Part shown: positions 1-64,000 of the stretch, one piece after another
Layout: each line of letters starts with the position of its first letter
Numbering within the stretch: position 1 is the first letter of the stretch
NCBI RefSeq assembly: GCF_004138335.1
Contig: NZ_RYFW01000002.1
Span: 973,501-1,037,500 of the forward strand
Length of the DNA stretch: 64,000 nt
From: Peristeroidobacter agariperforans
GTDB taxonomy: Bacteria > Pseudomonadota > Gammaproteobacteria > Steroidobacterales > Steroidobacteraceae
Reading direction: 5' to 3'
Notes under the pieces: model-generated
Database searches by the model: none
What the model saw: only the letters and a program-made list of their open reading frames with translations
What the model was told of the DNA's origin: nothing
Made by a program: the position numbers and the translations under genes

Positions 1-1174
1 CGCCGGCAACATGAATGCCCAGAACTGGCGCGCCGATAGCAACTACGCGGTCTACGACATCTACAAGGAACACCCCGAATATTTCGTGCCCGACACCGTC
101 GGCAACCTGAAGCGCCAGCTGGATTTCAACAAGCGCATCCAGGAGGACGTCGAGGCGGCATACATCGAAGGCGAGACCCGCGTCGGCGACGCGCGCTTCG
201 ATCTCGGCGTGCGCTATGAGAAGACCAAGACGGCGGCGCGCGTGGCTACCGTGCGCACGCCCGCCGAAGTGACTGCCGCCGGTCTCAACGTCAACACCGT
301 CGAAGGCCTGCTCTATCAGTACAACAACGGCGCGTACTCCGACCGCCACGGCGAATACGACGACTGGTTCGTTAGCGGCGGCGTCAAGTACGACTTCACC
401 CGGAAGCTCGTCGGCCAGCTCGCGTTCAGTCAGGCGATCCTGCGCCCCGACTACGGCAACCTCGGCGGCGTGGTGACCGTGAACGAGGACACCTCGACCG
501 TCAACGTGCCGAATCCGGAGTTGAAGCCCGAGCACGCCACGAAGTATTTCGCAGCCCTGCAGTACTACCTCGAGCCCTCCGGTCTGATCGGTCTGTCCTA
601 CTACAAGCTCGACATCAAAGACATGCAAGTGGCCGGCATCGAGGTCGAGCCCGAGGCGGTCGGCTTCGGCCCCGACGAATATTCCGGTTTCACCTTCCGC
701 AGCGCGCAGAACGTCCCGGGCAAAAGCACCAATGAAGGTCTGACCTTCGAATACAGCCAGCAGTTCACCTTCCTGCCGGGCGCATTGAAAGGCCTGAGCG
801 TGTTTGGCTCGATCACGCGCATCAATCCGGACGGCGAGCGCGTGAACATGCCGGAGCGCGCGGCCAACATCGGCGTCGGCTACGCTTACGGTCCATTCGA
901 CTTCAGGATCAACGGCAACTATCAAGGGAAGTATCGGACCAGCGCGCTGAGCAATACCGCGACCACCGCCAACAACGGCATCCTCTATCACACCTCGCGC
1001 GATCTGTGGAATATCAGCGCGAGCTACAAGTATTCGGACAACCTCGAAGTGCAGCTCGCGGGCCGCAACATCTTCAACGAGCCTGATATCATCTACTCCA
1101 ACGTCGAGAGCCGAGTGCAGCAGTACACGATCTACGGTTCGATGTGGAACCTCGGAGTGAAGGTTACATTCTGA
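1..1174 (+). CDS. TonB-dependent receptor, C-terminal part (5' end outside window)
   Basis: The frame is open from the first base, so the signal peptide and plug domain lie upstream of the window. What is visible is about 390 residues of outer-membrane beta-barrel: alternating amphipathic strands, the NPELKPEHATKY segment typical of TonB receptors of the TIGR01782 type, a GRNIFNEPD turn near the end, and a terminal phenylalanine (VKVTF), the usual signal for barrel assembly. The stop overlaps the start of the next gene by one base (TGATG), and that gene overlaps phoD, so the three are very likely cotranscribed. By context the ligand may be an organic phosphate source; this is inference from the PhoD neighbour. 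No plug sequence is available to refine the family. Confidence 0.9.
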   Translation, partial: AGNMNAQNWRADSNYAVYDIYKEHPEYFVPDTVGNLKRQLDFNKRIQEDVEAAYIEGETRVGDARFDLGVRYEKTKTAARVATVRTPAEVTAAGLNVNTVEGLLYQYNNGAYSDRHGEYDDWFVSGGVKYDFTRKLVGQLAFSQAILRPDYGNLGGVVTVNEDTSTVNVPNPELKPEHATKYFAALQYYLEPSGLIGLSYYKLDIKDMQVAGIEVEPEAVGFGPDEYSGFTFRSAQNVPGKSTNEGLTFEYSQQFTFLPGALKGLSVFGSITRINPDGERVNMPERAANIGVGYAYGPFDFRINGNYQGKYRTSALSNTATTANNGILYHTSRDLWNISASYKYSDNLEVQLAGRNIFNEPDIIYSNVESRVQQYTIYGSMWNLGVKVTF

Positions 1175-2310
1175 TGGCTCGTACTTTCATTGCAGCCGCA
1201 GCGCTGCTCATCACCACCTGCGTGGCGACGGCCGAGCCCGTCGCCACGCCCACCGCTCGGTTGCCGCTCACGCAGAACGGCGGCACGTGGGACGCGGGGC
1301 ACGTACAAGGCATCGCCGTGGACGTGAAGGGTGGATATATCTATTACTCGTTCACCAATCTGCTCGCGAAGTACGATTTCGGCGGCAAGCTGGTGGGCAC
1401 GATCGTCGGCTGGACCGGCCATCTCGGCGACCTCGATTTCAATCCCGCCGATGGCAAGCTGTACGGCTCGCTGGAGTATCGCGAGTACAACGCGTTCTAC
1501 GTTGCCGTGATTGACGTGAAGCGGCTCGATCGCGTCGGCATCGAGGCCGGCAAAAGCGAAATCTTCCGGACCGTTTATCTACCGGAGGTGGCCAGGGATT
1601 TCCTTGCCGATGTGGATGGCGATGGCAGAACCGATGGCGCCAAAGATCATCGCTACGGCAGCTCCGGCATCGACGGCGTTGCCATCGGGCCGGCCTTCGG
1701 TCGGGTCGATGGTCCGCTTTATCTCACCGCCGGTTACGGTGTCTTCGGCGATACCGAACGCGACGACAACGACCATCAAGTGCTCATTCAATATGACGTG
1801 AGCGATTGGGCGAAGTACGCTCGACCGCTGAATGAATCGGATCCGCATCGCAGTGGACCTGGCGCATACCAGGGAAAGTATTTCGTGCGCACCGGTAACA
1901 CGACCTGGGGTGTGCAGAATCTTTCCTACGACCGCTCGATGCAGCGCTGGTTCATGGGCGTCTACCGGGGCAAGAAGAAGTCCTTCCCCAACTATCTGCT
2001 GTTCGCCGTCGATGCACGTACGCAACCGAAGCTGGGCGTCCTGGTCGGTGTGCCGCATCCCGAGGGCAAGGGTTGGGAACAGGGTCACTTGCTCGCGCTC
2101 GCCGACGATGGCTTGAAGGATGCCGCCACCGGCGTGCGCGGTTGGAATCAGAAGGGCGATGTGGGCTTCCAGCCGGTCGGCAACAAGTTGTTCTATCTGT
2201 CGGTGAGCTCGGGCGGCAAGGGCGCCCAGACTGCGGATCTCACATTGATGCGATGGACCGGCGATGCTGACAAGCCCTTCGTTGCCGTGACCTCGGAAGA
2301 GATCCGATGA
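1174..2310 (+). CDS. Exported protein of unknown function, possibly beta-propeller
   Basis: The protein has 378 residues and starts with a clear Sec signal peptide (MARTFIAAAALLITTCVATA, cleavage near residue 20). The start at 1174 is preferred over an in-frame ATG 30 bases upstream because it gives the signal peptide directly and overlaps the preceding stop as TGATG. The mature part is rich in short beta-strand segments with GxxYY, DFNPADGKLYGS and DVDGDGRTDG (a calcium-loop-like Asp repeat near residue 145), which suggests a propeller fold. I do not recognise a named family. It lies between a TonB receptor and a PhoD phosphatase, overlapping both, so it is probably a periplasmic or surface partner in the same organophosphate pathway. 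Function is unproven. Confidence 0.6.
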   Translation: MARTFIAAAALLITTCVATAEPVATPTARLPLTQNGGTWDAGHVQGIAVDVKGGYIYYSFTNLLAKYDFGGKLVGTIVGWTGHLGDLDFNPADGKLYGSLEYREYNAFYVAVIDVKRLDRVGIEAGKSEIFRTVYLPEVARDFLADVDGDGRTDGAKDHRYGSSGIDGVAIGPAFGRVDGPLYLTAGYGVFGDTERDDNDHQVLIQYDVSDWAKYARPLNESDPHRSGPGAYQGKYFVRTGNTTWGVQNLSYDRSMQRWFMGVYRGKKKSFPNYLLFAVDARTQPKLGVLVGVPHPEGKGWEQGHLLALADDGLKDAATGVRGWNQKGDVGFQPVGNKLFYLSVSSGGKGAQTADLTLMRWTGDADKPFVAVTSEEIR

Positions 2311-3950
2311 CGCTGAGTATCGATCGGCGTCGCCTCGTCGTTGGAGGCGCGCTTGGCTTGGGCGCGCTGATGCTGCCGATCGGCGGCAGCCTTGCATCGG
2401 TGGTGCTCGGAGCAAAAGGCTTCACTCACAGTGTTGCCAGCGGCGAGCCTGGCTCCGATTCCATGCTGCTGTGGACGCGCTATGTGCCAGCGAACGGGGT
2501 CGACGACGTGCGGCTGGCTGCGGAAGTGGCGCTGGATTCCGACTTCACGCGCGTTGTGTCGGGCGGCAGCGTTCGAATCGGCGCGTTTCGTGACTGGACG
2601 GCCAAGCTCACCGTCGATGGCCTGCAGCCAGGCACCCGCTACTGGTATCGATTCATCGCACCCGATGGCGACAAGTCGCCGGTCGGGCGCACCAAGACGC
2701 TGCCGGTCGGCGCTGTCGATCGCTTCGGCCTGGGTGTGTTTTCCTGCTCGAGCCTGCCTCTCGGCTGGTTCAATGCTTACGGGCACGCAGCCGCGCGTGA
2801 CGATCTCGACCTGTGGTTACACGTCGGGGATTACATCTATGAATACGCGCTGGCTGCGTATAAGGACAAGGATCTCGTCTCGGGACGAGATGTGATGCCG
2901 GCGCATGGGCACGAGATGATCGGTCTGGCGGACTATCGCCTGCGACTGGCTTGTTATCGTGCCGATCCGGATCTGCAGAAGCTGCACCAGGTGGCTCCGA
3001 TGGTCGCGTTGTGGGATGACCATGACTCCACCAACGACAGTTGGGAAGGTGGGGCGCAGAATCATCAGCCGACGTCCGAAGGCGATTGGAGTCTCCGGCG
3101 TGCTGCTTCGATTCAGGCTTTCCGCGAGTGGCTGCCGGTTTCTGAAGAACCCTGGAAGGCGTATCGCATCGGTTCCCTTGCCACGCTGTATCGAACCGAG
3201 TCGCGCCTTTTCGCGCGCACGCGACCGGCGTATGCGGAGTTGGCGAAGGCACACGATGCGAGCGATCCCGATGCAGCTCTGCGCGCGTTTCGCGATGGCG
3301 CGTGGCGCGATCCGACGGCAACGATGCTCGGTTCGACTCAGGAACTTTGGCTCGCGCAGGAATTGAAGCGCAATGCTGCTGCCTCGAACTGGCAGATGGT
3401 TGGCATGGCCACCATCATGGGCCGCACGTTGATGCCGGGTTCGGCGCCGGGCTGGCTGCGCCCCGAGGCGGGCGAGCATGTCGCGAACAAGTTCAAGAAG
3501 GATGTGCGCGGCTCCAAACTCGGCGTGCCCATGTGGATGGATCGCTGGGACGGTTATCCCGTCGCTCGCTCGCGTCTGCTGAAGTCAGCACAAGAAGCCG
3601 ATGCGGACCTGGTGATGTTGTCAGGCGATAGTCACAACGCCTGGGCCTATTCACTGGCGGAAGACGGTCAGCCGGCGGGCGTCGAGTTCGCAGGTCATAG
3701 CGTGACGTCGCCTGGCATCGAAGGACAGTTGGGCGTGGACCCCAAAGATGTGGTCCGCGCGTTCGTTGACACGAATCCCGAGCTGGTGTGGGCCGACACC
3801 AGTCAACGCGGCTACATGATGGTCGATGTCACTGCGCAGCGTGTGACCGGCGAATGGTTGTTCATGAAGACGATCAAGTCGCGCAGCACGGCGTTGGCGG
3901 GTAGACATCGGATGTCGGCCGAGCGGGGGAGACGGAAGTTCGCAGTTTGA
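2307..3950 (+). CDS. phoD: PhoD-type alkaline phosphatase / phosphodiesterase, Tat-exported
   Basis: This 547-residue protein begins with a twin-arginine type leader (RRRLVVGGALGLGALMLP), followed by the PhoD N-terminal Fn3-like domain (FTHSVASGEPGSDSMLLWTR near residue 40). The metallophosphatase core shows FSCSS, HVGDYIYEY (about residue 172), WDDHDSTND (about 235) and SGDSHNAW (about 439), which are the iron/calcium ligand motifs of the family. PhoD enzymes hydrolyse phosphomonoesters and phosphodiesters in the periplasm or outside the cell. The ATG overlaps the previous stop (ATGA), so translation is coupled to the upstream exported protein. Such operons are normally phosphate-controlled, but the promoter lies outside the window, so regulation cannot be read here. 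Confidence 0.95.
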   Translation: MTLSIDRRRLVVGGALGLGALMLPIGGSLASVVLGAKGFTHSVASGEPGSDSMLLWTRYVPANGVDDVRLAAEVALDSDFTRVVSGGSVRIGAFRDWTAKLTVDGLQPGTRYWYRFIAPDGDKSPVGRTKTLPVGAVDRFGLGVFSCSSLPLGWFNAYGHAAARDDLDLWLHVGDYIYEYALAAYKDKDLVSGRDVMPAHGHEMIGLADYRLRLACYRADPDLQKLHQVAPMVALWDDHDSTNDSWEGGAQNHQPTSEGDWSLRRAASIQAFREWLPVSEEPWKAYRIGSLATLYRTESRLFARTRPAYAELAKAHDASDPDAALRAFRDGAWRDPTATMLGSTQELWLAQELKRNAAASNWQMVGMATIMGRTLMPGSAPGWLRPEAGEHVANKFKKDVRGSKLGVPMWMDRWDGYPVARSRLLKSAQEADADLVMLSGDSHNAWAYSLAEDGQPAGVEFAGHSVTSPGIEGQLGVDPKDVVRAFVDTNPELVWADTSQRGYMMVDVTAQRVTGEWLFMKTIKSRSTALAGRHRMSAERGRRKFAV

Positions 3951-3953
3951 TCA

Positions 3954-4589
3954 TCAAGTGGAGGCAGCTACCGCCGCCCGGCCTTCATATATATAAGTCA
4001 GCGGCCTCGGTCCCTTCATGTAGCCGGTGTGCAGATGTTCGATCCTGAAACCGGCGCCCTGGATCAACTCGCGGATGGGGCGGTTCAAATGACAACCGCC
4101 GCCGATGCAACGCCACGTCGGCGTGAGGCGATCCTGCCATTTCCTGACGCTGGCGTCGGGAGACAGGCCGTGCTCGGCGAATAGCAGCCGTCCGTTGGGT
4201 TTCATCACACGGCGGATCTCCTTCAGCGCTCGCGATACATCGGGGATGCTACAGAGCGTGAAGGTTGTGACGACCGTATCGAACTGGTGATCCGGCAACG
4301 GAATGCTTTCTGCAGAGGCGGCGATCAATTCCAGCGGCAACTGCCGGCGCGTCGCGAATTCCCTCGTCATTTCCATTAGCGGAGCAGCGGGCTCGATGGC
4401 GACGAGCGTTGTGGCTTTCGGGCCGTAGAAGGGAATATTCGCGCCGGCGCCGATCCCGATCTCCAGGACCGTCCCCTCGGCCGAGGAAATAACCCGTTCG
4501 CGATAAGGCCGGAGCTCCCGATTGCGCATCGAGGCATCGATGATCCAAGGCAGAACGCGGTTTCGATAGAAGCCCACGGGACACTCCAT
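3954..4589 (-). CDS. Class I SAM-dependent methyltransferase
   Basis: The 211-residue product shows the Rossmann SAM-binding motif I (LEIGIGAGANIPFY, residues 42-55), an acidic residue after strand 2 (VAIEPA) and the TFTLCSIPD post-motif. The C-terminal WRCIGGGCHLNR stretch resembles the METTL7/UbiE-like group of small methyltransferases. The substrate cannot be told from sequence. The start at 4589 (MECPVGFYRN) is preferred to the longer open frame, because the extra 46 residues would run across the promoter and leader region of the divergent DAHP synthase gene. It converges with phoD, leaving only three bases between the two stops, so phoD transcription may run into it. Confidence 0.9.
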   Translation of the reverse strand: MECPVGFYRNRVLPWIIDASMRNRELRPYRERVISSAEGTVLEIGIGAGANIPFYGPKATTLVAIEPAAPLMEMTREFATRRQLPLELIAASAESIPLPDHQFDTVVTTFTLCSIPDVSRALKEIRRVMKPNGRLLFAEHGLSPDASVRKWQDRLTPTWRCIGGGCHLNRPIRELIQGAGFRIEHLHTGYMKGPRPLTYIYEGRAAVAAST

Positions 4590-4726
4590 GGCTGTCTCGA
4601 GCAGCTTACACGACTGCCAGACACCCGCTTCACCCTGGCCGAAAGTCCATTGCGCGTCGAATCGTCTTGCACAATGCGAATCAGAGAGTTGCAGAGGGCA
4701 ATATTCCTGTGTTATCAAAGCCCCCA

Positions 4727-4804
4727 ATGCAAAAATCTTCCACCCGCTATTGGTTTTACTTTAGCTATCCAAAGCCGCTGGCGGATGGACTGACCTCGAT
4801 TTGA
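4727..4804 (+). CDS. Aromatic-rich leader peptide of the DAHP synthase gene
   Basis: A 25-codon frame starts ATG at 4727 and ends TGA at 4802-4804. Residues 8-14 read Tyr-Trp-Phe-Tyr-Phe-Ser-Tyr, so six of seven consecutive codons are aromatic. Such a run is the hallmark of leader peptides used in ribosome-mediated attenuation. It lies 84 bases before the start of DAHP synthase, the first enzyme of aromatic amino acid synthesis, and is followed by an intrinsic terminator. No strong Shine-Dalgarno sequence is visible. A weak promoter (TTGCAG 4689-4694, 18-base spacer, TATCAA 4713-4718) would place the RNA start almost at the ATG, so leaderless translation is possible. The frame and codons are seen directly; the function is inferred. 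Confidence 0.75.
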   Translation: MQKSSTRYWFYFSYPKPLADGLTSI

Positions 4805-4859
4805 CCGAAGCTTGAACCGAGTCACCCGAAAAACCGCCAGCAAACTGGCGGTTTTTTTT
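4740..4859 (+). promoter_or_regulatory. Predicted ribosome-mediated attenuator for aromatic amino acids
   Basis: Three mutually exclusive pairings can be drawn. The pause hairpin pairs CCACCCGC (4740-4747) with GCGGATGG (4781-4788) with one mismatch, and its loop holds the aromatic codons (4748-4768). The antiterminator pairs CTGGCGG (4778-4784) with CCGCCAG (4834-4840). The terminator pairs 4831-4840 with 4845-4854. A ribosome stalled on Tyr, Trp or Phe codons would mask the first arm and free the second to form the antiterminator. Fast translation would let the terminator form. This is the classic trp/phe attenuator logic applied to DAHP synthase. The pairings are seen in the sequence; the mechanism is inferred. 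Confidence 0.75.
4831..4859 (+). terminator. Intrinsic terminator of the aromatic attenuator
   Basis: A perfect ten-base-pair stem, AAACCGCCAG / CTGGCGGTTT, with loop CAAA is followed by an unbroken run of eight T. It lies between the leader peptide stop and the GTG start of DAHP synthase and points towards that gene. No other + strand gene ends here, so it must act on the leader transcript. Confidence 0.9.
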
Positions 4860-4888
4860 GCGCCGCCGGTAAGCCCACTGGAGCCCTC

Positions 4889-5947
4889 GTGAACGCCCGT
4901 ACCGACGATTTAAGAATTCGTGAAATCCGCGAGCTGGTCACTCCTCATCAAGTGATGAGCGAGCACCCGTGCACCGAGACTGCCGCGGCCACCGTCGAGC
5001 AGGGCCGCAGAGCAATGCAGGACATCGTGCACGGTCGCAGCGACCGGCTCGCCGTCGTCATCGGGCCCTGCTCGATTCACGATACCCAAGCGGCGATGGA
5101 CTATGCCCATCGGCTGCGGGAACAGCGGGAGCGCTTCAAGGGCGAACTGGAAATCGTCATGCGCGTGTATTTCGAGAAGCCGCGCACCACGGTGGGCTGG
5201 AAAGGACTGATCAACGATCCCGATCTCGACGGCAGCTTCAATATCAATCGGGGGCTGCGCATTGCGCGTCAGCTGTTGGGCGACATCAACGATCTTGGCT
5301 TGCCCGCCGGTTGCGAGTTCCTCGACATCATCACACCGCAATACATCGGCGACCTGGTCGCTTGGGGCGCGATCGGCGCACGCACCACCGAGAGCCAGGT
5401 GCACCGTGAGATGACCTCGGGCTTGTCCTGCCCGGTGGGATTCAAGAATGGCACCGACGGCAATGTGAAGATTGCGATCGATGCAGTGCAGGCGGCGTCC
5501 TTTCCGCATCATTTTCTGGCCGTGACCAAGCAAGGTCACAGCGCCATCGCGACCACCAGCGGCAACGGCGATTGTCACGTGATCCTGCGCGGCGGCAAGG
5601 AGCCGAACTACGATGCGGCGAGCATCGATTCAGTGTGCAAACAACTCGGTGCGGCCAAGCTGCCGCTGCGCGTGATGGTCGACGTGAGTCATGGCAACAG
5701 CTCGAAGAAGCCCGAGAATCAGCCGCTGGTCATCGCCGATATCGCCAAACGCATCGAAGCAGGGGAGCGGCGCATCAGCGGCGTCATGGTCGAGAGTCAT
5801 CTGAAGGCCGGCCGGCAGGACCTGGCGCCGGGCAAGCCGCTCGAATATGGCCAGAGCATCACGGATGGGTGCGTCGACTGGCAGTCGTCCGTGCAGATCC
5901 TGGAGCAACTTGCAAATGCCGTGAGTGTGCGGCGCAAGACTTCATGA
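4889..5947 (+). CDS. aroG: 3-deoxy-7-phosphoheptulonate (DAHP) synthase, class I
   Basis: This enzyme condenses phosphoenolpyruvate with erythrose 4-phosphate, the committed cytosolic step of the shikimate pathway. The 352-residue length matches the E. coli AroF/AroG/AroH group. Visible motifs are IGPCSIHD (58-65, with the metal-ligand Cys61), KPRTTVGWKG (97-106), GARTTESQVHREM (163-175), KNGTDG, LRGGKEPNY and DVSHGNSSKK. Which isoform it is (Phe-, Tyr- or Trp-inhibited) cannot be decided safely, so the symbol is a family label. Translation starts at GTG with GGAG about six bases upstream. Expression is probably set by the attenuator and leader peptide immediately upstream, whose mixed Tyr/Trp/Phe codons would sense general aromatic shortage. 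Confidence 0.97.
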   Translation: MNARTDDLRIREIRELVTPHQVMSEHPCTETAAATVEQGRRAMQDIVHGRSDRLAVVIGPCSIHDTQAAMDYAHRLREQRERFKGELEIVMRVYFEKPRTTVGWKGLINDPDLDGSFNINRGLRIARQLLGDINDLGLPAGCEFLDIITPQYIGDLVAWGAIGARTTESQVHREMTSGLSCPVGFKNGTDGNVKIAIDAVQAASFPHHFLAVTKQGHSAIATTSGNGDCHVILRGGKEPNYDAASIDSVCKQLGAAKLPLRVMVDVSHGNSSKKPENQPLVIADIAKRIEAGERRISGVMVESHLKAGRQDLAPGKPLEYGQSITDGCVDWQSSVQILEQLANAVSVRRKTS

Positions 5948-6114
5948 GCGCGGGCGCGGCGTACCAACCTGCAGCGTGTAGGAGTTTCCGTGATCGCTGC
6001 AGGGTGAAGGTCGGCCTGCCCATCGTCACCTGCTTTGAAGGCTGAACTCCACTTGCTGATGGAACATTGACGGCCGGAAGATGCTGACAGCTGAAACTGC
6101 TGCGAGGCGCTTCC

Positions 6115-7056
6115 ATGACTCTGGATTCCTGGCCCGAACTGCCCTATGCGGCGTGGCAGGAGACCTGCACGACGCTGCACTTGTGGACGCAGATCGCCGG
6201 CAAGATCCGCTTGGCTCGTACGCCCTGGCTCAATCACGGCTGGCATGTGACGCTGTATGTCACGACCAACGGCCTCACCACCTCGCCGATTCCTGACGGG
6301 CACCGCACCTTCGAGCTGCGCTTCGACTTGCGGCAGCACCAGTTCGACATCGAAGTGAGTGATGGACAGGCGCGGCGGATTCCCTTGCTCCCCATGACGG
6401 TCGCCGACTTCCATGGGGCCGTGTTGAAAGAGCTCGAATCGGTTGGCATCCAGGTCGCGATCGACGATCTGCCGAGCGAAATTGCCGACAGCATCCCATT
6501 CTCGCGCGACCGCAAGCACGCCTCGTACGACCGGGAGTACGTGCAGCGCTTCGCTCAGGTGCTGCGTCAGGTAGACCAGGTATTCAAGACGTTCCGAACC
6601 GGGTTTCTGGGCAAGAGCAGCCCGGTGCATTTTTTCTGGGGCAGCTTCGATCTCGCGGTGACTCGCTTCTCGGGCCGGCCGGCGCCGCTGTTCACCGGCA
6701 CCGCGCCGGGACTGCGTCAGGATGTGATGCAGGAGGCCTACTCGCACGAAGTCAGCAGCGCGGGCTTCTGGCCGGGCGGGCCAGGCATCGACGCATCGTT
6801 CTATTCATATGCCTATCCGCCGCCAGAGGGCTTCAAGGAATATCGCGTGGAGCCCAAAGACGCGACATTCAACGAAGCTCTCGGTGAGTTCGTGCTGCCC
6901 TACGAGCGAGTGCGCGCAGCGAAAGATCCCGCCGCCGCACTGCTGAGCTTTCTGCAATCGACGTATGAAGCGGCGGCCGTCAGCGGCAAGTGGGATCGCG
7001 CTGCGCTGGAGTGTGAGCTCGGCAAGCCGGGCGTGCCTCGCGGCCGATCGGTCTGA
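6115..7056 (+). CDS. DUF5996 family protein
   Basis: The 313-residue protein matches the DUF5996 pattern: WPELPYAAWQETCTTLHLWT at the N terminus, GLTTSPIP, a FDLRQHQF segment, SPVHFFWGSFDLAVTRFSGR in the middle, and AGFWPGGPG followed by FYSYAYPPPEGF. No signal peptide or membrane segment is visible, so it is probably cytoplasmic. The biochemical role of the family is not known to me. It follows DAHP synthase in the same direction after a 167-base gap that holds no gene or clear signal, and is followed 21 bases later by the HdeD-like gene, so the two downstream genes may form a unit. Confidence 0.9.
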   Translation: MTLDSWPELPYAAWQETCTTLHLWTQIAGKIRLARTPWLNHGWHVTLYVTTNGLTTSPIPDGHRTFELRFDLRQHQFDIEVSDGQARRIPLLPMTVADFHGAVLKELESVGIQVAIDDLPSEIADSIPFSRDRKHASYDREYVQRFAQVLRQVDQVFKTFRTGFLGKSSPVHFFWGSFDLAVTRFSGRPAPLFTGTAPGLRQDVMQEAYSHEVSSAGFWPGGPGIDASFYSYAYPPPEGFKEYRVEPKDATFNEALGEFVLPYERVRAAKDPAAALLSFLQSTYEAAAVSGKWDRAALECELGKPGVPRGRSV

Positions 7057-7077
7057 ATCTCTGCAGAGGAGACCATC

Positions 7078-7647
7078 ATGAGCGTCAGCGCATCAGAACG
7101 GCATTCAATTCCGGGATTCCTACCCTTGATCGGTCGCAGCTGGTGGGTGCTGCTGGTGTACGGCATCCTGGGTGTGATCTTCGGATTGTTTGCACTCGCG
7201 CGGCCATTGGCCGCAGCGACGGCAATGGTTTGGGCCATCGGCGTGCTGGCGCTGGCCGAGGGCGTCGTGAGTTTGTTTGCTGCCTTCAGCGGCAAGGTTG
7301 CAGTGTCGAAAGGCTGGGTGCTCCTATATGCGGTGCTGTCGATCCTGTTCGGCATCATGGCGGTCGTCAATCCTGTATCGACGGCGGGCGCTTTGCTGTT
7401 GTTTCTCGCCGCGTGGCTGGTCTTCGCCGGCATCTATCGCATCATCTTCGCGATCCGGGTGCGCCAGGAAATCAAGGGAGAGTGGTTGATCGCGCTCAGC
7501 GGTCTGCTGAGCATTGCACTCGGTGCACTCTTCGTAATCAGCCCGCTGACCGGCCTGGTCGTCACCGCCTGGTGGATCGGCGCGGGTGCGTTGATCTACG
7601 GCGTGCTGCAAATCATTGCGGCCTTCAAGCTGCGCGCGCTCAAATGA
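7078..7647 (+). CDS. HdeD family membrane protein (DUF308)
   Basis: The 189-residue product has six predicted membrane helices arranged as three repeated hairpins, as in the E. coli acid-resistance membrane protein HdeD. Typical segments are RSWWVLLVYGILGVIFGLFA, a central VLLYAVLSILFGIMAVVNP and a C-terminal LSIALGALFVISPLTG. HdeD proteins sit in the inner membrane and are linked to stress or acid tolerance, although the exact mechanism is unclear. A good ribosome site (AGAGGAGA) precedes the ATG. It closely follows the DUF5996 gene and is probably cotranscribed with it. Family assignment is firm; a role in acid resistance is only by homology. Confidence 0.9.
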   Translation: MSVSASERHSIPGFLPLIGRSWWVLLVYGILGVIFGLFALARPLAAATAMVWAIGVLALAEGVVSLFAAFSGKVAVSKGWVLLYAVLSILFGIMAVVNPVSTAGALLLFLAAWLVFAGIYRIIFAIRVRQEIKGEWLIALSGLLSIALGALFVISPLTGLVVTAWWIGAGALIYGVLQIIAAFKLRALK

Positions 7648-7831
7648 GCTGACGCTTGCGCAAGTGATCGAACGGCGCAGCGTGAGCTCGACGGATCGGC
7701 TCTCTCTGGCGCTCGGACCGGGTGGCGGTGCTGCGATCCGGTTCAAAGTTTTGCAGTAACGAATCGGCCATTCGCGACCGTTCAGCTTTCGGCGGTTGCC
7801 CGCGCCGGGCAACTCTGAAAACATCGCTGAT

Positions 7832-8518
7832 ATGAAATATTCAGCGACGCTTTCCTGTCTGTTGATTGCGACAGCCTTTCTGGTTGCGGCCACGCTGCCG
7901 CTCGCCAGCGCGGCGCAGGAAATGCCAGCAAGCGAGGCGCCCGCGGCGACTGCGCCGACGGCGGAGAAACGTTTCGTTTCCGACAAGCTCGTGTTGAATG
8001 TCTATGCCGAGCCGGATCAAGGCAGCGCCCGCGTCGCGACGATCCAGACCGGCGACGCCGTCGAGGAGTTGGAACGCTCCGGCAGTCTGGTTCGAGTGCG
8101 TTTGGAAGATGGCCGTGAAGGTTGGGTAGGAGCGAGCTACCTGACAAGCGATGAGCCCGCTATCGTTCGTCTGCGCGAGTTGCAGCGTCAGCAACCGAAC
8201 GCCGCGCCTCGAGTGGACAAGGCATCGCTGGACGAGATCGCGCAGCTGAAAAAAGAAAGTACCGCGCTGCGTGGGCAAGTGAGCGAGTTGCAAGCTCGCA
8301 TCGCCGCGCCGGTCGCACCACCGCCACCGCAGGGTGAAACGATCACCGCAGCGCCGGAGCCGCCGTTGCAAGCAGCGGTGCTTCCTACCACTGCGCCGAA
8401 TAGCGTGGTGGGCTGGGTAGTCGCGATGCTGGCGGTTGGCGCGGTGAGTTATGCCGGCGGCTACCAGACGCTCGCACGCCGGCTGCGCAAGAAGTTCGGC
8501 GGTTTGAAAATCTATTGA
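7832..8518 (+). CDS. Exported SH3-domain / coiled-coil membrane protein (YgiM-like)
   Basis: A signal peptide (MKYSATLSCLLIATAFLVAA) is followed by a bacterial SH3 domain from about residue 45 (SDKLVLNVYAEPDQGSARVA, DGREGWVGASYL). Then come a short heptad-like coiled coil (IAQLKKESTALRGQVSELQA, about 134-153), a Pro/Ala-rich linker and a C-terminal membrane helix (VVGWVVAMLAVGAVSYAGGY) with a basic tail. This order is that of the YgiM/TIGR04211 family of periplasmic membrane-anchored SH3 proteins, which are thought to contact the cell wall. The start at 7832 is preferred because it begins the signal peptide; an upstream in-frame ATG adds 12 unconvincing residues. Confidence 0.85.
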   Translation: MKYSATLSCLLIATAFLVAATLPLASAAQEMPASEAPAATAPTAEKRFVSDKLVLNVYAEPDQGSARVATIQTGDAVEELERSGSLVRVRLEDGREGWVGASYLTSDEPAIVRLRELQRQQPNAAPRVDKASLDEIAQLKKESTALRGQVSELQARIAAPVAPPPPQGETITAAPEPPLQAAVLPTTAPNSVVGWVVAMLAVGAVSYAGGYQTLARRLRKKFGGLKIY

Positions 8519-8604
8519 CACGCGCCGACCCACGATGAGCGACAGCCCGCTCGGCCGGTTCTATCTGGCGGGCGTCAATATCAAACTTTGAGATGTGCGC
8601 CACT

Positions 8605-8626
8605 CCAGGCACAAGGATGTGCCTGC
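8605..8626. repeat. Short palindromic repeat, copy 1
   Basis: CCAGGCACAAGGATGTGCC followed by TGC forms a seven-base-pair hairpin (AGGCACA 8607-8613 / TGTGCCT 8618-8624) with an AGGA loop. A near-identical unit (two mismatches over 22 bases) lies at 42513-42534. Both copies sit just past the stop codon of a minus-strand gene. The form suggests a REP-like extragenic element, but two copies are too few to be sure. Confidence 0.5.
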
Positions 8627-8639
8627 GCCGCTGTTTCTT

Positions 8640-9695
8640 CTATGGCTCGCCGACCAGCTGCACGGCGTCGATCTGGTTCCATCCCCAGACTCGTGCCGTA
8701 GCCAGCGTGATGCGAGCGCCGGTCACGACGAACGAAGTTTTGGGAATGTCCTGGACGAGCCAGCCGATCGTGTTCTTCTGATACGGTGTGGCGTCGGCGC
8801 CGCTCCAGATCTCGTGGCTGGCGCCGTCGGCGTCGATCAGCTCGAGCTTGCTGATGGCTCCAGGCGCGGCGCTCTGACGGATGCGCAAACTGGTGGCGTA
8901 CACCGGCCTGGCGAATTTCACTTCCAACCATTCGGGCGTTTTGGAGTCGCCTGATCTGGTGGTCCACGCGGCGGGATTGTCGGAGTAGCGTGACACGTTG
9001 GGCGCACCAGTCGCCTGCCAAGCGGAGTAGCCGGCCTTCTGGTCGGCTGTTTGTGCGTACGTCGAGCTCGCAACCGCGCTCGAAGCCCATTGCCCCAGCG
9101 GATCGGCGAGGATTTTCTTTTCATCGACGGGAGCTGCCGCCGGCTGCGTCGCGGGCTTGCTGTCCTGAACGGGCGGTGTTGACGCGATGGCGGCCGCGGC
9201 GTCGCTTGAGGATGCATTCGCATCGGACGCTGACGGCGCCGCCGGCTCTGAAGATGCCGGCTCTGAAGATGCCGGCTCCACCGACTCCAACGATGCGCGT
9301 CGCAGAGCTTCTCTATTGTGGCGTGCGGCCTCGTCGGCGAACGTGGCTTGAGCGTGGCTGGCTCGCAGGCTGGATGTTGGTACCGTCACAAACGTCACTG
9401 CGCCCGGCGTGTTGGCGAGCATGACGCTGTCAGGAGTTGTTTCTTCAGGAACATCGACCTGATCTTCCTCGTCGGATGCGAACGGCTCGTTCGCATCCGG
9501 ATCGACGATTTCTTCGGCGAGATGTATTTCCTGGGTGGCGACGCCTGCCATGTCGAACGATTCAGTCGACGGTGCCTCGGCGGCGGCAGCAGGGCCAGCG
9601 CCATCGTGGTCGGCGGGCGCCACTTCGCCTCTGCCGCAGCCAGCGAGGACAGCAATCGAGATGCACGCGAGTGTGTAGATGCGAGCGCTCGTCAT
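8640..9695 (-). CDS. Lipoprotein with C-terminal discoidin-like (F5/8 type C) domain
   Basis: The 351-residue protein starts MTSARIYTLACISIAVLAGC, a lipoprotein signal with lipobox LAGC (Cys20). An acidic and then Ala/Ser/Pro-rich low-complexity region follows, including a tandem 15-base repeat (GCCGGCTCTGAAGAT twice) that encodes EPASSEPASSEP. From about residue 195 the sequence looks like a jelly-roll carbohydrate- or surface-binding domain (WQATGAPNV, PEWLEVKFARPVYATSLRIR, GWNQIDAVQLVG). It may tether the cell surface to a polymer or partner protein. The start is four bases after the stop of the upstream gene, so both are probably one transcript. The exact ligand is unknown. Confidence 0.7.
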   Translation of the reverse strand: MTSARIYTLACISIAVLAGCGRGEVAPADHDGAGPAAAAEAPSTESFDMAGVATQEIHLAEEIVDPDANEPFASDEEDQVDVPEETTPDSVMLANTPGAVTFVTVPTSSLRASHAQATFADEAARHNREALRRASLESVEPASSEPASSEPAAPSASDANASSSDAAAAIASTPPVQDSKPATQPAAAPVDEKKILADPLGQWASSAVASSTYAQTADQKAGYSAWQATGAPNVSRYSDNPAAWTTRSGDSKTPEWLEVKFARPVYATSLRIRQSAAPGAISKLELIDADGASHEIWSGADATPYQKNTIGWLVQDIPKTSFVVTGARITLATARVWGWNQIDAVQLVGEP

Positions 9696-9699
9696 GGGG

Positions 9700-11034
9700 T
9701 CACTCCGCAGGTTGGCGGTGCAGTCGCAACGCCCAGTAGTGCTGTCCCTTGCCGGCGCCATCGGGTTGGATCCGGACGACTTCTATATCGTCCGGACGTT
9801 GCGGATCGATCTCGACCTTCATCGATACGCTGATGCCCGGCATGCGCTGCACGCGTCCCCACGACCTGTCGCTCTGCTCGTCAGTCCGTTTCCCGCAGGT
9901 GCCTTGCGGCTTGTTCCACTCGTGCTGGGTCTGTGTGCCGTCGGATATCTCGGGCACGCGATAGTCGATGGCCAGGGTGCCAGACTGTTCGTCGACTCTT
10001 AGAACGCCATCCGCGGTGCCGCTAGTCTTACCCTCCGAGCGGATCTCGCTGCCGGCGTCGAACTTCCAGTCGGTTTTTTTATACCAGCCGCATTCGCCAG
10101 GCATCGCCCAGGTAATCTTGTTGAACCATGCTTCCTGGCGCGACGCCTTATAGCGGAGTTTGATATTGCCGCCCGCGGCCGGCGCGTCGATGCTCGCCCG
10201 GGCGCGCACGGACTTGCGGTCGCCCCTTTGCTCCTCGCCCACGGCGTCGAGATACACGCTGTTGGAGCCCTTCTCGAGGACTTTCGAAGCGACCGAGTGG
10301 TAGACGTACGCGTACTCGAGCACTCCACGCCAGCGCCCGTCACGTGCCGGCCGCTTCTCGCACTTGCGCTTCAAGCGAGCGCGCTCGGCGTAGAGAATGT
10401 CGAGGCCCGCCTGGTACGCGTCCCGATCGTCCTTTGCGAAGAACTGAGCGTTGTCCCAACTGGACTTCGGCGTGCTACTGCTCTGGCAGGTGTGCCGATG
10501 ATGCCGTTCGTGCGCCAGCGTGAAGTTCACGATTGCTGCGCATTCGCGGCTCGGGTACTGGCGTTCGGTGATGCGGTCCCATGCGTGTTCGAGCTCCGGT
10601 GGATTGCGGTTTTCCTCGCGAGAGCGCTGCGTCTCACGGAGAACCGGGTTGCCCTTCTTGTCATACTTGTACTTGACGAGCGGGCAGTGCTCGTCCGGAT
10701 TCAGCAATGTACCGGCGGTCGCACCGGCGCCGGAGCCTGTGCCATGGGGCACTTCGGTAGGTACGCCATAGAACGAGAGTAGAAACAGCGCATTCGCCCG
10801 TTGACGCACGTCATCCGGTGTGAGCAGCGAGGCGGGCATGTAATCGGCCCATTGCTGGAACAGCTTGTGCAGAAACTCCTGCTGGGCGATGTGCTCTTCG
10901 ATCTGCTCGAGATTGTCGCAGTCACAAGGACGGCGCGCCGCCAGCGCCGCCGGGCTCGATATGAACAGTGCGCCCAGGGCCAGCGCACAAGATGCGATTC
11001 GGAATGCAGATGTTTGCCCGAAGGTCGTATGCAT
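9700..11034 (-). CDS. Exported Cys-containing protein with an HExxH motif, unknown family
   Basis: A signal peptide (MHTTFGQTSAFRIASCALAL to AALA) precedes a 420-residue mature protein. Near residue 175 the sequence NFTLAHERHHRHTC contains His175-Glu176-x-x-His179, the zinc-binding pattern of many metallopeptidases. It sits after a helix-like run and is followed by a conserved-looking Asp/Tyr segment (FAKDDRDAYQAGLDILYAER). The C-terminal half is beta-rich. Several Cys residues suggest periplasmic disulfides. I do not recognise the family and protease activity is only suggested. It is followed after four bases by a lipoprotein gene and preceded by a secreted 2H phosphoesterase gene on the same strand. 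Confidence 0.6.
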   Translation of the reverse strand: MHTTFGQTSAFRIASCALALGALFISSPAALAARRPCDCDNLEQIEEHIAQQEFLHKLFQQWADYMPASLLTPDDVRQRANALFLLSFYGVPTEVPHGTGSGAGATAGTLLNPDEHCPLVKYKYDKKGNPVLRETQRSREENRNPPELEHAWDRITERQYPSRECAAIVNFTLAHERHHRHTCQSSSTPKSSWDNAQFFAKDDRDAYQAGLDILYAERARLKRKCEKRPARDGRWRGVLEYAYVYHSVASKVLEKGSNSVYLDAVGEEQRGDRKSVRARASIDAPAAGGNIKLRYKASRQEAWFNKITWAMPGECGWYKKTDWKFDAGSEIRSEGKTSGTADGVLRVDEQSGTLAIDYRVPEISDGTQTQHEWNKPQGTCGKRTDEQSDRSWGRVQRMPGISVSMKVEIDPQRPDDIEVVRIQPDGAGKGQHYWALRLHRQPAE

Positions 11035-11112
11035 AGCGCCGCCAGATGACCGGATCCAGCGGCGCATTCTCCGAATTTCGCGAGCGCCCTGCCTCGCTCA
11101 AAAGGGCTGTTT

Positions 11113-11829
11113 CTATCTGGCGGGCGCTGCTCGCCACAGTTCCTTTCGGGCAGTGCCGATGTTGCCGAGCTGATAGATGGCAAGTGTTTCGATCGAGAAG
11201 GTCGTGTGAGGAAACGGCGGCAGTTCATCCTTGGCCGTGCGGCTGATTTCGCCGGCGGTGATGTGCGGCTCGAACCGCTCGCCGGTTTGTTTCTGTTCGA
11301 AGGTCTGCACGTACTCGAGAGTCTTGGCGTCGATCTCGGGCGGGCCGGGTGAAGTAACAAAGGCGTCGGGGCCGCCCGAAGGTGCTGCAAACGGACGCAG
11401 CGCTGCGACCAGGTCCGCTTGTAGCGCGGCGAGTTCCGGTGTTTTTTCAACTTTGATGCTGACCACCTCGGCCTCGCCCCAGGCCGAGTGCTCCAGGCCC
11501 GCTGTCTCGAGCTTTGCGCCGGCCAGCCGATGCCTGGCCGAGACGCCCTCGACCGCAGCAACTATTTTCGGCAGATCCTTGGTCGCGACGAACCGGTGCA
11601 GCACGGAGATGTGCGGCGTATGCGTCTCGTCAAGGGCGAACGGCTGCGGCTGAAATTGCTGCAACTGTTCGTTGAGCTCACGAGCCCGATCGCGCATCGA
11701 AGCGTCAGGGACAGCGAGGATATTGATGGCCACAAGGTCCGCTGCTTCGGATCGGGAATCCAACGGCATGGCCAGCGCGATCCAGGCCATTCCCGCGAGA
11801 CCGGTCAGCAATATCTCTCGGGTATTCAT
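11113..11829 (-). CDS. Exported 2H phosphoesterase superfamily protein (2'-5' RNA ligase-like)
   Basis: The 238-residue protein carries the two HxS/T catalytic motifs of the 2H phosphoesterase fold: His73-Ile-Ser75 in HTPHISVLHRF and His189-Ile-Thr191 in FEPHITAGEIS. Members hydrolyse or form 2'-5' or cyclic phosphodiester bonds. Unusually it starts with an export signal (LLTGLAGMAWIALAMPLDSR), so it should work in the periplasm rather than on cytoplasmic RNA. Hence a nucleotide or cyclic phosphodiester outside the cytoplasm is a plausible substrate; this is inference. It lies 78 bases upstream of the HExxH protein gene in the same direction and 12 bases downstream of a small basic protein gene. 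Confidence 0.75.
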   Translation of the reverse strand: MNTREILLTGLAGMAWIALAMPLDSRSEAADLVAINILAVPDASMRDRARELNEQLQQFQPQPFALDETHTPHISVLHRFVATKDLPKIVAAVEGVSARHRLAGAKLETAGLEHSAWGEAEVVSIKVEKTPELAALQADLVAALRPFAAPSGGPDAFVTSPGPPEIDAKTLEYVQTFEQKQTGERFEPHITAGEISRTAKDELPPFPHTTFSIETLAIYQLGNIGTARKELWRAAPAR

Positions 11830-11841
11830 CCGACTCGAGCC

Positions 11842-12051
11842 TTAGAAGGCGTTCTTCCGCACCGGCTGGACACCGGAATCGCGCGGCTTCGGTTGTTTGG
11901 GGAAGCCGCCTGCAGGCTGCCGCTTCTCCAAAGCATTCTTCATGGTCTCGGCCCAGCTGGCTTTGGCCTTGGTTTTGGCCTTCGCCTTCGCACCTTTGTG
12001 GGATGAGCCTTTCGCCGTCGTGGTCTTTTTTGCCGTCGTCTTTGCAGTCAT
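11842..12051 (-). CDS. Small basic Lys/Ala-rich protein (histone H1-like tail)
   Basis: The 69-residue product is dominated by Lys, Ala and Thr (MTAKTTAKKTTTAKG, AKAKAKTKAKA) and has no membrane segment. A C-terminal part (ASWAETMKNALEK) may be a short helix. Such proteins resemble bacterial histone H1-like DNA-binding tails and may bind nucleic acid. The start at 12051 is fixed by an excellent ribosome site, GGAGGTACCC, directly before the ATG; the longer frame upstream lacks one. It is the first gene of a minus-strand run with the 2H phosphoesterase. Function is unproven. Confidence 0.65.
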   Translation of the reverse strand: MTAKTTAKKTTTAKGSSHKGAKAKAKTKAKASWAETMKNALEKRQPAGGFPKQPKPRDSGVQPVRKNAF

Positions 12052-12167
12052 GGGTACCTCCGCAGTGTCGTGATGTTTCCACTGAACGCCTGAGTCGTCG
12101 ATCAAGCTCCCTGGCGCATCGCCTTCGGCGTACGCTGAACGCCATGCGCTATTAGAGACACACCGCT

Positions 12168-12791
12168 GTGTTGCTACTGGCGTGGGCGCCGTACCCGGCC
12201 CAGGTTGCAATGGCCGCGCAGAGCCACTGGTCGGTAGAGCTCCTGGTCGGTGAAGCTTACAACGCCCGTAGCAGCACCCGCATCGAACAGGGCGCGTCAG
12301 GCGGATTGTCCACGTCTGGAGACTATGAAACCAGGGGATTGGAGGCGCCGTTTCACTACGCCTGGCGCATCTCTCGCTGGCAGGGCAACGGTGCCTGGGA
12401 GTTGCAGCTGCTGCATCACAAGCTGTACCTGGAGAATCCGCCCGACGGTGTCGATTCGCTGTCGGTGAGCCACGGATTCAATATTGTGAGTTTCAATCGC
12501 GCCTGGGAGTCCCGTGGCTGGTGTTTCCGCGCTGGCGTTGGCCCGGTCATTACACACGCCGAAGCGAATATCGCTGGCACAGTCTACGACGGACCCTACG
12601 AACTGGCAGGCGGCGCTGTGTGGGTGGGAGCCGGGCACAGGCTCGATCTCAGTCCACACTTTTATCTATTGGGCGAGGTCTCCGCATCGTTGGGCTGGAT
12701 CGACGCGCATCCTCGAGGAAATCCCGATCTGCGGATCGGCATCCGCAATCCGGCTTTGCACGCGCAGCTCGGTGCGGGTTATCGATTCTGA
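12168..12791 (+). CDS. Small outer-membrane beta-barrel protein
   Basis: The 207-residue protein begins at GTG with a short signal-like segment (MLLLAWAPYPAQVAMA). It continues with eight or so amphipathic strands (HWSVELLVGEAYNA, FHYAWRISRW, AWELQLLHHKLYL, GWCFRAGVGPVITHAEA) and ends in GYRF. The terminal Phe, strand periodicity and size fit an eight-stranded barrel of the acyloxyacyl-hydrolase / OmpW-like type. No catalytic motif was recognised, so a structural or binding role is equally possible. It is divergent from the small basic protein gene, and their shared 116-base region holds no obvious operator. Confidence 0.65.
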   Translation: MLLLAWAPYPAQVAMAAQSHWSVELLVGEAYNARSSTRIEQGASGGLSTSGDYETRGLEAPFHYAWRISRWQGNGAWELQLLHHKLYLENPPDGVDSLSVSHGFNIVSFNRAWESRGWCFRAGVGPVITHAEANIAGTVYDGPYELAGGAVWVGAGHRLDLSPHFYLLGEVSASLGWIDAHPRGNPDLRIGIRNPALHAQLGAGYRF

Positions 12792-12901
12792 TCGCTCAGG
12801 GCGGCGCCGGGGATGAACCGCGGCGTATGGGTGCGGTACTCACATCACGCCGCTTCGCCGACGGCGCGCTCGATCGATCACTTCCACAAAGGTCAATTCC
12901 C

Positions 12902-14014
12902 ATGAGCACCGCAAGACTCATCCCGTGGTCCGGCGTCGCGTACGCCGCACTCACACTGGCAACCCTGCCCGCGATTGCGCATGACGACGATTCCGACGGC
13001 AACGGCCGCGCGCATTCTGTCTATGAATCGAAGGTGCTGGTTTCAAACGGCGGTCTGCCGGCGAACTTCACCGATGAGAATCTGATCAATGGCTGGGGCG
13101 TGGCATTCAACCCGACCGGCTTTGTCTGGGTGAGCTCGGAGGATGCAGGAAAGTCGGTGCTGTACGATGGCAACGGACAGCCGCAATCGCTGGTCGTGAC
13201 TGTGCCTGGGCCGGGCGGGGCTGAGGGCAATCCGACCGGCATCGTATTCTCGGGCGGGATGGACTTCGTCGTGACCAACGGAACGGCCACGGGTCCGGCT
13301 CGATTCATATTCGCGACCGAGCAGGGGACCATTGCGGGCTGGGCGCCCAACGTGAATGCCACGAATGCCCTCGAGGCGGTCGACAATTCGAAGCAGGGGG
13401 CGGCCTATACGGGACTTGCTCTGAGCGGCAACGGCACGACACATCTTTTGTACGCGTGCAATTTCAGCAAGGCGCGTATCGATGTGTTCGATGGCACGTT
13501 CAAGGCCGTAGATGTGCCCGGCGATTTCGCCGACCCGAACCTGCCCGGCGACTACGCGCCTTTCGGCATTCAGGCGATCGGCGGCGATATCTATGTGACA
13601 TATGCGAAACAGGAAGAGCCAGGCAGTGACGAGGAAGAGGTCGGTGCAGGTCTGGGCTTCGTCGATGTGTTCGATCCGCAAGGTCATCTGATCCGCCGGA
13701 TCGCCAGCCACGGTCCGCTCAATGCTCCTTGGGGAATTGCGCTCGCGCCAGCCAGCTTCGGCGCTTTTGGCGGCGCATTGCTGATCGGCAACCTGGGCGA
13801 TGGAACCATCAGCGCCTTTGGGGCGCGTTCCGGAAAATTCCTCGGCAAGCTTCGCGGCGCAAACAAGCGCGCCATCAGCGTAGACGGGCTGTGGGGTATC
13901 CAGTTCGGCAATGGAATTCTCGGCCAGCCGACGAACTCGTTGTTCTGGGCGGCCGGACCGAACGATGAAACCGATGGCGCGTACGGCGTCATCAACGTAG
14001 CGACCGAAAACTGA
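12902..14014 (+). CDS. TIGR03118 family exported beta-propeller protein
   Basis: The 370-residue protein has a signal peptide (MSTARLIPWSGVAYAALTLATLPAIA) followed by an acidic linker. The core matches TIGR03118: LVSNGGLPANFTDENLINGW, GVAFNPTGFVWVSSEDAGKS, NPTGIVF, ATEQGTIAGWAPN, PFGIQAIGGDIYVTYA, GFVDVFDPQGHLIRRIA and GLWGIQFGNG. Such proteins form NHL-like propellers in the periplasm; their substrates are unknown. The start at 12902 is preferred; the same frame is open far upstream but runs across the barrel gene. It lies upstream of the operator at 14081 and is not clearly part of that regulon. Confidence 0.9.
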   Translation: MSTARLIPWSGVAYAALTLATLPAIAHDDDSDGNGRAHSVYESKVLVSNGGLPANFTDENLINGWGVAFNPTGFVWVSSEDAGKSVLYDGNGQPQSLVVTVPGPGGAEGNPTGIVFSGGMDFVVTNGTATGPARFIFATEQGTIAGWAPNVNATNALEAVDNSKQGAAYTGLALSGNGTTHLLYACNFSKARIDVFDGTFKAVDVPGDFADPNLPGDYAPFGIQAIGGDIYVTYAKQEEPGSDEEEVGAGLGFVDVFDPQGHLIRRIASHGPLNAPWGIALAPASFGAFGGALLIGNLGDGTISAFGARSGKFLGKLRGANKRAISVDGLWGIQFGNGILGQPTNSLFWAAGPNDETDGAYGVINVATEN

Positions 14015-14039
14015 GGATCGGTCTGCGCCTCATGCGCCT

Positions 14040-14092
14040 TTGACAACCACCGGCCGGCAGGCTAGTTTGCTGCGTCGAAGTTGTCCGGACAA
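14040..14092 (+). promoter_or_regulatory. Promoter with downstream TTGTCCGGACAA operator (site 1)
   Basis: A good sigma-70 promoter, TTGACA (14040-14045), 17-base spacer, TAGTTT (14063-14068), is followed by the perfect 12-base palindrome TTGTCCGGACAA (14081-14092) just past the expected RNA start and 27 bases before the ATG at 14119. The palindrome lies in the 20-base word TCGAAGTTGTCCGGACAAAT, which recurs exactly at the LysR/VOC intergenic site (23441). A protein bound here would block the polymerase, so repression is the simplest reading. Confidence 0.75.
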
Positions 14093-14118
14093 ATGCTGGA
14101 GTCCGGCCGGAGGTTGAG

Positions 14119-14853
14119 ATGAGTCGTGGCGTCGTGCGCAGCATTACCGGGTCGATCCGCTATACGAGCAGCAAGCCCGAGCGGCAGGGACAGGAGCGCG
14201 GTCGCGAATCCTTTCGCATCGACGTTCACGCGGATGGCTGCCGGACGATCGCGGCGCACGGCGAAATAGACGATGCGCCCGCTGTCGTGCGCGACGTGAA
14301 TCTTCGAGTCGGTGCGGATCGCCGGCCGCAGGAGAGTTTCGTTCGTATCGCCGTGGGCGGAAAGTTCACCGGGTCGGCCTGGTTCAGGTTCGCCGGCGAT
14401 CTTGCCGAGTGCGAGGCATTCACGGCAGCGGAGGGCAGACTCTCGCAAAGGATGACTCTCGAGCGTCCGCTCGTCGCGTTCGGCAATCATGCGATGGTCA
14501 ACGACGGTTACCTGCTCAATCTGTACGATCTGAGCAAAGGCGTTGGAGTGCAGGTGTTCCCGCGCATGTTGTTGTCATCGCCCGATCATCGGGGCGCGAC
14601 TGGCCCGATGCTTTTCGCCGTCGACCTCGCTCTGGAGTTCGTGGCTCGAGAGCGTGTCACGGTTGCAGCGGGAACGTTCGACGCGCTCCATTTCCGGATC
14701 GTCGATGTGCCCGGTCTGCCGCTCGAACATCCGGCGTACGATCTTTGGTGTACCGCCGACGGCGACTACGTGCTGCTCAAGGCGGCGGTGGCGGGTTACA
14801 TGCAGACAGCGTACGAGCTCGTTTCGTACGAGAGTACGCAGTGCGCGGCTTGA
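14119..14853 (+). CDS. Protein of unknown function, DUF3108-like
   Basis: The 244-residue protein has no signal peptide. It is beta-rich, with a segment LALEFVARERVTVAAGTFDALHFRI that resembles the DUF3108 or lipocalin-like strand pair, and ends EHPAYDLWCTADGDYVLLKAA. I cannot name its activity. The TTGTCCGGACAA palindrome directly upstream is shared with the receptor and oxidase operons of the same cluster, so it is likely coregulated with them. It ends convergently with the calycin-like gene 14872-15363 across a strong hairpin. Confidence 0.55.
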   Translation: MSRGVVRSITGSIRYTSSKPERQGQERGRESFRIDVHADGCRTIAAHGEIDDAPAVVRDVNLRVGADRRPQESFVRIAVGGKFTGSAWFRFAGDLAECEAFTAAEGRLSQRMTLERPLVAFGNHAMVNDGYLLNLYDLSKGVGVQVFPRMLLSSPDHRGATGPMLFAVDLALEFVARERVTVAAGTFDALHFRIVDVPGLPLEHPAYDLWCTADGDYVLLKAAVAGYMQTAYELVSYESTQCAA

Positions 14854-14868
14854 GCGCGCACTGCGTAC
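14834..14868. terminator. Bidirectional hairpin between convergent genes
   Basis: A perfect 13-base-pair stem (GTACGCAGTGCGC 14834-14846 / GCGCACTGCGTAC 14856-14868) has a nine-base loop and spans the stop of the + gene. There is no T run on the + side and only a short pyrimidine stretch (TACTTCTTC) further on. Its place between two convergent stops fits a shared terminator or RNA-end stabiliser. Confidence 0.55.
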
Positions 14869-14871
14869 CGA

Positions 14872-15363
14872 CTACTTCTTCATTTGCTTTTCGATCGCGC
14901 GCCAGTCGCGATCCACCAGGCGTTCCTGAATCGCGGTGCGTGTTTCGAGCAGCCCGTTGCGAATCCAGTGCCAGGTGCGGCAGCGGCTGCGGCCGTCGTC
15001 GGCGATCTGAATCATTTCGTACAGGTACAGGCTTGGATCGCCCTGGCGCTGCCAGTAGAGCATCACGGTGCGATGATTCTGATCGAGCGGCACTTCCGCG
15101 GCCCAGCCCTTGATCAGATCGTTGTCCCACCAGACACGCTTGTCGGCGTAGGTCGCGGGAAAGTCGCGCACATCCGTGCGACCGTCATCCCAGGTGTAAT
15201 AGTTCGTCTGGTGATAAAGATACGGTCCGTTGTCCGGAAAACGGCAGAACAGGCGCGAGCGGTGCTCGTCGATCTTCACGCCTGCGGCGTTGTAGTAGGT
15301 ATAGACGCCGTCCCAGACGCCTTCATGTCGCGCCAGCAGCGGCATCTCTTCGCGGATTCCCAT
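14872..15363 (-). CDS. Calycin-like protein of unknown function, end of TonB/ALDH operon
   Basis: The 163-residue protein starts MGIREEMPLLARHEGVWDGV. It continues with a lipocalin-like strand pattern and many aromatic residues (YTYYNAAGVKIDEHRSRLFC, YLYHQTNYYTWDDGRTDVRD, WHWIRNGL). The pattern recalls DUF3598-type calycins, but I am not certain. The ATG at 15363 is favoured over that at 15369 because GGAG lies six bases upstream of it, while it abuts the longer start. It is the last gene of a minus-strand run (receptor, aldehyde dehydrogenase, flavoprotein, small protein, this gene), so it may bind or process the same small hydrophobic substrate. Confidence 0.6.
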   Translation of the reverse strand: MGIREEMPLLARHEGVWDGVYTYYNAAGVKIDEHRSRLFCRFPDNGPYLYHQTNYYTWDDGRTDVRDFPATYADKRVWWDNDLIKGWAAEVPLDQNHRTVMLYWQRQGDPSLYLYEMIQIADDGRSRCRTWHWIRNGLLETRTAIQERLVDRDWRAIEKQMKK

Positions 15364-15388
15364 AGTCATCTCCAGAGAACGAACATCG

Positions 15389-15589
15389 TCATGAGGGGTT
15401 GCGACGGAACAGCAGTGCGAGCGTGCCAGGACGGAGTACGCGCAGCAGCAGCCGGCGCAATTCCGCCGGCGTCAACGTAACTTCACACGGCAGGATGCCG
15501 GCGACGCCGGTCAGCTTCAGCAGGCCTTGATTTGCGGCGGCGTCATCGATGCGCACGTCGAGTTTCATTGCAGGTGTTACGACACGCAT
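15389..15589 (-). CDS. Small protein of unknown function in catabolic operon
   Basis: A 66-residue frame (MRVVTPAMKLDVRIDDAAA to the basic end LLFRRNPS) fits between the flavoprotein stop, four bases upstream, and the calycin-like gene, 25 bases downstream. It has strand- and helix-like segments (GLLKLTGVAGILPCEVTLTP, ELRRLLLRVLRP) and no signal peptide. The tight spacing supports a real gene. No family was recognised. Confidence is moderate because short frames can be accidental in GC-rich DNA. Confidence 0.5.
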   Translation of the reverse strand: MRVVTPAMKLDVRIDDAAANQGLLKLTGVAGILPCEVTLTPAELRRLLLRVLRPGTLALLFRRNPS

Positions 15590-15593
15590 CGGA

Positions 15594-17102
15594 TCAGCCC
15601 CACGCACGCAGTCCGGCTGCGTTACGGCCTGCGGCTCGGCCCGAGATCATGGCTTCGGTGAGATACGAGCCGTTCTGGTACAGGTTCGAGAACATCGACC
15701 CGAGCTCGCCCGCTTCATACAAGCGCGGGATTGCGTTGCCCGCATGATCCAGCACTTCGGATTCGATGTTTCGACGCGCGCCGCCGCCGGTGCAGACGAT
15801 GGCAGGCACCATGGCGATGGCGTAGAAGGGCGGCTTGGCTATCGGTTGCAGCGTCGCCGGGTTGCGCCCGAACTCGTCATCCACGCCGCGAGCGCAGCCT
15901 GCGTTGTAACGCTTCACCGTATCGGCGAGCGCTGCGGGGTCGCGCCCGGTTTTGCGGGCCAGCTCTTCGATGGAGTCGGCTTTGACGATCCAGCCGTTCG
16001 CCACCTCGGCGGAGTTGTCGTCGCTCCAGGAATACTTCTCGACCACGGTATTCCAGGTCATCACGCTGGTCACCAGACAATTGTACTGGCGCGTGATCTC
16101 ATCGAAGATCATGTGCATGGGCATGACGCGCTGGTGCGGCGTGTCGATCCACTGGCCTTGCACCTTCTGTTTGTAGTGCGTGATCTGCCACTCGTAGGTT
16201 TCGTCGATGAAGCGACGGCTGTCGGCGCCGACGTCGATCCAGCTGAAGCTCTGCCAGAACAGCTGGCGTAGAAACACGGTGGGGTGCTGCGGATACCGAA
16301 AGCCGGGCCACACGCCGCCGGATTGACCTTGATTGCGCAGATGCCACAGATCGGCGCCAGCCTTCTGCAGGATCTTGATGCCGTCGCCGGTATTGCCGGG
16401 CGTGCCTAGCGGATACGCTTCGGACAGGCCGAAGTAATTGCGCTGCATGTCCAGATTGTTTTCGAAGCCGCCCGTGCACATCACTACGCCGCGGCGAGCT
16501 TTGATGTTCTTGCGAGCGCCGTCCTGCGAAACGACCGCGCCGAAGATCTCGAGCGTGTCCGGATCCTGAATCAGGTCGAGGAGTGCGGTTTGAAAGCTGC
16601 GGCGGATGCGCTTGCGCTTCTCAACGTTCGCTTTGAAGGCGAGCCAGACGCCGCTGGGCGCCGGCAGGATGGTCGCGGTGTGGGCGACTGCCGAGGCCGC
16701 GCCGAACTCTGGATATTCCAATACCGCCGCACGCTCCGACCAGCCGACGCCATGAATGTATTGCGCGCCCACTTCCTTCGCCCGCGCTTCGATGTATGGC
16801 TCGAGCGCGACCATGCGTTGAGCCCAGGCGTCGAGCATGTCCTCCGGAATCGGATTCGCGGCGCTCATGGCGCGCTGATAACTCTTCAGCGCCTCGACGT
16901 CCTTGGAGATCAGCAGCGATTGGCCTGACACGCGAGCGTTGCCGCCGGCCAGGGTCTCCGGCATTTTTTCAATCAACAGAACATCCGCGGTCGGATCGCT
17001 GTCGTGAGCTTCGATGGCCGCCGCGGAGCCGGCCATGCCGAAGCCGCACACCAACACATCGGTTTCATCGTGCCATTCGCGAACGCTTGCGAGACTTGCC
17101 AT
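15594..17102 (-). CDS. FAD-dependent oxidoreductase, fumarate reductase / 3-ketosteroid dehydrogenase-like
   Basis: The 502-residue protein has an N-terminal FAD-binding Rossmann motif (DVLVCGFGMAGSAAAIEAHD, residues 14-33). It also has GGNARVSGQS, the second FAD segment RRGVVMCTGGFENN (about 203-216) and a C-terminal LYEAGELGS with NGSYLTEAMISGRAAGRNAA, the layout of the succinate dehydrogenase/fumarate reductase and KstD flavoprotein family. These enzymes add or remove hydrogens at carbon-carbon bonds next to a carbonyl. The substrate is unknown; a cyclic enone or steroid-like ketone is a reasonable guess. No export signal was seen, so it is cytoplasmic. It follows the aldehyde dehydrogenase gene by 66 bases. 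Confidence 0.9.
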   Translation of the reverse strand: MASLASVREWHDETDVLVCGFGMAGSAAAIEAHDSDPTADVLLIEKMPETLAGGNARVSGQSLLISKDVEALKSYQRAMSAANPIPEDMLDAWAQRMVALEPYIEARAKEVGAQYIHGVGWSERAAVLEYPEFGAASAVAHTATILPAPSGVWLAFKANVEKRKRIRRSFQTALLDLIQDPDTLEIFGAVVSQDGARKNIKARRGVVMCTGGFENNLDMQRNYFGLSEAYPLGTPGNTGDGIKILQKAGADLWHLRNQGQSGGVWPGFRYPQHPTVFLRQLFWQSFSWIDVGADSRRFIDETYEWQITHYKQKVQGQWIDTPHQRVMPMHMIFDEITRQYNCLVTSVMTWNTVVEKYSWSDDNSAEVANGWIVKADSIEELARKTGRDPAALADTVKRYNAGCARGVDDEFGRNPATLQPIAKPPFYAIAMVPAIVCTGGGARRNIESEVLDHAGNAIPRLYEAGELGSMFSNLYQNGSYLTEAMISGRAAGRNAAGLRAWG

Positions 17103-17168
17103 CGTTACTCTCGTCTATAAATAGTGAACCGTGCGATGCTACGAACCGTGCACCGCCCAAACAAACAA

Positions 17169-18608
17169 CTACTTTTCCGCGGTCACAACGTCTTCGCTGT
17201 ACGCGGACAGCGGTAGCGGGGCGCCCGATTGCCGGATGAGGACCTGCTTGCGGAAGAACCGAAGCAGGCCGCTTTCGCCCATGCGCGATGGGCCGAGACC
17301 ACTGACGCCGAAGCTGGATTTCTCGGTCTCCCACACCAGGCCGGTCAGCGATCCGTCGTTGATCGAAACGCCGCCTGCGCAGACGCGTGCAGCGACTGCC
17401 TCCGCTTCCTCGATACTGCCCGCCAGCACTGCGGCGGAGAGGCCGTAGAGACCAGCGTTGGCATGAGCGACGGCTTGGTCGGCGGTATCGAAGACTGTGA
17501 CGGGGATGACGGGGCCGAATGTTTCCTCGGTCATCACAGCCATGTCGGGAGTCACATCGACGATCACCGTCGGTCGAAGGTAGTGACCGCCACCCAGCAC
17601 CTCGACGCGTCCGCCAGTCAGCACTCTCGCGCCTTTGGCGATGGCGTCGTCGAGCTGTGCTTGTACGATCTGCGCCTGCTTCTGCAAGATGAAGGGGCCG
17701 ATATCGCCCGCTCGAACGTCCGGATAGTTGAGTCGCACTCGTTGTGCTTTCTCGACCAATGCGGCGAGAAATGGCTCGGCGATGTCTCGAGCAACATAAA
17801 CGCGCTCGATGGACTGACACGCCTGGCCCGTATTCAACACGGAGGCGCGCAGTGCGGTGTCCGCGGCCTTCAACGGATCTGCACTCGCGAGCACGAGCAT
17901 CGGATCTTTGCCGCCTAGTTCCAGGCTGGCCGGAATGAACGCGCGCGCGGCGTTCTCGGCGACTTTGCGTCCGGTGGCGACGGAGCCGGTGAACGCCACG
18001 AAGTCGACAAGCTCGATCATCGCGGCGCCGGTCCGACCGTCGCCTTCGACGATCGACAACACGCCGGCGACAGCAGGAATCTCCGCGATGGCCCGCATGA
18101 GTGGACGAATGAACCGCGGCGTCACTTCGGACGGTTTGATCAGAACGGCGCAACCGGCGGCGAGCGCCGGAATTGCGTCGATCAGAGCAAGGATCAGCGG
18201 AAAGTTCCACGGGCTGATGACACCGACCAGACCGTATGGCGCCAGTCGCGTCGAGGTGGTGATCGATGGGATCGCGGTCGGATTACCGGAGCTCTGCTGT
18301 CGCCGGATCAACTCCGGCGCGGTCTGCGCCCAACGCAGCAGCGTTCGAATCGTTGTGTCGACTTCGATCGCTGACAGGCCGGCGCGGCCGGTGTCTGCGG
18401 TGAGCGCATCTATCAGCACTTGGCGATGCCGCCCGATCGCATCGGCAAGGCCGTGGAGATGTTTCGCTCGATCATACGGCTCCAGCGCCGACCAGCTCGG
18501 CTGCGCTTCACGCAGTCTTCGCGCGAGCGCTGCAATGTCTGAACCTGCGAGCGGCTCAATTGTGTAGTCAGCCTCGCCGGTGCGTGGGTTGATGACGCTC
18601 AGGCTCAT
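17169..18608 (-). CDS. NAD(P)-dependent aldehyde dehydrogenase (coniferyl aldehyde dehydrogenase-like)
   Basis: The 479-residue protein has the full aldehyde dehydrogenase pattern: SPWNFPLILALIDAIPALAA, LIKPSEVTPRF, FTGSVATGRKVAENA, the catalytic glutamate in LELGGKDPMLV and the nucleophile cysteine in NTGQACQSIERVYV. A C-terminal SSFGVSGLGPSRMGESGL also fits. The long C terminus and this ending resemble coniferyl-aldehyde dehydrogenases. It oxidises an aldehyde to the acid in the cytoplasm. The start at 18608 (MSLSVINPRTG) is preferred over one 57 bases upstream. It lies 60 bases after the TonB receptor and begins the enzymatic part of the operon, implying that an imported compound is converted to an aldehyde and then an acid. 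Confidence 0.92.
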   Translation of the reverse strand: MSLSVINPRTGEADYTIEPLAGSDIAALARRLREAQPSWSALEPYDRAKHLHGLADAIGRHRQVLIDALTADTGRAGLSAIEVDTTIRTLLRWAQTAPELIRRQQSSGNPTAIPSITTSTRLAPYGLVGVISPWNFPLILALIDAIPALAAGCAVLIKPSEVTPRFIRPLMRAIAEIPAVAGVLSIVEGDGRTGAAMIELVDFVAFTGSVATGRKVAENAARAFIPASLELGGKDPMLVLASADPLKAADTALRASVLNTGQACQSIERVYVARDIAEPFLAALVEKAQRVRLNYPDVRAGDIGPFILQKQAQIVQAQLDDAIAKGARVLTGGRVEVLGGGHYLRPTVIVDVTPDMAVMTEETFGPVIPVTVFDTADQAVAHANAGLYGLSAAVLAGSIEEAEAVAARVCAGGVSINDGSLTGLVWETEKSSFGVSGLGPSRMGESGLLRFFRKQVLIRQSGAPLPLSAYSEDVVTAEK

Positions 18609-18667
18609 GATTACTCCTGCGGGCAGGACCGATGCTGCCGGAGACAACATCGGTCCCGTACGCATCG

Positions 18668-21190
18668 TCAGAACTTGTAACTCAGCGTCACGCCGTACAT
18701 CCGCTTGAGCGGCAAGGTCACGCCAAAGTCACGAGCGTTCGTCGCGGTCAGCGTCCCGGGCAGCGGAGGTTGCACCGGCACGGTCAGGAAGATCGCCGGA
18801 TCGACCGTGCGGATCGTATCTACGGAGGTGTCGTCGTCGGTGAGGTTTTCCACCCACGCAGTCACGTTCCACGCGCCGACGTCCAATCCCAATCGCATGT
18901 TCACGAGGTTGGAAGCGCCGCTCTCCATGAGATTGTCGACCTGCACGAAGCGACTCGACTCGTAGCTGTAATCCGTGCGCCACGACAGCGTGCCCCAGGC
19001 GCCAAGGGGATAGCTGGCTGACAACGACGCCGACGCAAGATGCTTCGGCACGCGCGGCAGAGCTTTGCCGGACAGATCGCCGGCAGCGAGATAGTCTGCA
19101 TAACACTGCGAGCCTGCGACGCACCCGGTGTACGGGCCTGCGAAGATCAGATCGGATTGATCCGAGCTGACATAGCGCTTGATCTCCGCATCCTGGTAGG
19201 CGTACGTGAGACGCAGATCCCAGTGCTGTCCGAGCGCAGCGAGCATTTCCATCTCGACGCCGCGAATCTCCGACTTGCCGAGGTTGGCGGTGTAAGAAGT
19301 GAGGAACTGCGCCGGCACGGTGCTGCCCACCGCACGACCTTCTTCCGCGACCGGCGCGGTCTGCGTGAGTTGCTGGTTGGTCCAGTCGATGAAGTAGAGC
19401 GCCGTGTTGAACTGAACGCGACGATCCAGCAGCTGACTCTTCAGACCGATTTCGTAGCTGTCGGCCTCTTCTTCCTCGAAGGATTGCAATCCCAAGGTGC
19501 GCAGATTGTCGCGATCCGCCGGTTGAATGCGTGCGTTCTGCGAGTCTGCGTTGAAGCCGCCCGGCTTGTTGCCCTTGGCGTATTGCGCGTAGTACGTCAT
19601 CGAATCGGAGCTCAACCAGGTCGCGGTGAAGCGGGGCAGGAAGTTCGTGAACGAAACGTCGCTCAGGTAGGGATTGGTGCAAGTGAGCGTCTGACGGTTC
19701 GGATTGGCTGCGTTCGGCGTGTTGGCCGCGACACAGTTCGCCGAGTACGTGCCCGGAATGAAGCCGGTGTTGGCAGACTTGGTGAACACGGAGCGGCCGC
19801 CGGTGTGGATCGTGTCCTTGGCATAGCGTCCTTCGGCCGTCAGCGTGAGCTGATCGAGCACGTCGAGCTCGACCATCGCGAACACCGCTTCGTTCCTGGT
19901 GCTCGAATCCACGGCTTGAGTTGCGAACACTGCGGGCAGATCGGGCTGGCCGGCGACGGGATTGGCAACAAGATTGGCCGCGAGCGCCGTCGTGTCGGGA
20001 TGGCTCTCGTAAGTGTAGAGGCCGCCTTGCCAGCGCAGTCGACCGTCGCGAGGCGAGGCAACTCGTAGCTCCTGGCTCCAGACGTCCTGGCCGGTCTCGC
20101 TCAACGTTTCGAACGCGCCTCCAAAGCCGCGCGCGGCGCTGTAATCCTGGTCGGAAGCCAGGCTGTCAGTGATGCGATCCCAACTCGTCGTCGACGTGAA
20201 GGTGTAGTCGCTCAGGTAGGCGTTCATCACCAGGCTGGAGCGGAACAGCTTTGTTTGCTGACCTTGCTCGATGCCGGCCGCATCGAACTCGCGTGTATTG
20301 ATCCATACGTGGTCGGGTGTCGGCGCTTGCCCGCAGAAGTAACCACGACGGCGCGTGCCCGCCGTCGGTTGATAACAGTTGCGTACTTCGTCTGCAGAGA
20401 ACCCGGTGCCCGGGCCGCCGAGGCGAACGATGGCCGGTTGCTCGTCGTCGTTCAGCGCGTAGTTTGCGCGCAGCGTGGCATCGAACCATTCAACCGGCGT
20501 CCAGCTGAGCGTCGTGCCGAAGGACTTCGTGCGCTCGCCGCCGACATCTTTCTCGCCGGAGGCAAGGTTCAGATATTGACCGTCACGGTTGTAGTAGTTG
20601 CCATTGACCTGGAAGCGCAGCACGCCTTCGACGAGCGGGCCGCTGGCCCAGAAGGAAACGTTCTGCCGATTGTAGTTGCCGGTCGTGGCCTCGATGCGGC
20701 CTTCGAATTCGTCGGTTGGTTTGCGGGTCACGTAGTTGATGGCGCCGGCGAAGGTGCTGCGACCGAACAGCGCCGACTGCGGACCGCGAATGACTTCTAC
20801 TCGCTCCAGATTGTCGATGTTGTAACCGCTGATCGGGCCGTTGACGAAAATGCCGTCGATGAAGAACGACGCGTTGGCAGTGCCGCTGATATTGGCCATG
20901 CCGCGAATGACAGGGCGCTCGAAGCCGCGTCCGAAACCGTTGCGGAACGAAAAGCCCGGGGTCAGCGCCGCGATCTCCTCCACCGAGGAAACACCGGCGG
21001 CCTGCAGATCGTTGGCGCCCAACGCGGTAATGGACAGCGGCACCTTCTGCAAGCTCTCTTCGGCGCGACGTGCGGTCACGACGATTTCGGTAATGGTCAC
21101 CGCTTCGGTCTGATCCTGCTCCTGGCCCAGCACTGGGGTCGCGGCCAACGGCAGCAGGCACGATAGGTACAGCGGATGTCTGGTTTTCAT
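18668..21190 (-). CDS. TonB-dependent receptor of the catabolic cluster
   Basis: The 840-residue protein is full length. It has a signal peptide (MKTRHPLYLSCLLPLAATPV), a TonB-box-like region (TITEIVVTARRAEESLQKVP, about 33-52) and a plug domain with IRGMANISG, NLERVEVIRGPQSALFGRS and GAINYVTRKP. A long barrel follows, ending GVTLSYKF. The IVVTARR-type start is shared by receptors for large hydrophobic or polycyclic compounds in proteobacteria. It probably imports the cluster's substrate across the outer membrane. The TTGTCCGGACAA palindrome lies 15-26 bases before its start codon, so the operon it heads (aldehyde dehydrogenase, flavoprotein, two small proteins) is likely regulated through that site. 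Confidence 0.96.
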   Translation of the reverse strand: MKTRHPLYLSCLLPLAATPVLGQEQDQTEAVTITEIVVTARRAEESLQKVPLSITALGANDLQAAGVSSVEEIAALTPGFSFRNGFGRGFERPVIRGMANISGTANASFFIDGIFVNGPISGYNIDNLERVEVIRGPQSALFGRSTFAGAINYVTRKPTDEFEGRIEATTGNYNRQNVSFWASGPLVEGVLRFQVNGNYYNRDGQYLNLASGEKDVGGERTKSFGTTLSWTPVEWFDATLRANYALNDDEQPAIVRLGGPGTGFSADEVRNCYQPTAGTRRRGYFCGQAPTPDHVWINTREFDAAGIEQGQQTKLFRSSLVMNAYLSDYTFTSTTSWDRITDSLASDQDYSAARGFGGAFETLSETGQDVWSQELRVASPRDGRLRWQGGLYTYESHPDTTALAANLVANPVAGQPDLPAVFATQAVDSSTRNEAVFAMVELDVLDQLTLTAEGRYAKDTIHTGGRSVFTKSANTGFIPGTYSANCVAANTPNAANPNRQTLTCTNPYLSDVSFTNFLPRFTATWLSSDSMTYYAQYAKGNKPGGFNADSQNARIQPADRDNLRTLGLQSFEEEEADSYEIGLKSQLLDRRVQFNTALYFIDWTNQQLTQTAPVAEEGRAVGSTVPAQFLTSYTANLGKSEIRGVEMEMLAALGQHWDLRLTYAYQDAEIKRYVSSDQSDLIFAGPYTGCVAGSQCYADYLAAGDLSGKALPRVPKHLASASLSASYPLGAWGTLSWRTDYSYESSRFVQVDNLMESGASNLVNMRLGLDVGAWNVTAWVENLTDDDTSVDTIRTVDPAIFLTVPVQPPLPGTLTATNARDFGVTLPLKRMYGVTLSYKF

Positions 21191-21204
21191 AGGCTCCCTG
21201 ATTT

Positions 21205-21216
21205 TTGTCCGGACAA
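21205..21216. promoter_or_regulatory. TTGTCCGGACAA operator between receptor and nitrilase-fold gene (site 2)
   Basis: The same perfect 12-base palindrome lies in the 165-base divergent region, 15 bases from the receptor ATG and 140 bases from the nitrilase-fold gene. It could control either or both. The flanks differ from sites 1 and 3 (ATTTTTGTCCGGACAATTGC), which points to the palindrome itself as the conserved unit. Confidence 0.75.
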
Positions 21217-21355
21217 TTGCGAGCGGGTCGAGCCTATCGGCGAGCTGGAAAAGCTGTCCAACAACTCCAAGGGCGGCCCCACAACGCGGAGTTGTTTTAT
21301 CGACGCGCAGCTTCGGTGCTAGTGTCCCGGCGATCCGATCAGGGGAGAGCTTTCA

Positions 21356-22519
21356 ATGGTTTCGCGTCGCGACGTGCTGGCCGGCGCTGGCATCGCCAGT
21401 GTGAGTGCACTGACCGCAGCCTCGGCGTTCGCCGCCCAGTCACCCAAGGCAGCAGGCGGCGAGCCTGCGGTGATGAAGCGAGGCGAGTACGCGAAAGTGC
21501 CGCTGCGGCAGGACGCGATCAATGTCTCGGCCATTCAGTCGCGGCTGCTGTCGGTCGACGTCAAGAACCGAGCTGCGACGATGAAGCGCAGTCTCGATCA
21601 CGTGGTCAAATTGATCGACTATGCGCAGGGCTCGGGCGAGGAGTGGGGCGGGCAGCGCCTGTGGGGCGCGAAGCAGGACCTGATCTGCCTGCACGAGTTT
21701 CCGATTCAAGGATTCCAACCGTGGAATCGCGCGGAACTCAACCAGATCGCGTTCGATCTACCGGGCCCCGAATCTGAAGTCATTGGCGAGCGCGCCAAAC
21801 GTTACGGTTGCTACATCGCGTTCGGCTGCTACGCGCGCGACAAGGACTGGCCGAATCACGTGATCAACATGTCGGTCATCGTCGGCCCCGATGGCAACAT
21901 CGTCAGCAAGCAGTGGAAGGCGCGAAACATTCTCGGCTCCTTCGGCGGCATCGGGCTCATCGGCACGACTGTTTACGATGTCCTCGATCGCTACGTAGAG
22001 ATGTACGGCTGGGATGCGACGCTGCCGATCGCGCGCACCGACATCGGCAACATCGCCATGACGGCGGTGGGCATGGAGCCTATGCTGTATCAGGCGCTCG
22101 CGTTGAAGGGCGCAGAGATCATGATTCTCACCGTCACCGGCGCGTCCAACGCCGAAACAGCGATTCAGTCCGCGCGCATGACGCGCACATACACCATCGG
22201 TGTGAGTAACTCGGTATCGCCGGACAATCCTGGTTTCGTCGAATCGGTGGGCGCGCGAGATGAAGGCACAGTCATCGTCGACCCGCGCGGCGTGCCGCTT
22301 GCAAAGACGACGAGCCATCACGAAGACATCGCCACGGCTCGCGTGCCCATCGCTGATTTTCGCAACACGCGCGCGCCTGCGGAATTTCCGATGGCGCTGC
22401 TGCTGCCAGTGTTCCAGCAGTACCAGCCCTCGTTTCAGCCCAACGCGTTTCTGGAGCAGTTGCCCAACAACTATCAGGAAGCAGGCGCCCTCGCGAAGCA
22501 GCGCATGGGCCGCAAGTAG
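21356..22519 (+). CDS. Nitrilase-superfamily protein, Tat-exported, catalytic Cys apparently absent
   Basis: The 387-residue protein starts with a twin-arginine leader (SRRDVLAGAGIASVSALTAA). The carbon-nitrogen hydrolase fold is visible: the general-base glutamate in LICLHEFPIQGF, the lysine in NIVSKQWKARNILG, and the helix LYQALALKGAEIMILTVTGA that follows the active site. In active enzymes a Cys lies about ten residues before that helix, but here the stretch IGNIAMTAVGMEPMLY has none. It may therefore be a binding protein or use another chemistry. GGGGAG before the ATG is a good ribosome site. It is divergent from the receptor across operator site 2, so it likely belongs to the same system. 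Confidence 0.8.
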   Translation: MVSRRDVLAGAGIASVSALTAASAFAAQSPKAAGGEPAVMKRGEYAKVPLRQDAINVSAIQSRLLSVDVKNRAATMKRSLDHVVKLIDYAQGSGEEWGGQRLWGAKQDLICLHEFPIQGFQPWNRAELNQIAFDLPGPESEVIGERAKRYGCYIAFGCYARDKDWPNHVINMSVIVGPDGNIVSKQWKARNILGSFGGIGLIGTTVYDVLDRYVEMYGWDATLPIARTDIGNIAMTAVGMEPMLYQALALKGAEIMILTVTGASNAETAIQSARMTRTYTIGVSNSVSPDNPGFVESVGARDEGTVIVDPRGVPLAKTTSHHEDIATARVPIADFRNTRAPAEFPMALLLPVFQQYQPSFQPNAFLEQLPNNYQEAGALAKQRMGRK

Positions 22520-22535
22520 CACGCGTGCTGGCGGT

Positions 22536-23441
22536 TCATTCGACGTTGCTGCGCGCGGCAATGTAAAGCGCGTCGATGACCGCCAGCATGGCGGGCACCA
22601 GTAGATCGCTGCGTCGGTAGAGTAGAACGATGGGTCGGCGCCATGCCGCCTGCGCAACCGCCAGTGCGCGCAGTTCTCCGGAACGCAGTTCGTCCGCGAT
22701 CAAGCTGCGTGTCAGCACGCTCAGGTGTTCGCCATCGCGCAGCGCTGCGCGACAGAATTCCAATGAGTTCGTTTCTATGGCGGGCTTTGGTCGCGCGAGG
22801 CCCGCTTCATCGAACAAAGCCGCCCACGCCAGCTCGACATCCCCAAGCTTGCGTCCGACGATCCAACGTACGTCGGTCAGATCGGCAACGGAGATCTCGC
22901 GTCGTTTCGCCAGCGGATGCGAGGCGCCGCAGACGATGACGTACTCGTCTTCGCCCAAGGTCTCGCGCACCAGGTTGCCGGCATCCAAGCTGTCGGTTTC
23001 GACGCACACGGCCAGATCGATGCGGCCCTGCTGCAGGCCGGCGACCAGCTCAGCGTGCACGCCGCTGACGACATCGAGCCGGATGCGAGGGCGGCTTCGC
23101 TGCAGATCGAGCACCGCTTGCGCCACCAAGCCGCCGGCGGCGGAGGGCCCCGTGCCCAATCGCAACGCGCCGGCTTCGGCTTCCAGCAATTGACTCAGCT
23201 TGGTGCGAAACGAGCGGGCTTCACTCTCGATTGCCCGGCCATGTTCGAGCAACAGCTTGCCGAAGGCCGTGGGCGTGGCGATCTGGGAGTTGCGATCGAG
23301 CAGCCGCACGCCCAGCTCCTCCTCGAGCGCGTGCATGGCCTTGCTCAGCGCCTGCTGCGTGCGGCCAAGCTCGCTGGCCGCGCGGGAAAAGCCGCCGTGC
23401 TCGATGATGGCAATGAAATAGCGCAGCTGTCGCAGTTCCAT
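22536..23441 (-). CDS. LysR-type transcriptional regulator of the catabolic cluster
   Basis: The 301-residue protein has the LysR N-terminal helix-turn-helix (MELRQLRYFIAIIEHGGFSR, ASELGRTQQALSKAMHALEE) and the periplasmic-binding-like effector domain (LRLGTGPSAAGGL, GLQQGRIDLAVCV, ADLTDVRWIVGRK). It is divergent from the VOC/oxidase operon, the usual LysR arrangement. The palindrome at 23447-23458 lies between them and fits the loose LysR pattern T-N11-A (TTGTCCGGACAAA). It is therefore the best candidate in the window for the protein that reads TTGTCCGGACAA at all three sites and for autoregulation. Regulator identity is inference; a TetR- or GntR-type protein elsewhere could also use such a palindrome. 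Confidence 0.95.
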   Translation of the reverse strand: MELRQLRYFIAIIEHGGFSRAASELGRTQQALSKAMHALEEELGVRLLDRNSQIATPTAFGKLLLEHGRAIESEARSFRTKLSQLLEAEAGALRLGTGPSAAGGLVAQAVLDLQRSRPRIRLDVVSGVHAELVAGLQQGRIDLAVCVETDSLDAGNLVRETLGEDEYVIVCGASHPLAKRREISVADLTDVRWIVGRKLGDVELAWAALFDEAGLARPKPAIETNSLEFCRAALRDGEHLSVLTRSLIADELRSGELRALAVAQAAWRRPIVLLYRRSDLLVPAMLAVIDALYIAARSNVE

Positions 23442-23446
23442 CGAAG

Positions 23447-23475
23447 TTGTCCGGACAAATTATTGGCATTATAGT
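23447..23475 (+). promoter_or_regulatory. TTGTCCGGACAA operator overlapping the VOC/oxidase promoter (site 3)
   Basis: The palindrome (23447-23458) begins six bases before the LysR start codon on the other strand. On the + strand its left half TTGTCC can serve as a -35 element, with TATAGT at 23470-23475 as -10 after a 17-base spacer. A bound protein would thus compete with polymerase on the VOC operon and block LysR translation or transcription. Confidence 0.75.
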
Positions 23476-23501
23476 CGGTCCGTCGCACGTCGGGTGAATG
23501 G

Positions 23502-23999
23502 GTGGGTGATGGCATGGGCGTAGGCTTTGCGCGCGTCAGTATTTTCTGTCGCCACTTGGAGAAGTCCCTGGGTTTCTACCGGGATTTGCTCGGCATGGTG
23601 GCGGTCGAGGACAAGGTGATCGAAGGGCCGGCCGCAGGCGCCTTGCTGCAGTTGCCGGCGTGTCGGATGCGCATCGTGCTGCTGGCGCCCGCCGTGACGG
23701 CGGATGTCGTGGTCGGTTTGTTCGAGATCAGTGGCGTTCCGCTCGAAGAAGTGGCGACTCCCTCGCAAGGCATCGCGCGGGGCCAAACGGCGCTCGTGCT
23801 GACCACGACCGAGTTCGACTCCGTGCACGCGAAACTGGCAGCGGCGGGGGCGAAGTTCCTCACGCCGCCGGTGCGTTACCCGAAACGCCAGGCCAGCGAA
23901 CGTTCGCCCGCGGGCTTGTATCGAGAAATGATCGTCTACGATCCGGATGGACAATTGATCAGCCTCATGCAGATCGATCCGTTGCCGGCAGGGGCCTGA
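23502..23999 (+). CDS. VOC (glyoxalase/dioxygenase-fold) family protein
   Basis: The 165-residue protein shows the vicinal-oxygen-chelate repeat: VSIFCRHLEKSLGFYRDLLG at the N terminus and a second module with LTTTEFDSVHAKLAAAGAKF and a C-terminal MIVYDPDGQLISLMQID. VOC proteins bind a metal and act as lyases, epimerases or ring-cleaving dioxygenases; the sequence does not decide which. Initiation is probably GTG at 23502 or ATG at 23514 (both in frame). It is the first gene of a + operon with a membrane protein and an FAD oxidase. It is read from the promoter carrying operator site 3, so it belongs to the same pathway as the receptor operon. Confidence 0.88.
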   Translation: MGDGMGVGFARVSIFCRHLEKSLGFYRDLLGMVAVEDKVIEGPAAGALLQLPACRMRIVLLAPAVTADVVVGLFEISGVPLEEVATPSQGIARGQTALVLTTTEFDSVHAKLAAAGAKFLTPPVRYPKRQASERSPAGLYREMIVYDPDGQLISLMQIDPLPAGA

Positions 24000-24002
24000 G
24001 CG

Positions 24003-24665
24003 ATGCTGATGCACGTCCTGCTGGTCGCGCACATCGCGGTGCTCGGCTACTGGCTCGGCTCCGAGCTCGTGATCAACAGCACTTTTCGCTATGTTTCCTA
24101 TGGCGCACAGAGTCCCTTCGCCGAACGCGATCGGTTGATGGATCACGTGATGACCGTCGATCAGCACGTGCGCTATGCGTTGGTGCTGCAGTTTGGCCTC
24201 GGGTTCTCGCTGGCCGCGCTCTATGGGTACGTTCCTGGCGGCACGACTACAGCCTGGGTGATTGGGATCTTCGCGGTTGCCTGGCTGATCTACGTTGAAG
24301 TCACGCATCGCCTGCGTCACAGCCCGACCGGTAAGGGGCTGGCCACCTTCGACCGTGGGTCGCGTTACGTGCTCATGGCGGTGCTCGCAGCGATCGGTCT
24401 GCATCTGATCGGCGGTGACTGGAGCATGCCTTTCTGGTTGCGTCTCAAGCTCGGGCTGTTCGCGTGCGTGATGGCCTGCGGCGTGGGCATTCGACTGGCG
24501 TTGATCTCTCACTTCCGCACGTGGGCTGTGATGGCTCGCGAGGGACCGAACGACCATACGAACGCCGTGATCCGCAAAACCTATTTGCAGGCGACTTCCG
24601 TGCTCGTACTGCTATGGGTGTTCATCGCGGCGCTGGTGGCTGTCAGCGTGTGGAAGCCGATGTGA
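24003..24665 (+). CDS. Integral membrane protein of unknown function
   Basis: The 220-residue protein has about six membrane helices (MHVLLVAHIAVLGYWLGSEL, YALVLQFGLGFSLAALYGYV, AWVIGIFAVAWLIYV, YVLMAVLAAIGLHLI, LGLFACVMACGVGIRLALI, VLVLLWVFIAALVAVSVW). It has a few conserved-looking polar residues in loops (HVMTVDQHVRY). It loosely resembles small CopD-like or cytochrome-type membrane proteins with histidines near helix ends, so it might pass electrons, but this is a guess. It begins three bases after the VOC stop and overlaps the next start by one base (TGATG), so it is translationally coupled to the FAD oxidase. A role as electron acceptor or membrane anchor for that oxidase is plausible. 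Confidence 0.75.
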   Translation: MLMHVLLVAHIAVLGYWLGSELVINSTFRYVSYGAQSPFAERDRLMDHVMTVDQHVRYALVLQFGLGFSLAALYGYVPGGTTTAWVIGIFAVAWLIYVEVTHRLRHSPTGKGLATFDRGSRYVLMAVLAAIGLHLIGGDWSMPFWLRLKLGLFACVMACGVGIRLALISHFRTWAVMAREGPNDHTNAVIRKTYLQATSVLVLLWVFIAALVAVSVWKPM

Positions 24666-26245
24666 TGTCGCACGATCCGCTGATCCGAGCGCTGCAAGAG
24701 GCGGCTGGAGCGGACGCAGTCAGAACGGATGAGTCGGCAAGGCAGCTCGCGGCGTCGGATCTTTACTCGAGCGGTCCGCTGCCGGTTGCGGTCGTGAGGC
24801 CGCCTGCAGCGGAGGCTGTCGCGCGGGCAGTCGCTGTCACAACGTCGCAGGGCTACGCCGTGATTCCCCGAGGCGGTGGGCTCAGTTACACGGGCGGCTA
24901 TACCTGCGGCGTCGAAGATTCCGTGCTCTTCGATCTGTCGGCGCTGAATCGAATTCGAGAAATTTCGGCGCAGGATATGTTTGTCGTCGCCGAAGCGGGA
25001 GTGACATGGAAGCGGCTCTACGAAGCGCTCAAACCGCACGGCTTGCGTCTGCCGTTCTTCGGTACGTTCTCGGGCGCCGGTGCGACGATTGGCGGCGGCC
25101 TGAGTCACGGCGCGTTGTTCTTTGGCAGCGCGCGCTATGGCTCGGCCGCAGACATCACGCTCGGTTTGGAGGTCGCTGGTGCGGATGGCGCGCTGATTCA
25201 CACCGGGCAATGGGCACTACGCAACGCCGCCAAGCCGGTGTTCCGCAACTTCGGTCCGGATCTCACGGGATTGTTTCTGCACGACGGCGGCTCGTTGGGG
25301 ATAAAGACGCAGGCTTCGTTGCGTCTGATCCGGGCTCCTGCCGCGACGGGGTATGCGTCGTTCGCCTTTGCAGCGTTCGAGGACGCCGCGCTTGCGCTGT
25401 CGGAGATCGCGCGTGCAGGGATTGCGGAAGATGCGTTCGTGCTCGACTCCGACGCGATTGCGAAATCCGCGCAGAATCAGCAGGGCATCGGTGCGGCGAT
25501 CTCGGCGTTGAGGTCGGTGGTGCAATCGGCAGGCGGTGGCGTCGCGGCTCTTCGTGCGCTGATCGACTTGGCACGAGGAGGGCGCACAGTGGCGCCTCCA
25601 GGCTCATATACATTGCACTGTGTGATGGCGGGGTCGAGCGCAGCGGCGGTCGCGGCAGAACAATCGATCGCTCGCAAGCTTGCTGCCAGCCTGCGTGGAA
25701 TTTCCATTGCCGCCACTGTGCCTAGAATCGCGCGAGCAGAACCATTCGCGAATTTGAATGCTGTGCTCGGCCAGGGCGGCGCGCGCTGGGCTGCGCTCAA
25801 CGCGAAGGTCGCTCACTCAGAGGCTGCGACGTTGATCGAGGCGCATCGTCAGTTGGTGGCGCGTCGCTCGTCGGAGATGGCGCAGCGAGGAGTCACCGTG
25901 ACTTATTTATTGTCCGCACTCGGCACCCACAGCTTCAGCTTCGAGTCGGTGTTTCATTGGCAAGATGAGTGGCTGCCCGTGCACCTCGCCAAGGTGGATG
26001 CGGAGGTGTTGAAGGGCTATTCACCGCCGCAGGCAAATCCCGCCGCGCGGGCGTTGGTCGCAGCGCTGCGCGAGGACACGATCAACCTGTTTCGACAAAT
26101 CGGCGCGGCGTCGAACCAGATCGGTCGGGCGTATCCCTACGTGGACGCGTTGAATCCCGCCCCGGCAGCATTGATTCGAGGATTGAAGGGACTCCTTGAC
26201 CGCAACGGCCGCATGAATCCTGGCGTGCTGGGGCTGAGACACTGA
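24665..26245 (+). CDS. FAD-linked oxidase / dehydrogenase (GlcD / D-lactate dehydrogenase family)
   Basis: The 526-residue protein has the PCMH-type FAD-binding domain at the N terminus (VVRPPAAEAVARAVAVTTSQ, YAVIPRGGGLSYTGGY at about 64-79, FFGTFSGAGATIGGGLSHGA). A FAD-oxidase C-terminal domain ends YPYVDALNPAP and GRMNPGVLG. Family members oxidise 2-hydroxy acids or phenolic benzyl alcohols and pass electrons to the respiratory chain or oxygen. The start at 24665 overlaps the previous stop; the longer frame upstream is a shadow of the membrane protein gene. As the last gene of the VOC operon it may oxidise an intermediate of the unknown substrate. Confidence 0.9.
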   Translation: MSHDPLIRALQEAAGADAVRTDESARQLAASDLYSSGPLPVAVVRPPAAEAVARAVAVTTSQGYAVIPRGGGLSYTGGYTCGVEDSVLFDLSALNRIREISAQDMFVVAEAGVTWKRLYEALKPHGLRLPFFGTFSGAGATIGGGLSHGALFFGSARYGSAADITLGLEVAGADGALIHTGQWALRNAAKPVFRNFGPDLTGLFLHDGGSLGIKTQASLRLIRAPAATGYASFAFAAFEDAALALSEIARAGIAEDAFVLDSDAIAKSAQNQQGIGAAISALRSVVQSAGGGVAALRALIDLARGGRTVAPPGSYTLHCVMAGSSAAAVAAEQSIARKLAASLRGISIAATVPRIARAEPFANLNAVLGQGGARWAALNAKVAHSEAATLIEAHRQLVARRSSEMAQRGVTVTYLLSALGTHSFSFESVFHWQDEWLPVHLAKVDAEVLKGYSPPQANPAARALVAALREDTINLFRQIGAASNQIGRAYPYVDALNPAPAALIRGLKGLLDRNGRMNPGVLGLRH

Positions 26246-26274
26246 GAAATACTCCACAACTACTATAATAACAA

Positions 26275-26305
26275 TTGATACTATCTCAGGAATGACTATA
26301 TAGTC
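26275..26305 (+). promoter_or_regulatory. Promoter with palindromic operator upstream of the MarR efflux operon
   Basis: TTGATA (26275-26280), a 16-base spacer and TATATA (26297-26302) form a good promoter. The -10 is embedded in the perfect 12-base palindrome GACTATATAGTC (26294-26305). The surrounding 80 bases are strikingly AT-rich for this genome. A MarR dimer bound to the palindrome would cover the -10 and give classical autorepression of the efflux operon. Confidence 0.7.
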
Positions 26306-26364
26306 TGAGCACTATTCAGTCGTCCGAGAAAGGGCGGCTCAACCCATCCCGTCGCGGAGTCGCC

Positions 26365-26802
26365 ATGGATCGCATGCGGAACTTCGGGTTCATCCTGAAG
26401 AATCTCGAGCGCCTGTACACCAAGCGCTTCGAAGCGTTGGCCCAGGAGCTGTCGCTGACGCTGCCTCAGTGTAAGGCGCTGTTTCAGCTGTCGCGCAACG
26501 AGGGCATCAGCCAGAAGCGGCTCGCCGAGCTGGCCGAGATCGAGCCGATGACGCTGGTGCGCATTCTCGATCGCATGGAGAGCGATGGCTGGGTGGAGCG
26601 GCGGCCCGACCCCAACGATCGCCGAGCGCGCACGCTGTATGTGACTGCCGGCGCGAAACCGGTTCTGGAACAGATCGACAAGCTGTCTGCGCAGATGCGC
26701 GCCGAAGCGCTGGCCGGTCTGAGCGGCGAGCAGCGCAATCAATTGATGGGCCTGCTCGAGCACGTGTACCAGAACCTGCTCGCTACCAAAGTAAATCCAT
26801 GA
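26365..26802 (+). CDS. MarR family transcriptional regulator of the efflux operon
   Basis: The 145-residue protein has the MarR winged-helix pattern: LTLPQCKALFQLSRNEGISQ, KRLAELAEIEPMTLVRILDR as recognition helix, MESDGWVERRPDPNDRRART as wing, and a C-terminal dimer helix (LLEHVYQNLLA). It is the first gene of a four-gene run, overlapping emrA by four bases (ATGA), so it is the local repressor of the pump, as in emrRAB. The effector would be a small aromatic or lipophilic compound. The palindrome over the -10 of its promoter is the probable binding site. Confidence 0.95.
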   Translation: MDRMRNFGFILKNLERLYTKRFEALAQELSLTLPQCKALFQLSRNEGISQKRLAELAEIEPMTLVRILDRMESDGWVERRPDPNDRRARTLYVTAGAKPVLEQIDKLSAQMRAEALAGLSGEQRNQLMGLLEHVYQNLLATKVNP

Positions 26803-27917
26803 GTTCCCCGCAACCGATGAGCGATTCCGTGTCCGACTCCGCTTCGAATGAACCGGCTCCCAGCAAGCTGCGCCGTCCATTGATGATTGGCGGCCCGCTG
26901 CTGGTGCTGGCCGCTGCTGCTTATTTCTATGTGACTGGTGGGCGCTACGAATCCACCGACGATGCTTACGTGCGCGCCGCGCAGGTTTCCATCAGCGCCA
27001 ACGTCGCTGGCCGGGTCAGCGAGCTGGCGATTCGCGACAACCAGCAGGTGAGCAAGGGCGATCTGCTGTTTCGTCTCGACGATCGTCCGTTTCTGATCGC
27101 CGTGGACGAGGCGCAGGCGCGCCTGGCGTCGGCGAAGTTGGAAGTCGAGTCTCTCAAAGCCACCTATCGCCAGCGACTGGCCGATCGCTCGTCCGCACAG
27201 TCGACGCTCGACTATCAGGCCAAGGAACTGGCTCGACAGCAGAGCCTGCTCGAGCCGGGCATTTCTTCTCAGGCACAGGTCGAGAAGGCGCAGGTTGCGC
27301 GCGATGCGGCCCGCCAGGAACTCGAGGCTGCTCGTGAGCAGATCACAGCGGTGCTTGCGCGGCTGGGCGGCGATCCGGACATCGCGGTCGACAACCATCC
27401 AACGGTCCAGCAGGCGCAGGCCGCGTTGGATCGCGCCAAGTTGAATCTTTCCTATACGACTGTCTATGCGCCGGCGGCGGGCATCGTCACCAAGGTCGAG
27501 CAGTTGCAGGTGGGCGATTATCTCAACGCCGCGGCGCCGGCGTTCGCGCTCGTGTCCTCGCAGAACATCTGGATCGAAGCGAACTTCAAAGAAGTGCAGC
27601 TGACGCACATGGCCACGGGGCAGCAGGCGGAAGTGCTCATCGATGCCTATCCGGGTCACAAGCTGGCGGCCACGGTGGTTAGCGTGAGCCCCGGCACCGG
27701 CGCAGAGTTCTCGCTGTTGCCGGCCGAGAACGCGTCGGGCAACTGGGTGAAGGTCGTACAGCGTTTGCCGGTGCGACTGGAGTTGAAGACCGCCGCGGAT
27801 GTTCCGTTGCGTGCCGGCTTGAGTGCGAATGTCGAAGTGGATACTCGTCGCCAGCGCACGTTGTTCGGCTTGCGCTCCGAGACTGCGGCTGAAACGGTGG
27901 CGGCGATCTCTCAATGA
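26799..27917 (+). CDS. emrA: Efflux pump periplasmic adaptor (EmrA / HlyD family)
   Basis: The 372-residue protein has a short cytoplasmic N terminus, one membrane anchor (LMIGGPLLVLAAAAYFYVTG, about 28-47) and a biotinyl-lipoyl-like domain (YESTDDAYVRAAQVSISANV, GRVSELAIRDNQQVSKGDLL). A coiled-coil hairpin (about 95-195, RLASAKLEVESL, KAQVARDAARQELEAAREQI) and a beta-barrel region (QNIWIEANFKEVQLTHMATG) follow. This is the typical EmrA layout. It links the inner-membrane pump to the outer-membrane factor. It overlaps marR and emrB by ATGA on both sides, so the three are coupled. Confidence 0.95.
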   Translation: MSSPQPMSDSVSDSASNEPAPSKLRRPLMIGGPLLVLAAAAYFYVTGGRYESTDDAYVRAAQVSISANVAGRVSELAIRDNQQVSKGDLLFRLDDRPFLIAVDEAQARLASAKLEVESLKATYRQRLADRSSAQSTLDYQAKELARQQSLLEPGISSQAQVEKAQVARDAARQELEAAREQITAVLARLGGDPDIAVDNHPTVQQAQAALDRAKLNLSYTTVYAPAAGIVTKVEQLQVGDYLNAAAPAFALVSSQNIWIEANFKEVQLTHMATGQQAEVLIDAYPGHKLAATVVSVSPGTGAEFSLLPAENASGNWVKVVQRLPVRLELKTAADVPLRAGLSANVEVDTRRQRTLFGLRSETAAETVAAISQ

Positions 27918-29443
27918 GCGATTCGTTGCCCACGGCGAGCGCCGACGAGCTGCGTCATCGCGGCCCGATCGTCCTGGCGGTGATGCTCGGCTCGGTCATG
28001 CAGGCGCTGGACACCACCATCGCCAACGTCGCCTTGCCGAAGATTCAAGGCACGCTGTCGGCGACGCAGGAGCAGATGGGTTGGGTGCTCACCTCGTACA
28101 TCGTGGGCGCTGCCATCATGACGCCGCTATCGGGTTGGCTGACCGGGCCGGTGGGGCGCAAGAAGATATTCGTGTCGTCCATCGCGCTGTTCACCATTGC
28201 CTCGGCGATGTGCGGATTGGCACACGGCCTGACGGAGCTGGTGATCTATCGCCTCATCCAAGGCGTCGCCGGCGCGTCGCTGGTGCCGTTGTCGCTGGCC
28301 ATCCTGCTCGATCTGTATCCGAAGGAGCAGCATGGCAAAGCAACGGCCATGTGGGCGATGGGCGTGACGCTCGGCCCGATTCTCGGCCCGGCGCTCGGCG
28401 GCTGGCTGACGGATACGCAAAGCTGGCGCTGGGTGTTCCTGATCAACATTCCGTTCGGCGTGATTGCGATGCTGCTGGCTTCGCGGTTCCTGCACGAGAC
28501 GCCGCTCAGGAAGACGCCGTTCGATTTCTTTGGATTTGCGATGTTGAGCATCGCCATCGGCAGTCTGCAGTTGATGCTGGATCGCGGCCAGTTGCTCGAC
28601 TGGTTCAGCTCCACCGAAATCGTCATCGAAGCAGTGATCGCTGCGGTGTCGTTCTATCTCTTTGTCGTACACATCCTGACGACGCGCCAGCCGTTCATGA
28701 GTCCCGCGCTGTTCAGAGATCGGAATTTCGCGCTGGGCTCGGTGTTCATCTTCATCGTCGGTATCGTGCTGCTGGCGACGCTGGCGCTGCTGCCGCCGCT
28801 GCTCGAGGGATTGTTCGGGTATCCGGTCGTGACGATCGGCCTGGTCACTGCGCCGCGCGGCATGGGAACGTTCGCGGCCATGCTCATCGTGGGGCGGGTG
28901 ATTGGCAAGATCGATGCGCGCGCGCTGGTGACGTTCGGTCTGCTGACCACGGCGCTGTCGCTGTGGCTCATGACCGGCTTCTCGCCGCAAATGGATGACC
29001 GCCTGGTGATCTGGAGCGGTGTGATTCAAGGTTTCGGCCTGGGATTCACCTGGGTGCCGCTGACGACGATTGCGTTCGGCACGCTCGCGCCCAGTCAGCG
29101 CAACGAGGCGACCGCCATTTTCAATCTGCTCCGAAACATCGGCAGCAGTATCGGCGTGGCGATGGTCACTGCGTTGCTGACCCGCAATGTGCAGTTCATG
29201 CACGCGCGCCTGGTCGAGCACATCACGCCCTACGATCTGGCGACGCGCACGCATCCGGTATTCGATGCGTCCACATTGCACGGCCTGCACGGCATCGATG
29301 GCGTGGTGACGTATCAGGCCACGCTCATCGCCTACATCAACGATTTCAAGCTGCTGTTGATCATGACGCTGGCCGTGACGCCGCTGGTCTTTTTCCTTCG
29401 CCGCGCTCGCGGCGCCTCGGCGCCCGTGGTGCACGCAGATTAG
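27914..29443 (+). CDS. emrB: DHA2-family multidrug MFS transporter (EmrB type)
   Basis: The 509-residue protein has about 14 membrane helices and the DHA2 signatures: LGSVMQALDTTIANVALPKI in helix 1, GWVLTSYIVGAAIMTPLSGW, LTGPVGRKKIF (motif A), QGVAGASLVPLSLAILLD and GPALGGWLTD (motif C). It acts as a proton-drug antiporter in the inner membrane, using the EmrA adaptor and the following outer-membrane factor. The C-terminal loop before the last helix is long, as in other EmrB proteins. Substrates are not predictable. Confidence 0.96.
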   Translation: MSDSLPTASADELRHRGPIVLAVMLGSVMQALDTTIANVALPKIQGTLSATQEQMGWVLTSYIVGAAIMTPLSGWLTGPVGRKKIFVSSIALFTIASAMCGLAHGLTELVIYRLIQGVAGASLVPLSLAILLDLYPKEQHGKATAMWAMGVTLGPILGPALGGWLTDTQSWRWVFLINIPFGVIAMLLASRFLHETPLRKTPFDFFGFAMLSIAIGSLQLMLDRGQLLDWFSSTEIVIEAVIAAVSFYLFVVHILTTRQPFMSPALFRDRNFALGSVFIFIVGIVLLATLALLPPLLEGLFGYPVVTIGLVTAPRGMGTFAAMLIVGRVIGKIDARALVTFGLLTTALSLWLMTGFSPQMDDRLVIWSGVIQGFGLGFTWVPLTTIAFGTLAPSQRNEATAIFNLLRNIGSSIGVAMVTALLTRNVQFMHARLVEHITPYDLATRTHPVFDASTLHGLHGIDGVVTYQATLIAYINDFKLLLIMTLAVTPLVFFLRRARGASAPVVHAD

Positions 29444-29454
29444 AGTTGAACGAG

Positions 29455-30882
29455 ATGATGAGTGGAATGTTTCGCAGTTTAGTGACGGCCGGCGTGATGG
29501 TTGCGTTGTCGGCATGCGCAGTCGGGCCGGATTTCAAACGTCCCGATCCGCCAACCACCGACCGCTACACCGCCGGGGCCGAGCAGACCCAGCGGTTGGT
29601 TTACGGCCAGACACCGCCGAACGATTGGTGGACGCTTTTCCAGAACGAGGAGTTGAACCGGCTCATGCAGCAGGCGAAGGAGGGCAATTTCACGCTGGCT
29701 GCCGCACGCTCGTCACTGGCGCAGGCGGAGGAATTGCTTGCAGCCCGGAGCGGCGCCCGCATGCCTCAAGTGAATCTGGGCGGTGGCGCGGGCCGGCAGC
29801 AGCTGGGCGCGCAAGCACTCGGTGATTTCCAGCTGCCGACGTTTACTTACTATGCGATCGGCGCCGATGTGCGCTACACGCTCGACTACACCGGCGGCAT
29901 CGCTCGCTCCATCGAGCAGCAACGGGCACTGACGGAGTACTACCAGCACGAGCTCGACGCCGCATGGTTGTCGCTCACCGGTAATGTGGCCGTTCAATAT
30001 TTCACGATCGTCTTCACGCAGGCGCAGATCCAGGCGCTCGAAGAGCTGCTCGCCGAGGATCGGACCAATGTCGACCTGGTCGCTCGCGCACGGCAGGCGG
30101 GCATCGTGACGAAGGTGGACGAGCTGAGCGCACGAGCGCAGCTGGCTCAGGACACGACGCTGCTGCCGCCGCTGCGACAACAATTGGATACGGCTCGACA
30201 TGCGCTGGCGGTGCTGTTGGGCAAAGCGCCTGGCGAATGGGCGGCTGCGCAATCGCAGTTCACGGCGGCGAGCGATCTGCGCCTGCCGGATCAGCTGCCG
30301 GTCAGCTTGCCTTCCGAGTTGGTGCGGCGTCGGCCGGATATTCTGTCGGCGGAATCGCAGTTGCATGCGGCGACCGCGGCTGTCGGTGTCGCTACCGCAA
30401 ACTTGTATCCGCAGATCACACTGTCCGGAAATGTCAGCCAGCAATCCACCCGCACCAGCCATCTGTTCGACGCTTCGAGCCTGGCATGGGGCGTGATCAG
30501 CGGTATCACGGCGCCGTTGTTCGATGGTGGAACGTTGCGGGCCGAGCGGCGCGCGGCGTTGCAGGCCGTGCAAGTGAACGCTGCGAACTATCAGCAGACG
30601 GTCCTGCACTCGTTTGAGCAGGTGGCGAACCTGCTGCAGGCGGCCCGAAATGACGAAGAGCTCCTGGTGGCTCAGACCGAGGCGATGGCAACGGCGCGCT
30701 CCAGCGTCGATCTCGCACGCAAGAGTTACAGCGCAGGCAACGTTGGCGTGCTGACGGTGCTCGACGCCGAACGTCAAAGTCTGCAGGCGCGGCTCGGATT
30801 GCTGGATGCGCAATCCAAGCGCTTTGTGAACACTGCCGAGTTGCTGCTCGCAGTCGGCGGTTCCGGACTGAGCGGCGGTTGA
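29455..30882 (+). CDS. Outer-membrane efflux lipoprotein (NodT/OprM type)
   Basis: The 475-residue protein has a lipoprotein signal with lipobox LSAC (GVMVALSACAVGPDFKRPDP). Two TolC-type repeats follow (PNDWWTLFQNEELNRLMQQA, LPVSLPSELVRRRPDILSAE, QSLQARLGLLDAQSKRFVNT). It forms the outer-membrane channel of the EmrAB-like pump. A TTG nine bases earlier is in frame, but ATG at 29455 has the better context. It ends convergently with the antiporter gene, 13 bases from that gene's stop. The four genes marR-emrA-emrB-OMF give a complete tripartite system under one promoter. Confidence 0.95.
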   Translation: MMSGMFRSLVTAGVMVALSACAVGPDFKRPDPPTTDRYTAGAEQTQRLVYGQTPPNDWWTLFQNEELNRLMQQAKEGNFTLAAARSSLAQAEELLAARSGARMPQVNLGGGAGRQQLGAQALGDFQLPTFTYYAIGADVRYTLDYTGGIARSIEQQRALTEYYQHELDAAWLSLTGNVAVQYFTIVFTQAQIQALEELLAEDRTNVDLVARARQAGIVTKVDELSARAQLAQDTTLLPPLRQQLDTARHALAVLLGKAPGEWAAAQSQFTAASDLRLPDQLPVSLPSELVRRRPDILSAESQLHAATAAVGVATANLYPQITLSGNVSQQSTRTSHLFDASSLAWGVISGITAPLFDGGTLRAERRAALQAVQVNAANYQQTVLHSFEQVANLLQAARNDEELLVAQTEAMATARSSVDLARKSYSAGNVGVLTVLDAERQSLQARLGLLDAQSKRFVNTAELLLAVGGSGLSGG

Positions 30883-30898
30883 CCCTCGCGCCGCTCAG
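30868..30898. terminator. Hairpin across two convergent stops
   Basis: CTGAGCGGC (30868-30876) pairs with GCCGCTCAG (30890-30898) around a 13-base loop; the stem covers the ends of the efflux lipoprotein and of the antiporter gene. There is no long T run, so it is a weak candidate for a shared bidirectional terminator. Confidence 0.4.
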
Positions 30899-32541
30899 TT
30901 CGTCGTCAGTCGCGCCTCGAGCAGATCGATTTCACGAACCAGTTTGCGCACCAGTTCGTCTGAGAGCTGTCGTGCCCGAACGAGGCGGAATAGCTCGTCG
31001 CGTTCCGCTCGCAAGCCGGCGAGACGCAGCTGACGCTCGATCTCGCCGATCAGCCGCATTTTCTCCGCTTCCTCGACACTGCGCGGCTGGCTGTTGATGC
31101 GAGCCCGGTACACATCCATGATCTTCGCGCCGGTGTCTGCATATGAATCGGCGTCCGCGCGGTTCTGACTCAACTCGTGTTGAGCGTGCTCGATCGCTTT
31201 GATGGCCGCTTCGGCTGCGGCGACTCGTGCGCTGTCTTCTTGCTCGTCATGCGCAGGTTCAGCGGGAAGCTGCAGACCGCCGAGCAGGAAGGGCAGGCCG
31301 ATGGTCGCGGCCACCAGCGACGTGAGAATCACGCCGGCCGCCAGAAAGATGGCCAGGTCGCGAGCAGGAAACGGCGAGCCGTCCGGAAGAAACAACGGCA
31401 GCGTCAGCACTCCGGCCAGCGTAATCGCACCGCGCACGCCAGCGAGTGAGGTGGCGGCGACCAAGCGAAAACTCGGTCGGTTGATCGGTAGGCCGAGGCC
31501 TGCTCGCGATGCGCGGAACAGCGTCAAGCGCAGCGAGATCCAAACCCAAAGAAAACGCAGCGTGGCGAGTGCCGCATTGATCGCGATCACGTATACGATG
31601 AGCCACAGCGGATCGTGATGTCCCGCATCCTGCACGACCCGTGCGGCGCCCTCGATGAGACTCGGCATCTGCTCGCCGAGCAGGACGAAAACGACGCCAT
31701 TGACCGAGAATTGAATCGTGTCCCACACACCCGTGCGACGCATGCGTGTAGTGCCAAGCGCGCGACCGGTCAGCTCCGCGTAGCTCATCGTGATGCCGGC
31801 GGAAACGGCGGCCAGGATGCCCGAGCAGTGCAGATGTTCGGCGAGCAGGTAAGCGCCGAAAGGAATGAGCAGACTGATCAGGATCTGCGAGCCGCTGTCC
31901 TCACCGAGTCGACGAGTCATCCAGTCTTTGATGGCGGTGATGGTCCAGGTGACGAGCACGCCGATCACAATGCCGCCCAGCGCCAGCCACAGGAACGTGC
32001 CGATCGCGGTGAGCGGCGAAAACATGCCGGTCATGATGGCTGCGACCGCAAAGCGCATGCACACCAGGCCCGACGCATCGTTCAGCAGCGACTCGCCCTC
32101 CAGAATGTGCAAGAGCCGCTTGGGAATCGGCGCACGCGCAGACAAGGCCGAGACCGCAACGGGATCGGTCGGCGAAACGACGGCGGCCAGTGCGAACGCC
32201 ACTGGCAGGGGCATCGCCGGAATCATCCAATTGATCAGAAATCCGAGGCCGACCACCGTGAAGATCACCAGGCCCACGGCCAGCTCGAGAATCGTGTCCT
32301 TGTCGCGGAACAGGCCTTCCTTGGGAATGCGCCAGCCGTCGAGAAACAGCAGCGGCGGCAGGAACAGCAGGAAGAAGACGTCGGGGTCGAGTTTCACCGG
32401 GGTCTTCGCGACCAGCGCAATCAGTGCTCCAAGCGCGATCTGCACGATGGGCAGCGGCACCGACCAGGGCAGGCCGCGTTGCAGCCAGCCGCTCAGGACG
32501 ACGGCCAGCAGCAGGAACAATGAGACGGTGATGCTTTCCAC
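30895..32541 (-). CDS. Na+/H+ antiporter, CPA1 family (bacterial type)
   Basis: The 548-residue protein has 12 or so membrane helices, including LFLPPLLFLDGWRIP and AVVSPTDPVAVSAL (about 119-132), the segment with the conserved cation-binding Asp, followed by ILEGESLLNDASGLV, a signature of CPA1 exchangers. A C-terminal cytoplasmic part of roughly 130 residues is charged and helical (EQEDSARVAAAEAAIKAIEH, REIDLLEARLTTN). It exchanges protons for Na+ (possibly K+) across the inner membrane and supports pH and salt tolerance. It is a single gene, convergent with the efflux operon. The following 87-base space towards the LysR gene holds no clear signal. Confidence 0.95.
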   Translation of the reverse strand: MESITVSLFLLLAVVLSGWLQRGLPWSVPLPIVQIALGALIALVAKTPVKLDPDVFFLLFLPPLLFLDGWRIPKEGLFRDKDTILELAVGLVIFTVVGLGFLINWMIPAMPLPVAFALAAVVSPTDPVAVSALSARAPIPKRLLHILEGESLLNDASGLVCMRFAVAAIMTGMFSPLTAIGTFLWLALGGIVIGVLVTWTITAIKDWMTRRLGEDSGSQILISLLIPFGAYLLAEHLHCSGILAAVSAGITMSYAELTGRALGTTRMRRTGVWDTIQFSVNGVVFVLLGEQMPSLIEGAARVVQDAGHHDPLWLIVYVIAINAALATLRFLWVWISLRLTLFRASRAGLGLPINRPSFRLVAATSLAGVRGAITLAGVLTLPLFLPDGSPFPARDLAIFLAAGVILTSLVAATIGLPFLLGGLQLPAEPAHDEQEDSARVAAAEAAIKAIEHAQHELSQNRADADSYADTGAKIMDVYRARINSQPRSVEEAEKMRLIGEIERQLRLAGLRAERDELFRLVRARQLSDELVRKLVREIDLLEARLTTN

Positions 32542-32628
32542 TAGGCTGCGGGCTCCATCGATGAGTCAGTCCGCTATTTTGCCTGGATGGAGCAGCGCTG
32601 TGACAGTTGCCTGAGCCCGCGCCAACTA

Positions 32629-33528
32629 TCAATCTCTGCTCCACAGCGGGCTCTTCCAGCTCATCAACGCTGCCAGGAACAATTTCAGTCGCGACGGCAG
32701 GAATTTGCGGCCCGGATAGACGGCGAAGACCGGAATGGGCGGCGAAGTCCACTTCGGCAACAACCTGACCAGCGAGCCCTTGGCGATCGGTTCGTCGCAG
32801 TACGTGGAGGGCAGCAAGCCGATGCCGTGGCCGCGATAGACGAAGGTGCTGACGGTGCTGAAATCCCGGCTCGAGATCGAGCCTGAGACGTGCACCCGAG
32901 CCTTGCGCCGACCGCTGATCAGGTCCCAGGCGGCTTCATTGTTCTTGGCACTGAGCATCACGCAATCGTGCTGCTCGAGATCCGCTGGTTCATTCGGCGG
33001 CCTGCGATTCTTCAGATATTCCGGCGCGGCGACGACGTAACGAATGCTCTTGCCCAGCCGGCTCGCGACCACGCTCGAATCCTTGAGGTCGCCGAAGCGG
33101 ATCGCCACGTCGACGTTCTCCGCGACCAGGTCGAGGAACACGTTGGTGATGTACAGATCCATTCGGATCTGCGGGTGCGCCTTCAGGAACGCCGACAGAA
33201 ATTCCAGAAACGCCGGCTGGCCCAATACCACCGGCACCGAAACGCGCAGCAGTCCCTGGGGCTCCTGCTGTGCGTGCGTCAGCACGCGTTCGGCATCTTG
33301 CAGAAGATTGAGCGGCTCCTGACATTGATCGAAGTAGTCCCGACCCTGTGCAGTCAGGCTGACGCGCCGGGTGGTGCGCCTCAACAGGGTGGCGCCGAGC
33401 TGCGACTCCAGCACCGAAAGCCGGCGACTCACCGTCGAGATCGGCATGCCCAGCGAACGCGCCGCGCGGCTGATGCTCTCGTATTGAGCCACTTTCACGA
33501 AGATCAGGATGTTGTCGAGGTCCGCCAT
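32629..33528 (-). CDS. LysR-type transcriptional regulator
   Basis: The 299-residue protein shows the LysR helix-turn-helix (MADLDNILIFVKVAQYESIS, ARSLGMPISTVSRRLSVLES, LLRRTTRRVSLTAQG) and an effector domain of the CrgA/DmlR-like subgroup (GLLRVSVPVVLGQPAFLEFL, NVDVAIRFGDLKDSSVVASR). It is divergent from the SDR/RidA genes across 107 bases, so it very likely regulates them. The shared region contains TAATGGAAATCAGATTA (33545-33561), which fits the loose LysR T-N11-A form. Effector unknown. Confidence 0.96.
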   Translation of the reverse strand: MADLDNILIFVKVAQYESISRAARSLGMPISTVSRRLSVLESQLGATLLRRTTRRVSLTAQGRDYFDQCQEPLNLLQDAERVLTHAQQEPQGLLRVSVPVVLGQPAFLEFLSAFLKAHPQIRMDLYITNVFLDLVAENVDVAIRFGDLKDSSVVASRLGKSIRYVVAAPEYLKNRRPPNEPADLEQHDCVMLSAKNNEAAWDLISGRRKARVHVSGSISSRDFSTVSTFVYRGHGIGLLPSTYCDEPIAKGSLVRLLPKWTSPPIPVFAVYPGRKFLPSRLKLFLAALMSWKSPLWSRD

Positions 33529-33635
33529 GGGTCCACTTTGCCATTAATGGAAATCAGATTACAGCGATTCCCATCTAATCAAAGCTGGCGCCGCTCCCGA
33601 CAATGGCTCCACTCGCAACACATCAGGAGACTCAA

Positions 33636-34364
33636 ATGACCAGCCAACGCAAGACCGTCATCGTGACGGGAGCTTCTCAGGGGATCGGCGCCGGTGTCGC
33701 CAATCTGTTTCTCGAGCGCGGCTACAACGTCGTCGCCAACTCACGCAATATCAGCAAGAAGAACGAGCTGCAGCGCTCGGACAATCTGGCGCTGGTCGAT
33801 GGCGATATCGCTTTGCCCGCGACCGCCGAGAAGATCGTCAAGGTCGCCCTCGAGCGTTTCGGCTCGGTCGACGCGCTCGTCAACAACGCCGGCATCTTTT
33901 TCGCAAAGCCGTTTACGGACTACACGGCGGAAGATTTCCGCGCGCTCTCGTCCACCAACCTGGACGGCTTCATCCACATCACTCAGACCGTCATCAAACA
34001 ACTGCTCGCGCAGAGGTCGGCTGGCAGTGTGGTGAGTATTACGGCCTCGATAGCAAATCATCCGCTCGCAGCGTTGAGCGCGTCCGTGCCGATGATCACC
34101 AAGGGCGGTCTCAACGCAGTCACCCGCAGCCTGGCGCTGGAATACGCCAAGCAGGGGATTCGAGTAAACGCCGTGGCTCCCGGTTTGGTAGCGACGCCGC
34201 TGCTCGCGAGCGTGCCAGACGATTTTCTGAGGAGCTTGTCGCCCATGGGACAGATCGGCACCACCAAGGACATCGCCGAAGCGGTGTTGTATCTCACGGA
34301 GGCAGGTCAGGTGACGGGTGAGGTGCTCCACGTCGACGGCGGTTCGCATGTGGGCAAGTGGTGA
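33636..34364 (+). CDS. Short-chain dehydrogenase/reductase, catalytic Tyr absent
   Basis: The 242-residue protein has the SDR cofactor motif TGASQGIG (10-17), the NNAG motif in VDALVNNAGIFFAK and the late NAVAPGLVATPLL signature. The active-site region reads SITASIANHPLAALSASVPM then ITKGGLNAVT. The lysine of YxxxK is present, but the tyrosine position holds proline and no tyrosine occurs nearby. This resembles an SDR subgroup with ASLTKGGLNA instead of YAASKGAL, so the fold is sure but classical ketoreductase chemistry is doubtful. The start at 33636 has AGGAG eight bases upstream. The RidA-family gene follows 10 bases downstream, and both are probably controlled by the divergent LysR. Confidence 0.92.
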   Translation: MTSQRKTVIVTGASQGIGAGVANLFLERGYNVVANSRNISKKNELQRSDNLALVDGDIALPATAEKIVKVALERFGSVDALVNNAGIFFAKPFTDYTAEDFRALSSTNLDGFIHITQTVIKQLLAQRSAGSVVSITASIANHPLAALSASVPMITKGGLNAVTRSLALEYAKQGIRVNAVAPGLVATPLLASVPDDFLRSLSPMGQIGTTKDIAEAVLYLTEAGQVTGEVLHVDGGSHVGKW

Positions 34365-34374
34365 GGAGACTTGA

Positions 34375-34839
34375 ATGAACATGAGCGCCGAACAACGGCT
34401 CGAACGATCGGGCATCGCTCTGCCGCCAGCGCCAAAGCCGCTCGGAGCTTACGTACCGGCGGTGCAAGTCGGAAACCTGCTGTACTTGAGCGGCACGCTG
34501 CCATTGGCAGACAGCGCTCCGAAGTTTCAGGGGCGAATAGGAGCGGATATTGGCATTGAAGACGGACGGAGCGCGGCACGCCTGGCCGCCCTCAATGCGC
34601 TCGCGCTAGCCCGGCAGCACTTAGGCTCGCTCGACTCAGTGACGCGCATCGTCCGGCTGACGGTCTCCCTCGCGACGACTGCCGAGTTTCGCGACCACGC
34701 CAAAGTTGCCGACGGCGCTTCGGAGTTGCTGGCGAGTGTGTTTGGCGCCGAACAAGCGCCGACTCGCATGGTCTCGGGAGTATTGAGCCTGCCGGCCGGC
34801 GCGCCTGTGGTGGTGGAGATCTTGTTAGAGGTCGACTAG
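34375..34839 (+). CDS. RidA/YjgF family protein
   Basis: The 154-residue protein fits the longer RidA subgroup: PKPLGAYVPAVQVGNLLYLS, GTLPLAD, a central helix RLAALNALALARQHLGSLDS, then VTRIVRLTVSLATTAEFRDH and an end AGAPVVVEILLEVD. The conserved arginine near the C terminus is present in PTRMVSGVLSLP, so imine or enamine deaminase activity is possible. RidA proteins remove reactive enamines in the cytoplasm. It is paired with an SDR and overlaps the convergent M14 peptidase gene by four bases, so transcription from one side may affect the other. Confidence 0.92.
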   Translation: MNMSAEQRLERSGIALPPAPKPLGAYVPAVQVGNLLYLSGTLPLADSAPKFQGRIGADIGIEDGRSAARLAALNALALARQHLGSLDSVTRIVRLTVSLATTAEFRDHAKVADGASELLASVFGAEQAPTRMVSGVLSLPAGAPVVVEILLEVD

Positions 34840-35765
34840 CGAGGAGCCATCAACGCAAACTCGATCGCCGCGCACGCCGCGGCGACCTGAGCGTCATTGC
34901 ACTGCTGGGGCGTGGCGCGTGGGCTGTCGGGATAGACTTCTGTCGTCGTTGTGTAGCGTGCGCCGGTGATGCCGGCGCACAGGCCGAGCTGCCGCATGGC
35001 GTATCGAATGATGCCGGGTGCGACCACATCCGAGCCGATGATCTGGCCTTTCTCATCCGCGGGCGCGATGTGAGTCACCTTGCTCACGGCCTCGATGATG
35101 GCTTGTTGAAACGCTGGCTGCGGATTCTCGGTGTCATCGACCAGATAGAAGCCGTCGGGAATCAGCTCGGGCTCGGAGGCTTTGCCGTCACGGGCGGCGA
35201 GCGCCGGTCGAAACTCGCTTTCGTCGGTGTCGGTCGTCTCGTGCAGGTCGATGTGCAGTAGAAAGCGACCGCGCAGCGGGGCGATCAAGCGCAGCAGTGC
35301 AGCCGACTCTTCGGCCGGGCTGTTCTCGCGGAACGAGCGGTTGGGATCGATGGCATTCGCGTTCCATCGATGAATGCGTTCATAGGCCCAGGGGCTCACG
35401 CAGGGCGCGACGAGCAAGTTGATCTTGTTCGCATAGTCGGCGGCGCGACGCTCCAGGAATTGCAGGGCGCCGTGCACGCCGCTGGTTTCGTAGCCGTGGA
35501 CACCGCCAGTCACGAGCGCAACCGGCAGATCATCGCGCCAGCCTCGGCTGCGAACAGCAAACAAACGATAGTGGTCCGGCGGATAGTCGAGGTGGCCGTA
35601 TACCTCGACATCGAACCGATCCGCCAGCCGTTCGACCGCTTTCACTACATCGTCGTTGTAACTGCGATGTCGAACCTGACGCGACAGCCACAGCGCGCGC
35701 TCGGCGGCGCCCCAAGCAACGCCGGGTGTGCCGATGGGATAGGGCGCGGGTGCGGAGATGGTCAC
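34836..35765 (-). CDS. M14-family metallopeptidase / aminoacylase-like protein
   Basis: The 309-residue protein carries the M14 zinc ligands: His90-x-x-Glu93 in TGGVHGYETSG and a third histidine in FLLHIDLHETTD. The likely catalytic glutamate is in TTTTEVYPDSP near the C terminus. The short length and lack of a signal peptide place it with cytoplasmic succinylglutamate-desuccinylase or aspartoacylase-like relatives rather than secreted carboxypeptidases. It may hydrolyse a small N-acyl amino acid or dipeptide. It is divergent from iolB, and the 168-base space between them carries the predicted inositol operator, though a role of that operator for this gene is uncertain. Confidence 0.88.
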   Translation of the reverse strand: MTISAPAPYPIGTPGVAWGAAERALWLSRQVRHRSYNDDVVKAVERLADRFDVEVYGHLDYPPDHYRLFAVRSRGWRDDLPVALVTGGVHGYETSGVHGALQFLERRAADYANKINLLVAPCVSPWAYERIHRWNANAIDPNRSFRENSPAEESAALLRLIAPLRGRFLLHIDLHETTDTDESEFRPALAARDGKASEPELIPDGFYLVDDTENPQPAFQQAIIEAVSKVTHIAPADEKGQIIGSDVVAPGIIRYAMRQLGLCAGITGARYTTTTEVYPDSPRATPQQCNDAQVAAACAAIEFALMAPR

Positions 35766-35843
35766 GGAGAGCTCCTGGAATGAAAGGCGCCACTTTAACT
35801 CAGCGGCCTAGGTCCGGGTCGGCCACGGCTCGCTCGAATTACA

Positions 35844-35880
35844 ATTCCATTATTCCAATGAATTGAAATTTTCATTCCAT
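35844..35880 (+). promoter_or_regulatory. Predicted inositol-regulon operator upstream of iolB
   Basis: An AT-rich patch contains three direct ATTCCA repeats (35844, 35852, 35874) and the imperfect palindrome TTGAAATTTTCATTCCAT (35863-35880), which is TGAAAT-N4-ATTCCA. The same 18-base pattern, 14 of 18 identical, occurs at 49695-49712, and a related one at 43585-43602. The RpiR protein encoded in the locus is the likely reader. The GGAA-N6-TTCC site known for rhizobial IolR is similar in form. Confidence 0.6.
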
Positions 35881-35933
35881 TGGGTTAGCGTACCGGTCGG
35901 GGCGTGTGGCTCGCCGCACATTCAACGACTGGC

Positions 35934-36755
35934 ATGACTAAAGAACACATCACCGCGCACCGACGCGGCTTCGACCGGGGGTTTACGCCCATCGCACGTC
36001 AGCTGGAGCCGGACAATCCGTCCCGGATTGGCATCGGCGCGTGGCGTCTGACCGCAAGCGAGCGCTCGGTCCAGCACATCACGTGCGAAACGGCCTGGCT
36101 GCTCATGAATGGCGCCGTGCGAGTGACGGTGGGGGAGCGCGCGTTCGAGCTGTCGCGTGACTCGTTGTTCGATGAGTCTGCGAGCTGCATCCATGCTCCG
36201 GCGGGTTCTACGATTACTTTCGACGCCTCACGCGACACCGAGATCATGGTGTTCGATTGCGCCAATCTCAGGCCGTTCGAAGCCCGCGTGTTCACTCCGA
36301 AGGAGGTGCCGAATGAGCCGCGTGGCCGTGGGCAGGTGGGCGATCGAGCCTTGCGCTATGTCCGGACCATCTTCGATCGGAGCAATTCGCCGGAGGCGGT
36401 CGAGCTGGTGCTCGGCGAAGTGGTGACGTTTCCAGGCGGCTGGTCGAGTTATCCGCCGCACCATCATCCGCAGCCGGAGATTTATCACTATCGTTTCACC
36501 CGACCGCAGGGGTATGGTCATGCGGAGCTGGGCGACAACGTCGTCAAAGTGATGGAGTACGACACCATCCATATTCCGGCCGGGCTGGATCACGCGCAGT
36601 GCGCGGCGCCAGGCTATGGCATGTACTACTCGTGGGTGATCCGCCACTTGCCGGATCGGCCTTACACGATTCCCGACTTCACCGCCGAGCACGCCTGGAC
36701 TTTGCAAGCCGGCGCTCCTTTCTGGCGCCCGCGCGAGATGGATCACAATGAATAA
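35934..36755 (+). CDS. iolB: 5-deoxy-glucuronate isomerase (IolB)
   Basis: The 273-residue protein matches IolB: a double cupin with the metal-binding motif YPPHHHPQPEIYHY (about 172-185) and downstream VMEYDTIHIPAGLDHAQCAA and MYYSWVIRHLP. It converts 5-deoxy-D-glucuronate to 2-deoxy-5-keto-D-gluconate in the cytoplasm. ATG at 35934 (MTKEHITAH) is preferred; a GTG 30 bases earlier is in frame. It heads the catabolic operon iolB-iolC-iolD-iolE. Its stop overlaps the next ATG by eight bases. The operator patch with ATTCCA repeats is 54-90 bases upstream. Confidence 0.96.
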   Translation: MTKEHITAHRRGFDRGFTPIARQLEPDNPSRIGIGAWRLTASERSVQHITCETAWLLMNGAVRVTVGERAFELSRDSLFDESASCIHAPAGSTITFDASRDTEIMVFDCANLRPFEARVFTPKEVPNEPRGRGQVGDRALRYVRTIFDRSNSPEAVELVLGEVVTFPGGWSSYPPHHHPQPEIYHYRFTRPQGYGHAELGDNVVKVMEYDTIHIPAGLDHAQCAAPGYGMYYSWVIRHLPDRPYTIPDFTAEHAWTLQAGAPFWRPREMDHNE

Positions 36756-38709
36756 GACTTTCGACCTGATTTGTCTGGGCCGCGCGGCCGTGGATTTCTA
36801 CGGCGAGCAGATCGGCGGCCGGCTCGAGGATGTGCGCAGCTTCGCAAAATATCTGGGCGGCTCTTCAGCGAATCTGGCAGCGGGAACTTCGCGTCTCGGT
36901 CTGCGCGTATCCATGTTGACTCGCGTTGGAGACGAGCACATGGGACGCTTCGTCCGCGAGGCTTTGCAACGCGAGGGTGTGGATGTGAGCCATGTGGCGA
37001 CCGATCCAACGCGGCTCACCGCGTCGGTCGTGCTGGGCATCGAAGGCCCGGCAGCTTATCCGCATATCTTCTTTCGCGAGAACTGCGCAGACATGGGAGT
37101 GTGCGCGCAGGACTTCGATGAGTCATATATCGCAGGCAGCCGTGCTGTTGCCGTCACGGGCACGCATCTGTCGACCCCAGGTACTCGTGCAGCGGTGGAG
37201 CAGGCGTTTCGCTGGGCGCGAGCGAATCGAACGCGCGTCATTCTGGACATCGACTATCGGCCGGTGCTGTGGAAACTGACCAATGCGGGGCAGGGCGAGT
37301 CTCGATTCATCGAGTCGGCCGAAGTGACCCAGGCGCTGCAAAGTGTGTTGCCTGATTGCGATCTGGTGGTCGGCACGGAAGAAGAGATCCGGATCGCCGG
37401 TGGTTCGGACGATGTGCTTGCCTCCTTGCGTGCAATCCGGCGCAAGACCCACGCGACTATCGTACTGAAGCGCGGCCCCGCCGGCTGCAGCGTCATTTCC
37501 GATGAAGTACCGGCGAAGCTGGCAGAGCTTCATACGATCGCGGGATTTCCGGTCGAGGTATTGAACGTGCTCGGCGCGGGCGATGCTTTTCTCAGCGGCT
37601 TTCTTTCAGGCTGGCTGCGGGGCAGGCCGCTCGCCGAGTGCGCGCGTCTTGGCAACGCATGCGGGGCGCTGGTCGTATCGCGGCACGGCTGCACGCCGGC
37701 GATGCCGAGTGCAGTAGAGCTTCAGGAATTCCTGCACCGAGCCACGAGCCTGCGACGGCCCGATCTCGACGCCGAGCTCTCGCATGTGCACGAGGCCACG
37801 ACGACTCGCCGGCCGCGTGAATCGTTGTATGTGCTCGCGTTCGACCATCGTCGGCAACTCGAAGAGCTGGCAGACGAGCATGGCGCGTCGCGGGCACGCA
37901 TCGGCGAATTCAAAGACCTGATCGCTCGTGCCGTCGAGCGTGTGGCTGCGGACGCACGAGATCGAGAGCGTCTGGGCATCATTGTCGATGCGCGCCACGG
38001 CTCGGCTGTTCTGAATCGATTCACGGCGCAAGGATTGTGGATCGGCCGTCCCATCGAAACGCCTGGCTCACGCCCGGTGGCGTTCGATCCCCCCGACAAT
38101 GTCGGCTTGCACCTGACGAGCTGGCCGGTCGCCCACGTCATCAAGTGCCTGGTGTTCTTTCATCCCGACGATCCCATCGAGCTGCGGCTCGCGCAGGAAC
38201 GCCAGATTCGCACATTGAACGACGCCGCTCGCGCCCAGGATCGTGAGTTGCTGCTGGAGATCATCTGTAGCGGGCGCGGCTTGCCGGTGGACGATACGAC
38301 CACTGCCCGCGCGTTGACTCGAATATATAACCTCGGCGTGCGCCCCGCGTGGTGGAAGCTGGAGGCGCAATCGCGCGCTGCGTGGCTGAGCATTGCAGAG
38401 GTCATCGAGAGGCGCGATCCGCATTGCAATGGGGTGCTGATGCTCGGGCTCGACGCTTCGGAGGAAGCGCTGCAAGCCTCATTCGAAAGCGCGGCGGCCA
38501 CCCCGGTGTGCAAAGGGTTTGCAGTCGGCCGAAGCATTTTCAATCCGGCAGCGCGAGGCTGGTTTGCCGGCACGCTGAGCGACGAGCAGGTGATCGCCGA
38601 TATCGCGGACCGATATCAACGATTGATCGACAGCTGGCGCGCATTGCGAGAGAGCCACGCTCGTTTATCCTCGCGAGTCTCCGGTGCTTTGGCGGAGCAG
38701 TCCCTATGA
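36748..38709 (+). CDS. iolC: 5-dehydro-2-deoxygluconokinase fused to DUF2090 aldolase domain (IolC-IolJ type)
   Basis: The 653-residue protein has two parts. Residues 1 to about 335 are a PfkB-type kinase (LGGSSANLAAGTSRLGLRVS, VVGTEEEIRIAGGS, and VLGAGDAFLSGFLSGW with the catalytic Asp near residue 277). Residues from about 350 are a DUF2090 domain (LYVLAFDHRRQLEELADEHG, GIIVDARHG, FFHPDDP, NGVLMLGLDASEEAL). The kinase phosphorylates 2-deoxy-5-keto-gluconate. The DUF2090 part is thought to supply the aldolase that splits the product into malonate semialdehyde and dihydroxyacetone phosphate, replacing a separate iolJ. No other iolJ candidate is in the window. Overlaps on both sides indicate tight coupling. 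Confidence 0.96.
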   Translation: MNKTFDLICLGRAAVDFYGEQIGGRLEDVRSFAKYLGGSSANLAAGTSRLGLRVSMLTRVGDEHMGRFVREALQREGVDVSHVATDPTRLTASVVLGIEGPAAYPHIFFRENCADMGVCAQDFDESYIAGSRAVAVTGTHLSTPGTRAAVEQAFRWARANRTRVILDIDYRPVLWKLTNAGQGESRFIESAEVTQALQSVLPDCDLVVGTEEEIRIAGGSDDVLASLRAIRRKTHATIVLKRGPAGCSVISDEVPAKLAELHTIAGFPVEVLNVLGAGDAFLSGFLSGWLRGRPLAECARLGNACGALVVSRHGCTPAMPSAVELQEFLHRATSLRRPDLDAELSHVHEATTTRRPRESLYVLAFDHRRQLEELADEHGASRARIGEFKDLIARAVERVAADARDRERLGIIVDARHGSAVLNRFTAQGLWIGRPIETPGSRPVAFDPPDNVGLHLTSWPVAHVIKCLVFFHPDDPIELRLAQERQIRTLNDAARAQDRELLLEIICSGRGLPVDDTTTARALTRIYNLGVRPAWWKLEAQSRAAWLSIAEVIERRDPHCNGVLMLGLDASEEALQASFESAAATPVCKGFAVGRSIFNPAARGWFAGTLSDEQVIADIADRYQRLIDSWRALRESHARLSSRVSGALAEQSL

Positions 38710-40544
38710 GCGATCGAGTCCGCCTGACCGCGAGTCAGGCCGTCGTGCGCTATCTGGCGGCACAACGCACCGTCGTCGACGGCCAGGAAGTCCCGCTGTG
38801 TGCTGGCGTGTTCGCAATCTTTGGACATGGCAACGTGGCCGGCATGGGCGAGGCACTGAGCGCGTCTCATGCCGAGCTGCCGACGTATCGGGCCCACAAC
38901 GAACAGGCCATGGCTCATGCCGCGATTGCTTACGCCAAGACGATGCGTCGGCGTCGGTTCATGGCGTGCACGACTTCTATCGGGCCGGGTGCGACCAACA
39001 TGGTGACGGCGGCCGCACTCGCACACGTCAATCGATTGCCCGTGTTGTTATTGCCGGGCGATGTGTTCGCCAGCCGTCGGCCGGATCCAGTATTGCAGCA
39101 GGTGGAGGACTTCGGCGATCCAACCATCACCGCCAACGATTGTTTTCGTCCGGTGTCGCGCTACTGGGACCGCATTACTCGCCCCGAGCAGCTATTGCGC
39201 TCGTTGCCGCAGGCACTGGGCGTGCTTACCGATTCAGCAGAGTGCGGGCCGGTGACGCTGGCGCTGCCGCAGGATGTGCAGGCGGAAGCTTGGGAATATC
39301 CCTCCTCCTTCTTCCAGCCTCGGGTCCATGAGGCGACTCGGCTTGGGCCAGACACTCGTCAGCTGACGGCTGCCGCCGAAGCGATCCGGCGAGCGAAGCA
39401 GCCGCTCATCATCGCTGGCGGCGGAGTTCACTACGCGCAGGCGTGTGAAACGCTGGCAAGGTTCGCCGAGCGTTTCAGCATTCCGGTAGCGGAGACGCAG
39501 GCCGGCAAGGGCGCACTGCGCTGGAACCATCCGCAGAATGTGGGCTCCATCGGGGTCACTGGATCGAGTGCGGCGAACGAGCTGGCCCGCGATGCCGATG
39601 TGATCATCGCCATCGGCACCCGGCTGCAGGACTTCACGACGGCGTCGTCGAGTCTGTTCCGCAATCCGCAGCGCCGGTTGATAGCAATCAATGTGTGTCG
39701 TTTCGACTCTGCAAAGTTCGGCGCGCTGCAGTTGCAGGGCGACGCGTTACGAGCGCTGAACGAGTTGAATGTTCTGCTGCAGCCGTCATCTGTGCGCGCC
39801 GAGTATTCGGCTCGGGTCAAGCAACTCGTGCAGACGTGGAATTCATCGGTAGAGGCTGCCACTGCCGCGTCCGACACTACGCTGCCCACTGATGCGCAAG
39901 TGCTTGGCGCCGTCAACCGCACTATTGGAACGAATGGCACGGTCGTATGCGCGGCCGGAGGCTTGCCCGGTGAATTGCACAAGCTGTGGCGTGCTCAGGA
40001 TAGCGATGCTTATCACCTCGAGTACGGCTACTCGTGCATGGGCTACGAGATCGCCGGCGGGCTCGGGGTCAAGCTGGCAAGGCCTGACCGTAACGTGGTC
40101 GTCATGGTGGGCGATGGCAGCTATCTGATGATGAATTCCGAGATCGCCACCGCCATTGCGCTGGGCCTGAAGCTGACGATCGTCCTGCTGGACAACCGCG
40201 GCTTCGGTTGCATCAGTCGCCTGCAGAAGAGCTGCGGCGGAGCGGCGTTCAACAACTTGCTCGAAGAGGCTGCGCCCGCCATAGATTTCGTCGCGCATGC
40301 TCGCTCCCTCGGCGCCGAGTCGCTCCAGGTCAACAATGTGCGCGAACTCGAGCGCGCACTGAACGACACGCGCCCTAAGACGAGAACCGTCGTGATCGTG
40401 ATCGACACAGATCCGCATCACAGTACGGCCGCGGGTGGTGCTTGGTGGGATGTCGCCGTGCCGGAAGTGTCCAGCTCCAAGGATGTGTCCGCAGCACACG
40501 AGAAATATCGCAAGACGCTCCGCGACGTGAGCGATCTCGAGTAA
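38706..40544 (+). CDS. iolD: 3D-(3,5/4)-trihydroxycyclohexane-1,2-dione hydrolase (IolD)
   Basis: The 612-residue protein is a thiamine-diphosphate enzyme: the N-terminal pyrimidine-domain glutamate in YRAHNEQAMAHAAIAYAK (about residue 67), GPGATNMVTAAALAHVNRLP, a central domain (RRAKQPLIIAGGGVHYAQ) and the C-terminal ThDP motif VVMVGDGSYLMMNSEIATA with LDNRGFGCI. IolD opens the inositol-derived ring to give 5-deoxy-glucuronate. The ATG at 38706 overlaps the iolC stop by four bases; the much longer frame starting within iolC is a shadow. It precedes iolE by 22 bases. Confidence 0.97.
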   Translation: MSDRVRLTASQAVVRYLAAQRTVVDGQEVPLCAGVFAIFGHGNVAGMGEALSASHAELPTYRAHNEQAMAHAAIAYAKTMRRRRFMACTTSIGPGATNMVTAAALAHVNRLPVLLLPGDVFASRRPDPVLQQVEDFGDPTITANDCFRPVSRYWDRITRPEQLLRSLPQALGVLTDSAECGPVTLALPQDVQAEAWEYPSSFFQPRVHEATRLGPDTRQLTAAAEAIRRAKQPLIIAGGGVHYAQACETLARFAERFSIPVAETQAGKGALRWNHPQNVGSIGVTGSSAANELARDADVIIAIGTRLQDFTTASSSLFRNPQRRLIAINVCRFDSAKFGALQLQGDALRALNELNVLLQPSSVRAEYSARVKQLVQTWNSSVEAATAASDTTLPTDAQVLGAVNRTIGTNGTVVCAAGGLPGELHKLWRAQDSDAYHLEYGYSCMGYEIAGGLGVKLARPDRNVVVMVGDGSYLMMNSEIATAIALGLKLTIVLLDNRGFGCISRLQKSCGGAAFNNLLEEAAPAIDFVAHARSLGAESLQVNNVRELERALNDTRPKTRTVVIVIDTDPHHSTAAGGAWWDVAVPEVSSSKDVSAAHEKYRKTLRDVSDLE

Positions 40545-40566
40545 CAAAGTAACCGGTACTTCCTGC

Positions 40567-41454
40567 ATGAATATTCGCATCGGCATCAATCCTCTGACCT
40601 GGACCAACGACGACCTGCCATCGCTGGGCGCTGAAACCAGCCTCGAGACCTGTCTGCAGGAAGCCCGCGAAGCGGGCTACACGGGCATCGAGCTCGGCAA
40701 CAAGTTTCCACGGGTTGCCGCTCAGCTCCGGCCGATCCTGCAGGCTCACGATCTGCAATTGGTGTCCGGCTGGTACAGCGCACGTCTGCTCGAGCGCGAT
40801 GTCGATGCCGAATGGGATGCGATGAGCGCCCATTTCGAGCTGTTGCACGCGTTGGGTTGCGAGGTGATGGTGTTCGCCGAAGTTTCACGCTGCACGCACG
40901 GCGATCAGCGTGCGCCGTTGTCGCAGCGGCCCCATCTCACCAAGGGCGATTGGCAGCGCTTCGGCGAGCGCATGACCCGGCTGGCGGAGAAAATGCGTTC
41001 CGCTGGGCTGCGGTTGGCCTATCACCATCACATGGGCACGGTCGTGCAGTCAGCCGGGGATATCGACAATCTGATGCAGGCGACCGGCGATGCGGTCGGC
41101 CTGTTGCTCGATTCCGGCCATCTCACCTATGCAGGCGGCGACCCCGCCCAAATGGCACAGCGTTATGCGGCGCGCATCGCGCACGTCCATTGCAAGGATG
41201 TACGCCGGTCGGTCCTGGAGCGAGCTCGTAATGAAGACACCAGTTTCTTGAATGCAGTCCTCGAAGGCGTGTTCACGGTGCCTGGCGACGGCATGGTCGA
41301 CTATCGCAATGTCTTGCAGCCGGTGGCTCGCAGCGGTTATCGCGGCTGGCTGGTAGTCGAAGCGGAGCAGGATCCGGCGGTGGCTACACCGATTGTCTAC
41401 GCGAAGATGGGCTACACGCATCTGTCGCGGCTCGCGACCGAGCTGTTTGTTTGA
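40567..41454 (+). CDS. iolE: 2-keto-myo-inositol dehydratase (IolE)
   Basis: The 295-residue protein is a TIM-barrel of the AP-endonuclease-2 type with IolE features: MNIRIGINPLTWTNDDLPSL, ETCLQEAREAGYTGIELGNK, LRLAYHHHMGTVVQSAGDID, LLLDSGHLTYAGGDP and HVHCKDVRRSVLERARNEDT, which carries metal ligands. It dehydrates 2-keto-myo-inositol to trihydroxycyclohexanedione in the cytoplasm. It is the last gene of the iolBCDE operon and converges with iolG across a hairpin. Confidence 0.97.
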   Translation: MNIRIGINPLTWTNDDLPSLGAETSLETCLQEAREAGYTGIELGNKFPRVAAQLRPILQAHDLQLVSGWYSARLLERDVDAEWDAMSAHFELLHALGCEVMVFAEVSRCTHGDQRAPLSQRPHLTKGDWQRFGERMTRLAEKMRSAGLRLAYHHHMGTVVQSAGDIDNLMQATGDAVGLLLDSGHLTYAGGDPAQMAQRYAARIAHVHCKDVRRSVLERARNEDTSFLNAVLEGVFTVPGDGMVDYRNVLQPVARSGYRGWLVVEAEQDPAVATPIVYAKMGYTHLSRLATELFV

Positions 41455-41459
41455 AACAA

Positions 41460-41486
41460 GGCTCCCTCGCGCAAGGCGAGGGAGCC
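41460..41486. terminator. Hairpin between iolE and iolG
   Basis: A perfect 11-base-pair stem, GGCTCCCTCGC / GCGAGGGAGCC with loop GCAAG, sits in the 39-base space between the convergent stops. No T run follows on either strand, so it may terminate weakly or protect RNA ends. Confidence 0.6.
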
Positions 41487-41493
41487 GCGTTCC

Positions 41494-42483
41494 TCAACTC
41501 AACGTCACTGCAACTCCAGTCGTCAACGAGCGCTGCGCGGCATCAGCCAGTAGCAGTGCGCGCCGGCCATCCTCGCCGGTTGCAAGCTCGACCTTGTTGC
41601 CGTTGAGCGCGCCGATGAAATCCTCCAGCTCCAGCCGATACGCATCGGCGTAGCGTTCCAGGAAGAAGGGCAGAGCGGGCTCGGTGGTGTAGCCCTGCGT
41701 GCCCGCGACAGTCACGCTGGTGGCGGTGTGATTGTTGGCGCTGACCATGCCGGCCGCACCGAACGCCTCGATGCGCTGATCGTATCCAAAGCTGCAACGT
41801 CTGCTATTCGCAATCTGGCACAGCCGCCCATCAGCCGTCCGTAGCATCACCATAGCCGTGTCGATATCGCCTGCGGCGCCGATCTCCGGATCGACCAGCG
41901 CACTGCCTCGTGCGAACACTTCCACCGGCTCGGCCCCGAGCAGCCAGCGCGCCATGTCCAGATCGTGAATCATCATGTCGCGGAACAACCCACCCGAGCG
42001 GCGCACGTAGTCCACGGGCGGTGGCGCAGGATCGCGGCTGGTGATGTGCAACGTTTCCAGCGAGCCGATCGTGCCTGCGGCGATTTCGCGCTTGAGTCGC
42101 GCGAAAGAGGGGTCGTAGCGGCGATTGAAACCGAGATACAGCGGCACCCCGGCCGCTTCAGCCTTGCGCATACATTGCGTTGCTCGAGCGATGTCCAGAT
42201 CGAGCGGTTTTTCGCAAAACACAGGCTTGCCGGCGGCTGCGCAGCGCTCGATCCAATCGGCGTGAGTGTCGGTCGAGCTGGCGATGAGCACGGCGTCAAA
42301 GTCGGTTTGCGCCAATGCTTCATCCGGCTTGACGGCGCGACACGACCATTTGCTCGCAAGCTCGGCGGCAGCGCGTGAATCGGCGTCGGTGACGGCTACC
42401 AGGCTGGCGCCCGCCCCGCGCACGATGTTCTCTGCGTGGATACGACCGATGCGTCCCGCGCCTATCAATAGAAATCGAATCAT
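41494..42483 (-). CDS. iolG: myo-inositol 2-dehydrogenase (IolG)
   Basis: The 329-residue protein belongs to the Gfo/Idh/MocA family: the N-terminal Rossmann motif LLIGAGRIGRIHAENI (5-20), CEKPLDLDI with the EKP cofactor motif, YLGFNRRYDPSF, and SGGLFRDMMIHDLDMARW, in which the Asp/His pair acts in catalysis. It oxidises myo-inositol to 2-keto-myo-inositol with NAD+, the entry step for iolE. It is on the opposite strand to iolBCDE. Its upstream region holds TGAAAT (42492-42497) and an ATACGTAT palindrome, and lies beyond a cluster of hairpins that follows rpiR. It may be cotranscribed weakly with rpiR or have its own promoter. Confidence 0.95.
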   Translation of the reverse strand: MIRFLLIGAGRIGRIHAENIVRGAGASLVAVTDADSRAAAELASKWSCRAVKPDEALAQTDFDAVLIASSTDTHADWIERCAAAGKPVFCEKPLDLDIARATQCMRKAEAAGVPLYLGFNRRYDPSFARLKREIAAGTIGSLETLHITSRDPAPPPVDYVRRSGGLFRDMMIHDLDMARWLLGAEPVEVFARGSALVDPEIGAAGDIDTAMVMLRTADGRLCQIANSRRCSFGYDQRIEAFGAAGMVSANNHTATSVTVAGTQGYTTEPALPFFLERYADAYRLELEDFIGALNGNKVELATGEDGRRALLLADAAQRSLTTGVAVTLS

Positions 42484-42512
42484 TGGTCCCCCTGAAATTT
42501 AATACGTATCAC

Positions 42513-42586
42513 CCAGGCACACGGATGTGCCCGCCGCCACAGGCGGCGAACGCAGCGGGGAAAAGTCGCGCCTTTTCCCCGCTGCG
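42513..42586. repeat. Array of three hairpins between rpiR and iolG, incl. palindromic repeat copy 2
   Basis: Three stem-loops follow each other: GGCACA/TGTGCC (42516-42531), CGCCGCC/GGCGGCG (42532-42548), and the strong 15-base-pair stem CGCAGCGGGGAAAAG / CTTTTCCCCGCTGCG (42551-42565 / 42572-42586). The first belongs to a 22-base unit also found at 8605-8626. The third, read on the minus strand, is a plausible rpiR terminator but lacks a T run. The set may be a REP-like element or a processing site between rpiR and iolG. Confidence 0.55.
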
Positions 42587-42626
42587 CCACAGCGCGAGTG
42601 GCAGAATGCCCGAGTCGCTGTTTTTA

Positions 42627-43496
42627 CTAGCGTCCGCGGCCACGTTTTTCCATGTCGAATGCATAACTGATGACCAGCGACTGCGCGAGGCACAGCGACG
42701 CGGTCAATGAACGGAACTGGCGCACCTCCGCGTCCTTGATCTCGAACACCAGGTCCGAGGCGGCCGCGATCGGGCTCAAGCGACTGTCGGTGATAGCGAT
42801 GATCCTGGCCTTCTGCTCGCGCGTGGAACCGACGATCTCCACGGTCTCGGCCGCGTAGGGCTGAAAGCTGATGGCGATCAGCAAATCCTTCGACGTGAGC
42901 ATGGTGCTCTGTTCGGCCAGCATGCCGGCCACGCCGTCGAGCAGATAGGCACGCTTGTCGACGTGGCGCAGGGCATAGGCGAGATAGGAGGCAACCGGAA
43001 AGGAGCGTCGCAGGCCGACGATGTAGACCGCGTTCGCGCCGGCGATCATGTCAACGGCTCGCTCCAGGTCGGCTTTGCGGACGCTGCTCTTCAAATGCTC
43101 CAATGCCAGGATGTTGCTGTCCGCGAACTCGTGCATCACGTCCTGGGGAGCAAGCGCGCCCGCGGCGCCCGCACGGCGCGAGAACTGCCGGATGCGCTCG
43201 GCATAGCTGGGACTCGGCGCCTGGGTGAGCATCTCGTCCTTGAACAGCTCCTGCATGTCGCTCGCGCCTTCGTAACCGAACGTTTTGGCAAAACGCACGA
43301 TGGTGGAGGGCTGCACCTCGCAGCGTTCGGCGATGACCGCCAGGGTCTGCAGCGCCATGTCGTTGGGATTCTCCAAGACGTACTTGGCGACCTGCTGCAG
43401 ACGGGGACTGAGCTCCTCGTATCGGCGCACGATGTCGCCCCGCAGGGTTTCGAGTGTTTTTGCGCTGCTCGCCACGGCTAATTCTCTGAGTGTCAT
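42627..43496 (-). CDS. RpiR-family regulator, probable inositol repressor
   Basis: The 289-residue protein has the RpiR/MurR layout. The N-terminal HTH reads RGDIVRRYEELSPRLQQVAK, ALQTLAVIAERCEVQPSTIV, RFAKTFGYEGASDMQELFKD. The C-terminal SIS sugar-phosphate domain reads AVDMIAGANAVYIVGLRRSF, DLLIAISFQPYAAETVEIVG and IIAITDSRLSPIAAASDLVF. The SIS domain normally senses a sugar phosphate. Its position between iolG and the inositol/phytate receptor makes it the likely IolR-like controller of the TGRAAT-N4-ATTYCA sites. ATG at 43496 is preferred over an in-frame TTG four codons upstream. A small palindrome GGAAATTCC (43497-43505) abuts the start, perhaps for autoregulation. Confidence 0.93.
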   Translation of the reverse strand: MTLRELAVASSAKTLETLRGDIVRRYEELSPRLQQVAKYVLENPNDMALQTLAVIAERCEVQPSTIVRFAKTFGYEGASDMQELFKDEMLTQAPSPSYAERIRQFSRRAGAAGALAPQDVMHEFADSNILALEHLKSSVRKADLERAVDMIAGANAVYIVGLRRSFPVASYLAYALRHVDKRAYLLDGVAGMLAEQSTMLTSKDLLIAISFQPYAAETVEIVGSTREQKARIIAITDSRLSPIAAASDLVFEIKDAEVRQFRSLTASLCLAQSLVISYAFDMEKRGRGR

Positions 43497-43584
43497 GGAA
43501 ATTCCCAATCATACGGCCGCTGCAATAAATATTCTATGCAGCTCTGACAGGACGGCCAGCCGCAGCGTGGCGCCACTATAGCAG

Positions 43585-43602
43585 TTAGAATTTTTATTTC
43601 AC
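43585..43602 (+). promoter_or_regulatory. Predicted inositol-regulon operator upstream of the phytate-locus receptor
   Basis: TTAGAATTTTTATTTCAC contains TAGAAT-N4-ATTTCA, 13 of 18 identical to the site at 49695-49712. It lies 110 bases before the receptor ATG, in an AT-rich patch with further TTCTA/TAGAA words (43620s). Probably a weaker member of the same site family. Confidence 0.45.
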
Positions 43603-43712
43603 TAGTTGCGTTCTATGAAATGTTCGTTCTAGACTCTGCTCCAGCTGCACTCGAGTGCGGAACTACAACTCATGCACGATGGAGAGACGCGTCGAGCGTC
43701 CAGGGGGAAAAG

Positions 43713-46157
43713 ATGAGACGGTTAAAGCAGGGGAGTGTCCTGGCGAGCGCGGTGTCGATTGCTCTGGCGACGGCGGCAGCCAATGCTGCCGAACCGGGCA
43801 AGGAAGACACCCTGGAGTTCATCGAAGTGCTCGCCAAGCGCGTCAACGCGCGCGAGCGCACCGAGCTGGCCGAGCCGGTGCTCACCTATTCCGAAGAGTA
43901 TTTCCAGCGCTTCGAGCCGCTGTCGGTCGGCGAAATGATGAAGCGCGTGCCGGGCGTGACATTCAGCGACGACGTCGGCGAGTACGCGGCGCCGTCGTTG
44001 CGCGGCATCGGCTCGGAATACACCCAGATCCTGATCAACGGCCGGCGCATCTCCGGCTCGGGCAATGACAATACCGTGCTGGTGGATCGCATTCCCGCCG
44101 AGCTGGTCGAGCGGGTGGAGATCATCCGCAGCCCGACCAGCGATATGGACAGCCAGGGCATCGGCGGCACGCTGAACATCATTCTCAAGGAAGGCGCCGA
44201 ATTCAACGGCGGCATCTATCGACTCGGCGGCTACTACATCGACGGCGAGACCCGGCCCAGCGCCTTCGTCTCGTACGGTCACACCAACGACGCCGTGCAG
44301 TGGGGTACGTCGCTCAACTATCAGGAGCGCTTCAATCGCAAGCAGGTGTATTCGGTCGAGCGAGTGCTGGACGGCGAGGGCAACGCCGAGCCCGAATTCA
44401 AGACCACCATCGAGCCGGACGAGCGCGACACCCGCGATATCGCCTGGACGGGCGACCTGGCTTTCAAGCTCGATGGCGGCCAGGAGTTGCAGTTCAACTC
44501 GTTGTTTGTCGATACCGACCGGGTCGAGCACGAGTTCGAGCGCGCCTTCGAGGCCGAAGACGATGACGGCGACCTTGACTCGGGCGCCGAGCAGACCAAT
44601 CAGACCGATGCATTCCGTGAGCGCAACTGGATGCTGGCCGCCACGTTCACCGCGCCCACCGACGGCGGCAATTCCTGGGAGGTCTCGGCGAGCTACGACC
44701 GCACCGAGGGCGAAGCGAAAGAAACCAATTATCTGGTCGACATGGATTTCGACTTCGCGAGCGTCGGCTTGAATACGGGCGACGACATCCTGCCGTTCCT
44801 GTCTTCGTTCAACGATCCGCAGTTGAACGAGCAGTTCCGCGCCAACAGCACCCAGTTCGGCCACGAGATCGATGTGTTCGACAACATCGACAGCATCGAG
44901 AACGAGGACAGCGAGGACTCCGAAGCCAAGGCGGGCGGCAAGTTCAAATGGAAGTTCACCGCCGCGACCCTGAGCGTCGGCCTCGATTATGTGCTGAAAA
45001 AGCGCGATTACAGCTTCAACGTGCAGGAGATCGACGACGGCCAGCTGGTCACGCTCGATGACTTGTTCAGCATTTTCAACGTCGACGACGAGCGCATCGC
45101 CGGCTTCGTGCAATGGGGCCTCGACGTCACCGACAGCACCAAGGTCGAGCTCGGCGTGCGTGGCGAGCAGACCAACCTGGAAATCACTTCGACCGTCGCC
45201 GGGCCGGTCGCCGATGCGGCCGCCGCGCTCAGCTCGCTGGGACTGAACGTGCAGGGCAATCAGATCGCGGTCGACAACGACTACTTCGAGCTGAACCCGA
45301 CAGCGCACATCCGCTGGGACGCGACCGATTCGCTGCAGCTGAGACTGTCGGCGGCGCGCACCGTGCGCCGCCCGAGCTTCGACGAGCTCAATCCGACGCT
45401 GCTGCTCGACGAAGACGAGAGCGTGCTGGGCAATCCGACCCTGGATCAGGAAACCGCGCTCGGACTCGACGGCGGCTTCGACCTGCGCCTGAACGCCGAA
45501 GATGCGGTGCTCGGCGTCAACGCGTTCTACCGGCGCATCGAGAACAAGATCGAGCTGAACGGCGTCGGCGACGCGGTGAACGCCATCTTCCAGGAGCAGA
45601 TCGACGACGAGATCGAAGCCACGCAGTATGTGAACAATCCCAACAAGGGCACGATCTACGGCATCGAGTTCGATCTGAGCTATCCGCTGGAGGTGATCGG
45701 AGCGCCGAATTTCCACGTGTTCGCCAATTACACGTACGTGCACTCCGAGATCCGCGATGCCAACAGCAACTTCCCGGTCGACCGGCGCTTCTCCATGCAG
45801 CCGGACTACATCTACAACGTCGGCTTCGACCATCTGATCGAGGGCTGGGCGCTCACCTGGGGCTCGAGCTATCAGAAGCGTGGCGCGGCCGAAGAATGGG
45901 TCGACTCGGGCGCCGCGACCAAGGAAGTCGCCGATGTGACTTTCGAGGGCAACCTCGAAGTGTTCCTCGAGAAAACGTTCGCGGAGCGCTATGTCGTGCG
46001 CGTGGCCGCGCAGAACCTGCTCGATGCCAAGCGCAAGGATGTGACTCGCATCTACGAATCGGCCGCGCAGTACAACGCGCGCACTCCGGTCAGCTCCGAG
46101 ATCGATCAGGAAGAGTCGGATCCGTGGATCATTCTCACGTTCCGCAGCACCTTCTGA
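43713..46157 (+). CDS. TonB-dependent receptor of the phytate/inositol locus
   Basis: The 814-residue protein is complete. It has a signal peptide (MRRLKQGSVLASAVSIALAT), an N-terminal TonB-box/plug region (FIEVLAKRVNARERTELAEP, LRGIGSEYTQILINGRRIS, RVEIIRSPTSDMDSQGIGGT) and a barrel ending DPWIILTFRSTF. It is noticeably acidic in extracellular-type stretches (FEAEDDDGDLDSGAEQ, DNIDSIENEDSEDSEAKAGG), which could bind calcium or metal-phytate rather than bare phytate. ATG at 43713 has AGGGGG upstream. It is followed by the phytase gene after 89 bases holding a hairpin. The likely cargo is phytate or a lower inositol phosphate, by context. Confidence 0.95.
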   Translation: MRRLKQGSVLASAVSIALATAAANAAEPGKEDTLEFIEVLAKRVNARERTELAEPVLTYSEEYFQRFEPLSVGEMMKRVPGVTFSDDVGEYAAPSLRGIGSEYTQILINGRRISGSGNDNTVLVDRIPAELVERVEIIRSPTSDMDSQGIGGTLNIILKEGAEFNGGIYRLGGYYIDGETRPSAFVSYGHTNDAVQWGTSLNYQERFNRKQVYSVERVLDGEGNAEPEFKTTIEPDERDTRDIAWTGDLAFKLDGGQELQFNSLFVDTDRVEHEFERAFEAEDDDGDLDSGAEQTNQTDAFRERNWMLAATFTAPTDGGNSWEVSASYDRTEGEAKETNYLVDMDFDFASVGLNTGDDILPFLSSFNDPQLNEQFRANSTQFGHEIDVFDNIDSIENEDSEDSEAKAGGKFKWKFTAATLSVGLDYVLKKRDYSFNVQEIDDGQLVTLDDLFSIFNVDDERIAGFVQWGLDVTDSTKVELGVRGEQTNLEITSTVAGPVADAAAALSSLGLNVQGNQIAVDNDYFELNPTAHIRWDATDSLQLRLSAARTVRRPSFDELNPTLLLDEDESVLGNPTLDQETALGLDGGFDLRLNAEDAVLGVNAFYRRIENKIELNGVGDAVNAIFQEQIDDEIEATQYVNNPNKGTIYGIEFDLSYPLEVIGAPNFHVFANYTYVHSEIRDANSNFPVDRRFSMQPDYIYNVGFDHLIEGWALTWGSSYQKRGAAEEWVDSGAATKEVADVTFEGNLEVFLEKTFAERYVVRVAAQNLLDAKRKDVTRIYESAAQYNARTPVSSEIDQEESDPWIILTFRSTF

Positions 46158-46189
46158 GCTGATTCCTTTCCTACCGCACGTCGATGGAT

Positions 46190-46211
46190 GGCGCTCGCAT
46201 TCGCGAGCGCC
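46190..46211 (+). promoter_or_regulatory. Intercistronic hairpin between receptor and phytase genes
   Basis: GGCGCTCGC (46190-46198) pairs perfectly with GCGAGCGCC (46203-46211) around the tetraloop ATTC, extended by ATCGA-type flanks. Located between two same-strand genes and followed by no T run, it probably sets differential mRNA stability rather than ending transcription. Confidence 0.5.
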
Positions 46212-46246
46212 TCGATGCCCCGTTGTCACACCCAAAGGAGGGTTCC

Positions 46247-47581
46247 ATGTCGAAAGTGCACTCCGTTCTCGCGCTTGCAGTACTCAGCGCGCTCACTTCA
46301 GGGCTCACGCAGGCGGCGCAAGTGCAGGCCGTTCGTGAGACTCCGCCGTCGCTCGATTATGACGATGGCGAACATCTGGCAAACGCCGACGATCCGGCGA
46401 TCTGGGTCCATCCCAACGAGGATCGCCAGCACAAGAGCCTGGTCGTCGCCACCTTGAAGGAAGGCGGCATCGATGTTTACGACCTGCAGGGCCAGCTGTT
46501 GCAGCACATCCCCGGGCTGCCGCACCCGAATCCCGACTATCCCCGCCAGCGTTTCAACAACGTCGATCTGGTGTACGGGTTCAAGCTTGGCTCGCGCACC
46601 GTGGATCTGGCGGTAGCGACCGACCGCGGCTTCGATCGGCTGGCGATTTTCGAGATCAACAAGAGCGGTTCCGATGCGGCCGTGCCGCTGACCGAAGTGA
46701 CCAAGCCCGGCTTGCCGTTCGTTTTCGCGGCCGACCAGGACGAAGTAAATGACGAACTGACGGTGATGGGCATCGGCACCGCGAAGCTGGCGAATGGCCA
46801 GACCGTCGCATTCGTCACGCGTAACGATCGTTCGCAAGCCGCCAAGTTCCGTTTGTACGACGCGGGCGGCGGCAAAGTGGGTTACGCGCCGTTGGTGCGT
46901 TTCAACTTGCCATCGCAGTTCACGTTGCCGAACGGGCAGCAGTGGGTGCCGTGCCAGGACGAGGACGGGCTGACGCCGATGGCGGAGGGCACGGTGATCG
47001 ATCGGGATCGCGGCTACGTTTACATCGGTCAGGAAGCGGTCGGACTGTGGCGCACGACCATCGACAATCCCGGCGCAAATCTGCAGTTGATCGACAAAGT
47101 GGATACGTATGGCACGCCGTACACGCGCACCTGGGATGCGGAGGAAGAGGAATATGTATGTGAATACCAGACGCAGCAGGATCCAGGCTATGGCGGGCGG
47201 CTGACGCGCGACGTCGAAGGCGTGACCTTGTACGAGGCGGACGACGAAGAGGGTTATGTGATCGTCTCGAGCCAGGGCAACAACGAGTATCTGGTGTATG
47301 ACCGCGAAGACAACGACTACGTCGGCAAATTCTCGATCGTGGACGGCATGGTCGACGGCACGCAGGAAACCGATGGCATCGGCGTCAGCAACGCCGATTT
47401 TGGCGGCGCGTTCGACGACGGCTTGTTCGTGGCCATGGATGGCGGCAATACCCCGGACATCCTGGATCCGGAAGGCGAGGTCATCGAGAACACCAATTTC
47501 AAGTTCGTGCAGTGGGAGGACATTGCCGATCAGCTCAACCTGATCGTCGATGACGAGCACGACATTCGCGATCTGGATTGA
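46247..47581 (+). CDS. Beta-propeller 3-phytase, exported, single domain
   Basis: The 444-residue protein has a signal peptide (MSKVHSVLALAVLSALTSGL to QAA) and a phytase propeller: NADDPAIWVHPN (47-58), VVATLKEGGIDVYDLQGQLL, QRFNNVDLVYGF (about 102-113), VAVATDRG-like and RDRGYVYIGQEAVGLW, with DEEGYVIVSSQGNNEYLVYD later. These acidic and basic patches bind calcium and the phosphates of phytate. The enzyme removes phosphate from extracellular or periplasmic phytate. AAAGGAGG precedes the ATG. It is cotranscribed with the receptor and ends at a strong terminator. It differs from typical Bacillus enzymes in the EGC-DDE segment (AEGTVIDRDRGYVYIG). Confidence 0.95.
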   Translation: MSKVHSVLALAVLSALTSGLTQAAQVQAVRETPPSLDYDDGEHLANADDPAIWVHPNEDRQHKSLVVATLKEGGIDVYDLQGQLLQHIPGLPHPNPDYPRQRFNNVDLVYGFKLGSRTVDLAVATDRGFDRLAIFEINKSGSDAAVPLTEVTKPGLPFVFAADQDEVNDELTVMGIGTAKLANGQTVAFVTRNDRSQAAKFRLYDAGGGKVGYAPLVRFNLPSQFTLPNGQQWVPCQDEDGLTPMAEGTVIDRDRGYVYIGQEAVGLWRTTIDNPGANLQLIDKVDTYGTPYTRTWDAEEEEYVCEYQTQQDPGYGGRLTRDVEGVTLYEADDEEGYVIVSSQGNNEYLVYDREDNDYVGKFSIVDGMVDGTQETDGIGVSNADFGGAFDDGLFVAMDGGNTPDILDPEGEVIENTNFKFVQWEDIADQLNLIVDDEHDIRDLD

Positions 47582-47599
47582 TTGCTCGAGGCCGAGTCA

Positions 47600-47627
47600 G
47601 GCGCGCCCGCGAGGGCGCGCCTTTTTT
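47600..47627 (+). terminator. Intrinsic terminator after the phytase gene
   Basis: GGCGCGCCC (47600-47608) pairs with GGGCGCGCC (47613-47621) around a GCGA loop and is followed by six T. It ends the receptor-phytase operon and lies just before the convergent dual-domain phytase stop. Confidence 0.9.
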
Positions 47628-47632
47628 GTTTG

Positions 47633-49660
47633 TCATTCCTTGCGCAGTGAGCGCAGCGCATCCTGCCATGACACGTACTTGAAGTTCTGGCGTTCGGCCG
47701 GCATCAGGTTGCGGCCGTCCTGCACGACCAGCAAGCCCTCCGGAAAGCGCTGGCCCAGCGGCGCGCTCACGATATCCAGCCCATCGGTTTCGGAAGCACC
47801 GTCGATCCCCGCCTCGCTGTTCGCGACCACGGCGAACTTGCCGAGATATTCGTTGCCGTCTTCGCGACGATACACCGCGTAATTGTCTTCACCCTGATTC
47901 GATACGACCAGATAACCGGTGCCGTTTGCACCGTAGTAAATCGACAGGCCTTCGATGTCATCCTTCAGGCGCCCTTTCTCGACAGTGTCGATGGACGTGC
48001 GACGCGAGCCGCCCCGCGGCTCGGCGGAATATTTCCATAGAGCCACGTCTTCCTCAGCGACATACAAATGGCCCAGCTCGTCGTCCGCCGCACAACCTTC
48101 GGCTTGCGAGCCGACCTCGATTTCACGCACCAGCTCGCCGGCGATCTTTCCGGCCCTGGCTGCGATCCGCCATTGGCGAATGCGACCGTCGGCACTGTCA
48201 TTGGCAAAGACGTAATAGGCGCCATTCTTGGAGCTTCGGTACATACACAGGCCGTAGGGATCGTCGAATCCGGTGGCCAGGTCGCCGCCGGGCAGTGCGT
48301 GCAGTTGTCGCGCCTGGGCATCGTAGCGATACAGGCTGATCGATTTGCGCGTTCGATTGGTTGCGGCCACGAGCGTGATGGTGCGTCCGCCGAAGGTGAA
48401 GCCGTCACGCACGTCCACATTGTTCATGCGGCCGTCCGGGACGCTGTGAATCAACTTGCCATCCAGGTCATAAACGTTGAGACCCAGTTTTTTGTCGGTC
48501 GCGATGACGACGCTGCGGCCGGGATCCTGACGATCGACCCAGATCGCCGGATCGTCGGCGGCATCGCCGAAGCTGGCCACCGGCTCGCTCTCCGCAACCG
48601 GCAATACTGCGCCCGGAACGAACTCGCTGGCCGCAGCGCCGCTCTGCGCCGTCGGCAGGTTCAATGATTTCGCGAGCGCGCTCAACGACACCAGCTTGTA
48701 GTCGCCGGCGTCTTCGTCGGCAACGATCAGCACGCCATCGGGCAACGCGTCTCCGAGCGGCGCGGCGGCAATCGTCAATCCTTCGGCGTCACCGATTTGA
48801 TCGGGCGCGCCCAGTTGGACTCGGCGCGGCTCGCCATTGGGCAACGTATAGGCGACGAATCCATCCGCATCGCGCGCCAACAAGAAGGTCGTGCCGTTTG
48901 CAGCACGATGGACCGCAACTCCTTTGACTTCTTCGCTCAGTCCGCCGCGTGGCGCGACGAGGTCGACGGCTTCGCGTACCGTATCCGCCTCAGGTTCCGC
49001 TGCGATACTCCATACGCCGACGGATTCTTCGCTGAAGTACACGCGACGACGAGCATCGTCGACTGCGCAATGACCGACGCCTTTGCCTGCTGCGATCCTG
49101 CGCACCATACGACCGGCAATCTGCTGCGCCTGGGGAAACAACTCCCACTGCTCCAACTGGCCCTGGCCGGTCGAGACGAACACGTAGAGCTTGTTCGTCA
49201 GCGGGCTCACATAGGAGCACAGGCCGGTAATCTCATCCTCGATGGGCAGGGGCTGCGCAGCGACGTCGCTCAACTTGCGATTCCCTGCATCGAAGCGGAA
49301 GGCTCGAACGGCGCCGGCGCGTTGGTCGCTGACCAGCACGAGTTTGTTGAGAGTCTCCGGCAGGCTCGCTCGATCCGGGACATCGACGAACCCGACTTCG
49401 ACCTGATCGAATGCCGCGACTCGCTGACCGGCCAGATCGTGAATTTCCAAGCCGCCTTCGCCGGCCGCCACGATCAACAAGCTATTCGCGGGTCGCGCTG
49501 GATCCCGCCACACGGCGGCATCGAGTGCGAATTTGTGCGAGGTGGGCTGCGTAGTTCGGTCCACCGGCACGCTGACGGCTGGATTCTGTTGTGTCGACGA
49601 TTGCGCCTGCCACCCCAACAGGCCAAGCGCGAGGGAGGTCAGAAGCGGAGGGTATTTCAT
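47633..49660 (-). CDS. Dual-domain beta-propeller phytase
   Basis: The 675-residue protein has a signal peptide (MKYPPLLTSLALGLLGWQAQ) and two phytase-like propellers. The C-terminal one (about 345-675) is complete: DAADDPAIWVDRQDPGRSVV, GRMNNVDVRDGF, YGLCMYRSSKNGAYYVFAND, SQAEGCAADDELGHLYVAEE and DIEGLSIYYG. The N-terminal one is degenerate: DDPAIW is LDAAVW, NNVD is lost, and EGCxADDE reads VGHCAVDDAR. Dual-domain phytases of this kind are known, with the partial domain helping on lower inositol phosphates. It is divergent from the OPA-type carrier across the predicted operator. Confidence 0.95.
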   Translation of the reverse strand: MKYPPLLTSLALGLLGWQAQSSTQQNPAVSVPVDRTTQPTSHKFALDAAVWRDPARPANSLLIVAAGEGGLEIHDLAGQRVAAFDQVEVGFVDVPDRASLPETLNKLVLVSDQRAGAVRAFRFDAGNRKLSDVAAQPLPIEDEITGLCSYVSPLTNKLYVFVSTGQGQLEQWELFPQAQQIAGRMVRRIAAGKGVGHCAVDDARRRVYFSEESVGVWSIAAEPEADTVREAVDLVAPRGGLSEEVKGVAVHRAANGTTFLLARDADGFVAYTLPNGEPRRVQLGAPDQIGDAEGLTIAAAPLGDALPDGVLIVADEDAGDYKLVSLSALAKSLNLPTAQSGAAASEFVPGAVLPVAESEPVASFGDAADDPAIWVDRQDPGRSVVIATDKKLGLNVYDLDGKLIHSVPDGRMNNVDVRDGFTFGGRTITLVAATNRTRKSISLYRYDAQARQLHALPGGDLATGFDDPYGLCMYRSSKNGAYYVFANDSADGRIRQWRIAARAGKIAGELVREIEVGSQAEGCAADDELGHLYVAEEDVALWKYSAEPRGGSRRTSIDTVEKGRLKDDIEGLSIYYGANGTGYLVVSNQGEDNYAVYRREDGNEYLGKFAVVANSEAGIDGASETDGLDIVSAPLGQRFPEGLLVVQDGRNLMPAERQNFKYVSWQDALRSLRKE

Positions 49661-49694
49661 AGCGTCTCTCTTGATGGAATGCCGGTAATTGGAC

Positions 49695-49712
49695 TTGGAA
49701 TATTTTTTCCAT
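49695..49712. promoter_or_regulatory. Predicted inositol-regulon operator between phytase and carrier
   Basis: TTGGAATATTTTTTCCAT is the best palindrome of the site family (TGGAAT-N4-TTTCCA; contains GGAA-N6-TTCC). It lies 35 bases from the phytase start and 56 from the carrier start, so one bound regulator could control both directions. Additional ATGGAAT and ATGGAAATC words flank it. Confidence 0.6.
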
Positions 49713-49767
49713 TGTTTTAAGCTAATGGAAATCAAATTTCAATCATCGGCATTGACGAGGGGGGCGC

Positions 49768-51165
49768 GTGAGCGCTGGCGAACCGGAGATCGACGGTCTG
49801 CGATTGGCGGGGAGGGCTTCGGCATTGAGCTCATTGCTGAAGTTCTTCGCGACCGGTGCGGATCGTCCCGTGCTCCAGGATGCCGCCGCGGTGGACGCCC
49901 TGTTTCGCTATCACCGCGTGCGAGTGATGGTCGCGATCACGCTCTGCTACGGTGTGATCTATACGTGTCGCCTGGCGCTCGGCGTCGTGAAGAAGCCGCT
50001 CATCGACGCCGGCGTGTTCGGTCCTGCCGAGCTGGGCATGATCGGCTCCGCGCTCTTTTATGCCTATGCCATCGGCAAGCTGACCAACGGCTTTCTGGCC
50101 GATCACGCCAACATCAAAAGATTTCTCGCGTTGGGCTTCTTGTTGAGCGCGCTGTGCAACGTGGGAATGGGCTTCTCCACCACTGTTGCCGTGTCGGTGC
50201 TGCTGTGGGGACTGAACGGCTGGTTCCAGAGCTTTGGAGCGCCAGCCAGCGTCGTCGGCATCACCGCCTGGTTCAGCAATCGAGAGCGGGGCCGCATCTA
50301 TGGAATCTGGAGCACCGCGCACTCGATCGGCGAGGGGCTGACGTTTCTAGTAGTGGGCGCGCTGGTCGCGACGCTCGGGTGGCGGTGGGGCTTCTGGGTG
50401 CCGGGACTGATCGGGATCGTGATCGCCGCGATGGTGTACCGCTTCGTGCAGGATCGGCCGCGAACGTTGGGTTTGCCGACCGTTGCTGACTGGCGCAACG
50501 ATCACTATGCCCAGGTGAGCGCTCAGCAACAGAGCACCTTCGCCACGCAGCTGTCGATCGTGAAGATCGCGCCCATCTGGATTCTCGCGCTGGCGAGCTC
50601 GACCATCTACATCACGCGCTACGCCATCAACTCGTGGGGCGTGCTGTATTTGCAGGAGGCGCGCGGCTATTCGCTGACCATGGCCGGTACCTTGCTGATG
50701 ATCAGCACGATCGCGGGCATGGTGGGCGCGATCTCGTACGGATTCATCTCGGATAAGGTCTTCCACGCGCGCAGGCCGCCGACGAACCTGGTGTTCGCCA
50801 TCGTCGAGCTCACGGGCCTGGTGTTGATTTTCTTCGGGCCGGCGAACACGTCCGTGCTGATGCTCGGCATGGTGCTGTTTGGCATTGGCTTGACCGGGCT
50901 GGTCACGGCGCTCGGCGGATTGTTCGCGGTCGACATCTGTCCGAAACGGGTCGCCGGCGCCGCCATGGGCCTGATCGGCATTTTCAGCTATCTCGGCGCT
51001 GCCATCCAGGAAAACGTCAGCGGGCATTTGATCGAGCGCGGCATGAGCGTCGTCGATGGCGTCCGCACTTATGACTTCAGCACGGTGATCTGGTTCTGGC
51101 TCGGCTCGTCGTTGTTGTCGATGCTGCTTGCCGCCTGTCTGTGGCGCGTGAAGTTGCACGATTGA
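49768..51165 (+). CDS. MFS carrier of the organophosphate:phosphate antiporter (OPA) type
   Basis: The 465-residue protein has about 12 membrane helices and resembles GlpT/UhpT/UhpC carriers: ITLCYGVIYTCRLALGVVKK (the basic pair in helix 1 region), GLNGWFQSFGAPASVVGITA, AWFSNRERGRIYGIWSTAHS and IGEGLTFLVVGAL. The N-terminal 50 residues are soluble. OPA carriers exchange sugar phosphates for phosphate, so here it may bring inositol monophosphate or free inositol into the cell; no ABC or IolT-type inositol importer is present in the window. Start is GTG with a GAGGGGGG ribosome site. It heads the + operon carrier-kinase-phosphoesterase-mmsA. Confidence 0.88.
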   Translation: MSAGEPEIDGLRLAGRASALSSLLKFFATGADRPVLQDAAAVDALFRYHRVRVMVAITLCYGVIYTCRLALGVVKKPLIDAGVFGPAELGMIGSALFYAYAIGKLTNGFLADHANIKRFLALGFLLSALCNVGMGFSTTVAVSVLLWGLNGWFQSFGAPASVVGITAWFSNRERGRIYGIWSTAHSIGEGLTFLVVGALVATLGWRWGFWVPGLIGIVIAAMVYRFVQDRPRTLGLPTVADWRNDHYAQVSAQQQSTFATQLSIVKIAPIWILALASSTIYITRYAINSWGVLYLQEARGYSLTMAGTLLMISTIAGMVGAISYGFISDKVFHARRPPTNLVFAIVELTGLVLIFFGPANTSVLMLGMVLFGIGLTGLVTALGGLFAVDICPKRVAGAAMGLIGIFSYLGAAIQENVSGHLIERGMSVVDGVRTYDFSTVIWFWLGSSLLSMLLAACLWRVKLHD

Positions 51166-51187
51166 GATTCATTGGGGGGACATTCGC

Positions 51188-52069
51188 TTGCACACGTTCG
51201 ACTTTGTTTCTATCGGCGCATACACCAAGGACACTATCGTCACGCGCACCGGCACTCGCCAGGTTCATGGCGGCGGATACAGCTATTCGGCACACGCCGC
51301 GCGCTTGCTGGGTCAGCGCGTCGGCGCCGTCACTCGGCTGGCGAGGGAGGACATCGAGTCCACTCGACTGTTGAAAGAGGCGGGCGTGGAAGTGATGGTG
51401 CGAGAGTCGGCCAGGTCGACCGTGATGCGGCTGGAGTATCCGACGGCCAACGTCGACGAGCGCATCCTGACGGTCACCGACATCGCCGATCCATTTCAGA
51501 TCGAGGACATCGCCAGCGTACGCGCCGAGGCAATACTCATCAGCGCGTCCATTCGCGGTGAAGTGTCGCTGCCGGTGGTGAAAACAGTTCGTGAGCGCGC
51601 GCGCTTGCTCGGAGTCGATGTGCAAGGGTTCGTTCGCATCGTCACGCCCGAAGGCAAGCTCACGTACCAAGGGTGGCCGGAAATGTCGGAAGTGCTGGCG
51701 CTGGTCGACGTGCTCAAGACCGACGCGGTGGAAGCGGAGTTCCTCACTGGCCAGTCGGACATCCGCGTCGCGGCCCGGAAGCTCGCCTCGTATGGTCCGA
51801 AGGAAATCGTGTTGACGCACAAGGACGGTTTGCTCGTGCTGGCGAATGGCGAATATTTCGAGCAGCCGTTCCGACCGGAGGAGTTGCGGGGGCGCAGCGG
51901 TCGTGGTGACACCTGCGTTGGCTCTTATCTTTCCGGCCGCTTGCAGATGACACCGGAGCAGGCGACCCGCTGGGCCGCGGCGCTGACCAGCTTGAAGCTC
52001 GAAGCGGAAGGGCCGATCCGTCGTACGCGCGCGGACGTGGAGGAGTTGATCCGGAGACAGTACTCGTGA
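51188..52069 (+). CDS. PfkB-family carbohydrate kinase, possible inositol kinase
   Basis: The 293-residue protein has the PfkB fold: FVSIGAYTKDTIVTRTG, the glycine pair GGGYSYSAHAARLLGQRVG, LKTDAVEAEFLTGQSDIRVA and the catalytic GRSGRGDTCVGSYLSGRL, in which Asp is the general base (usual form GAGD). Translation appears to begin at TTG with GGGGGG seven bases upstream; no ATG fits. It overlaps the next gene by four bases (GTGA). Plant and archaeal inositol kinases belong to this family, and its place after the OPA-type carrier suggests an inositol or inositol phosphate substrate, perhaps to make the signal sensed by the RpiR protein. Substrate is inferred only. Confidence 0.88.
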   Translation: MHTFDFVSIGAYTKDTIVTRTGTRQVHGGGYSYSAHAARLLGQRVGAVTRLAREDIESTRLLKEAGVEVMVRESARSTVMRLEYPTANVDERILTVTDIADPFQIEDIASVRAEAILISASIRGEVSLPVVKTVRERARLLGVDVQGFVRIVTPEGKLTYQGWPEMSEVLALVDVLKTDAVEAEFLTGQSDIRVAARKLASYGPKEIVLTHKDGLLVLANGEYFEQPFRPEELRGRSGRGDTCVGSYLSGRLQMTPEQATRWAAALTSLKLEAEGPIRRTRADVEELIRRQYS

Positions 52070-53361
52070 AGCTTCTGAAGAACTCGATTGGGTTATCGGC
52101 GGTCGCGCTGCTGCTGAGCGCGACGCTGCTCTCCTGCACGTCCGTCGACGTAAATCCCAAGCAGCAAGCGGCGCAGCCGTCGACCGATGTTTCGATACTG
52201 GTGTTCGGCGACAGCGGCTATCACTACGACTATCTCGAAGCCGAGGACTACGAGATCGTCGTGACCGAAGAGAGCTTCAAGGAAAAGGAGCGGCGCGACT
52301 GGATCGAGGACAAGCGGCCCATCGACGAGCTCGCTTTCTCGCCCATGTACCGCCTGCCGCGTAACGGCAGCATGATCACGGCCAGCGGACTCGAGCCGGT
52401 TGCGAATGCCATGCAGGCGTACTGCGCCGGCGCGGCGGACTGCGACTTCGGGGTGATGCTCGGAGATAACATCTATCCTGATGGTGCGACTGCCAACGCG
52501 GACGGGCGCGACACGCAGCGGTTCCGTGATCTGTTCGTGACGCCGTTCGCGGGTCTCGGTCGCAGGCACGACGACTTCCGCATCTATTCGGTGCTGGGCA
52601 ATCACGACTGGCGGACCTCCCGCGAGGGCGCGATGGCTCAAGTCCAGTTCCTCGAGCAGACGCGACCGTTCTATATGGATGGGCTGTTTTATCGCGTACA
52701 GCCGCCCGCGGCTCATGGCGACGTGGAGGTGTTTGCAATCGACACGGAAGTGCTGCTCTCGGCAACCACCGTTTACAAGGCGACGCTCGCGGACGATGCG
52801 AGCGAGGTGCGCAGTGAGAAACGCGAGAAGCCGTTGAAGTGGGCGGTCCCGCAGACCGACGCCGAGCGCAACATGGTCGCGTGGCTCGAAGATTCGCTGC
52901 GCAGTTCCAAGGCCCATTGGAAAATCGTCATCGGACATCACCCGCTGTGGTCCGCGGCGGGCAGCAAATTCGAGCAGGCCCATGCATTGCGCCGGCTCAT
53001 CCTGCCCACGTTGTGTCGGTATGCGGACATCTATCTCGCCGGTCATGAGCACACCATGGAAGTGCACACCGACGATTGCTCGCAAACCGACGCCGGCGCG
53101 CTCGATCCGCTGCCGCAAATCGTGTCGGGCAGCGCTGCGAAGATGCGCCCGATCAATAGCGCGTTCATTCGCAACCAGCTCGCCAGCTATCCGCAGTTGC
53201 GCACTCTCTACGCCAAGGGACTGACCTGGGGCTTCGCGCATCTGAGCATCGAAGGCGACAAAGCGACGGTGAAGATCATCGAAGTACCCACCGACGGCTC
53301 CGGCGGGTCGCGCGTCACTTTCGAACAATCGTTTGCACGCCGGCGCCAGGTCGCGTCGTAG
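52066..53361 (+). CDS. Lipoprotein calcineurin-like (purple acid phosphatase-type) phosphoesterase
   Basis: The 431-residue protein has a lipoprotein signal with Cys24 ([10 protein letters not shown]). The metallophosphoesterase motifs appear in order: [34 protein letters not shown] and AGHEHTME, which hold the two-metal site. It should sit in the periplasm or on the outer membrane and release phosphate from a phosphoester. Next to phytases it may act on lower inositol phosphates left by them; this is inference. It starts at GTG within the kinase stop and is followed after 19 bases by mmsA, so it shares their transcript. Confidence 0.93.
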
Positions 53362-53380
53362 TCGTTTCCCAGGAGTCTCC

Positions 53381-54907
53381 ATGAATATGCAAGTTGCGAC
53401 GTCCGCAGACGGGCTGCGGACCTTGGGTCATTTTGTCGACGGCAATGTGCGCGCCGGCGCGAGCGGCCGATTCGGCCAGGTTTTCAACCCTGCGACAGGC
53501 CAGGTTGCGGCGCGCGTGAGCTTCGCGTCCACGCAGGAAACGCAGATGGCAATCACGGCGGCGCGCAAAGCTTTGCCGTCGTGGGCTGCAACGCCTCCCG
53601 TTCAGCGTGCGCGAGTGATGTTCCGCTTCAAAGCGTTGATGGAGGCGCACATCGACGAGCTTGCGGCCCTCATCACCAGCGAACATGGCAAGGTGCTATC
53701 GGATGCTCGCGGCGAAGTGAGTCGCGGGCTGGAGGTCGTGGAGTTCGCCTGCGGCATTCCTCATCTGCTCAAGGGCGAATTCTCCGATGATGTCGGCCGC
53801 GCCATCGACAGCTGGTCGCTGCGCCAGCCTGTCGGCGTCTGTGCAGGCATTACGCCGTTCAACTTCCCAGCGATGGTGCCATTGTGGATGTTTCCTATCG
53901 CGCTGGCCTGCGGCAACACGTTCGTGCTCAAGCCTTCCGAGAAGGATCCGTCGTGCGCACTGCGCCTGGCGCAGTTGTTGAGCGAAGCCGGGTTGCCCGC
54001 GGGAGCCTTCAACGTCGTGAATGGCGATCGCGAATCGGTGGACGCACTGCTGAGTCATCCGGAGATCGCGGCCGTGAGTTTCGTCGGCTCGACGCCCATC
54101 GCCCAACACATCTACGAGACGGCTGCCCGGCACGGCAAGCGGGTGCAGGCGCTCGGCGGGGCGAAGAATCATATGGTCGTCATGCCGGATGCGAACCCAA
54201 AACTCGTTGCGCAGGCATTGATGGGCGCGGCGTATGGATCGGCGGGTGAGCGATGCATGGCGATCTCGGTCGCAGTCGCGGTGGGCGATGCCGGCGATCG
54301 ACTGGTCGAAGAGCTCAAGCCGATGATTGCCGCGCTCAAGATCGGCAATGGCGCCAACAAGGAAGTCGAGATGGGGCCGCTGGTAACCCGAGAGCACCTG
54401 GAGCGAGTGCGCAGCTACATCGACATTGGTGTGCAGGAAGGGGCGACTCTGGTGGTCGATGGCCGTTCTAGATCCGTGCCTGGTCACGAGCAAGGTTTCT
54501 ACCTCGGCGCGACCCTGCTGGATCACGTGAAGACCCACATGCGTGTCTATAAGGAAGAGATCTTCGGTCCGGTGCTCGCCATCGTGCGTGTGCCGGATCT
54601 TGCCAGCGCGCTGAAGCTCATCGAGGAACACGAGTTCGGCAATGGCACCTCGATCTACACCAATGACGGCGACGCGGCGCGAACGTTCTGCCACCAGGTG
54701 CAGGCAGGCATGGTGGGCGTCAATGTGCCCATCCCGGTGCCCATGGCGTTTCACAGCTTCGGCGGCTGGAAACGCTCCCTGTTCGGCGACCTGCACGTGC
54801 ACGGTCCGGACGGCGTGCGCTTCTACACTCGCATGAAAACGATGACCGCTCGCTGGCCAACAGGAATCCGCAGCATGGCCGAATACGTCATGCCGGTCAT
54901 GAAGTAA
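53381..54907 (+). CDS. mmsA: Methylmalonate-semialdehyde / malonate-semialdehyde dehydrogenase (acylating)
   Basis: The 508-residue protein fits MmsA/IolA closely: [77 protein letters not shown] and the catalytic Cys in [17 protein letters not shown] (about residue 292), with [25 protein letters not shown] later. It converts malonate semialdehyde to acetyl-CoA (or methylmalonate semialdehyde to propionyl-CoA) with NAD+ and CoA, so it finishes the inositol pathway started by iolGEDBC. ATG at 53381 with AGGAG upstream is preferred over a longer frame. Confidence 0.97.
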
Positions 54908-54911
54908 CCCC

Positions 54912-55148
54912 ATGCGCCCGCTCGCTTTTTCCGTGTGCCGCTCCTCGCGGCACGGCCTCCCTGCGCGCCGCCGGAATCCCTGGACACCCATCGATCTCCG
55001 TCGTCTGCGCGAGCTCGCATCGATGGGTGTCCAAGTCTGCGACATCGCCTTGGCGTTGCGGCGCAGCGAGTCGGCCATTCGAAACAAGGCGGGCTTGCAC
55101 GGTATTTCGCTGGCGGGCGCGGCGGCTGGTTGCAAAAATAATCAATAA
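54912..55148 (+). CDS. Small putative helix-turn-helix protein
   Basis: A 78-residue frame begins four bases after mmsA. Its middle (WTPIDLRRLRELASMGVQVC, DIALALRRSESAIRNKAGLH) resembles a small HTH of the SANT/GcrA-like type that tests a DNA or protein partner, and the ends are basic. A perfect 15-base inverted repeat lies within the gene. No family can be named. It may be cotranscribed with mmsA. Moderate confidence; the HTH-like periodicity and position argue for a real gene. Confidence 0.6.
   Translation: MRPLAFSVCRSSRHGLPARRRNPWTPIDLRRLRELASMGVQVCDIALALRRSESAIRNKAGLHGISLAGAAAGCKNNQ
54981..55033. repeat. Perfect 15-base inverted repeat inside the small HTH gene
   Basis: TGGACACCCATCGAT (54981-54995) and ATCGATGGGTGTCCA (55019-55033) are exact reverse complements separated by 23 bases. 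They can form a stable RNA hairpin shortly after the mmsA stop or act as a protein site. There is no T run. Confidence 0.6.
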
Positions 55149-55225
55149 AGAGCAAATTCGGGCAAATCCGATTAGGGGGCGTCATCCGGGCGGCGAGAGC
55201 CGCTCATATATAAAAGGAGTGCTCG

Positions 55226-57169
55226 ATGGACCAGCTGAAAGGATGGCGGCGGGGGATTGCCGCTGGTTGTATTGGACTGTTGTTGCCGATTGTTCAAGCA
55301 GGCGCGGAGACCGACAGCCCCAGTCGGTTGCCGGCCAGGCAGGCTGAGTTTCTGGACCGCGGACTGGTGGCGGTGCAGACGGACGGAGGAGTGTTTCTCA
55401 GCTGGCGATTGCTCGGCAGCGAGTCGTACGACGCGGGCTTCAATCTCTACCGCAACGGTAGAAAGCTCAATCGCAAGCCGCTGACCTCGACGACGAATTA
55501 CCTGGATCCTGCCGGAACGGCGGGTTCGACTTACACAGTTCGCCGTGTGTTCGACGGCCGAGAGCAGCCGCTCGCCGCGTTCTTCGAGGCCGTGACACAA
55601 GGACGGCGCGGCAGGGCGGACTCCGCCGAAGTCTGGGAAGGCTCCTATCTTCCAATTCCGTTGCAGCGGCCGGCTGACGGGGTGACGCCGGTAGGCGAGG
55701 CGTACACCTATCGCGCCAACGATGCGAGCGTGGGCGATCTGGACGGCGACGGTGAATATGAGATCGTACTCAAGTGGGATCCTTCGAATCAGAAGGACAA
55801 CTCACAAAGCGGCTACACCGGCGAAGTCTTCGTCGATGCCTACAAGCTCGACGGCACGCTGCTCTGGCGCATCTCGTTGGGAAGAAACATTCGGGCTGGC
55901 GCGCACTACACGCAGTTCATGGTGTACGACTTCGACGGCGACGGCAAAGCGGAAGTCGCGATGAAGACTGCCGACGGCTCCACCGACGCTCGAGGCACGG
56001 TCATCGGCGATCCCGCCGCGGACTATAGAAACACCGCCGGCTACGTGCTCAGTGGCCCGGAATATCTGACGATGTTCGATGGCGCCACTGGCAAAGCGCT
56101 GGCGACCATCGACTACGTGCCGGCACGCGGTACGGTCGAGTCGTGGGGGGATAACTACGGCAACCGCGTCGATCGGTTCCTGGGCGGCGTGGCTTATCTC
56201 GATGGCCGGCATCCGAGCCTGATCATGAGCCGCGGTTACTACACGCGCACTGTTATTGTGGCGTGGGATTGGAAACATGGCCAGCTCACGCAGCGCTGGG
56301 TCTTCGACTCGGACGTCTCAGGCGCGGAGTATCGCGGGCAAGGCAATCATCAGCTGGCGGTGGCCGATGTAGACAGCGATGGCAAGGACGAGATCGTCTT
56401 CGGCGCCATGACCATCGATGATAACGGCACGGTGCTGTACAACACCGCGCTGGGCCACGGCGATGCGTTACACGTCGGCGACCTCGATCCCAATCGCCCT
56501 GGATTGGAAGTGTTCAAAGTCATGGAGTCGAGAACGTCGCCATACGGACTCGCCTCCTGGGATGCGGCGACCGGCGCAATCCTGTGGGGCAAGCTCACGG
56601 CGGCGGACACGGGGCGCGGAATGTCCGCTGACATCGATCCCACGCATCCCGGTGAGGAAATGTGGTCCAGCGCTGGCGGCGGACTACACACCGCGACGGG
56701 TGACCCGCTCACGGGCGTTCCCTCGACCATCAACTTCGGCATCTGGTGGGATGGCGATCTGTCGCGCGAGCTGCTCGATCACACCTACGATTCCGTGGCG
56801 GGCGCGGGTGTCGGACGCATCGACAAATGGGACTATTTGAACAGCGTGTCGGCGCCCATCCTGGTCGCGGCCGGTACTTATTCCAACAACGGCACCAAGG
56901 GAACGCCGGCGTTGCAAGCCGACATTCTCGGCGATTGGCGTGAAGAGGCGATCTGGCGCTCGCAAGACAGCAGCGAGCTGCGCATCTACACGACGACCGC
57001 GCCCACGGAATATAAGCTGCGCACGCTCATGCACGATCCGACGTATCGTTTGGCGGTGGCCTGGCAGAACGTTGCTTATAACCAGCCGCCGCACCCCGGC
57101 TTCTTTCTGGGAACCGACATGAAATTGCCGCCGGCTGCCCGGTTGTACTTTCCACGACCGCGGAGGTAA
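55226..57169 (+). CDS. Rhamnogalacturonan lyase, polysaccharide lyase family 11
   Basis: The 647-residue protein has a signal peptide (MDQLKGWRRGIAAGCIGLLL to AGA) followed by an N-terminal beta domain (RGLVAVQTDGGVFLSWRLLG, GFNLYRNGRKLN) and a propeller with many Asp-rich calcium loops (VGDLDGDGEYEIVLKWDPSN, YDFDGDGKAEVAMKTADGST, VADVDSDGKDEIVFGA). GHGDALHVGDLDPNRPGLEV and ADILGDWREEAIWRS near the end are typical of PL11. It cleaves the rhamnose-galacturonate backbone of pectin outside the cytoplasm. The 77 bases upstream hold no obvious operator. It fits a plant-material lifestyle along with the phytases. Confidence 0.95.
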   Translation: MDQLKGWRRGIAAGCIGLLLPIVQAGAETDSPSRLPARQAEFLDRGLVAVQTDGGVFLSWRLLGSESYDAGFNLYRNGRKLNRKPLTSTTNYLDPAGTAGSTYTVRRVFDGREQPLAAFFEAVTQGRRGRADSAEVWEGSYLPIPLQRPADGVTPVGEAYTYRANDASVGDLDGDGEYEIVLKWDPSNQKDNSQSGYTGEVFVDAYKLDGTLLWRISLGRNIRAGAHYTQFMVYDFDGDGKAEVAMKTADGSTDARGTVIGDPAADYRNTAGYVLSGPEYLTMFDGATGKALATIDYVPARGTVESWGDNYGNRVDRFLGGVAYLDGRHPSLIMSRGYYTRTVIVAWDWKHGQLTQRWVFDSDVSGAEYRGQGNHQLAVADVDSDGKDEIVFGAMTIDDNGTVLYNTALGHGDALHVGDLDPNRPGLEVFKVMESRTSPYGLASWDAATGAILWGKLTAADTGRGMSADIDPTHPGEEMWSSAGGGLHTATGDPLTGVPSTINFGIWWDGDLSRELLDHTYDSVAGAGVGRIDKWDYLNSVSAPILVAAGTYSNNGTKGTPALQADILGDWREEAIWRSQDSSELRIYTTTAPTEYKLRTLMHDPTYRLAVAWQNVAYNQPPHPGFFLGTDMKLPPAARLYFPRPRR

Positions 57170-57175
57170 GTAATA

Positions 57176-58216
57176 TCAGGCTCGCGTCGCCTGGGACCGC
57201 GACGCGAGCCGCGTCACTGCGACTCGCAAGTCCGTCGACAGCCACGCTTCATCGGCGCGATCGAAGTCGACGACGGTCGTCGGCACGTCGCTGGGACGAA
57301 AGCTTCCGCTGTGACACAGCCGGAGCACGCTTTCCATCTGCGGCCGGACATTGGGCCGGCCGGTGCGCAGCGTGATTCCTTTGAGATACATATCTCGTAG
57401 CGGCAGGGGCGTCGCGTTGTCGAAATAGATCACGACGCTCGTGAAGAGCGCTTCCGGCTCTGCCGCGGCCAGGGCTCGCTGGAGTCCATCGACAGTTCCT
57501 CCAGCATCGACGACGATGCCGAACGCGCGGGGCGGGGTGCTCGTCATATCCAAAGCAGTCGCGCCCAATCTGGCCGCGACGCGACGACGTTGCTCGTCGG
57601 CGTCCCAGTAAACGACCTCGCTTGCGCCCATCGATACTGCGATGCCAGCGGCGTAGAGACCGATGACGGACGCGAGTCCGCCGACAACGAGCACTGCCGC
57701 TTCAGGTCGCTCGTTGAGCGCCGGCCCAACCGCACGCCAAGCATCGAGCGCCATGTCGGCCGCGCCGATGGCCGCGACCGGATCGAGCCCGCTCGGTAAT
57801 GGAACCAGCATGGCGTCGGCGTAGGGCACACGTAACAACTCGGCGAGCGCGCCACCGAAGTCTCCGGCACGTCCCATGCCGTAAGAAGCAGCGAATGGAA
57901 CGGATTCGCACCGACCCGTATGGCCCCGCTTGCAGCTTCGACAGTAGCCACAGCAAATCTGGGCTGACACCAGCACCAGATCGCCGGGCTTCACGGCTCT
58001 GACGAGCGCGCCAACTTCGATCACTTGGGCGATGCACTCGTGGCCCAGTGCGCTGCCCGCGGCAATCGGCGCCACGCCGCGTACGAATCCCACATCGAGG
58101 TCACATCGCCCGACGACCAGCGGCGCAACGATGGATTCGAGATCCGAACATAACTTCGGCGCGCTCGTCTCGCGCCATCCCAGAACGCCTGGACGCTCGA
58201 ATGCAAGGAACCGCAT
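57176..58216 (-). CDS. Zinc-dependent alcohol dehydrogenase
   Basis: The 346-residue protein shows the medium-chain dehydrogenase layout: GRCDLDVGF, ALGHECIAQVIEVGALVRAV with the catalytic zinc His/Glu, four-Cys structural zinc loop in ICCGYCRSCKRGHTGRC, and VLVVGGLASVIGLYAAGIAV as cofactor fold. The substrate is unknown. ATG at 58216 (MRFLAFERPG) is preferred; the long upstream frame has no family similarity. It converges with the PL11 gene and ends inside a strong hairpin. Confidence 0.92.
   Translation of the reverse strand: MRFLAFERPGVLGWRETSAPKLCSDLESIVAPLVVGRCDLDVGFVRGVAPIAAGSALGHECIAQVIEVGALVRAVKPGDLVLVSAQICCGYCRSCKRGHTGRCESVPFAASYGMGRAGDFGGALAELLRVPYADAMLVPLPSGLDPVAAIGAADMALDAWRAVGPALNERPEAAVLVVGGLASVIGLYAAGIAVSMGASEVVYWDADEQRRRVAARLGATALDMTSTPPRAFGIVVDAGGTVDGLQRALAAAEPEALFTSVVIYFDNATPLPLRDMYLKGITLRTGRPNVRPQMESVLRLCHSGSFRPSDVPTTVVDFDRADEAWLSTDLRVAVTRLASRSQATRA
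57179..57210. terminator. Hairpin at the convergent ends of PL11 and alcohol dehydrogenase genes
   Basis: GGCTCGCGTCGC (57179-57190) pairs with GCGACGCGAGCC (57199-57210), a perfect 12-base-pair stem with an eight-base loop. It mostly overlaps the last codons of the dehydrogenase and lies 10 bases past the lyase stop. No T run follows; a bidirectional terminator is likely. Confidence 0.55.
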
Positions 58217-58419
58217 GCGTGGCCTCGCGAAGTAGTTGCACCACGTGCAGCCTAGCGTTGCGTCGAGGACCACTCCAATGCAGAACCTGCATCGGGCGTT
58301 ATGAATGCGGTGAATGGCCGAGCCGGACGAAATCGCGTCGCACTTGTAACTCTCGCTCGAACCGCGTTGTCGACCACACTGTGCTCCGTCCGATCTCAAC
58401 TGTTTCAAGGAGCAAAGTC

Positions 58420-58875
58420 ATGTTCGACATTCTGCATCGGGTAGGCATGAAGGCGTCGCTCGACAAGGTTTATCAGGCGCTCGCGACGCCCGAAGGGGTG
58501 GCAGGGTGGTGGACCACCGAGACGACCGGCGATCGCAAGGCCGGCGGTATGATCAAGTTTCGCTTCACCGATGGCGGCCGCGAGCTTGGCGTCTTCAACA
58601 TGAAGATCGTCGAGTTGCGGCCCAACACGCGAGTAGTGTGGGAAGTGGTGGACGGGCCGGCGGAGTGGATCGGGACAAATGTTCGCTTCGAACTGAAGCA
58701 GGAAGACGATTTCGCCGTCGTGTTGTTCAAGCACGAGGGCTGGCGGGAGCCCGCCGAATTCATGTACCACTGCTCCACCAAGTGGGGCGTGTTCCTGCAG
58801 AGCCTGAAATCGCTGATCGAAACGGGCCAGGGTCAGCCCAGCCCGAACGATGTGAAGATCAGCAACTGGCACTGA
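58420..58875 (+). CDS. SRPBCC / AHSA1-like domain protein
   Basis: The 151-residue protein is a single START/Bet v1-type domain: ILHRVGMKASLDKVYQALAT, PEGVAGWWTTETTGDRKAGG, MIKFRFTDGGRELGVFNMKI and a C-terminal helix (WGVFLQSLKSLIETGQGQ). Such proteins bind a hydrophobic ligand in a deep cavity; the AHSA1 group is common in bacteria, without known enzymatic role here. ATG at 58420 has AAGGAG upstream. It is divergent from the dehydrogenase, with a 203-base space in which I see no clear signal. Confidence 0.93.
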   Translation: MFDILHRVGMKASLDKVYQALATPEGVAGWWTTETTGDRKAGGMIKFRFTDGGRELGVFNMKIVELRPNTRVVWEVVDGPAEWIGTNVRFELKQEDDFAVVLFKHEGWREPAEFMYHCSTKWGVFLQSLKSLIETGQGQPSPNDVKISNWH

Positions 58876-58886
58876 TCTCGCGGCTG

Positions 58887-58913
58887 GACGCGCCGGCGAC
58901 TCGTCGGCGCGTC
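58887..58913. terminator. Hairpin between SRPBCC and di-heme peroxidase genes
   Basis: GACGCGCCG (58887-58895) pairs with CGGCGCGTC (58905-58913) around a nine-base loop in the 79-base convergent space. No T run; weak bidirectional terminator candidate. Confidence 0.45.
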
Positions 58914-58954
58914 GTAGATCGGAGCAGATTCACGGTTCGCAGGCGCCCGCCGCC

Positions 58955-60310
58955 TTACAACGACTTCAAATATTGCACCAGGTCCGCGCGCTCGCTGCTG
59001 GAGAGCGACAGGCCAAACAAATCGTCGTAGTGATCGATCACGTCTTCCAGCGTGGCGAAACGGCCGTCGTGGTAGTAGCCACCTTTGCCATGAGTCCACA
59101 GCCCCTTCAACGGCGCTGTGCGATACCGCTCGTCCGGCGAGCGATCGGCCTGGAAGCTGTCGATGCCAATCTCCTCGGGCGTGTGCATGTTCCAGCCGGG
59201 CTCAGTGAAGATCGGTGGAACGTGGCAGCGGGCGCAGTCGGCTCGGTCTTCAAATAGTGCTTTGCCACGATTGGCCGCGGCCGCGTCGAAGCTGCCACGA
59301 GGCGGGCGCGGTGCAGGGAGGCTGAGTTGATAGAAGTGCAGCGGCGCGAGCTTCGGCGTGATGAGATCCGGCGTGCGCCGCACGTCGCCAAAGCCGGCCT
59401 CTGCGGCGATAGGAAACTTCACCGAATCGTTCAGGCGCGGATCGAAGAATGTTCCCTGGCCCTGCATCTCCAGGTTGGCGACGAAGCCGTTCCAATGGGT
59501 CACCGAGCCCCAGCCGGTCCAGGTGTGCAGATTCACTCCCGCCAGGCCAAACGCCGGCGGTATCAGCGTCGCCGCCGGTTTGCCATCGGGGCGAACGGCC
59601 TTGCCGTCCATCAGCAACTCAGCATCGAACTTGCCAGGGCCCCAGCTGCGCAACACGGTGCGCACCGTCGCGGCGTCGATCGATGGAATGGCAATGCGCA
59701 GCAGGTCCACGAACGGCTGCACGTCGGGAGCGAGCGCAATGATCTCGCCGACATTCAGATCGCGCGCCGCCCAGCCATCCAGGCGCCGGCCGATGCCGGG
59801 AGCAAACGAATTGTCCACCGTCGAATGACAAAGCGCGCAGGTAATACCCACCGATTGCAGGCGACGGCCGCTGTCGTCGAAGATCCCACGCACGCCGACT
59901 ACAGCATCGAGCTTCAACAGCGCCAGCGTTGTTGCGGGAGAGTCGAGATCGACTCGCCCTTTTTGCAGATCGTTGCGTAACGAGCTCGGTAGCGCTTCGA
60001 CGTCGACCTTCAGCCCGACCGCAAGCGCCGCCTTTGGGCTCAGTCCGGCGCCGACGCCACCGTTGGCGCTGCCGGCAATGGCCGTATGCAAGCGCAACGC
60101 ATCGCCCCAGAAAGCCTCGTCGCCGAAGGTGTCATAGCGAAAGGTCAGTCTGCCCTGTTTGATCTGTTCGAGCGCGAACTGGAGATTTTTCAGATCGGTG
60201 CGAGACAGCGCACGAGCGTCGGATGTTTCCTCGGCGCGGGCAGGTTGCGTCGCAATTGCCAGGAATCCCACGGCGGCCATGGCCGCGCGGATCATCGACG
60301 GGAATTTCAT
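58955..60310 (-). CDS. Di-heme cytochrome c peroxidase / MauG-like protein
   Basis: The 451-residue protein has a signal peptide (MKFPSMIRAAMAAVGFLAIA to ARA) and two CxxCH heme sites: CALCH in GITCALCHSTVDNS (about 163-176) and CARCH in DRADCARCHVPPIF. Downstream LKGLWTHGKGGYYHDGRFAT and DVIDHYDDLFGLSLSSSERADLVQYLKSL match the C-terminal part of cytochrome c peroxidases and MauG relatives. It should act in the periplasm on peroxide or as an oxidase. A GGAG ribosome site precedes the start. It is a single gene on its strand. Substrate unknown. Confidence 0.92.
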   Translation of the reverse strand: MKFPSMIRAAMAAVGFLAIATQPARAEETSDARALSRTDLKNLQFALEQIKQGRLTFRYDTFGDEAFWGDALRLHTAIAGSANGGVGAGLSPKAALAVGLKVDVEALPSSLRNDLQKGRVDLDSPATTLALLKLDAVVGVRGIFDDSGRRLQSVGITCALCHSTVDNSFAPGIGRRLDGWAARDLNVGEIIALAPDVQPFVDLLRIAIPSIDAATVRTVLRSWGPGKFDAELLMDGKAVRPDGKPAATLIPPAFGLAGVNLHTWTGWGSVTHWNGFVANLEMQGQGTFFDPRLNDSVKFPIAAEAGFGDVRRTPDLITPKLAPLHFYQLSLPAPRPPRGSFDAAAANRGKALFEDRADCARCHVPPIFTEPGWNMHTPEEIGIDSFQADRSPDERYRTAPLKGLWTHGKGGYYHDGRFATLEDVIDHYDDLFGLSLSSSERADLVQYLKSL

Positions 60311-60412
60311 TTCGGTCTCCCTGCTGTGTGCACGAGAGGAGTGCACACATTAGATGCAGCGAGTCCGACGAACGTGCCCGACTTATCGCGTCGCTCTACG
60401 GGCGCAACGCAC

Positions 60413-62227
60413 TCACCTGCGTTCCTGGGGGCAGGACCGCTCGGAACGTTGTTCAGCCGGCTTCTTCGCGTGCGCCAGGTTGCAGGCCGTCGCCACCAGC
60501 GCCACGTGGGAGAACGCCTGGGGGAAGTTGCCTACCTGACGCTGCGTCGCCGGGTCGTACTCTTCCGCCAACAGGCCGACATCGTTGCTCAGCGCCAGCA
60601 AGCGATCGAACAATGCCTGAGCCTCGTCCAGTCGCCCGCACATTACATAGGCATCGGCGAGCCAGAAGCTGCAAGGCAGAAACACACCTTCGCCGGGTGG
60701 CAGGCCGTCGTCCGTGATCTCAGTGTCGTATCGGTGCACGAAGCCATCGCTCAGCAGGCCGGCTTCGATGGCCCGCACCGTGCCGAGATAACGCTCATCG
60801 TCGGCGGGCAAAAAACCGAGCTGTGCAATCAGCAGCAGGCTTGCATCCAAAGCAGCGGAGCCGTAGGACTGCACGAAACAATTGCGCTTCGAGTCATATC
60901 CTCGTTCGCACACGTGCCGATGAATGCGATCGCGATGCCCGCGCCATTCATCGAGAGGCGCGTCGAGCTTGTAACGCTGCGCATCCTTGATCGCGCGATC
61001 GAAGGCGACCCAGGCCATGACTTTTGAATAGGTGAAGTGACGCGGCGGTCCACGCACTTCCCAAATGCCGTAGTCCGGCTGCTCCCAAATTTTCGCCAGA
61101 TGGGATAGCAGCTGGCACTGCAGAGTCCAGCCGGTTTCTGTGGTCGCAATGCCGCCTTTGCGCGCCTGGTGGAGTGCGTCCATGACTTCGCCGAACACGT
61201 CGATTTGTAACTGCGAGTAGGCGGCATTGCCGATCCGCACGGGCGCCGAGTTCTCGTAGCCGGGCAGCCAGGGTACTTCCCATTCGCTGAGTCGACGCTC
61301 GCCGGCGATGCCATACATGATCTGCACCTGGTCCGGACTGCCGGCAATGGCGCGCAACAGCCAGTGTCGCCACGCGTCCGCTTCTTCGAAGTGACCGGCA
61401 TTCATGAAGGCCAGCAGCGTCAACGTAGCATCGCGCAGCCAGCAGAGCCGATAGTCCCAGTTACGTACGCCACCGATCTTTTCGGGCAGGGAGGTGGTCG
61501 GCGCGGCGACGATTCCACCGGTCGGGCCGTAGATCAACGCTCGCAGCGTGATGAGTGACCGGGTCACAGCGTCGGGCAAGTGCTGCGCTTTCTGACCCTT
61601 CGCTACCCATTCGCGCCAGAAGTGTTCGGTGTCGGCCAGCGCGCAATCGACGTCGAGCTTCTTCGGCGGCGGCAGGTGCGAGGGACAATGAGCGAGCACG
61701 AACGAGACGCGCTCACCGGCCTTGACGGTGAAGCGGCACACAGTTTTTAGATTCTCGCCCTTCATGGGGATGTCGGAGTGCAACTGGAGCATGTCCGGGC
61801 CGGCGATCGCCTGCCATTGCTCGGGCGCGACGTGGGTCACCCAGGGAACGATGGCCCCATAGCCGAATCGAATCACCAGCTCACTGCAGAGCGCGAGCTC
61901 GCCGCGTTCGCCGATGACCAGACGAATGACATCCGACGCATTCCCTCGTGGCGGCATGAAGTCGATGATGGTCGCGGCGCCGGCGTCGCTCTCCAGTCTC
62001 GTCTCGAGAATCAGCGTGTTCTCACGATAGCGTCGGGTTACTTTGACGCCGGAGTCCGCTGCGCACAGCAGCCAGCGACCGTGTCCGGCGTCGCCGAGCA
62101 GCGCGGCGAAGCAGGCATCCGAATCGAACCGCGGCCAGCACAACCAGTCGATGGAGCCATCGCGCCCGACCAGCGCGGCGGTTTCGAGGTCGCCGATCAG
62201 TGCATAATCTTCAATCCGGCCCGGCAT
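60413..62227 (-). CDS. Glycoside hydrolase family 15 (glucoamylase / trehalase-like)
   Basis: The 604-residue protein has the GH15 layout: N-terminal super-sandwich (IEDYALIGDLETAALVGRDG, SIDWLCWPRFDSDACFAALL) and an alpha/alpha barrel with IGGVRNWDYRLCWLRDATLT (catalytic region), WEVPWLPGYENSAPVRIGN and GVFLPCSFWLADAYVMCGRL, ending in LAEEYDPATQRQVGNFPQAF. It has no signal peptide, so it acts in the cytoplasm, perhaps on trehalose or a small glucan as related mycobacterial and proteobacterial enzymes do. A neighbouring trehalose or glycogen gene is not visible. Family firm, substrate open. Confidence 0.96.
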   Translation of the reverse strand: MPGRIEDYALIGDLETAALVGRDGSIDWLCWPRFDSDACFAALLGDAGHGRWLLCAADSGVKVTRRYRENTLILETRLESDAGAATIIDFMPPRGNASDVIRLVIGERGELALCSELVIRFGYGAIVPWVTHVAPEQWQAIAGPDMLQLHSDIPMKGENLKTVCRFTVKAGERVSFVLAHCPSHLPPPKKLDVDCALADTEHFWREWVAKGQKAQHLPDAVTRSLITLRALIYGPTGGIVAAPTTSLPEKIGGVRNWDYRLCWLRDATLTLLAFMNAGHFEEADAWRHWLLRAIAGSPDQVQIMYGIAGERRLSEWEVPWLPGYENSAPVRIGNAAYSQLQIDVFGEVMDALHQARKGGIATTETGWTLQCQLLSHLAKIWEQPDYGIWEVRGPPRHFTYSKVMAWVAFDRAIKDAQRYKLDAPLDEWRGHRDRIHRHVCERGYDSKRNCFVQSYGSAALDASLLLIAQLGFLPADDERYLGTVRAIEAGLLSDGFVHRYDTEITDDGLPPGEGVFLPCSFWLADAYVMCGRLDEAQALFDRLLALSNDVGLLAEEYDPATQRQVGNFPQAFSHVALVATACNLAHAKKPAEQRSERSCPQERR

Positions 62228-62291
62228 AGCGTGTCTCTCAAGCGTCGGTCACAGACCTTAATGGATGAGATCGCGCTGTCGTTCAACGGTA

Positions 62292-62696
62292 CTAGCACTG
62301 ACCCCTGACGCGGCCGGTGACACGCTGAGAGAACGTCATGTTCTTGCCTCCCAGCTTTACATCGAGCCTGCCTCGGATGATCTGTTCTTCCAAATGCCAG
62401 GTTGCCTGGCCTGTAGTGCCAGGGGCTCGGTCGCAAACCAGCTGATAGGTAAGCGCGCTCTGGTCGTGGCTCTGCTCGCGCAGCTTGCAGCCGGCGAGCG
62501 ACGGGTGATGGAGAATCGGAAACGCCGATGCGAGATCGTCGCGACTCAGGCAGCGCTGACTGCGCTCGACGGTATAGCGGAGGTTTTCCTCCAGGTGAGG
62601 CATGCTGGTTTCGGTCGTGAGATCGTAAAGGCGGGGAACCTCAACCGTCGACGGGCCGAGGGCGAGCAGCAAACAGATGCGCCACGTTGACAGCAC
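62292..62696 (-). CDS. DUF3617 family exported protein
   Basis: The 134-residue protein begins at GTG with a hydrophobic stretch (WRICLLLALG). It continues with CKLREQSHDQSALTYQLVCD, a TGQATWHLEEQ segment and KLGGKNMTFSQRVTGRVRGQ, which fit DUF3617. Members are small periplasmic proteins of unknown function, usually with paired cysteines, as seen here. The following gap to the GH15 start is 64 bases with no clear signal, so cotranscription is possible. Confidence 0.8.
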   Translation of the reverse strand: MLSTWRICLLLALGPSTVEVPRLYDLTTETSMPHLEENLRYTVERSQRCLSRDDLASAFPILHHPSLAGCKLREQSHDQSALTYQLVCDRAPGTTGQATWHLEEQIIRGRLDVKLGGKNMTFSQRVTGRVRGQC

Positions 62697-62828
62697 GGCT
62701 TGGCCCTCCGAATTTGCGTGAGATCACGCAAGCCGCTCAATACTTCACCGTTGCTCCGGCCGCGCTCCGATTGTTGCGCTTTCGATTCACCGAGGTGCGC
62801 TAGGATGGCCCCACTGGTTGGAGCCCAC

Positions 62829-63638
62829 ATGCACACACTATTGATCATCGATCCCCAGAACGACTTTTGTGACCGGCAGGGCACGCTGTTTGTCCCTGGC
62901 GCCGGCGACGATATGCAGCGCCTGGCAGGCTTGGTTCGCGCCGCCCGCCGCCAGCTTGGCGAAGTCGTCGTGACCCTGGATTCGCACCCGAGCGTCGCCA
63001 TCGAGCGCCCGACCTTCTGGAAGCGCGCCGACGGCCAGCCCGTGGCGCCCTTTACGCAAATTACCCATGCGCAAGCCGCAGCGGGCGAGTACGGCCCGAT
63101 CGATCGGTCGCTGTTTCCGCAGGTCCTGACTTATCTGCAAGCCTTGGAATCGCAGGGACGGTATAAATTGATGGTCTGGCCGGTGCACTGTGTGATCGGC
63201 GCCTGGGGCCACAACATCCATGGCGCCGTGCTCGAGGCGCTCGGCGAGTGGGAAACGCAGGTTCAACGCGGAGCGTTCAAGGTGCTGAAGGGCCAGAATC
63301 CGCTGACGGAGCAATACAGCGCGGTGCGCGCTGAAGTGCCAAGGGCGGATGATCCGCGCACCATGACCAACCATGAGTTGATCGAGAGGTGCCGGCCCCA
63401 GTCGGGGTTGCTGTTCGTGGCCGGAGAGGCCGCCAGCCACTGTGTGGCCGCGACGCTCGAGCACTTGTTCGAGTCGTTCTCGGTTCAGGAGACCAGCCGC
63501 GTCGTGTTGTTAGAGGATTGCATGAGCTCAGTCACCGGATTCGAATTGCATGGCAAGTCTTGCATCGATGGAGCCCTGGCGCGCGGCGCCCGAGCGATGA
63601 CGAGTGCTCAGGCGCTGAGTGAAATCTCCAGGAACTAA
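62829..63638 (+). CDS. Nicotinamidase-like cysteine hydrolase (isochorismatase fold)
   Basis: The 269-residue protein starts MHTLLIIDPQNDFC, with the family Asp (residue 8). It continues with VVVTLDSHPSVAIERPTFWK and LMVWPVHCVIGAWGHNIHGA and holds the active-site Cys in FVAGEAASHCVAATLEHLFE. It probably deamidates nicotinamide to nicotinate in the NAD salvage pathway, because the next gene is nicotinate phosphoribosyltransferase, 13 bases downstream. The protein is longer than E. coli PncA, with an insertion around residues 155-190. ATG at 62829 has GGAG upstream; an in-frame ATG 24 bases earlier is possible. Confidence 0.9.
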   Translation: MHTLLIIDPQNDFCDRQGTLFVPGAGDDMQRLAGLVRAARRQLGEVVVTLDSHPSVAIERPTFWKRADGQPVAPFTQITHAQAAAGEYGPIDRSLFPQVLTYLQALESQGRYKLMVWPVHCVIGAWGHNIHGAVLEALGEWETQVQRGAFKVLKGQNPLTEQYSAVRAEVPRADDPRTMTNHELIERCRPQSGLLFVAGEAASHCVAATLEHLFESFSVQETSRVVLLEDCMSSVTGFELHGKSCIDGALARGARAMTSAQALSEISRN

Positions 63639-63651
63639 GCTGGCGGCTCCC

Positions 63652-64000
63652 ATGTTTACACCCATTATTCGCTCGCTGCTCGACACGGACTTGTACAAGC
63701 TGACCATGCTGTCGCCGATGTTACATCGGTTTCCGGCCAATCAGGCGGTGTACAGCTTCGTGTGCCGCAATACGCCTGAATATCCGCTCGCGAGCCTGAA
63801 GGCGGACGTCGAAGCGCAGATCGAACATCTGTGCACGCTGACATACACCGAGGAAGAGCTCGACTATCTGGCGACCAAGTCCTTCTTCAAGAGCGACTTC
63901 GTCGACTTCCTGCGCATATTCCATTTCCAACGACGCTACATCACGGTGACCCCAGAAGGCGACACGCTCAAAGTGGTAGCGCGCGGTCCGCAGATTCATG
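63652..64000 (+). CDS. pncB: Nicotinate phosphoribosyltransferase, N-terminal part (3' end outside window)
   Basis: The frame runs from ATG at 63652 to the window edge, 116 residues. It opens MFTPIIRSLLDTDLYKLTML, the typical PncB start (DTDLYKLTM), followed by RFPANQAVYSFVCRNTPEYP and YTEEELDYLATKSFFKSDFV. The enzyme makes nicotinate mononucleotide from nicotinate and PRPP with ATP. With the nicotinamidase-like gene upstream it forms an NAD salvage pair, probably one transcript. Confidence 0.96.
   Translation, partial: MFTPIIRSLLDTDLYKLTMLSPMLHRFPANQAVYSFVCRNTPEYPLASLKADVEAQIEHLCTLTYTEEELDYLATKSFFKSDFVDFLRIFHFQRRYITVTPEGDTLKVVARGPQIH

Follow-up and report, generated by a model that had tools for sequence, protein, structure and literature searches.

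The window, a 64,000-nt stretch of DNA from Peristeroidobacter agariperforans (source genome of 7.65 Mb in 17 contigs), carries near its 5' end an aroG gene encoding a type I DAHP synthase. The encoded protein matches TIGR00034 with an E value of 5.4e-159, scores slightly below the cut-off of the equivalog model NF006723 (554.6 against 568), and has its nearest named relatives in Bordetella (71% identity) and Dyella (74% identity). A preliminary description of this DNA had proposed that a 25-codon frame encoding Tyr-Trp-Phe-Tyr-Phe-Ser-Tyr lies directly upstream of the GTG of an AroG-type enzyme, and both elements were borne out, the frame running from ATG 4727 to TGA 4804 and the gene starting at GTG 4889. 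The leader and aroG are flanked on the 5' side by a divergent methyltransferase-like gene, and the T run at the end of the leader is separated from the aroG GTG by only 29 nt. The features of the locus are as follows.

4689..4694, + strand, possible -35 element TTGCAG, placed by eye 18 nt 5' of the -10-like hexamer; 3/6 positions match TTGACA
4710..4718, + strand, extended -10-like motif TGTTATCAA, kept in the same genus and in others, ending 8 nt before the ATG
4726..4727, + strand, predicted transcription start, at or adjoining the leader AUG, placed by its distance from the -10-like motif and by the purines that first follow a C tract
4727..4804, + strand, leader peptide ORF of 25 codons, ATG 4727 and TGA 4804, translation MQKSSTRYWFYFSYPKPLADGLTSI, kept as an aromatic-rich ORF before aroG
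4739..4757, + strand, region 1, partner of region 2 (from folding and relatives)
4748..4768, + strand, aromatic control codons Tyr-Trp-Phe-Tyr-Phe-Ser-Tyr, read from the sequence
4771..4789, + strand, region 2, with CTGGCGG (4778-4784) as its core, this being the antiterminator strand and equal in sequence to the terminator 3' arm
4787..4827, + strand, spacer hairpin between regions 2 and 3, extending the antiterminator (from folding)
4829..4840, + strand, region 3, terminator 5' arm, core CCGCCAG at 4834-4840 (from sequence and folding)
4845..4856, + strand, region 4, terminator 3' arm (from sequence and folding)
4852..4859, + strand, T run of eight T, read from the sequence
4880..4883, + strand, likely aroG ribosome-binding site GGAG, 5 nt 5' of the GTG, read from the sequence
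4889..5947, + strand, aroG, type I DAHP synthase of 352 aa (TIGR00034, PF00793), start GTG

On both strands of the window, two ORFs of 8-70 codons contain at least five F/W/Y residues per eight codons, and one contains at least six; among these aromatic-rich short ORFs only the leader ORF at 4727-4804 has a terminator after it. Six leader peptides compared with NCBIfam and Pfam matched no family. The upstream regions of aroG genes were surveyed with a joint detector requiring an aromatic-rich ORF with a terminator close behind its stop, in a named set of 80 AroG loci (alpha-, beta- and gammaproteobacterial, and the top-ranking of at least 594 candidates), a set of 26 AroG places in 25 of 60 related genomes, the source genome included, and a phylum set of 70 AroG upstream regions made up of the 30 best-scoring and 40 hand-picked to span families. 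The detector was positive at 72/80 named, 16/26 related and 14/70 phylum loci, as compared with 0/1600, 0/520 and 0/1400 of the respective shuffled sequences (0/3520 together) and 0/80, 0/26 and 0/70 of the reverse strands. The presence of a leader and terminator before aroG is not due to chance. The preliminary description had looked to close relatives for conservation of the aromatic run and stems, and both are kept there and across three classes.

Four of the eight loci missed in the named set (L036, L042, L060 and L067) possess both parts, with one part slightly below threshold or with an ORF that runs into the terminator, and three (L044, L074 and L081) have neither ORF nor terminator. 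The last of the eight, L049 of Limnobacter humi, has the aromatic-rich ORF FYAFYSFFAWFW before aroG and no terminator that could be found; this locus may have lost the control or use a different one. Among the ten misses in the related genomes, L096 and L098 are without a gene start and hence offered no upstream region to scan, and the other eight encode distant AroG proteins of 48-56% identity. Family f20 of the phylum set (L153-L158) exhibits leaders of the form FYFYFWFSVPGGRE, in which the strand is altered to CCGGCGG, and in three of its six loci (L153, L155 and L157) the ORF is present with no scored terminator. Families f24, f27, f19 and f18, which might correspond to Enterobacteriaceae-, Vibrio-, Pasteurella- and Shewanella-like groups, yielded 0/31 positive loci with the joint detector, and a looser scan upstream of E. 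coli K-12 aroG found neither an aromatic ORF nor a terminator. One record, L013 (NZ_VCCH02000159.1), is titled Mycobacterium sp. KBS0706 and contains an AroG and leader of alphaproteobacterial type, the leader being closely similar to that of Inquilinus limosus (L040); this record is probably mislabelled.

The RNA of the leader region is predicted to fold into three competing hairpins, as the preliminary description had drawn them, and the 201-nt region gave a more stable fold than 200/200 dinucleotide-preserving shuffles (z -3.49). Hairpin 1:2 (-20.2 kcal/mol) contains the pause hairpin claimed at 4740-4747/4781-4788, which is present with one C-A mismatch (4743/4785) and is lengthened by the fold to 4739-4757/4771-4789. 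The antiterminator 2:3, with a folding energy of -24.3 kcal/mol including its inner hairpin, pairs 4778-4784 with 4834-4840 at 7/7 positions, and the terminator 3:4 forms 12 pairs (4829-4840/4845-4856) around a CAAA loop at -17.5 kcal/mol, with the eight T at 4852-4859. A generic terminator scan at the leader returned 0 terminators, perhaps because its rule needs a T run after the stem, and here the stem enters the Ts.

In the stall folds the front edge of the ribosome was set at the standard value, 12 nt downstream of the first A-site codon base. With the ribosome on any aromatic codon in the window, 2:3 forms with a probability of at least 0.97, falling to 0 one codon beyond; a stall on codons 5' of the aromatic run also frees region 2 in the window fold. 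When the RNA ends at 4790, 1:2 forms first (0.87), and in RNA at the decision point with no ribosome the equilibrium fold prefers 2:3 (0.96), so that the untranslated state would terminate only if 1:2 persists. The competing structures are shown as folding predictions only.

Across loci, a GGCGG core is found between the aromatic run and the terminator in 96/102 detected loci, versus approximately 8% in mononucleotide shuffles, and lies in leader frames 2, 0 and 1 at 87, 6 and 3 loci, respectively. This strand is thus read in three frames, indicating that it is kept as RNA and the aromatic run as codons. In 50/50 aligned loci, both CCGCC of region 3 and GGCGG of region 4 are invariant. Folding was carried out on 92 loci, after four duplicates and the core-less loci were dropped. 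When region 1 was masked and region 4 left out, the 2:3 probability exceeded 0.5 in 92/92 loci; when region 3 was left out, region 2 paired upstream in 91/92. The distance from the start of the last aromatic codon to the core is 14 nt in 50/92 loci, 15-20 nt in 32, 11-12 nt in five and 1-2 nt in five, counts that are not independent, as the 92 loci share kinship; at the five loci at 1-2 nt the codon is one for Trp and overlaps the core (TGG within CTGGCGG or TTGGGCGG). At codon positions 19-30 nt 5' of the region-2 core, 92-98% of the 92 loci have an aromatic codon, versus 0-5% at positions up to 12 nt 5' of it. This codon-to-strand geometry is the best single test of the mechanism; a ribosome stalled on the aromatic run would mostly leave the antiterminator strand free. 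Sequence comparison shows the leader ORF, the pairing strands with their conservation, the codon-strand spacing and the link to aroG.

Compensatory changes in the stems, which the preliminary description had suggested looking for, were found in single lineages: AGGCGGT occurs with ACCGCCT in L021, L038 and L045, and CCGGCGG with CCGCCGG in L156 and L158, the changes matching in all three strands. Covariation between regions 2 and 3 is weak overall, however: at either of the two closest 5' flank positions 59/91 loci are paired, versus an expected 51.5, and the remaining positions lie near expectation. Covariation was dropped as the main proof for this reason, and the support lies in invariance. 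When the spacer was shuffled the mean 2:3 probability was still 0.92, and the core alone therefore accounts for most of the 2:3 folding result. The spacer hairpin exceeds its shuffles modestly in relatives (mean z -0.9), the 1:2 hairpin gave a mean z of only -1.0 against shuffled region 1, and the RNAalifold consensus consists of the terminator only, with nine pairs, three of them changed on both sides.

A covariance model built from 50 loci produced one strong full-length match in the source genome, at aroG (E 1.4e-30); the other full-length match there has an E value of 2.75, and the aroG-leader terminator is also matched on the reverse strand, at E 7e-4. In 398 genomes of the phylum, 48 full-length matches were obtained at E <= 2.9e-10, that of the window included, and 48/48 lie directly 5' of AroG (39 as determined by tblastn, eight by coordinates, and that of the window itself). 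Genomes with a locus in the model alignment supply six of these matches (G000, G278, G308, G387, G397 and G438), and further ones are close relatives of loci in that alignment. AroG was detected above the curated cut-off in 225/398 genomes, and the strong matches cover about a fifth of these. The weaker matches are mixed, with many spanning the terminator half only, and at ten weaker places that were fetched AroG was found at one (L227) and not within the stretch taken at nine. One weaker match, L225 (G444:C1:3143397-3143553), is full-length at E 2.0e-8 and has no AroG within the 1.75 kb taken.

The position of a promoter-like motif suggests that the leader mRNA in the window may be leaderless, starting at or near the leader AUG. 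The preliminary description had counted a transcription start 3' of the terminator against its reading; the kept promoter-like motif is instead located 5' of the leader ATG. This -10-like motif ends 6-9 nt before the ATG in 49/102 loci and at other distances in 17; in the remaining 36, for the most part of Burkholderia or Oxalobacteraceae type, the interval is 22-39 nt. These placements come from loci aligned on the ATG and a simple scoring that always returns some best site. The motif is of the TGTGnTATCA type in the same genus, in Xanthomonadales and in Alcaligenaceae, the alphaproteobacterial motif being GTGACA followed by a GCTATATG-type sequence, and many relatives have a TTGC- or TGACA-type sequence at the -35 place. 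A generic promoter scan at the leader returned 0 promoters; the -10 here is of the extended type.

The leader combines several elements of a trp-type attenuator, namely a run of control codons in a leader ORF, a terminator, hairpins predicted to be mutually exclusive and a placement of the codons suited to choosing between them. It is accordingly annotated here as a ribosome-mediated transcription attenuator of aroG of the classical type, with a probability of about 0.92, perhaps with a leaderless mRNA, and very likely one that switches aroG on when aromatic amino acids run short. We infer the start of transcription, the translation of the leader and termination in the cell from the features described above. 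RNA polymerase would begin at or near the leader AUG, this being the putative start, with a ribosome trailing it. When charged tRNA-Tyr, tRNA-Phe or tRNA-Trp is scarce, the ribosome would stall on an aromatic codon, masking region 1 and leaving region 2 open; region 2 (CTGGCGG) would then pair with region 3 (CCGCCAG) on its emergence, the terminator would not form and aroG would be transcribed. With ample charged tRNA, the ribosome would advance over region 2 and 1:2 would later re-form, after which 3:4 would pair and transcription would stop at the T run.

Other readings of the same features were considered. The terminator could be the end of a small-RNA gene, or of a gene for a peptide acting in trans, that finishes before aroG, which would then have a separate promoter. 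A strong terminator, a leaderless-type start and an invariant core would all be expected of such a gene, for which the rnTrpL/peTrpL pair of Sinorhizobium provides a precedent in passages of PMC7298713. The location of 48/48 strong matches directly before aroG, the spacing of codons to strand that suits attenuation, and the distance of only 29 nt from T run to GTG nevertheless render this very unlikely. A conserved aromatic-rich stretch would be expected of an arrest peptide too, in which stalling results from contacts among the nascent chain, the ribosome and a metabolite and not from a shortage of charged tRNA. Among lineages, however, the aromatic residues differ freely in order and kind (YWFYFSY, FYFYFYGF, YFWYFSY, FYFYFFWY). 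Outside the run, conservation at the protein level is confined to residues that encode the RNA strand, itself read in three frames; an arrest peptide is barely credible on these grounds.

Alternative folds and strongly kept strands would also suit a metabolite-binding riboswitch or a protein-binding leader with a merely incidental ORF. This explanation appears exceedingly improbable in light of a consensus structure that is limited to the terminator, a coding run that is the most constant part 5' of region 2, and the finding that no Rfam family reaches its gathering score in the window or in the leaders of 20 related loci (Phe_leader, 0/20).

Returning to the attenuator, its codons bear on which amino acids might be sensed. 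The leader of the window has codons for each of the three amino acids that the preliminary description would have it sense; across leaders Phe and Tyr codons are nearly universal, and Trp is missing in 31/98. Of these 98 distinct leaders, 66 contain F, W and Y, 31 contain F and Y, and one contains F and W. Sensing of all three aromatics is plausible from the sequence, and the identity of the amino acids sensed is something that we infer. Leader Phe codons are TTT in 272/333 cases, versus 92/573 in the aroG stretches downstream, where Phe is mostly TTC (481/573), and leader Tyr codons are TAT in 130/243 cases versus 169/513 downstream. Favouring the synonymous codon less used in aroG would fit a slow-decoding sensor, or could instead serve the RNA fold.

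The distribution of the leader was compared with that of TyrR. TyrR was found above the curated cut-off (NF008085) in 0/24 leader genomes versus 14/24 leader-free genomes, all hand-picked and not random, and TyrR tracks lineage; three further leader-free genomes have partial matches of 356-400 bits, the leader genomes reaching 274 bits at most. The best NF008085 match in the source genome scores 251.6 bits against a cut-off of 576, and aroG was not assigned to a TyrR regulon. A type II DAHP synthase is present as well in the source genome (G000:C13:243117-244424, L234), and the joint detector was negative in the 473 nt before its start, which was placed by eye. It seems that only one of the two DAHP synthase isoenzyme types of this genome is attenuated via an aromatic leader.

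Mapped onto a tree of 82 AroG proteins (leader detected in 47, not in 35), the leader label requires 7 changes, versus 26.7 in shuffles; L036, L042 and L060 are unlabelled rows inside leader clades, yet bear a leader. The alphaproteobacterial rows lie with Rhodanobacteraceae inside a gammaproteobacterial group (98/85), and this nesting suggests that aroG and its leader moved jointly between classes. The leader might further be an old aroG-bound aromatic sensor cassette that moved between classes with aroG, its terminated leaderless RNA and its peptide having additional targets in trans among other mRNAs of the aromatic pathway, in the manner of rnTrpL and peTrpL of Sinorhizobium; this extension is considered unlikely. 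Such a role in trans, if true, would help to account for the invariance of GGCGG/CCGCC/GGCGG over three classes, as pair swaps would be expected in a purely structural switch more often than they are seen in these strands.

Attenuation of this kind has known counterparts. The trp and pheA attenuators of E. coli employ leader codons and alternative 1:2, 2:3 and 3:4 hairpins. The aroG leader shares this logic, the E. coli systems controlling other genes in response to other amino acids (passages of PMC11802643). Unlike those of E. coli trp and pheA, the aroG leader has its stop approximately 18 nt past the region-2 core and a seemingly leaderless start. The Rfam model Phe_leader (RF01859) scored 21.4 bits against the aroG leader (gathering 55, E 0.18), so that the leader falls outside this family, and a search of 4650-4900 at a permissive threshold gave seven matches far under gathering, the best being Phe_leader and sroD. 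At the promoter level, E. coli aroF, aroG and aroH are under the control of the TyrR and TrpR protein repressors. The enzyme and end products are the same as here, with protein repressors in place of a leader, in the relevant passages of the review PMC11802643.

Aromatic leader peptides have also been associated with DAHP synthase genes outside this group. The primary paper on the aroR-aroF attenuator of Corynebacterium glutamicum is said to be Neshat et al. 2014. In passages of PMC11802643 and PMC4046766, this system has a Phe-Tyr-Phe leader at which ribosome stalling raises transcription, and the former describes an effect of Phe limitation and reports none of Tyr availability. It resembles the aroG leader in having an aromatic-codon leader peptide before a DAHP synthase gene, but belongs to another phylum and has three aromatic codons, none of them Trp, as opposed to six here; the likeness is one of function. 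In Acholeplasma, a proposed uORF before aroF, uORFC-13-1, contains Phe codon(s) and a terminator, is confined to Acholeplasma and environmental sequences, and is described in passages of PMC8632094 without a three-way strand exchange; the same passages mention that attenuation of E. coli aroF was once hypothesized. Attenuation of Shewanella aroF and aroH is predicted in part of PMC2659441. A proteobacterial parallel with a leaderless leader ORF is trpL/rnTrpL in the trp attenuator of S. meliloti (passages of PMC7298713 and PMC10117765), which contains Trp codons only, controls trpE(G) and has a demonstrated role in trans. The aroG leader is likewise proteobacterial, and its ORF may be leaderless.

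Passages of PMC2965389, PMC4448311, PMC4117421 and PMC11109978 contain no aroG leader, the first of these giving 65 attenuated gene families in a figure. Among the literature matches listed, none describes an aroG leader in Pseudomonadota, and an earlier listing is possible. Vitreschak et al. 2004 reportedly deals with proteobacterial attenuators. The trp-type mechanism is thus of a known kind, including on DAHP synthase, and the only reports of such control on this kind of gene found for Pseudomonadota were the hypothesis on aroF of E. coli and the predictions for Shewanella. The leader is defined well enough to be annotated as an RNA family, makes it testable whether one leader integrates the shortage of two or three charged tRNAs, and would be useful in engineering aromatic production in hosts that bear it. 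It points to single-element, translation-based control of the aromatic entry step in Xanthomonadales-, Burkholderiales- and Bradyrhizobium-like lineages, and the E. coli TyrR model is seemingly inapplicable to leader-bearing lineages. The aroG leader represents a widespread example of a known form of control, recurring before aroG in many bacteria.
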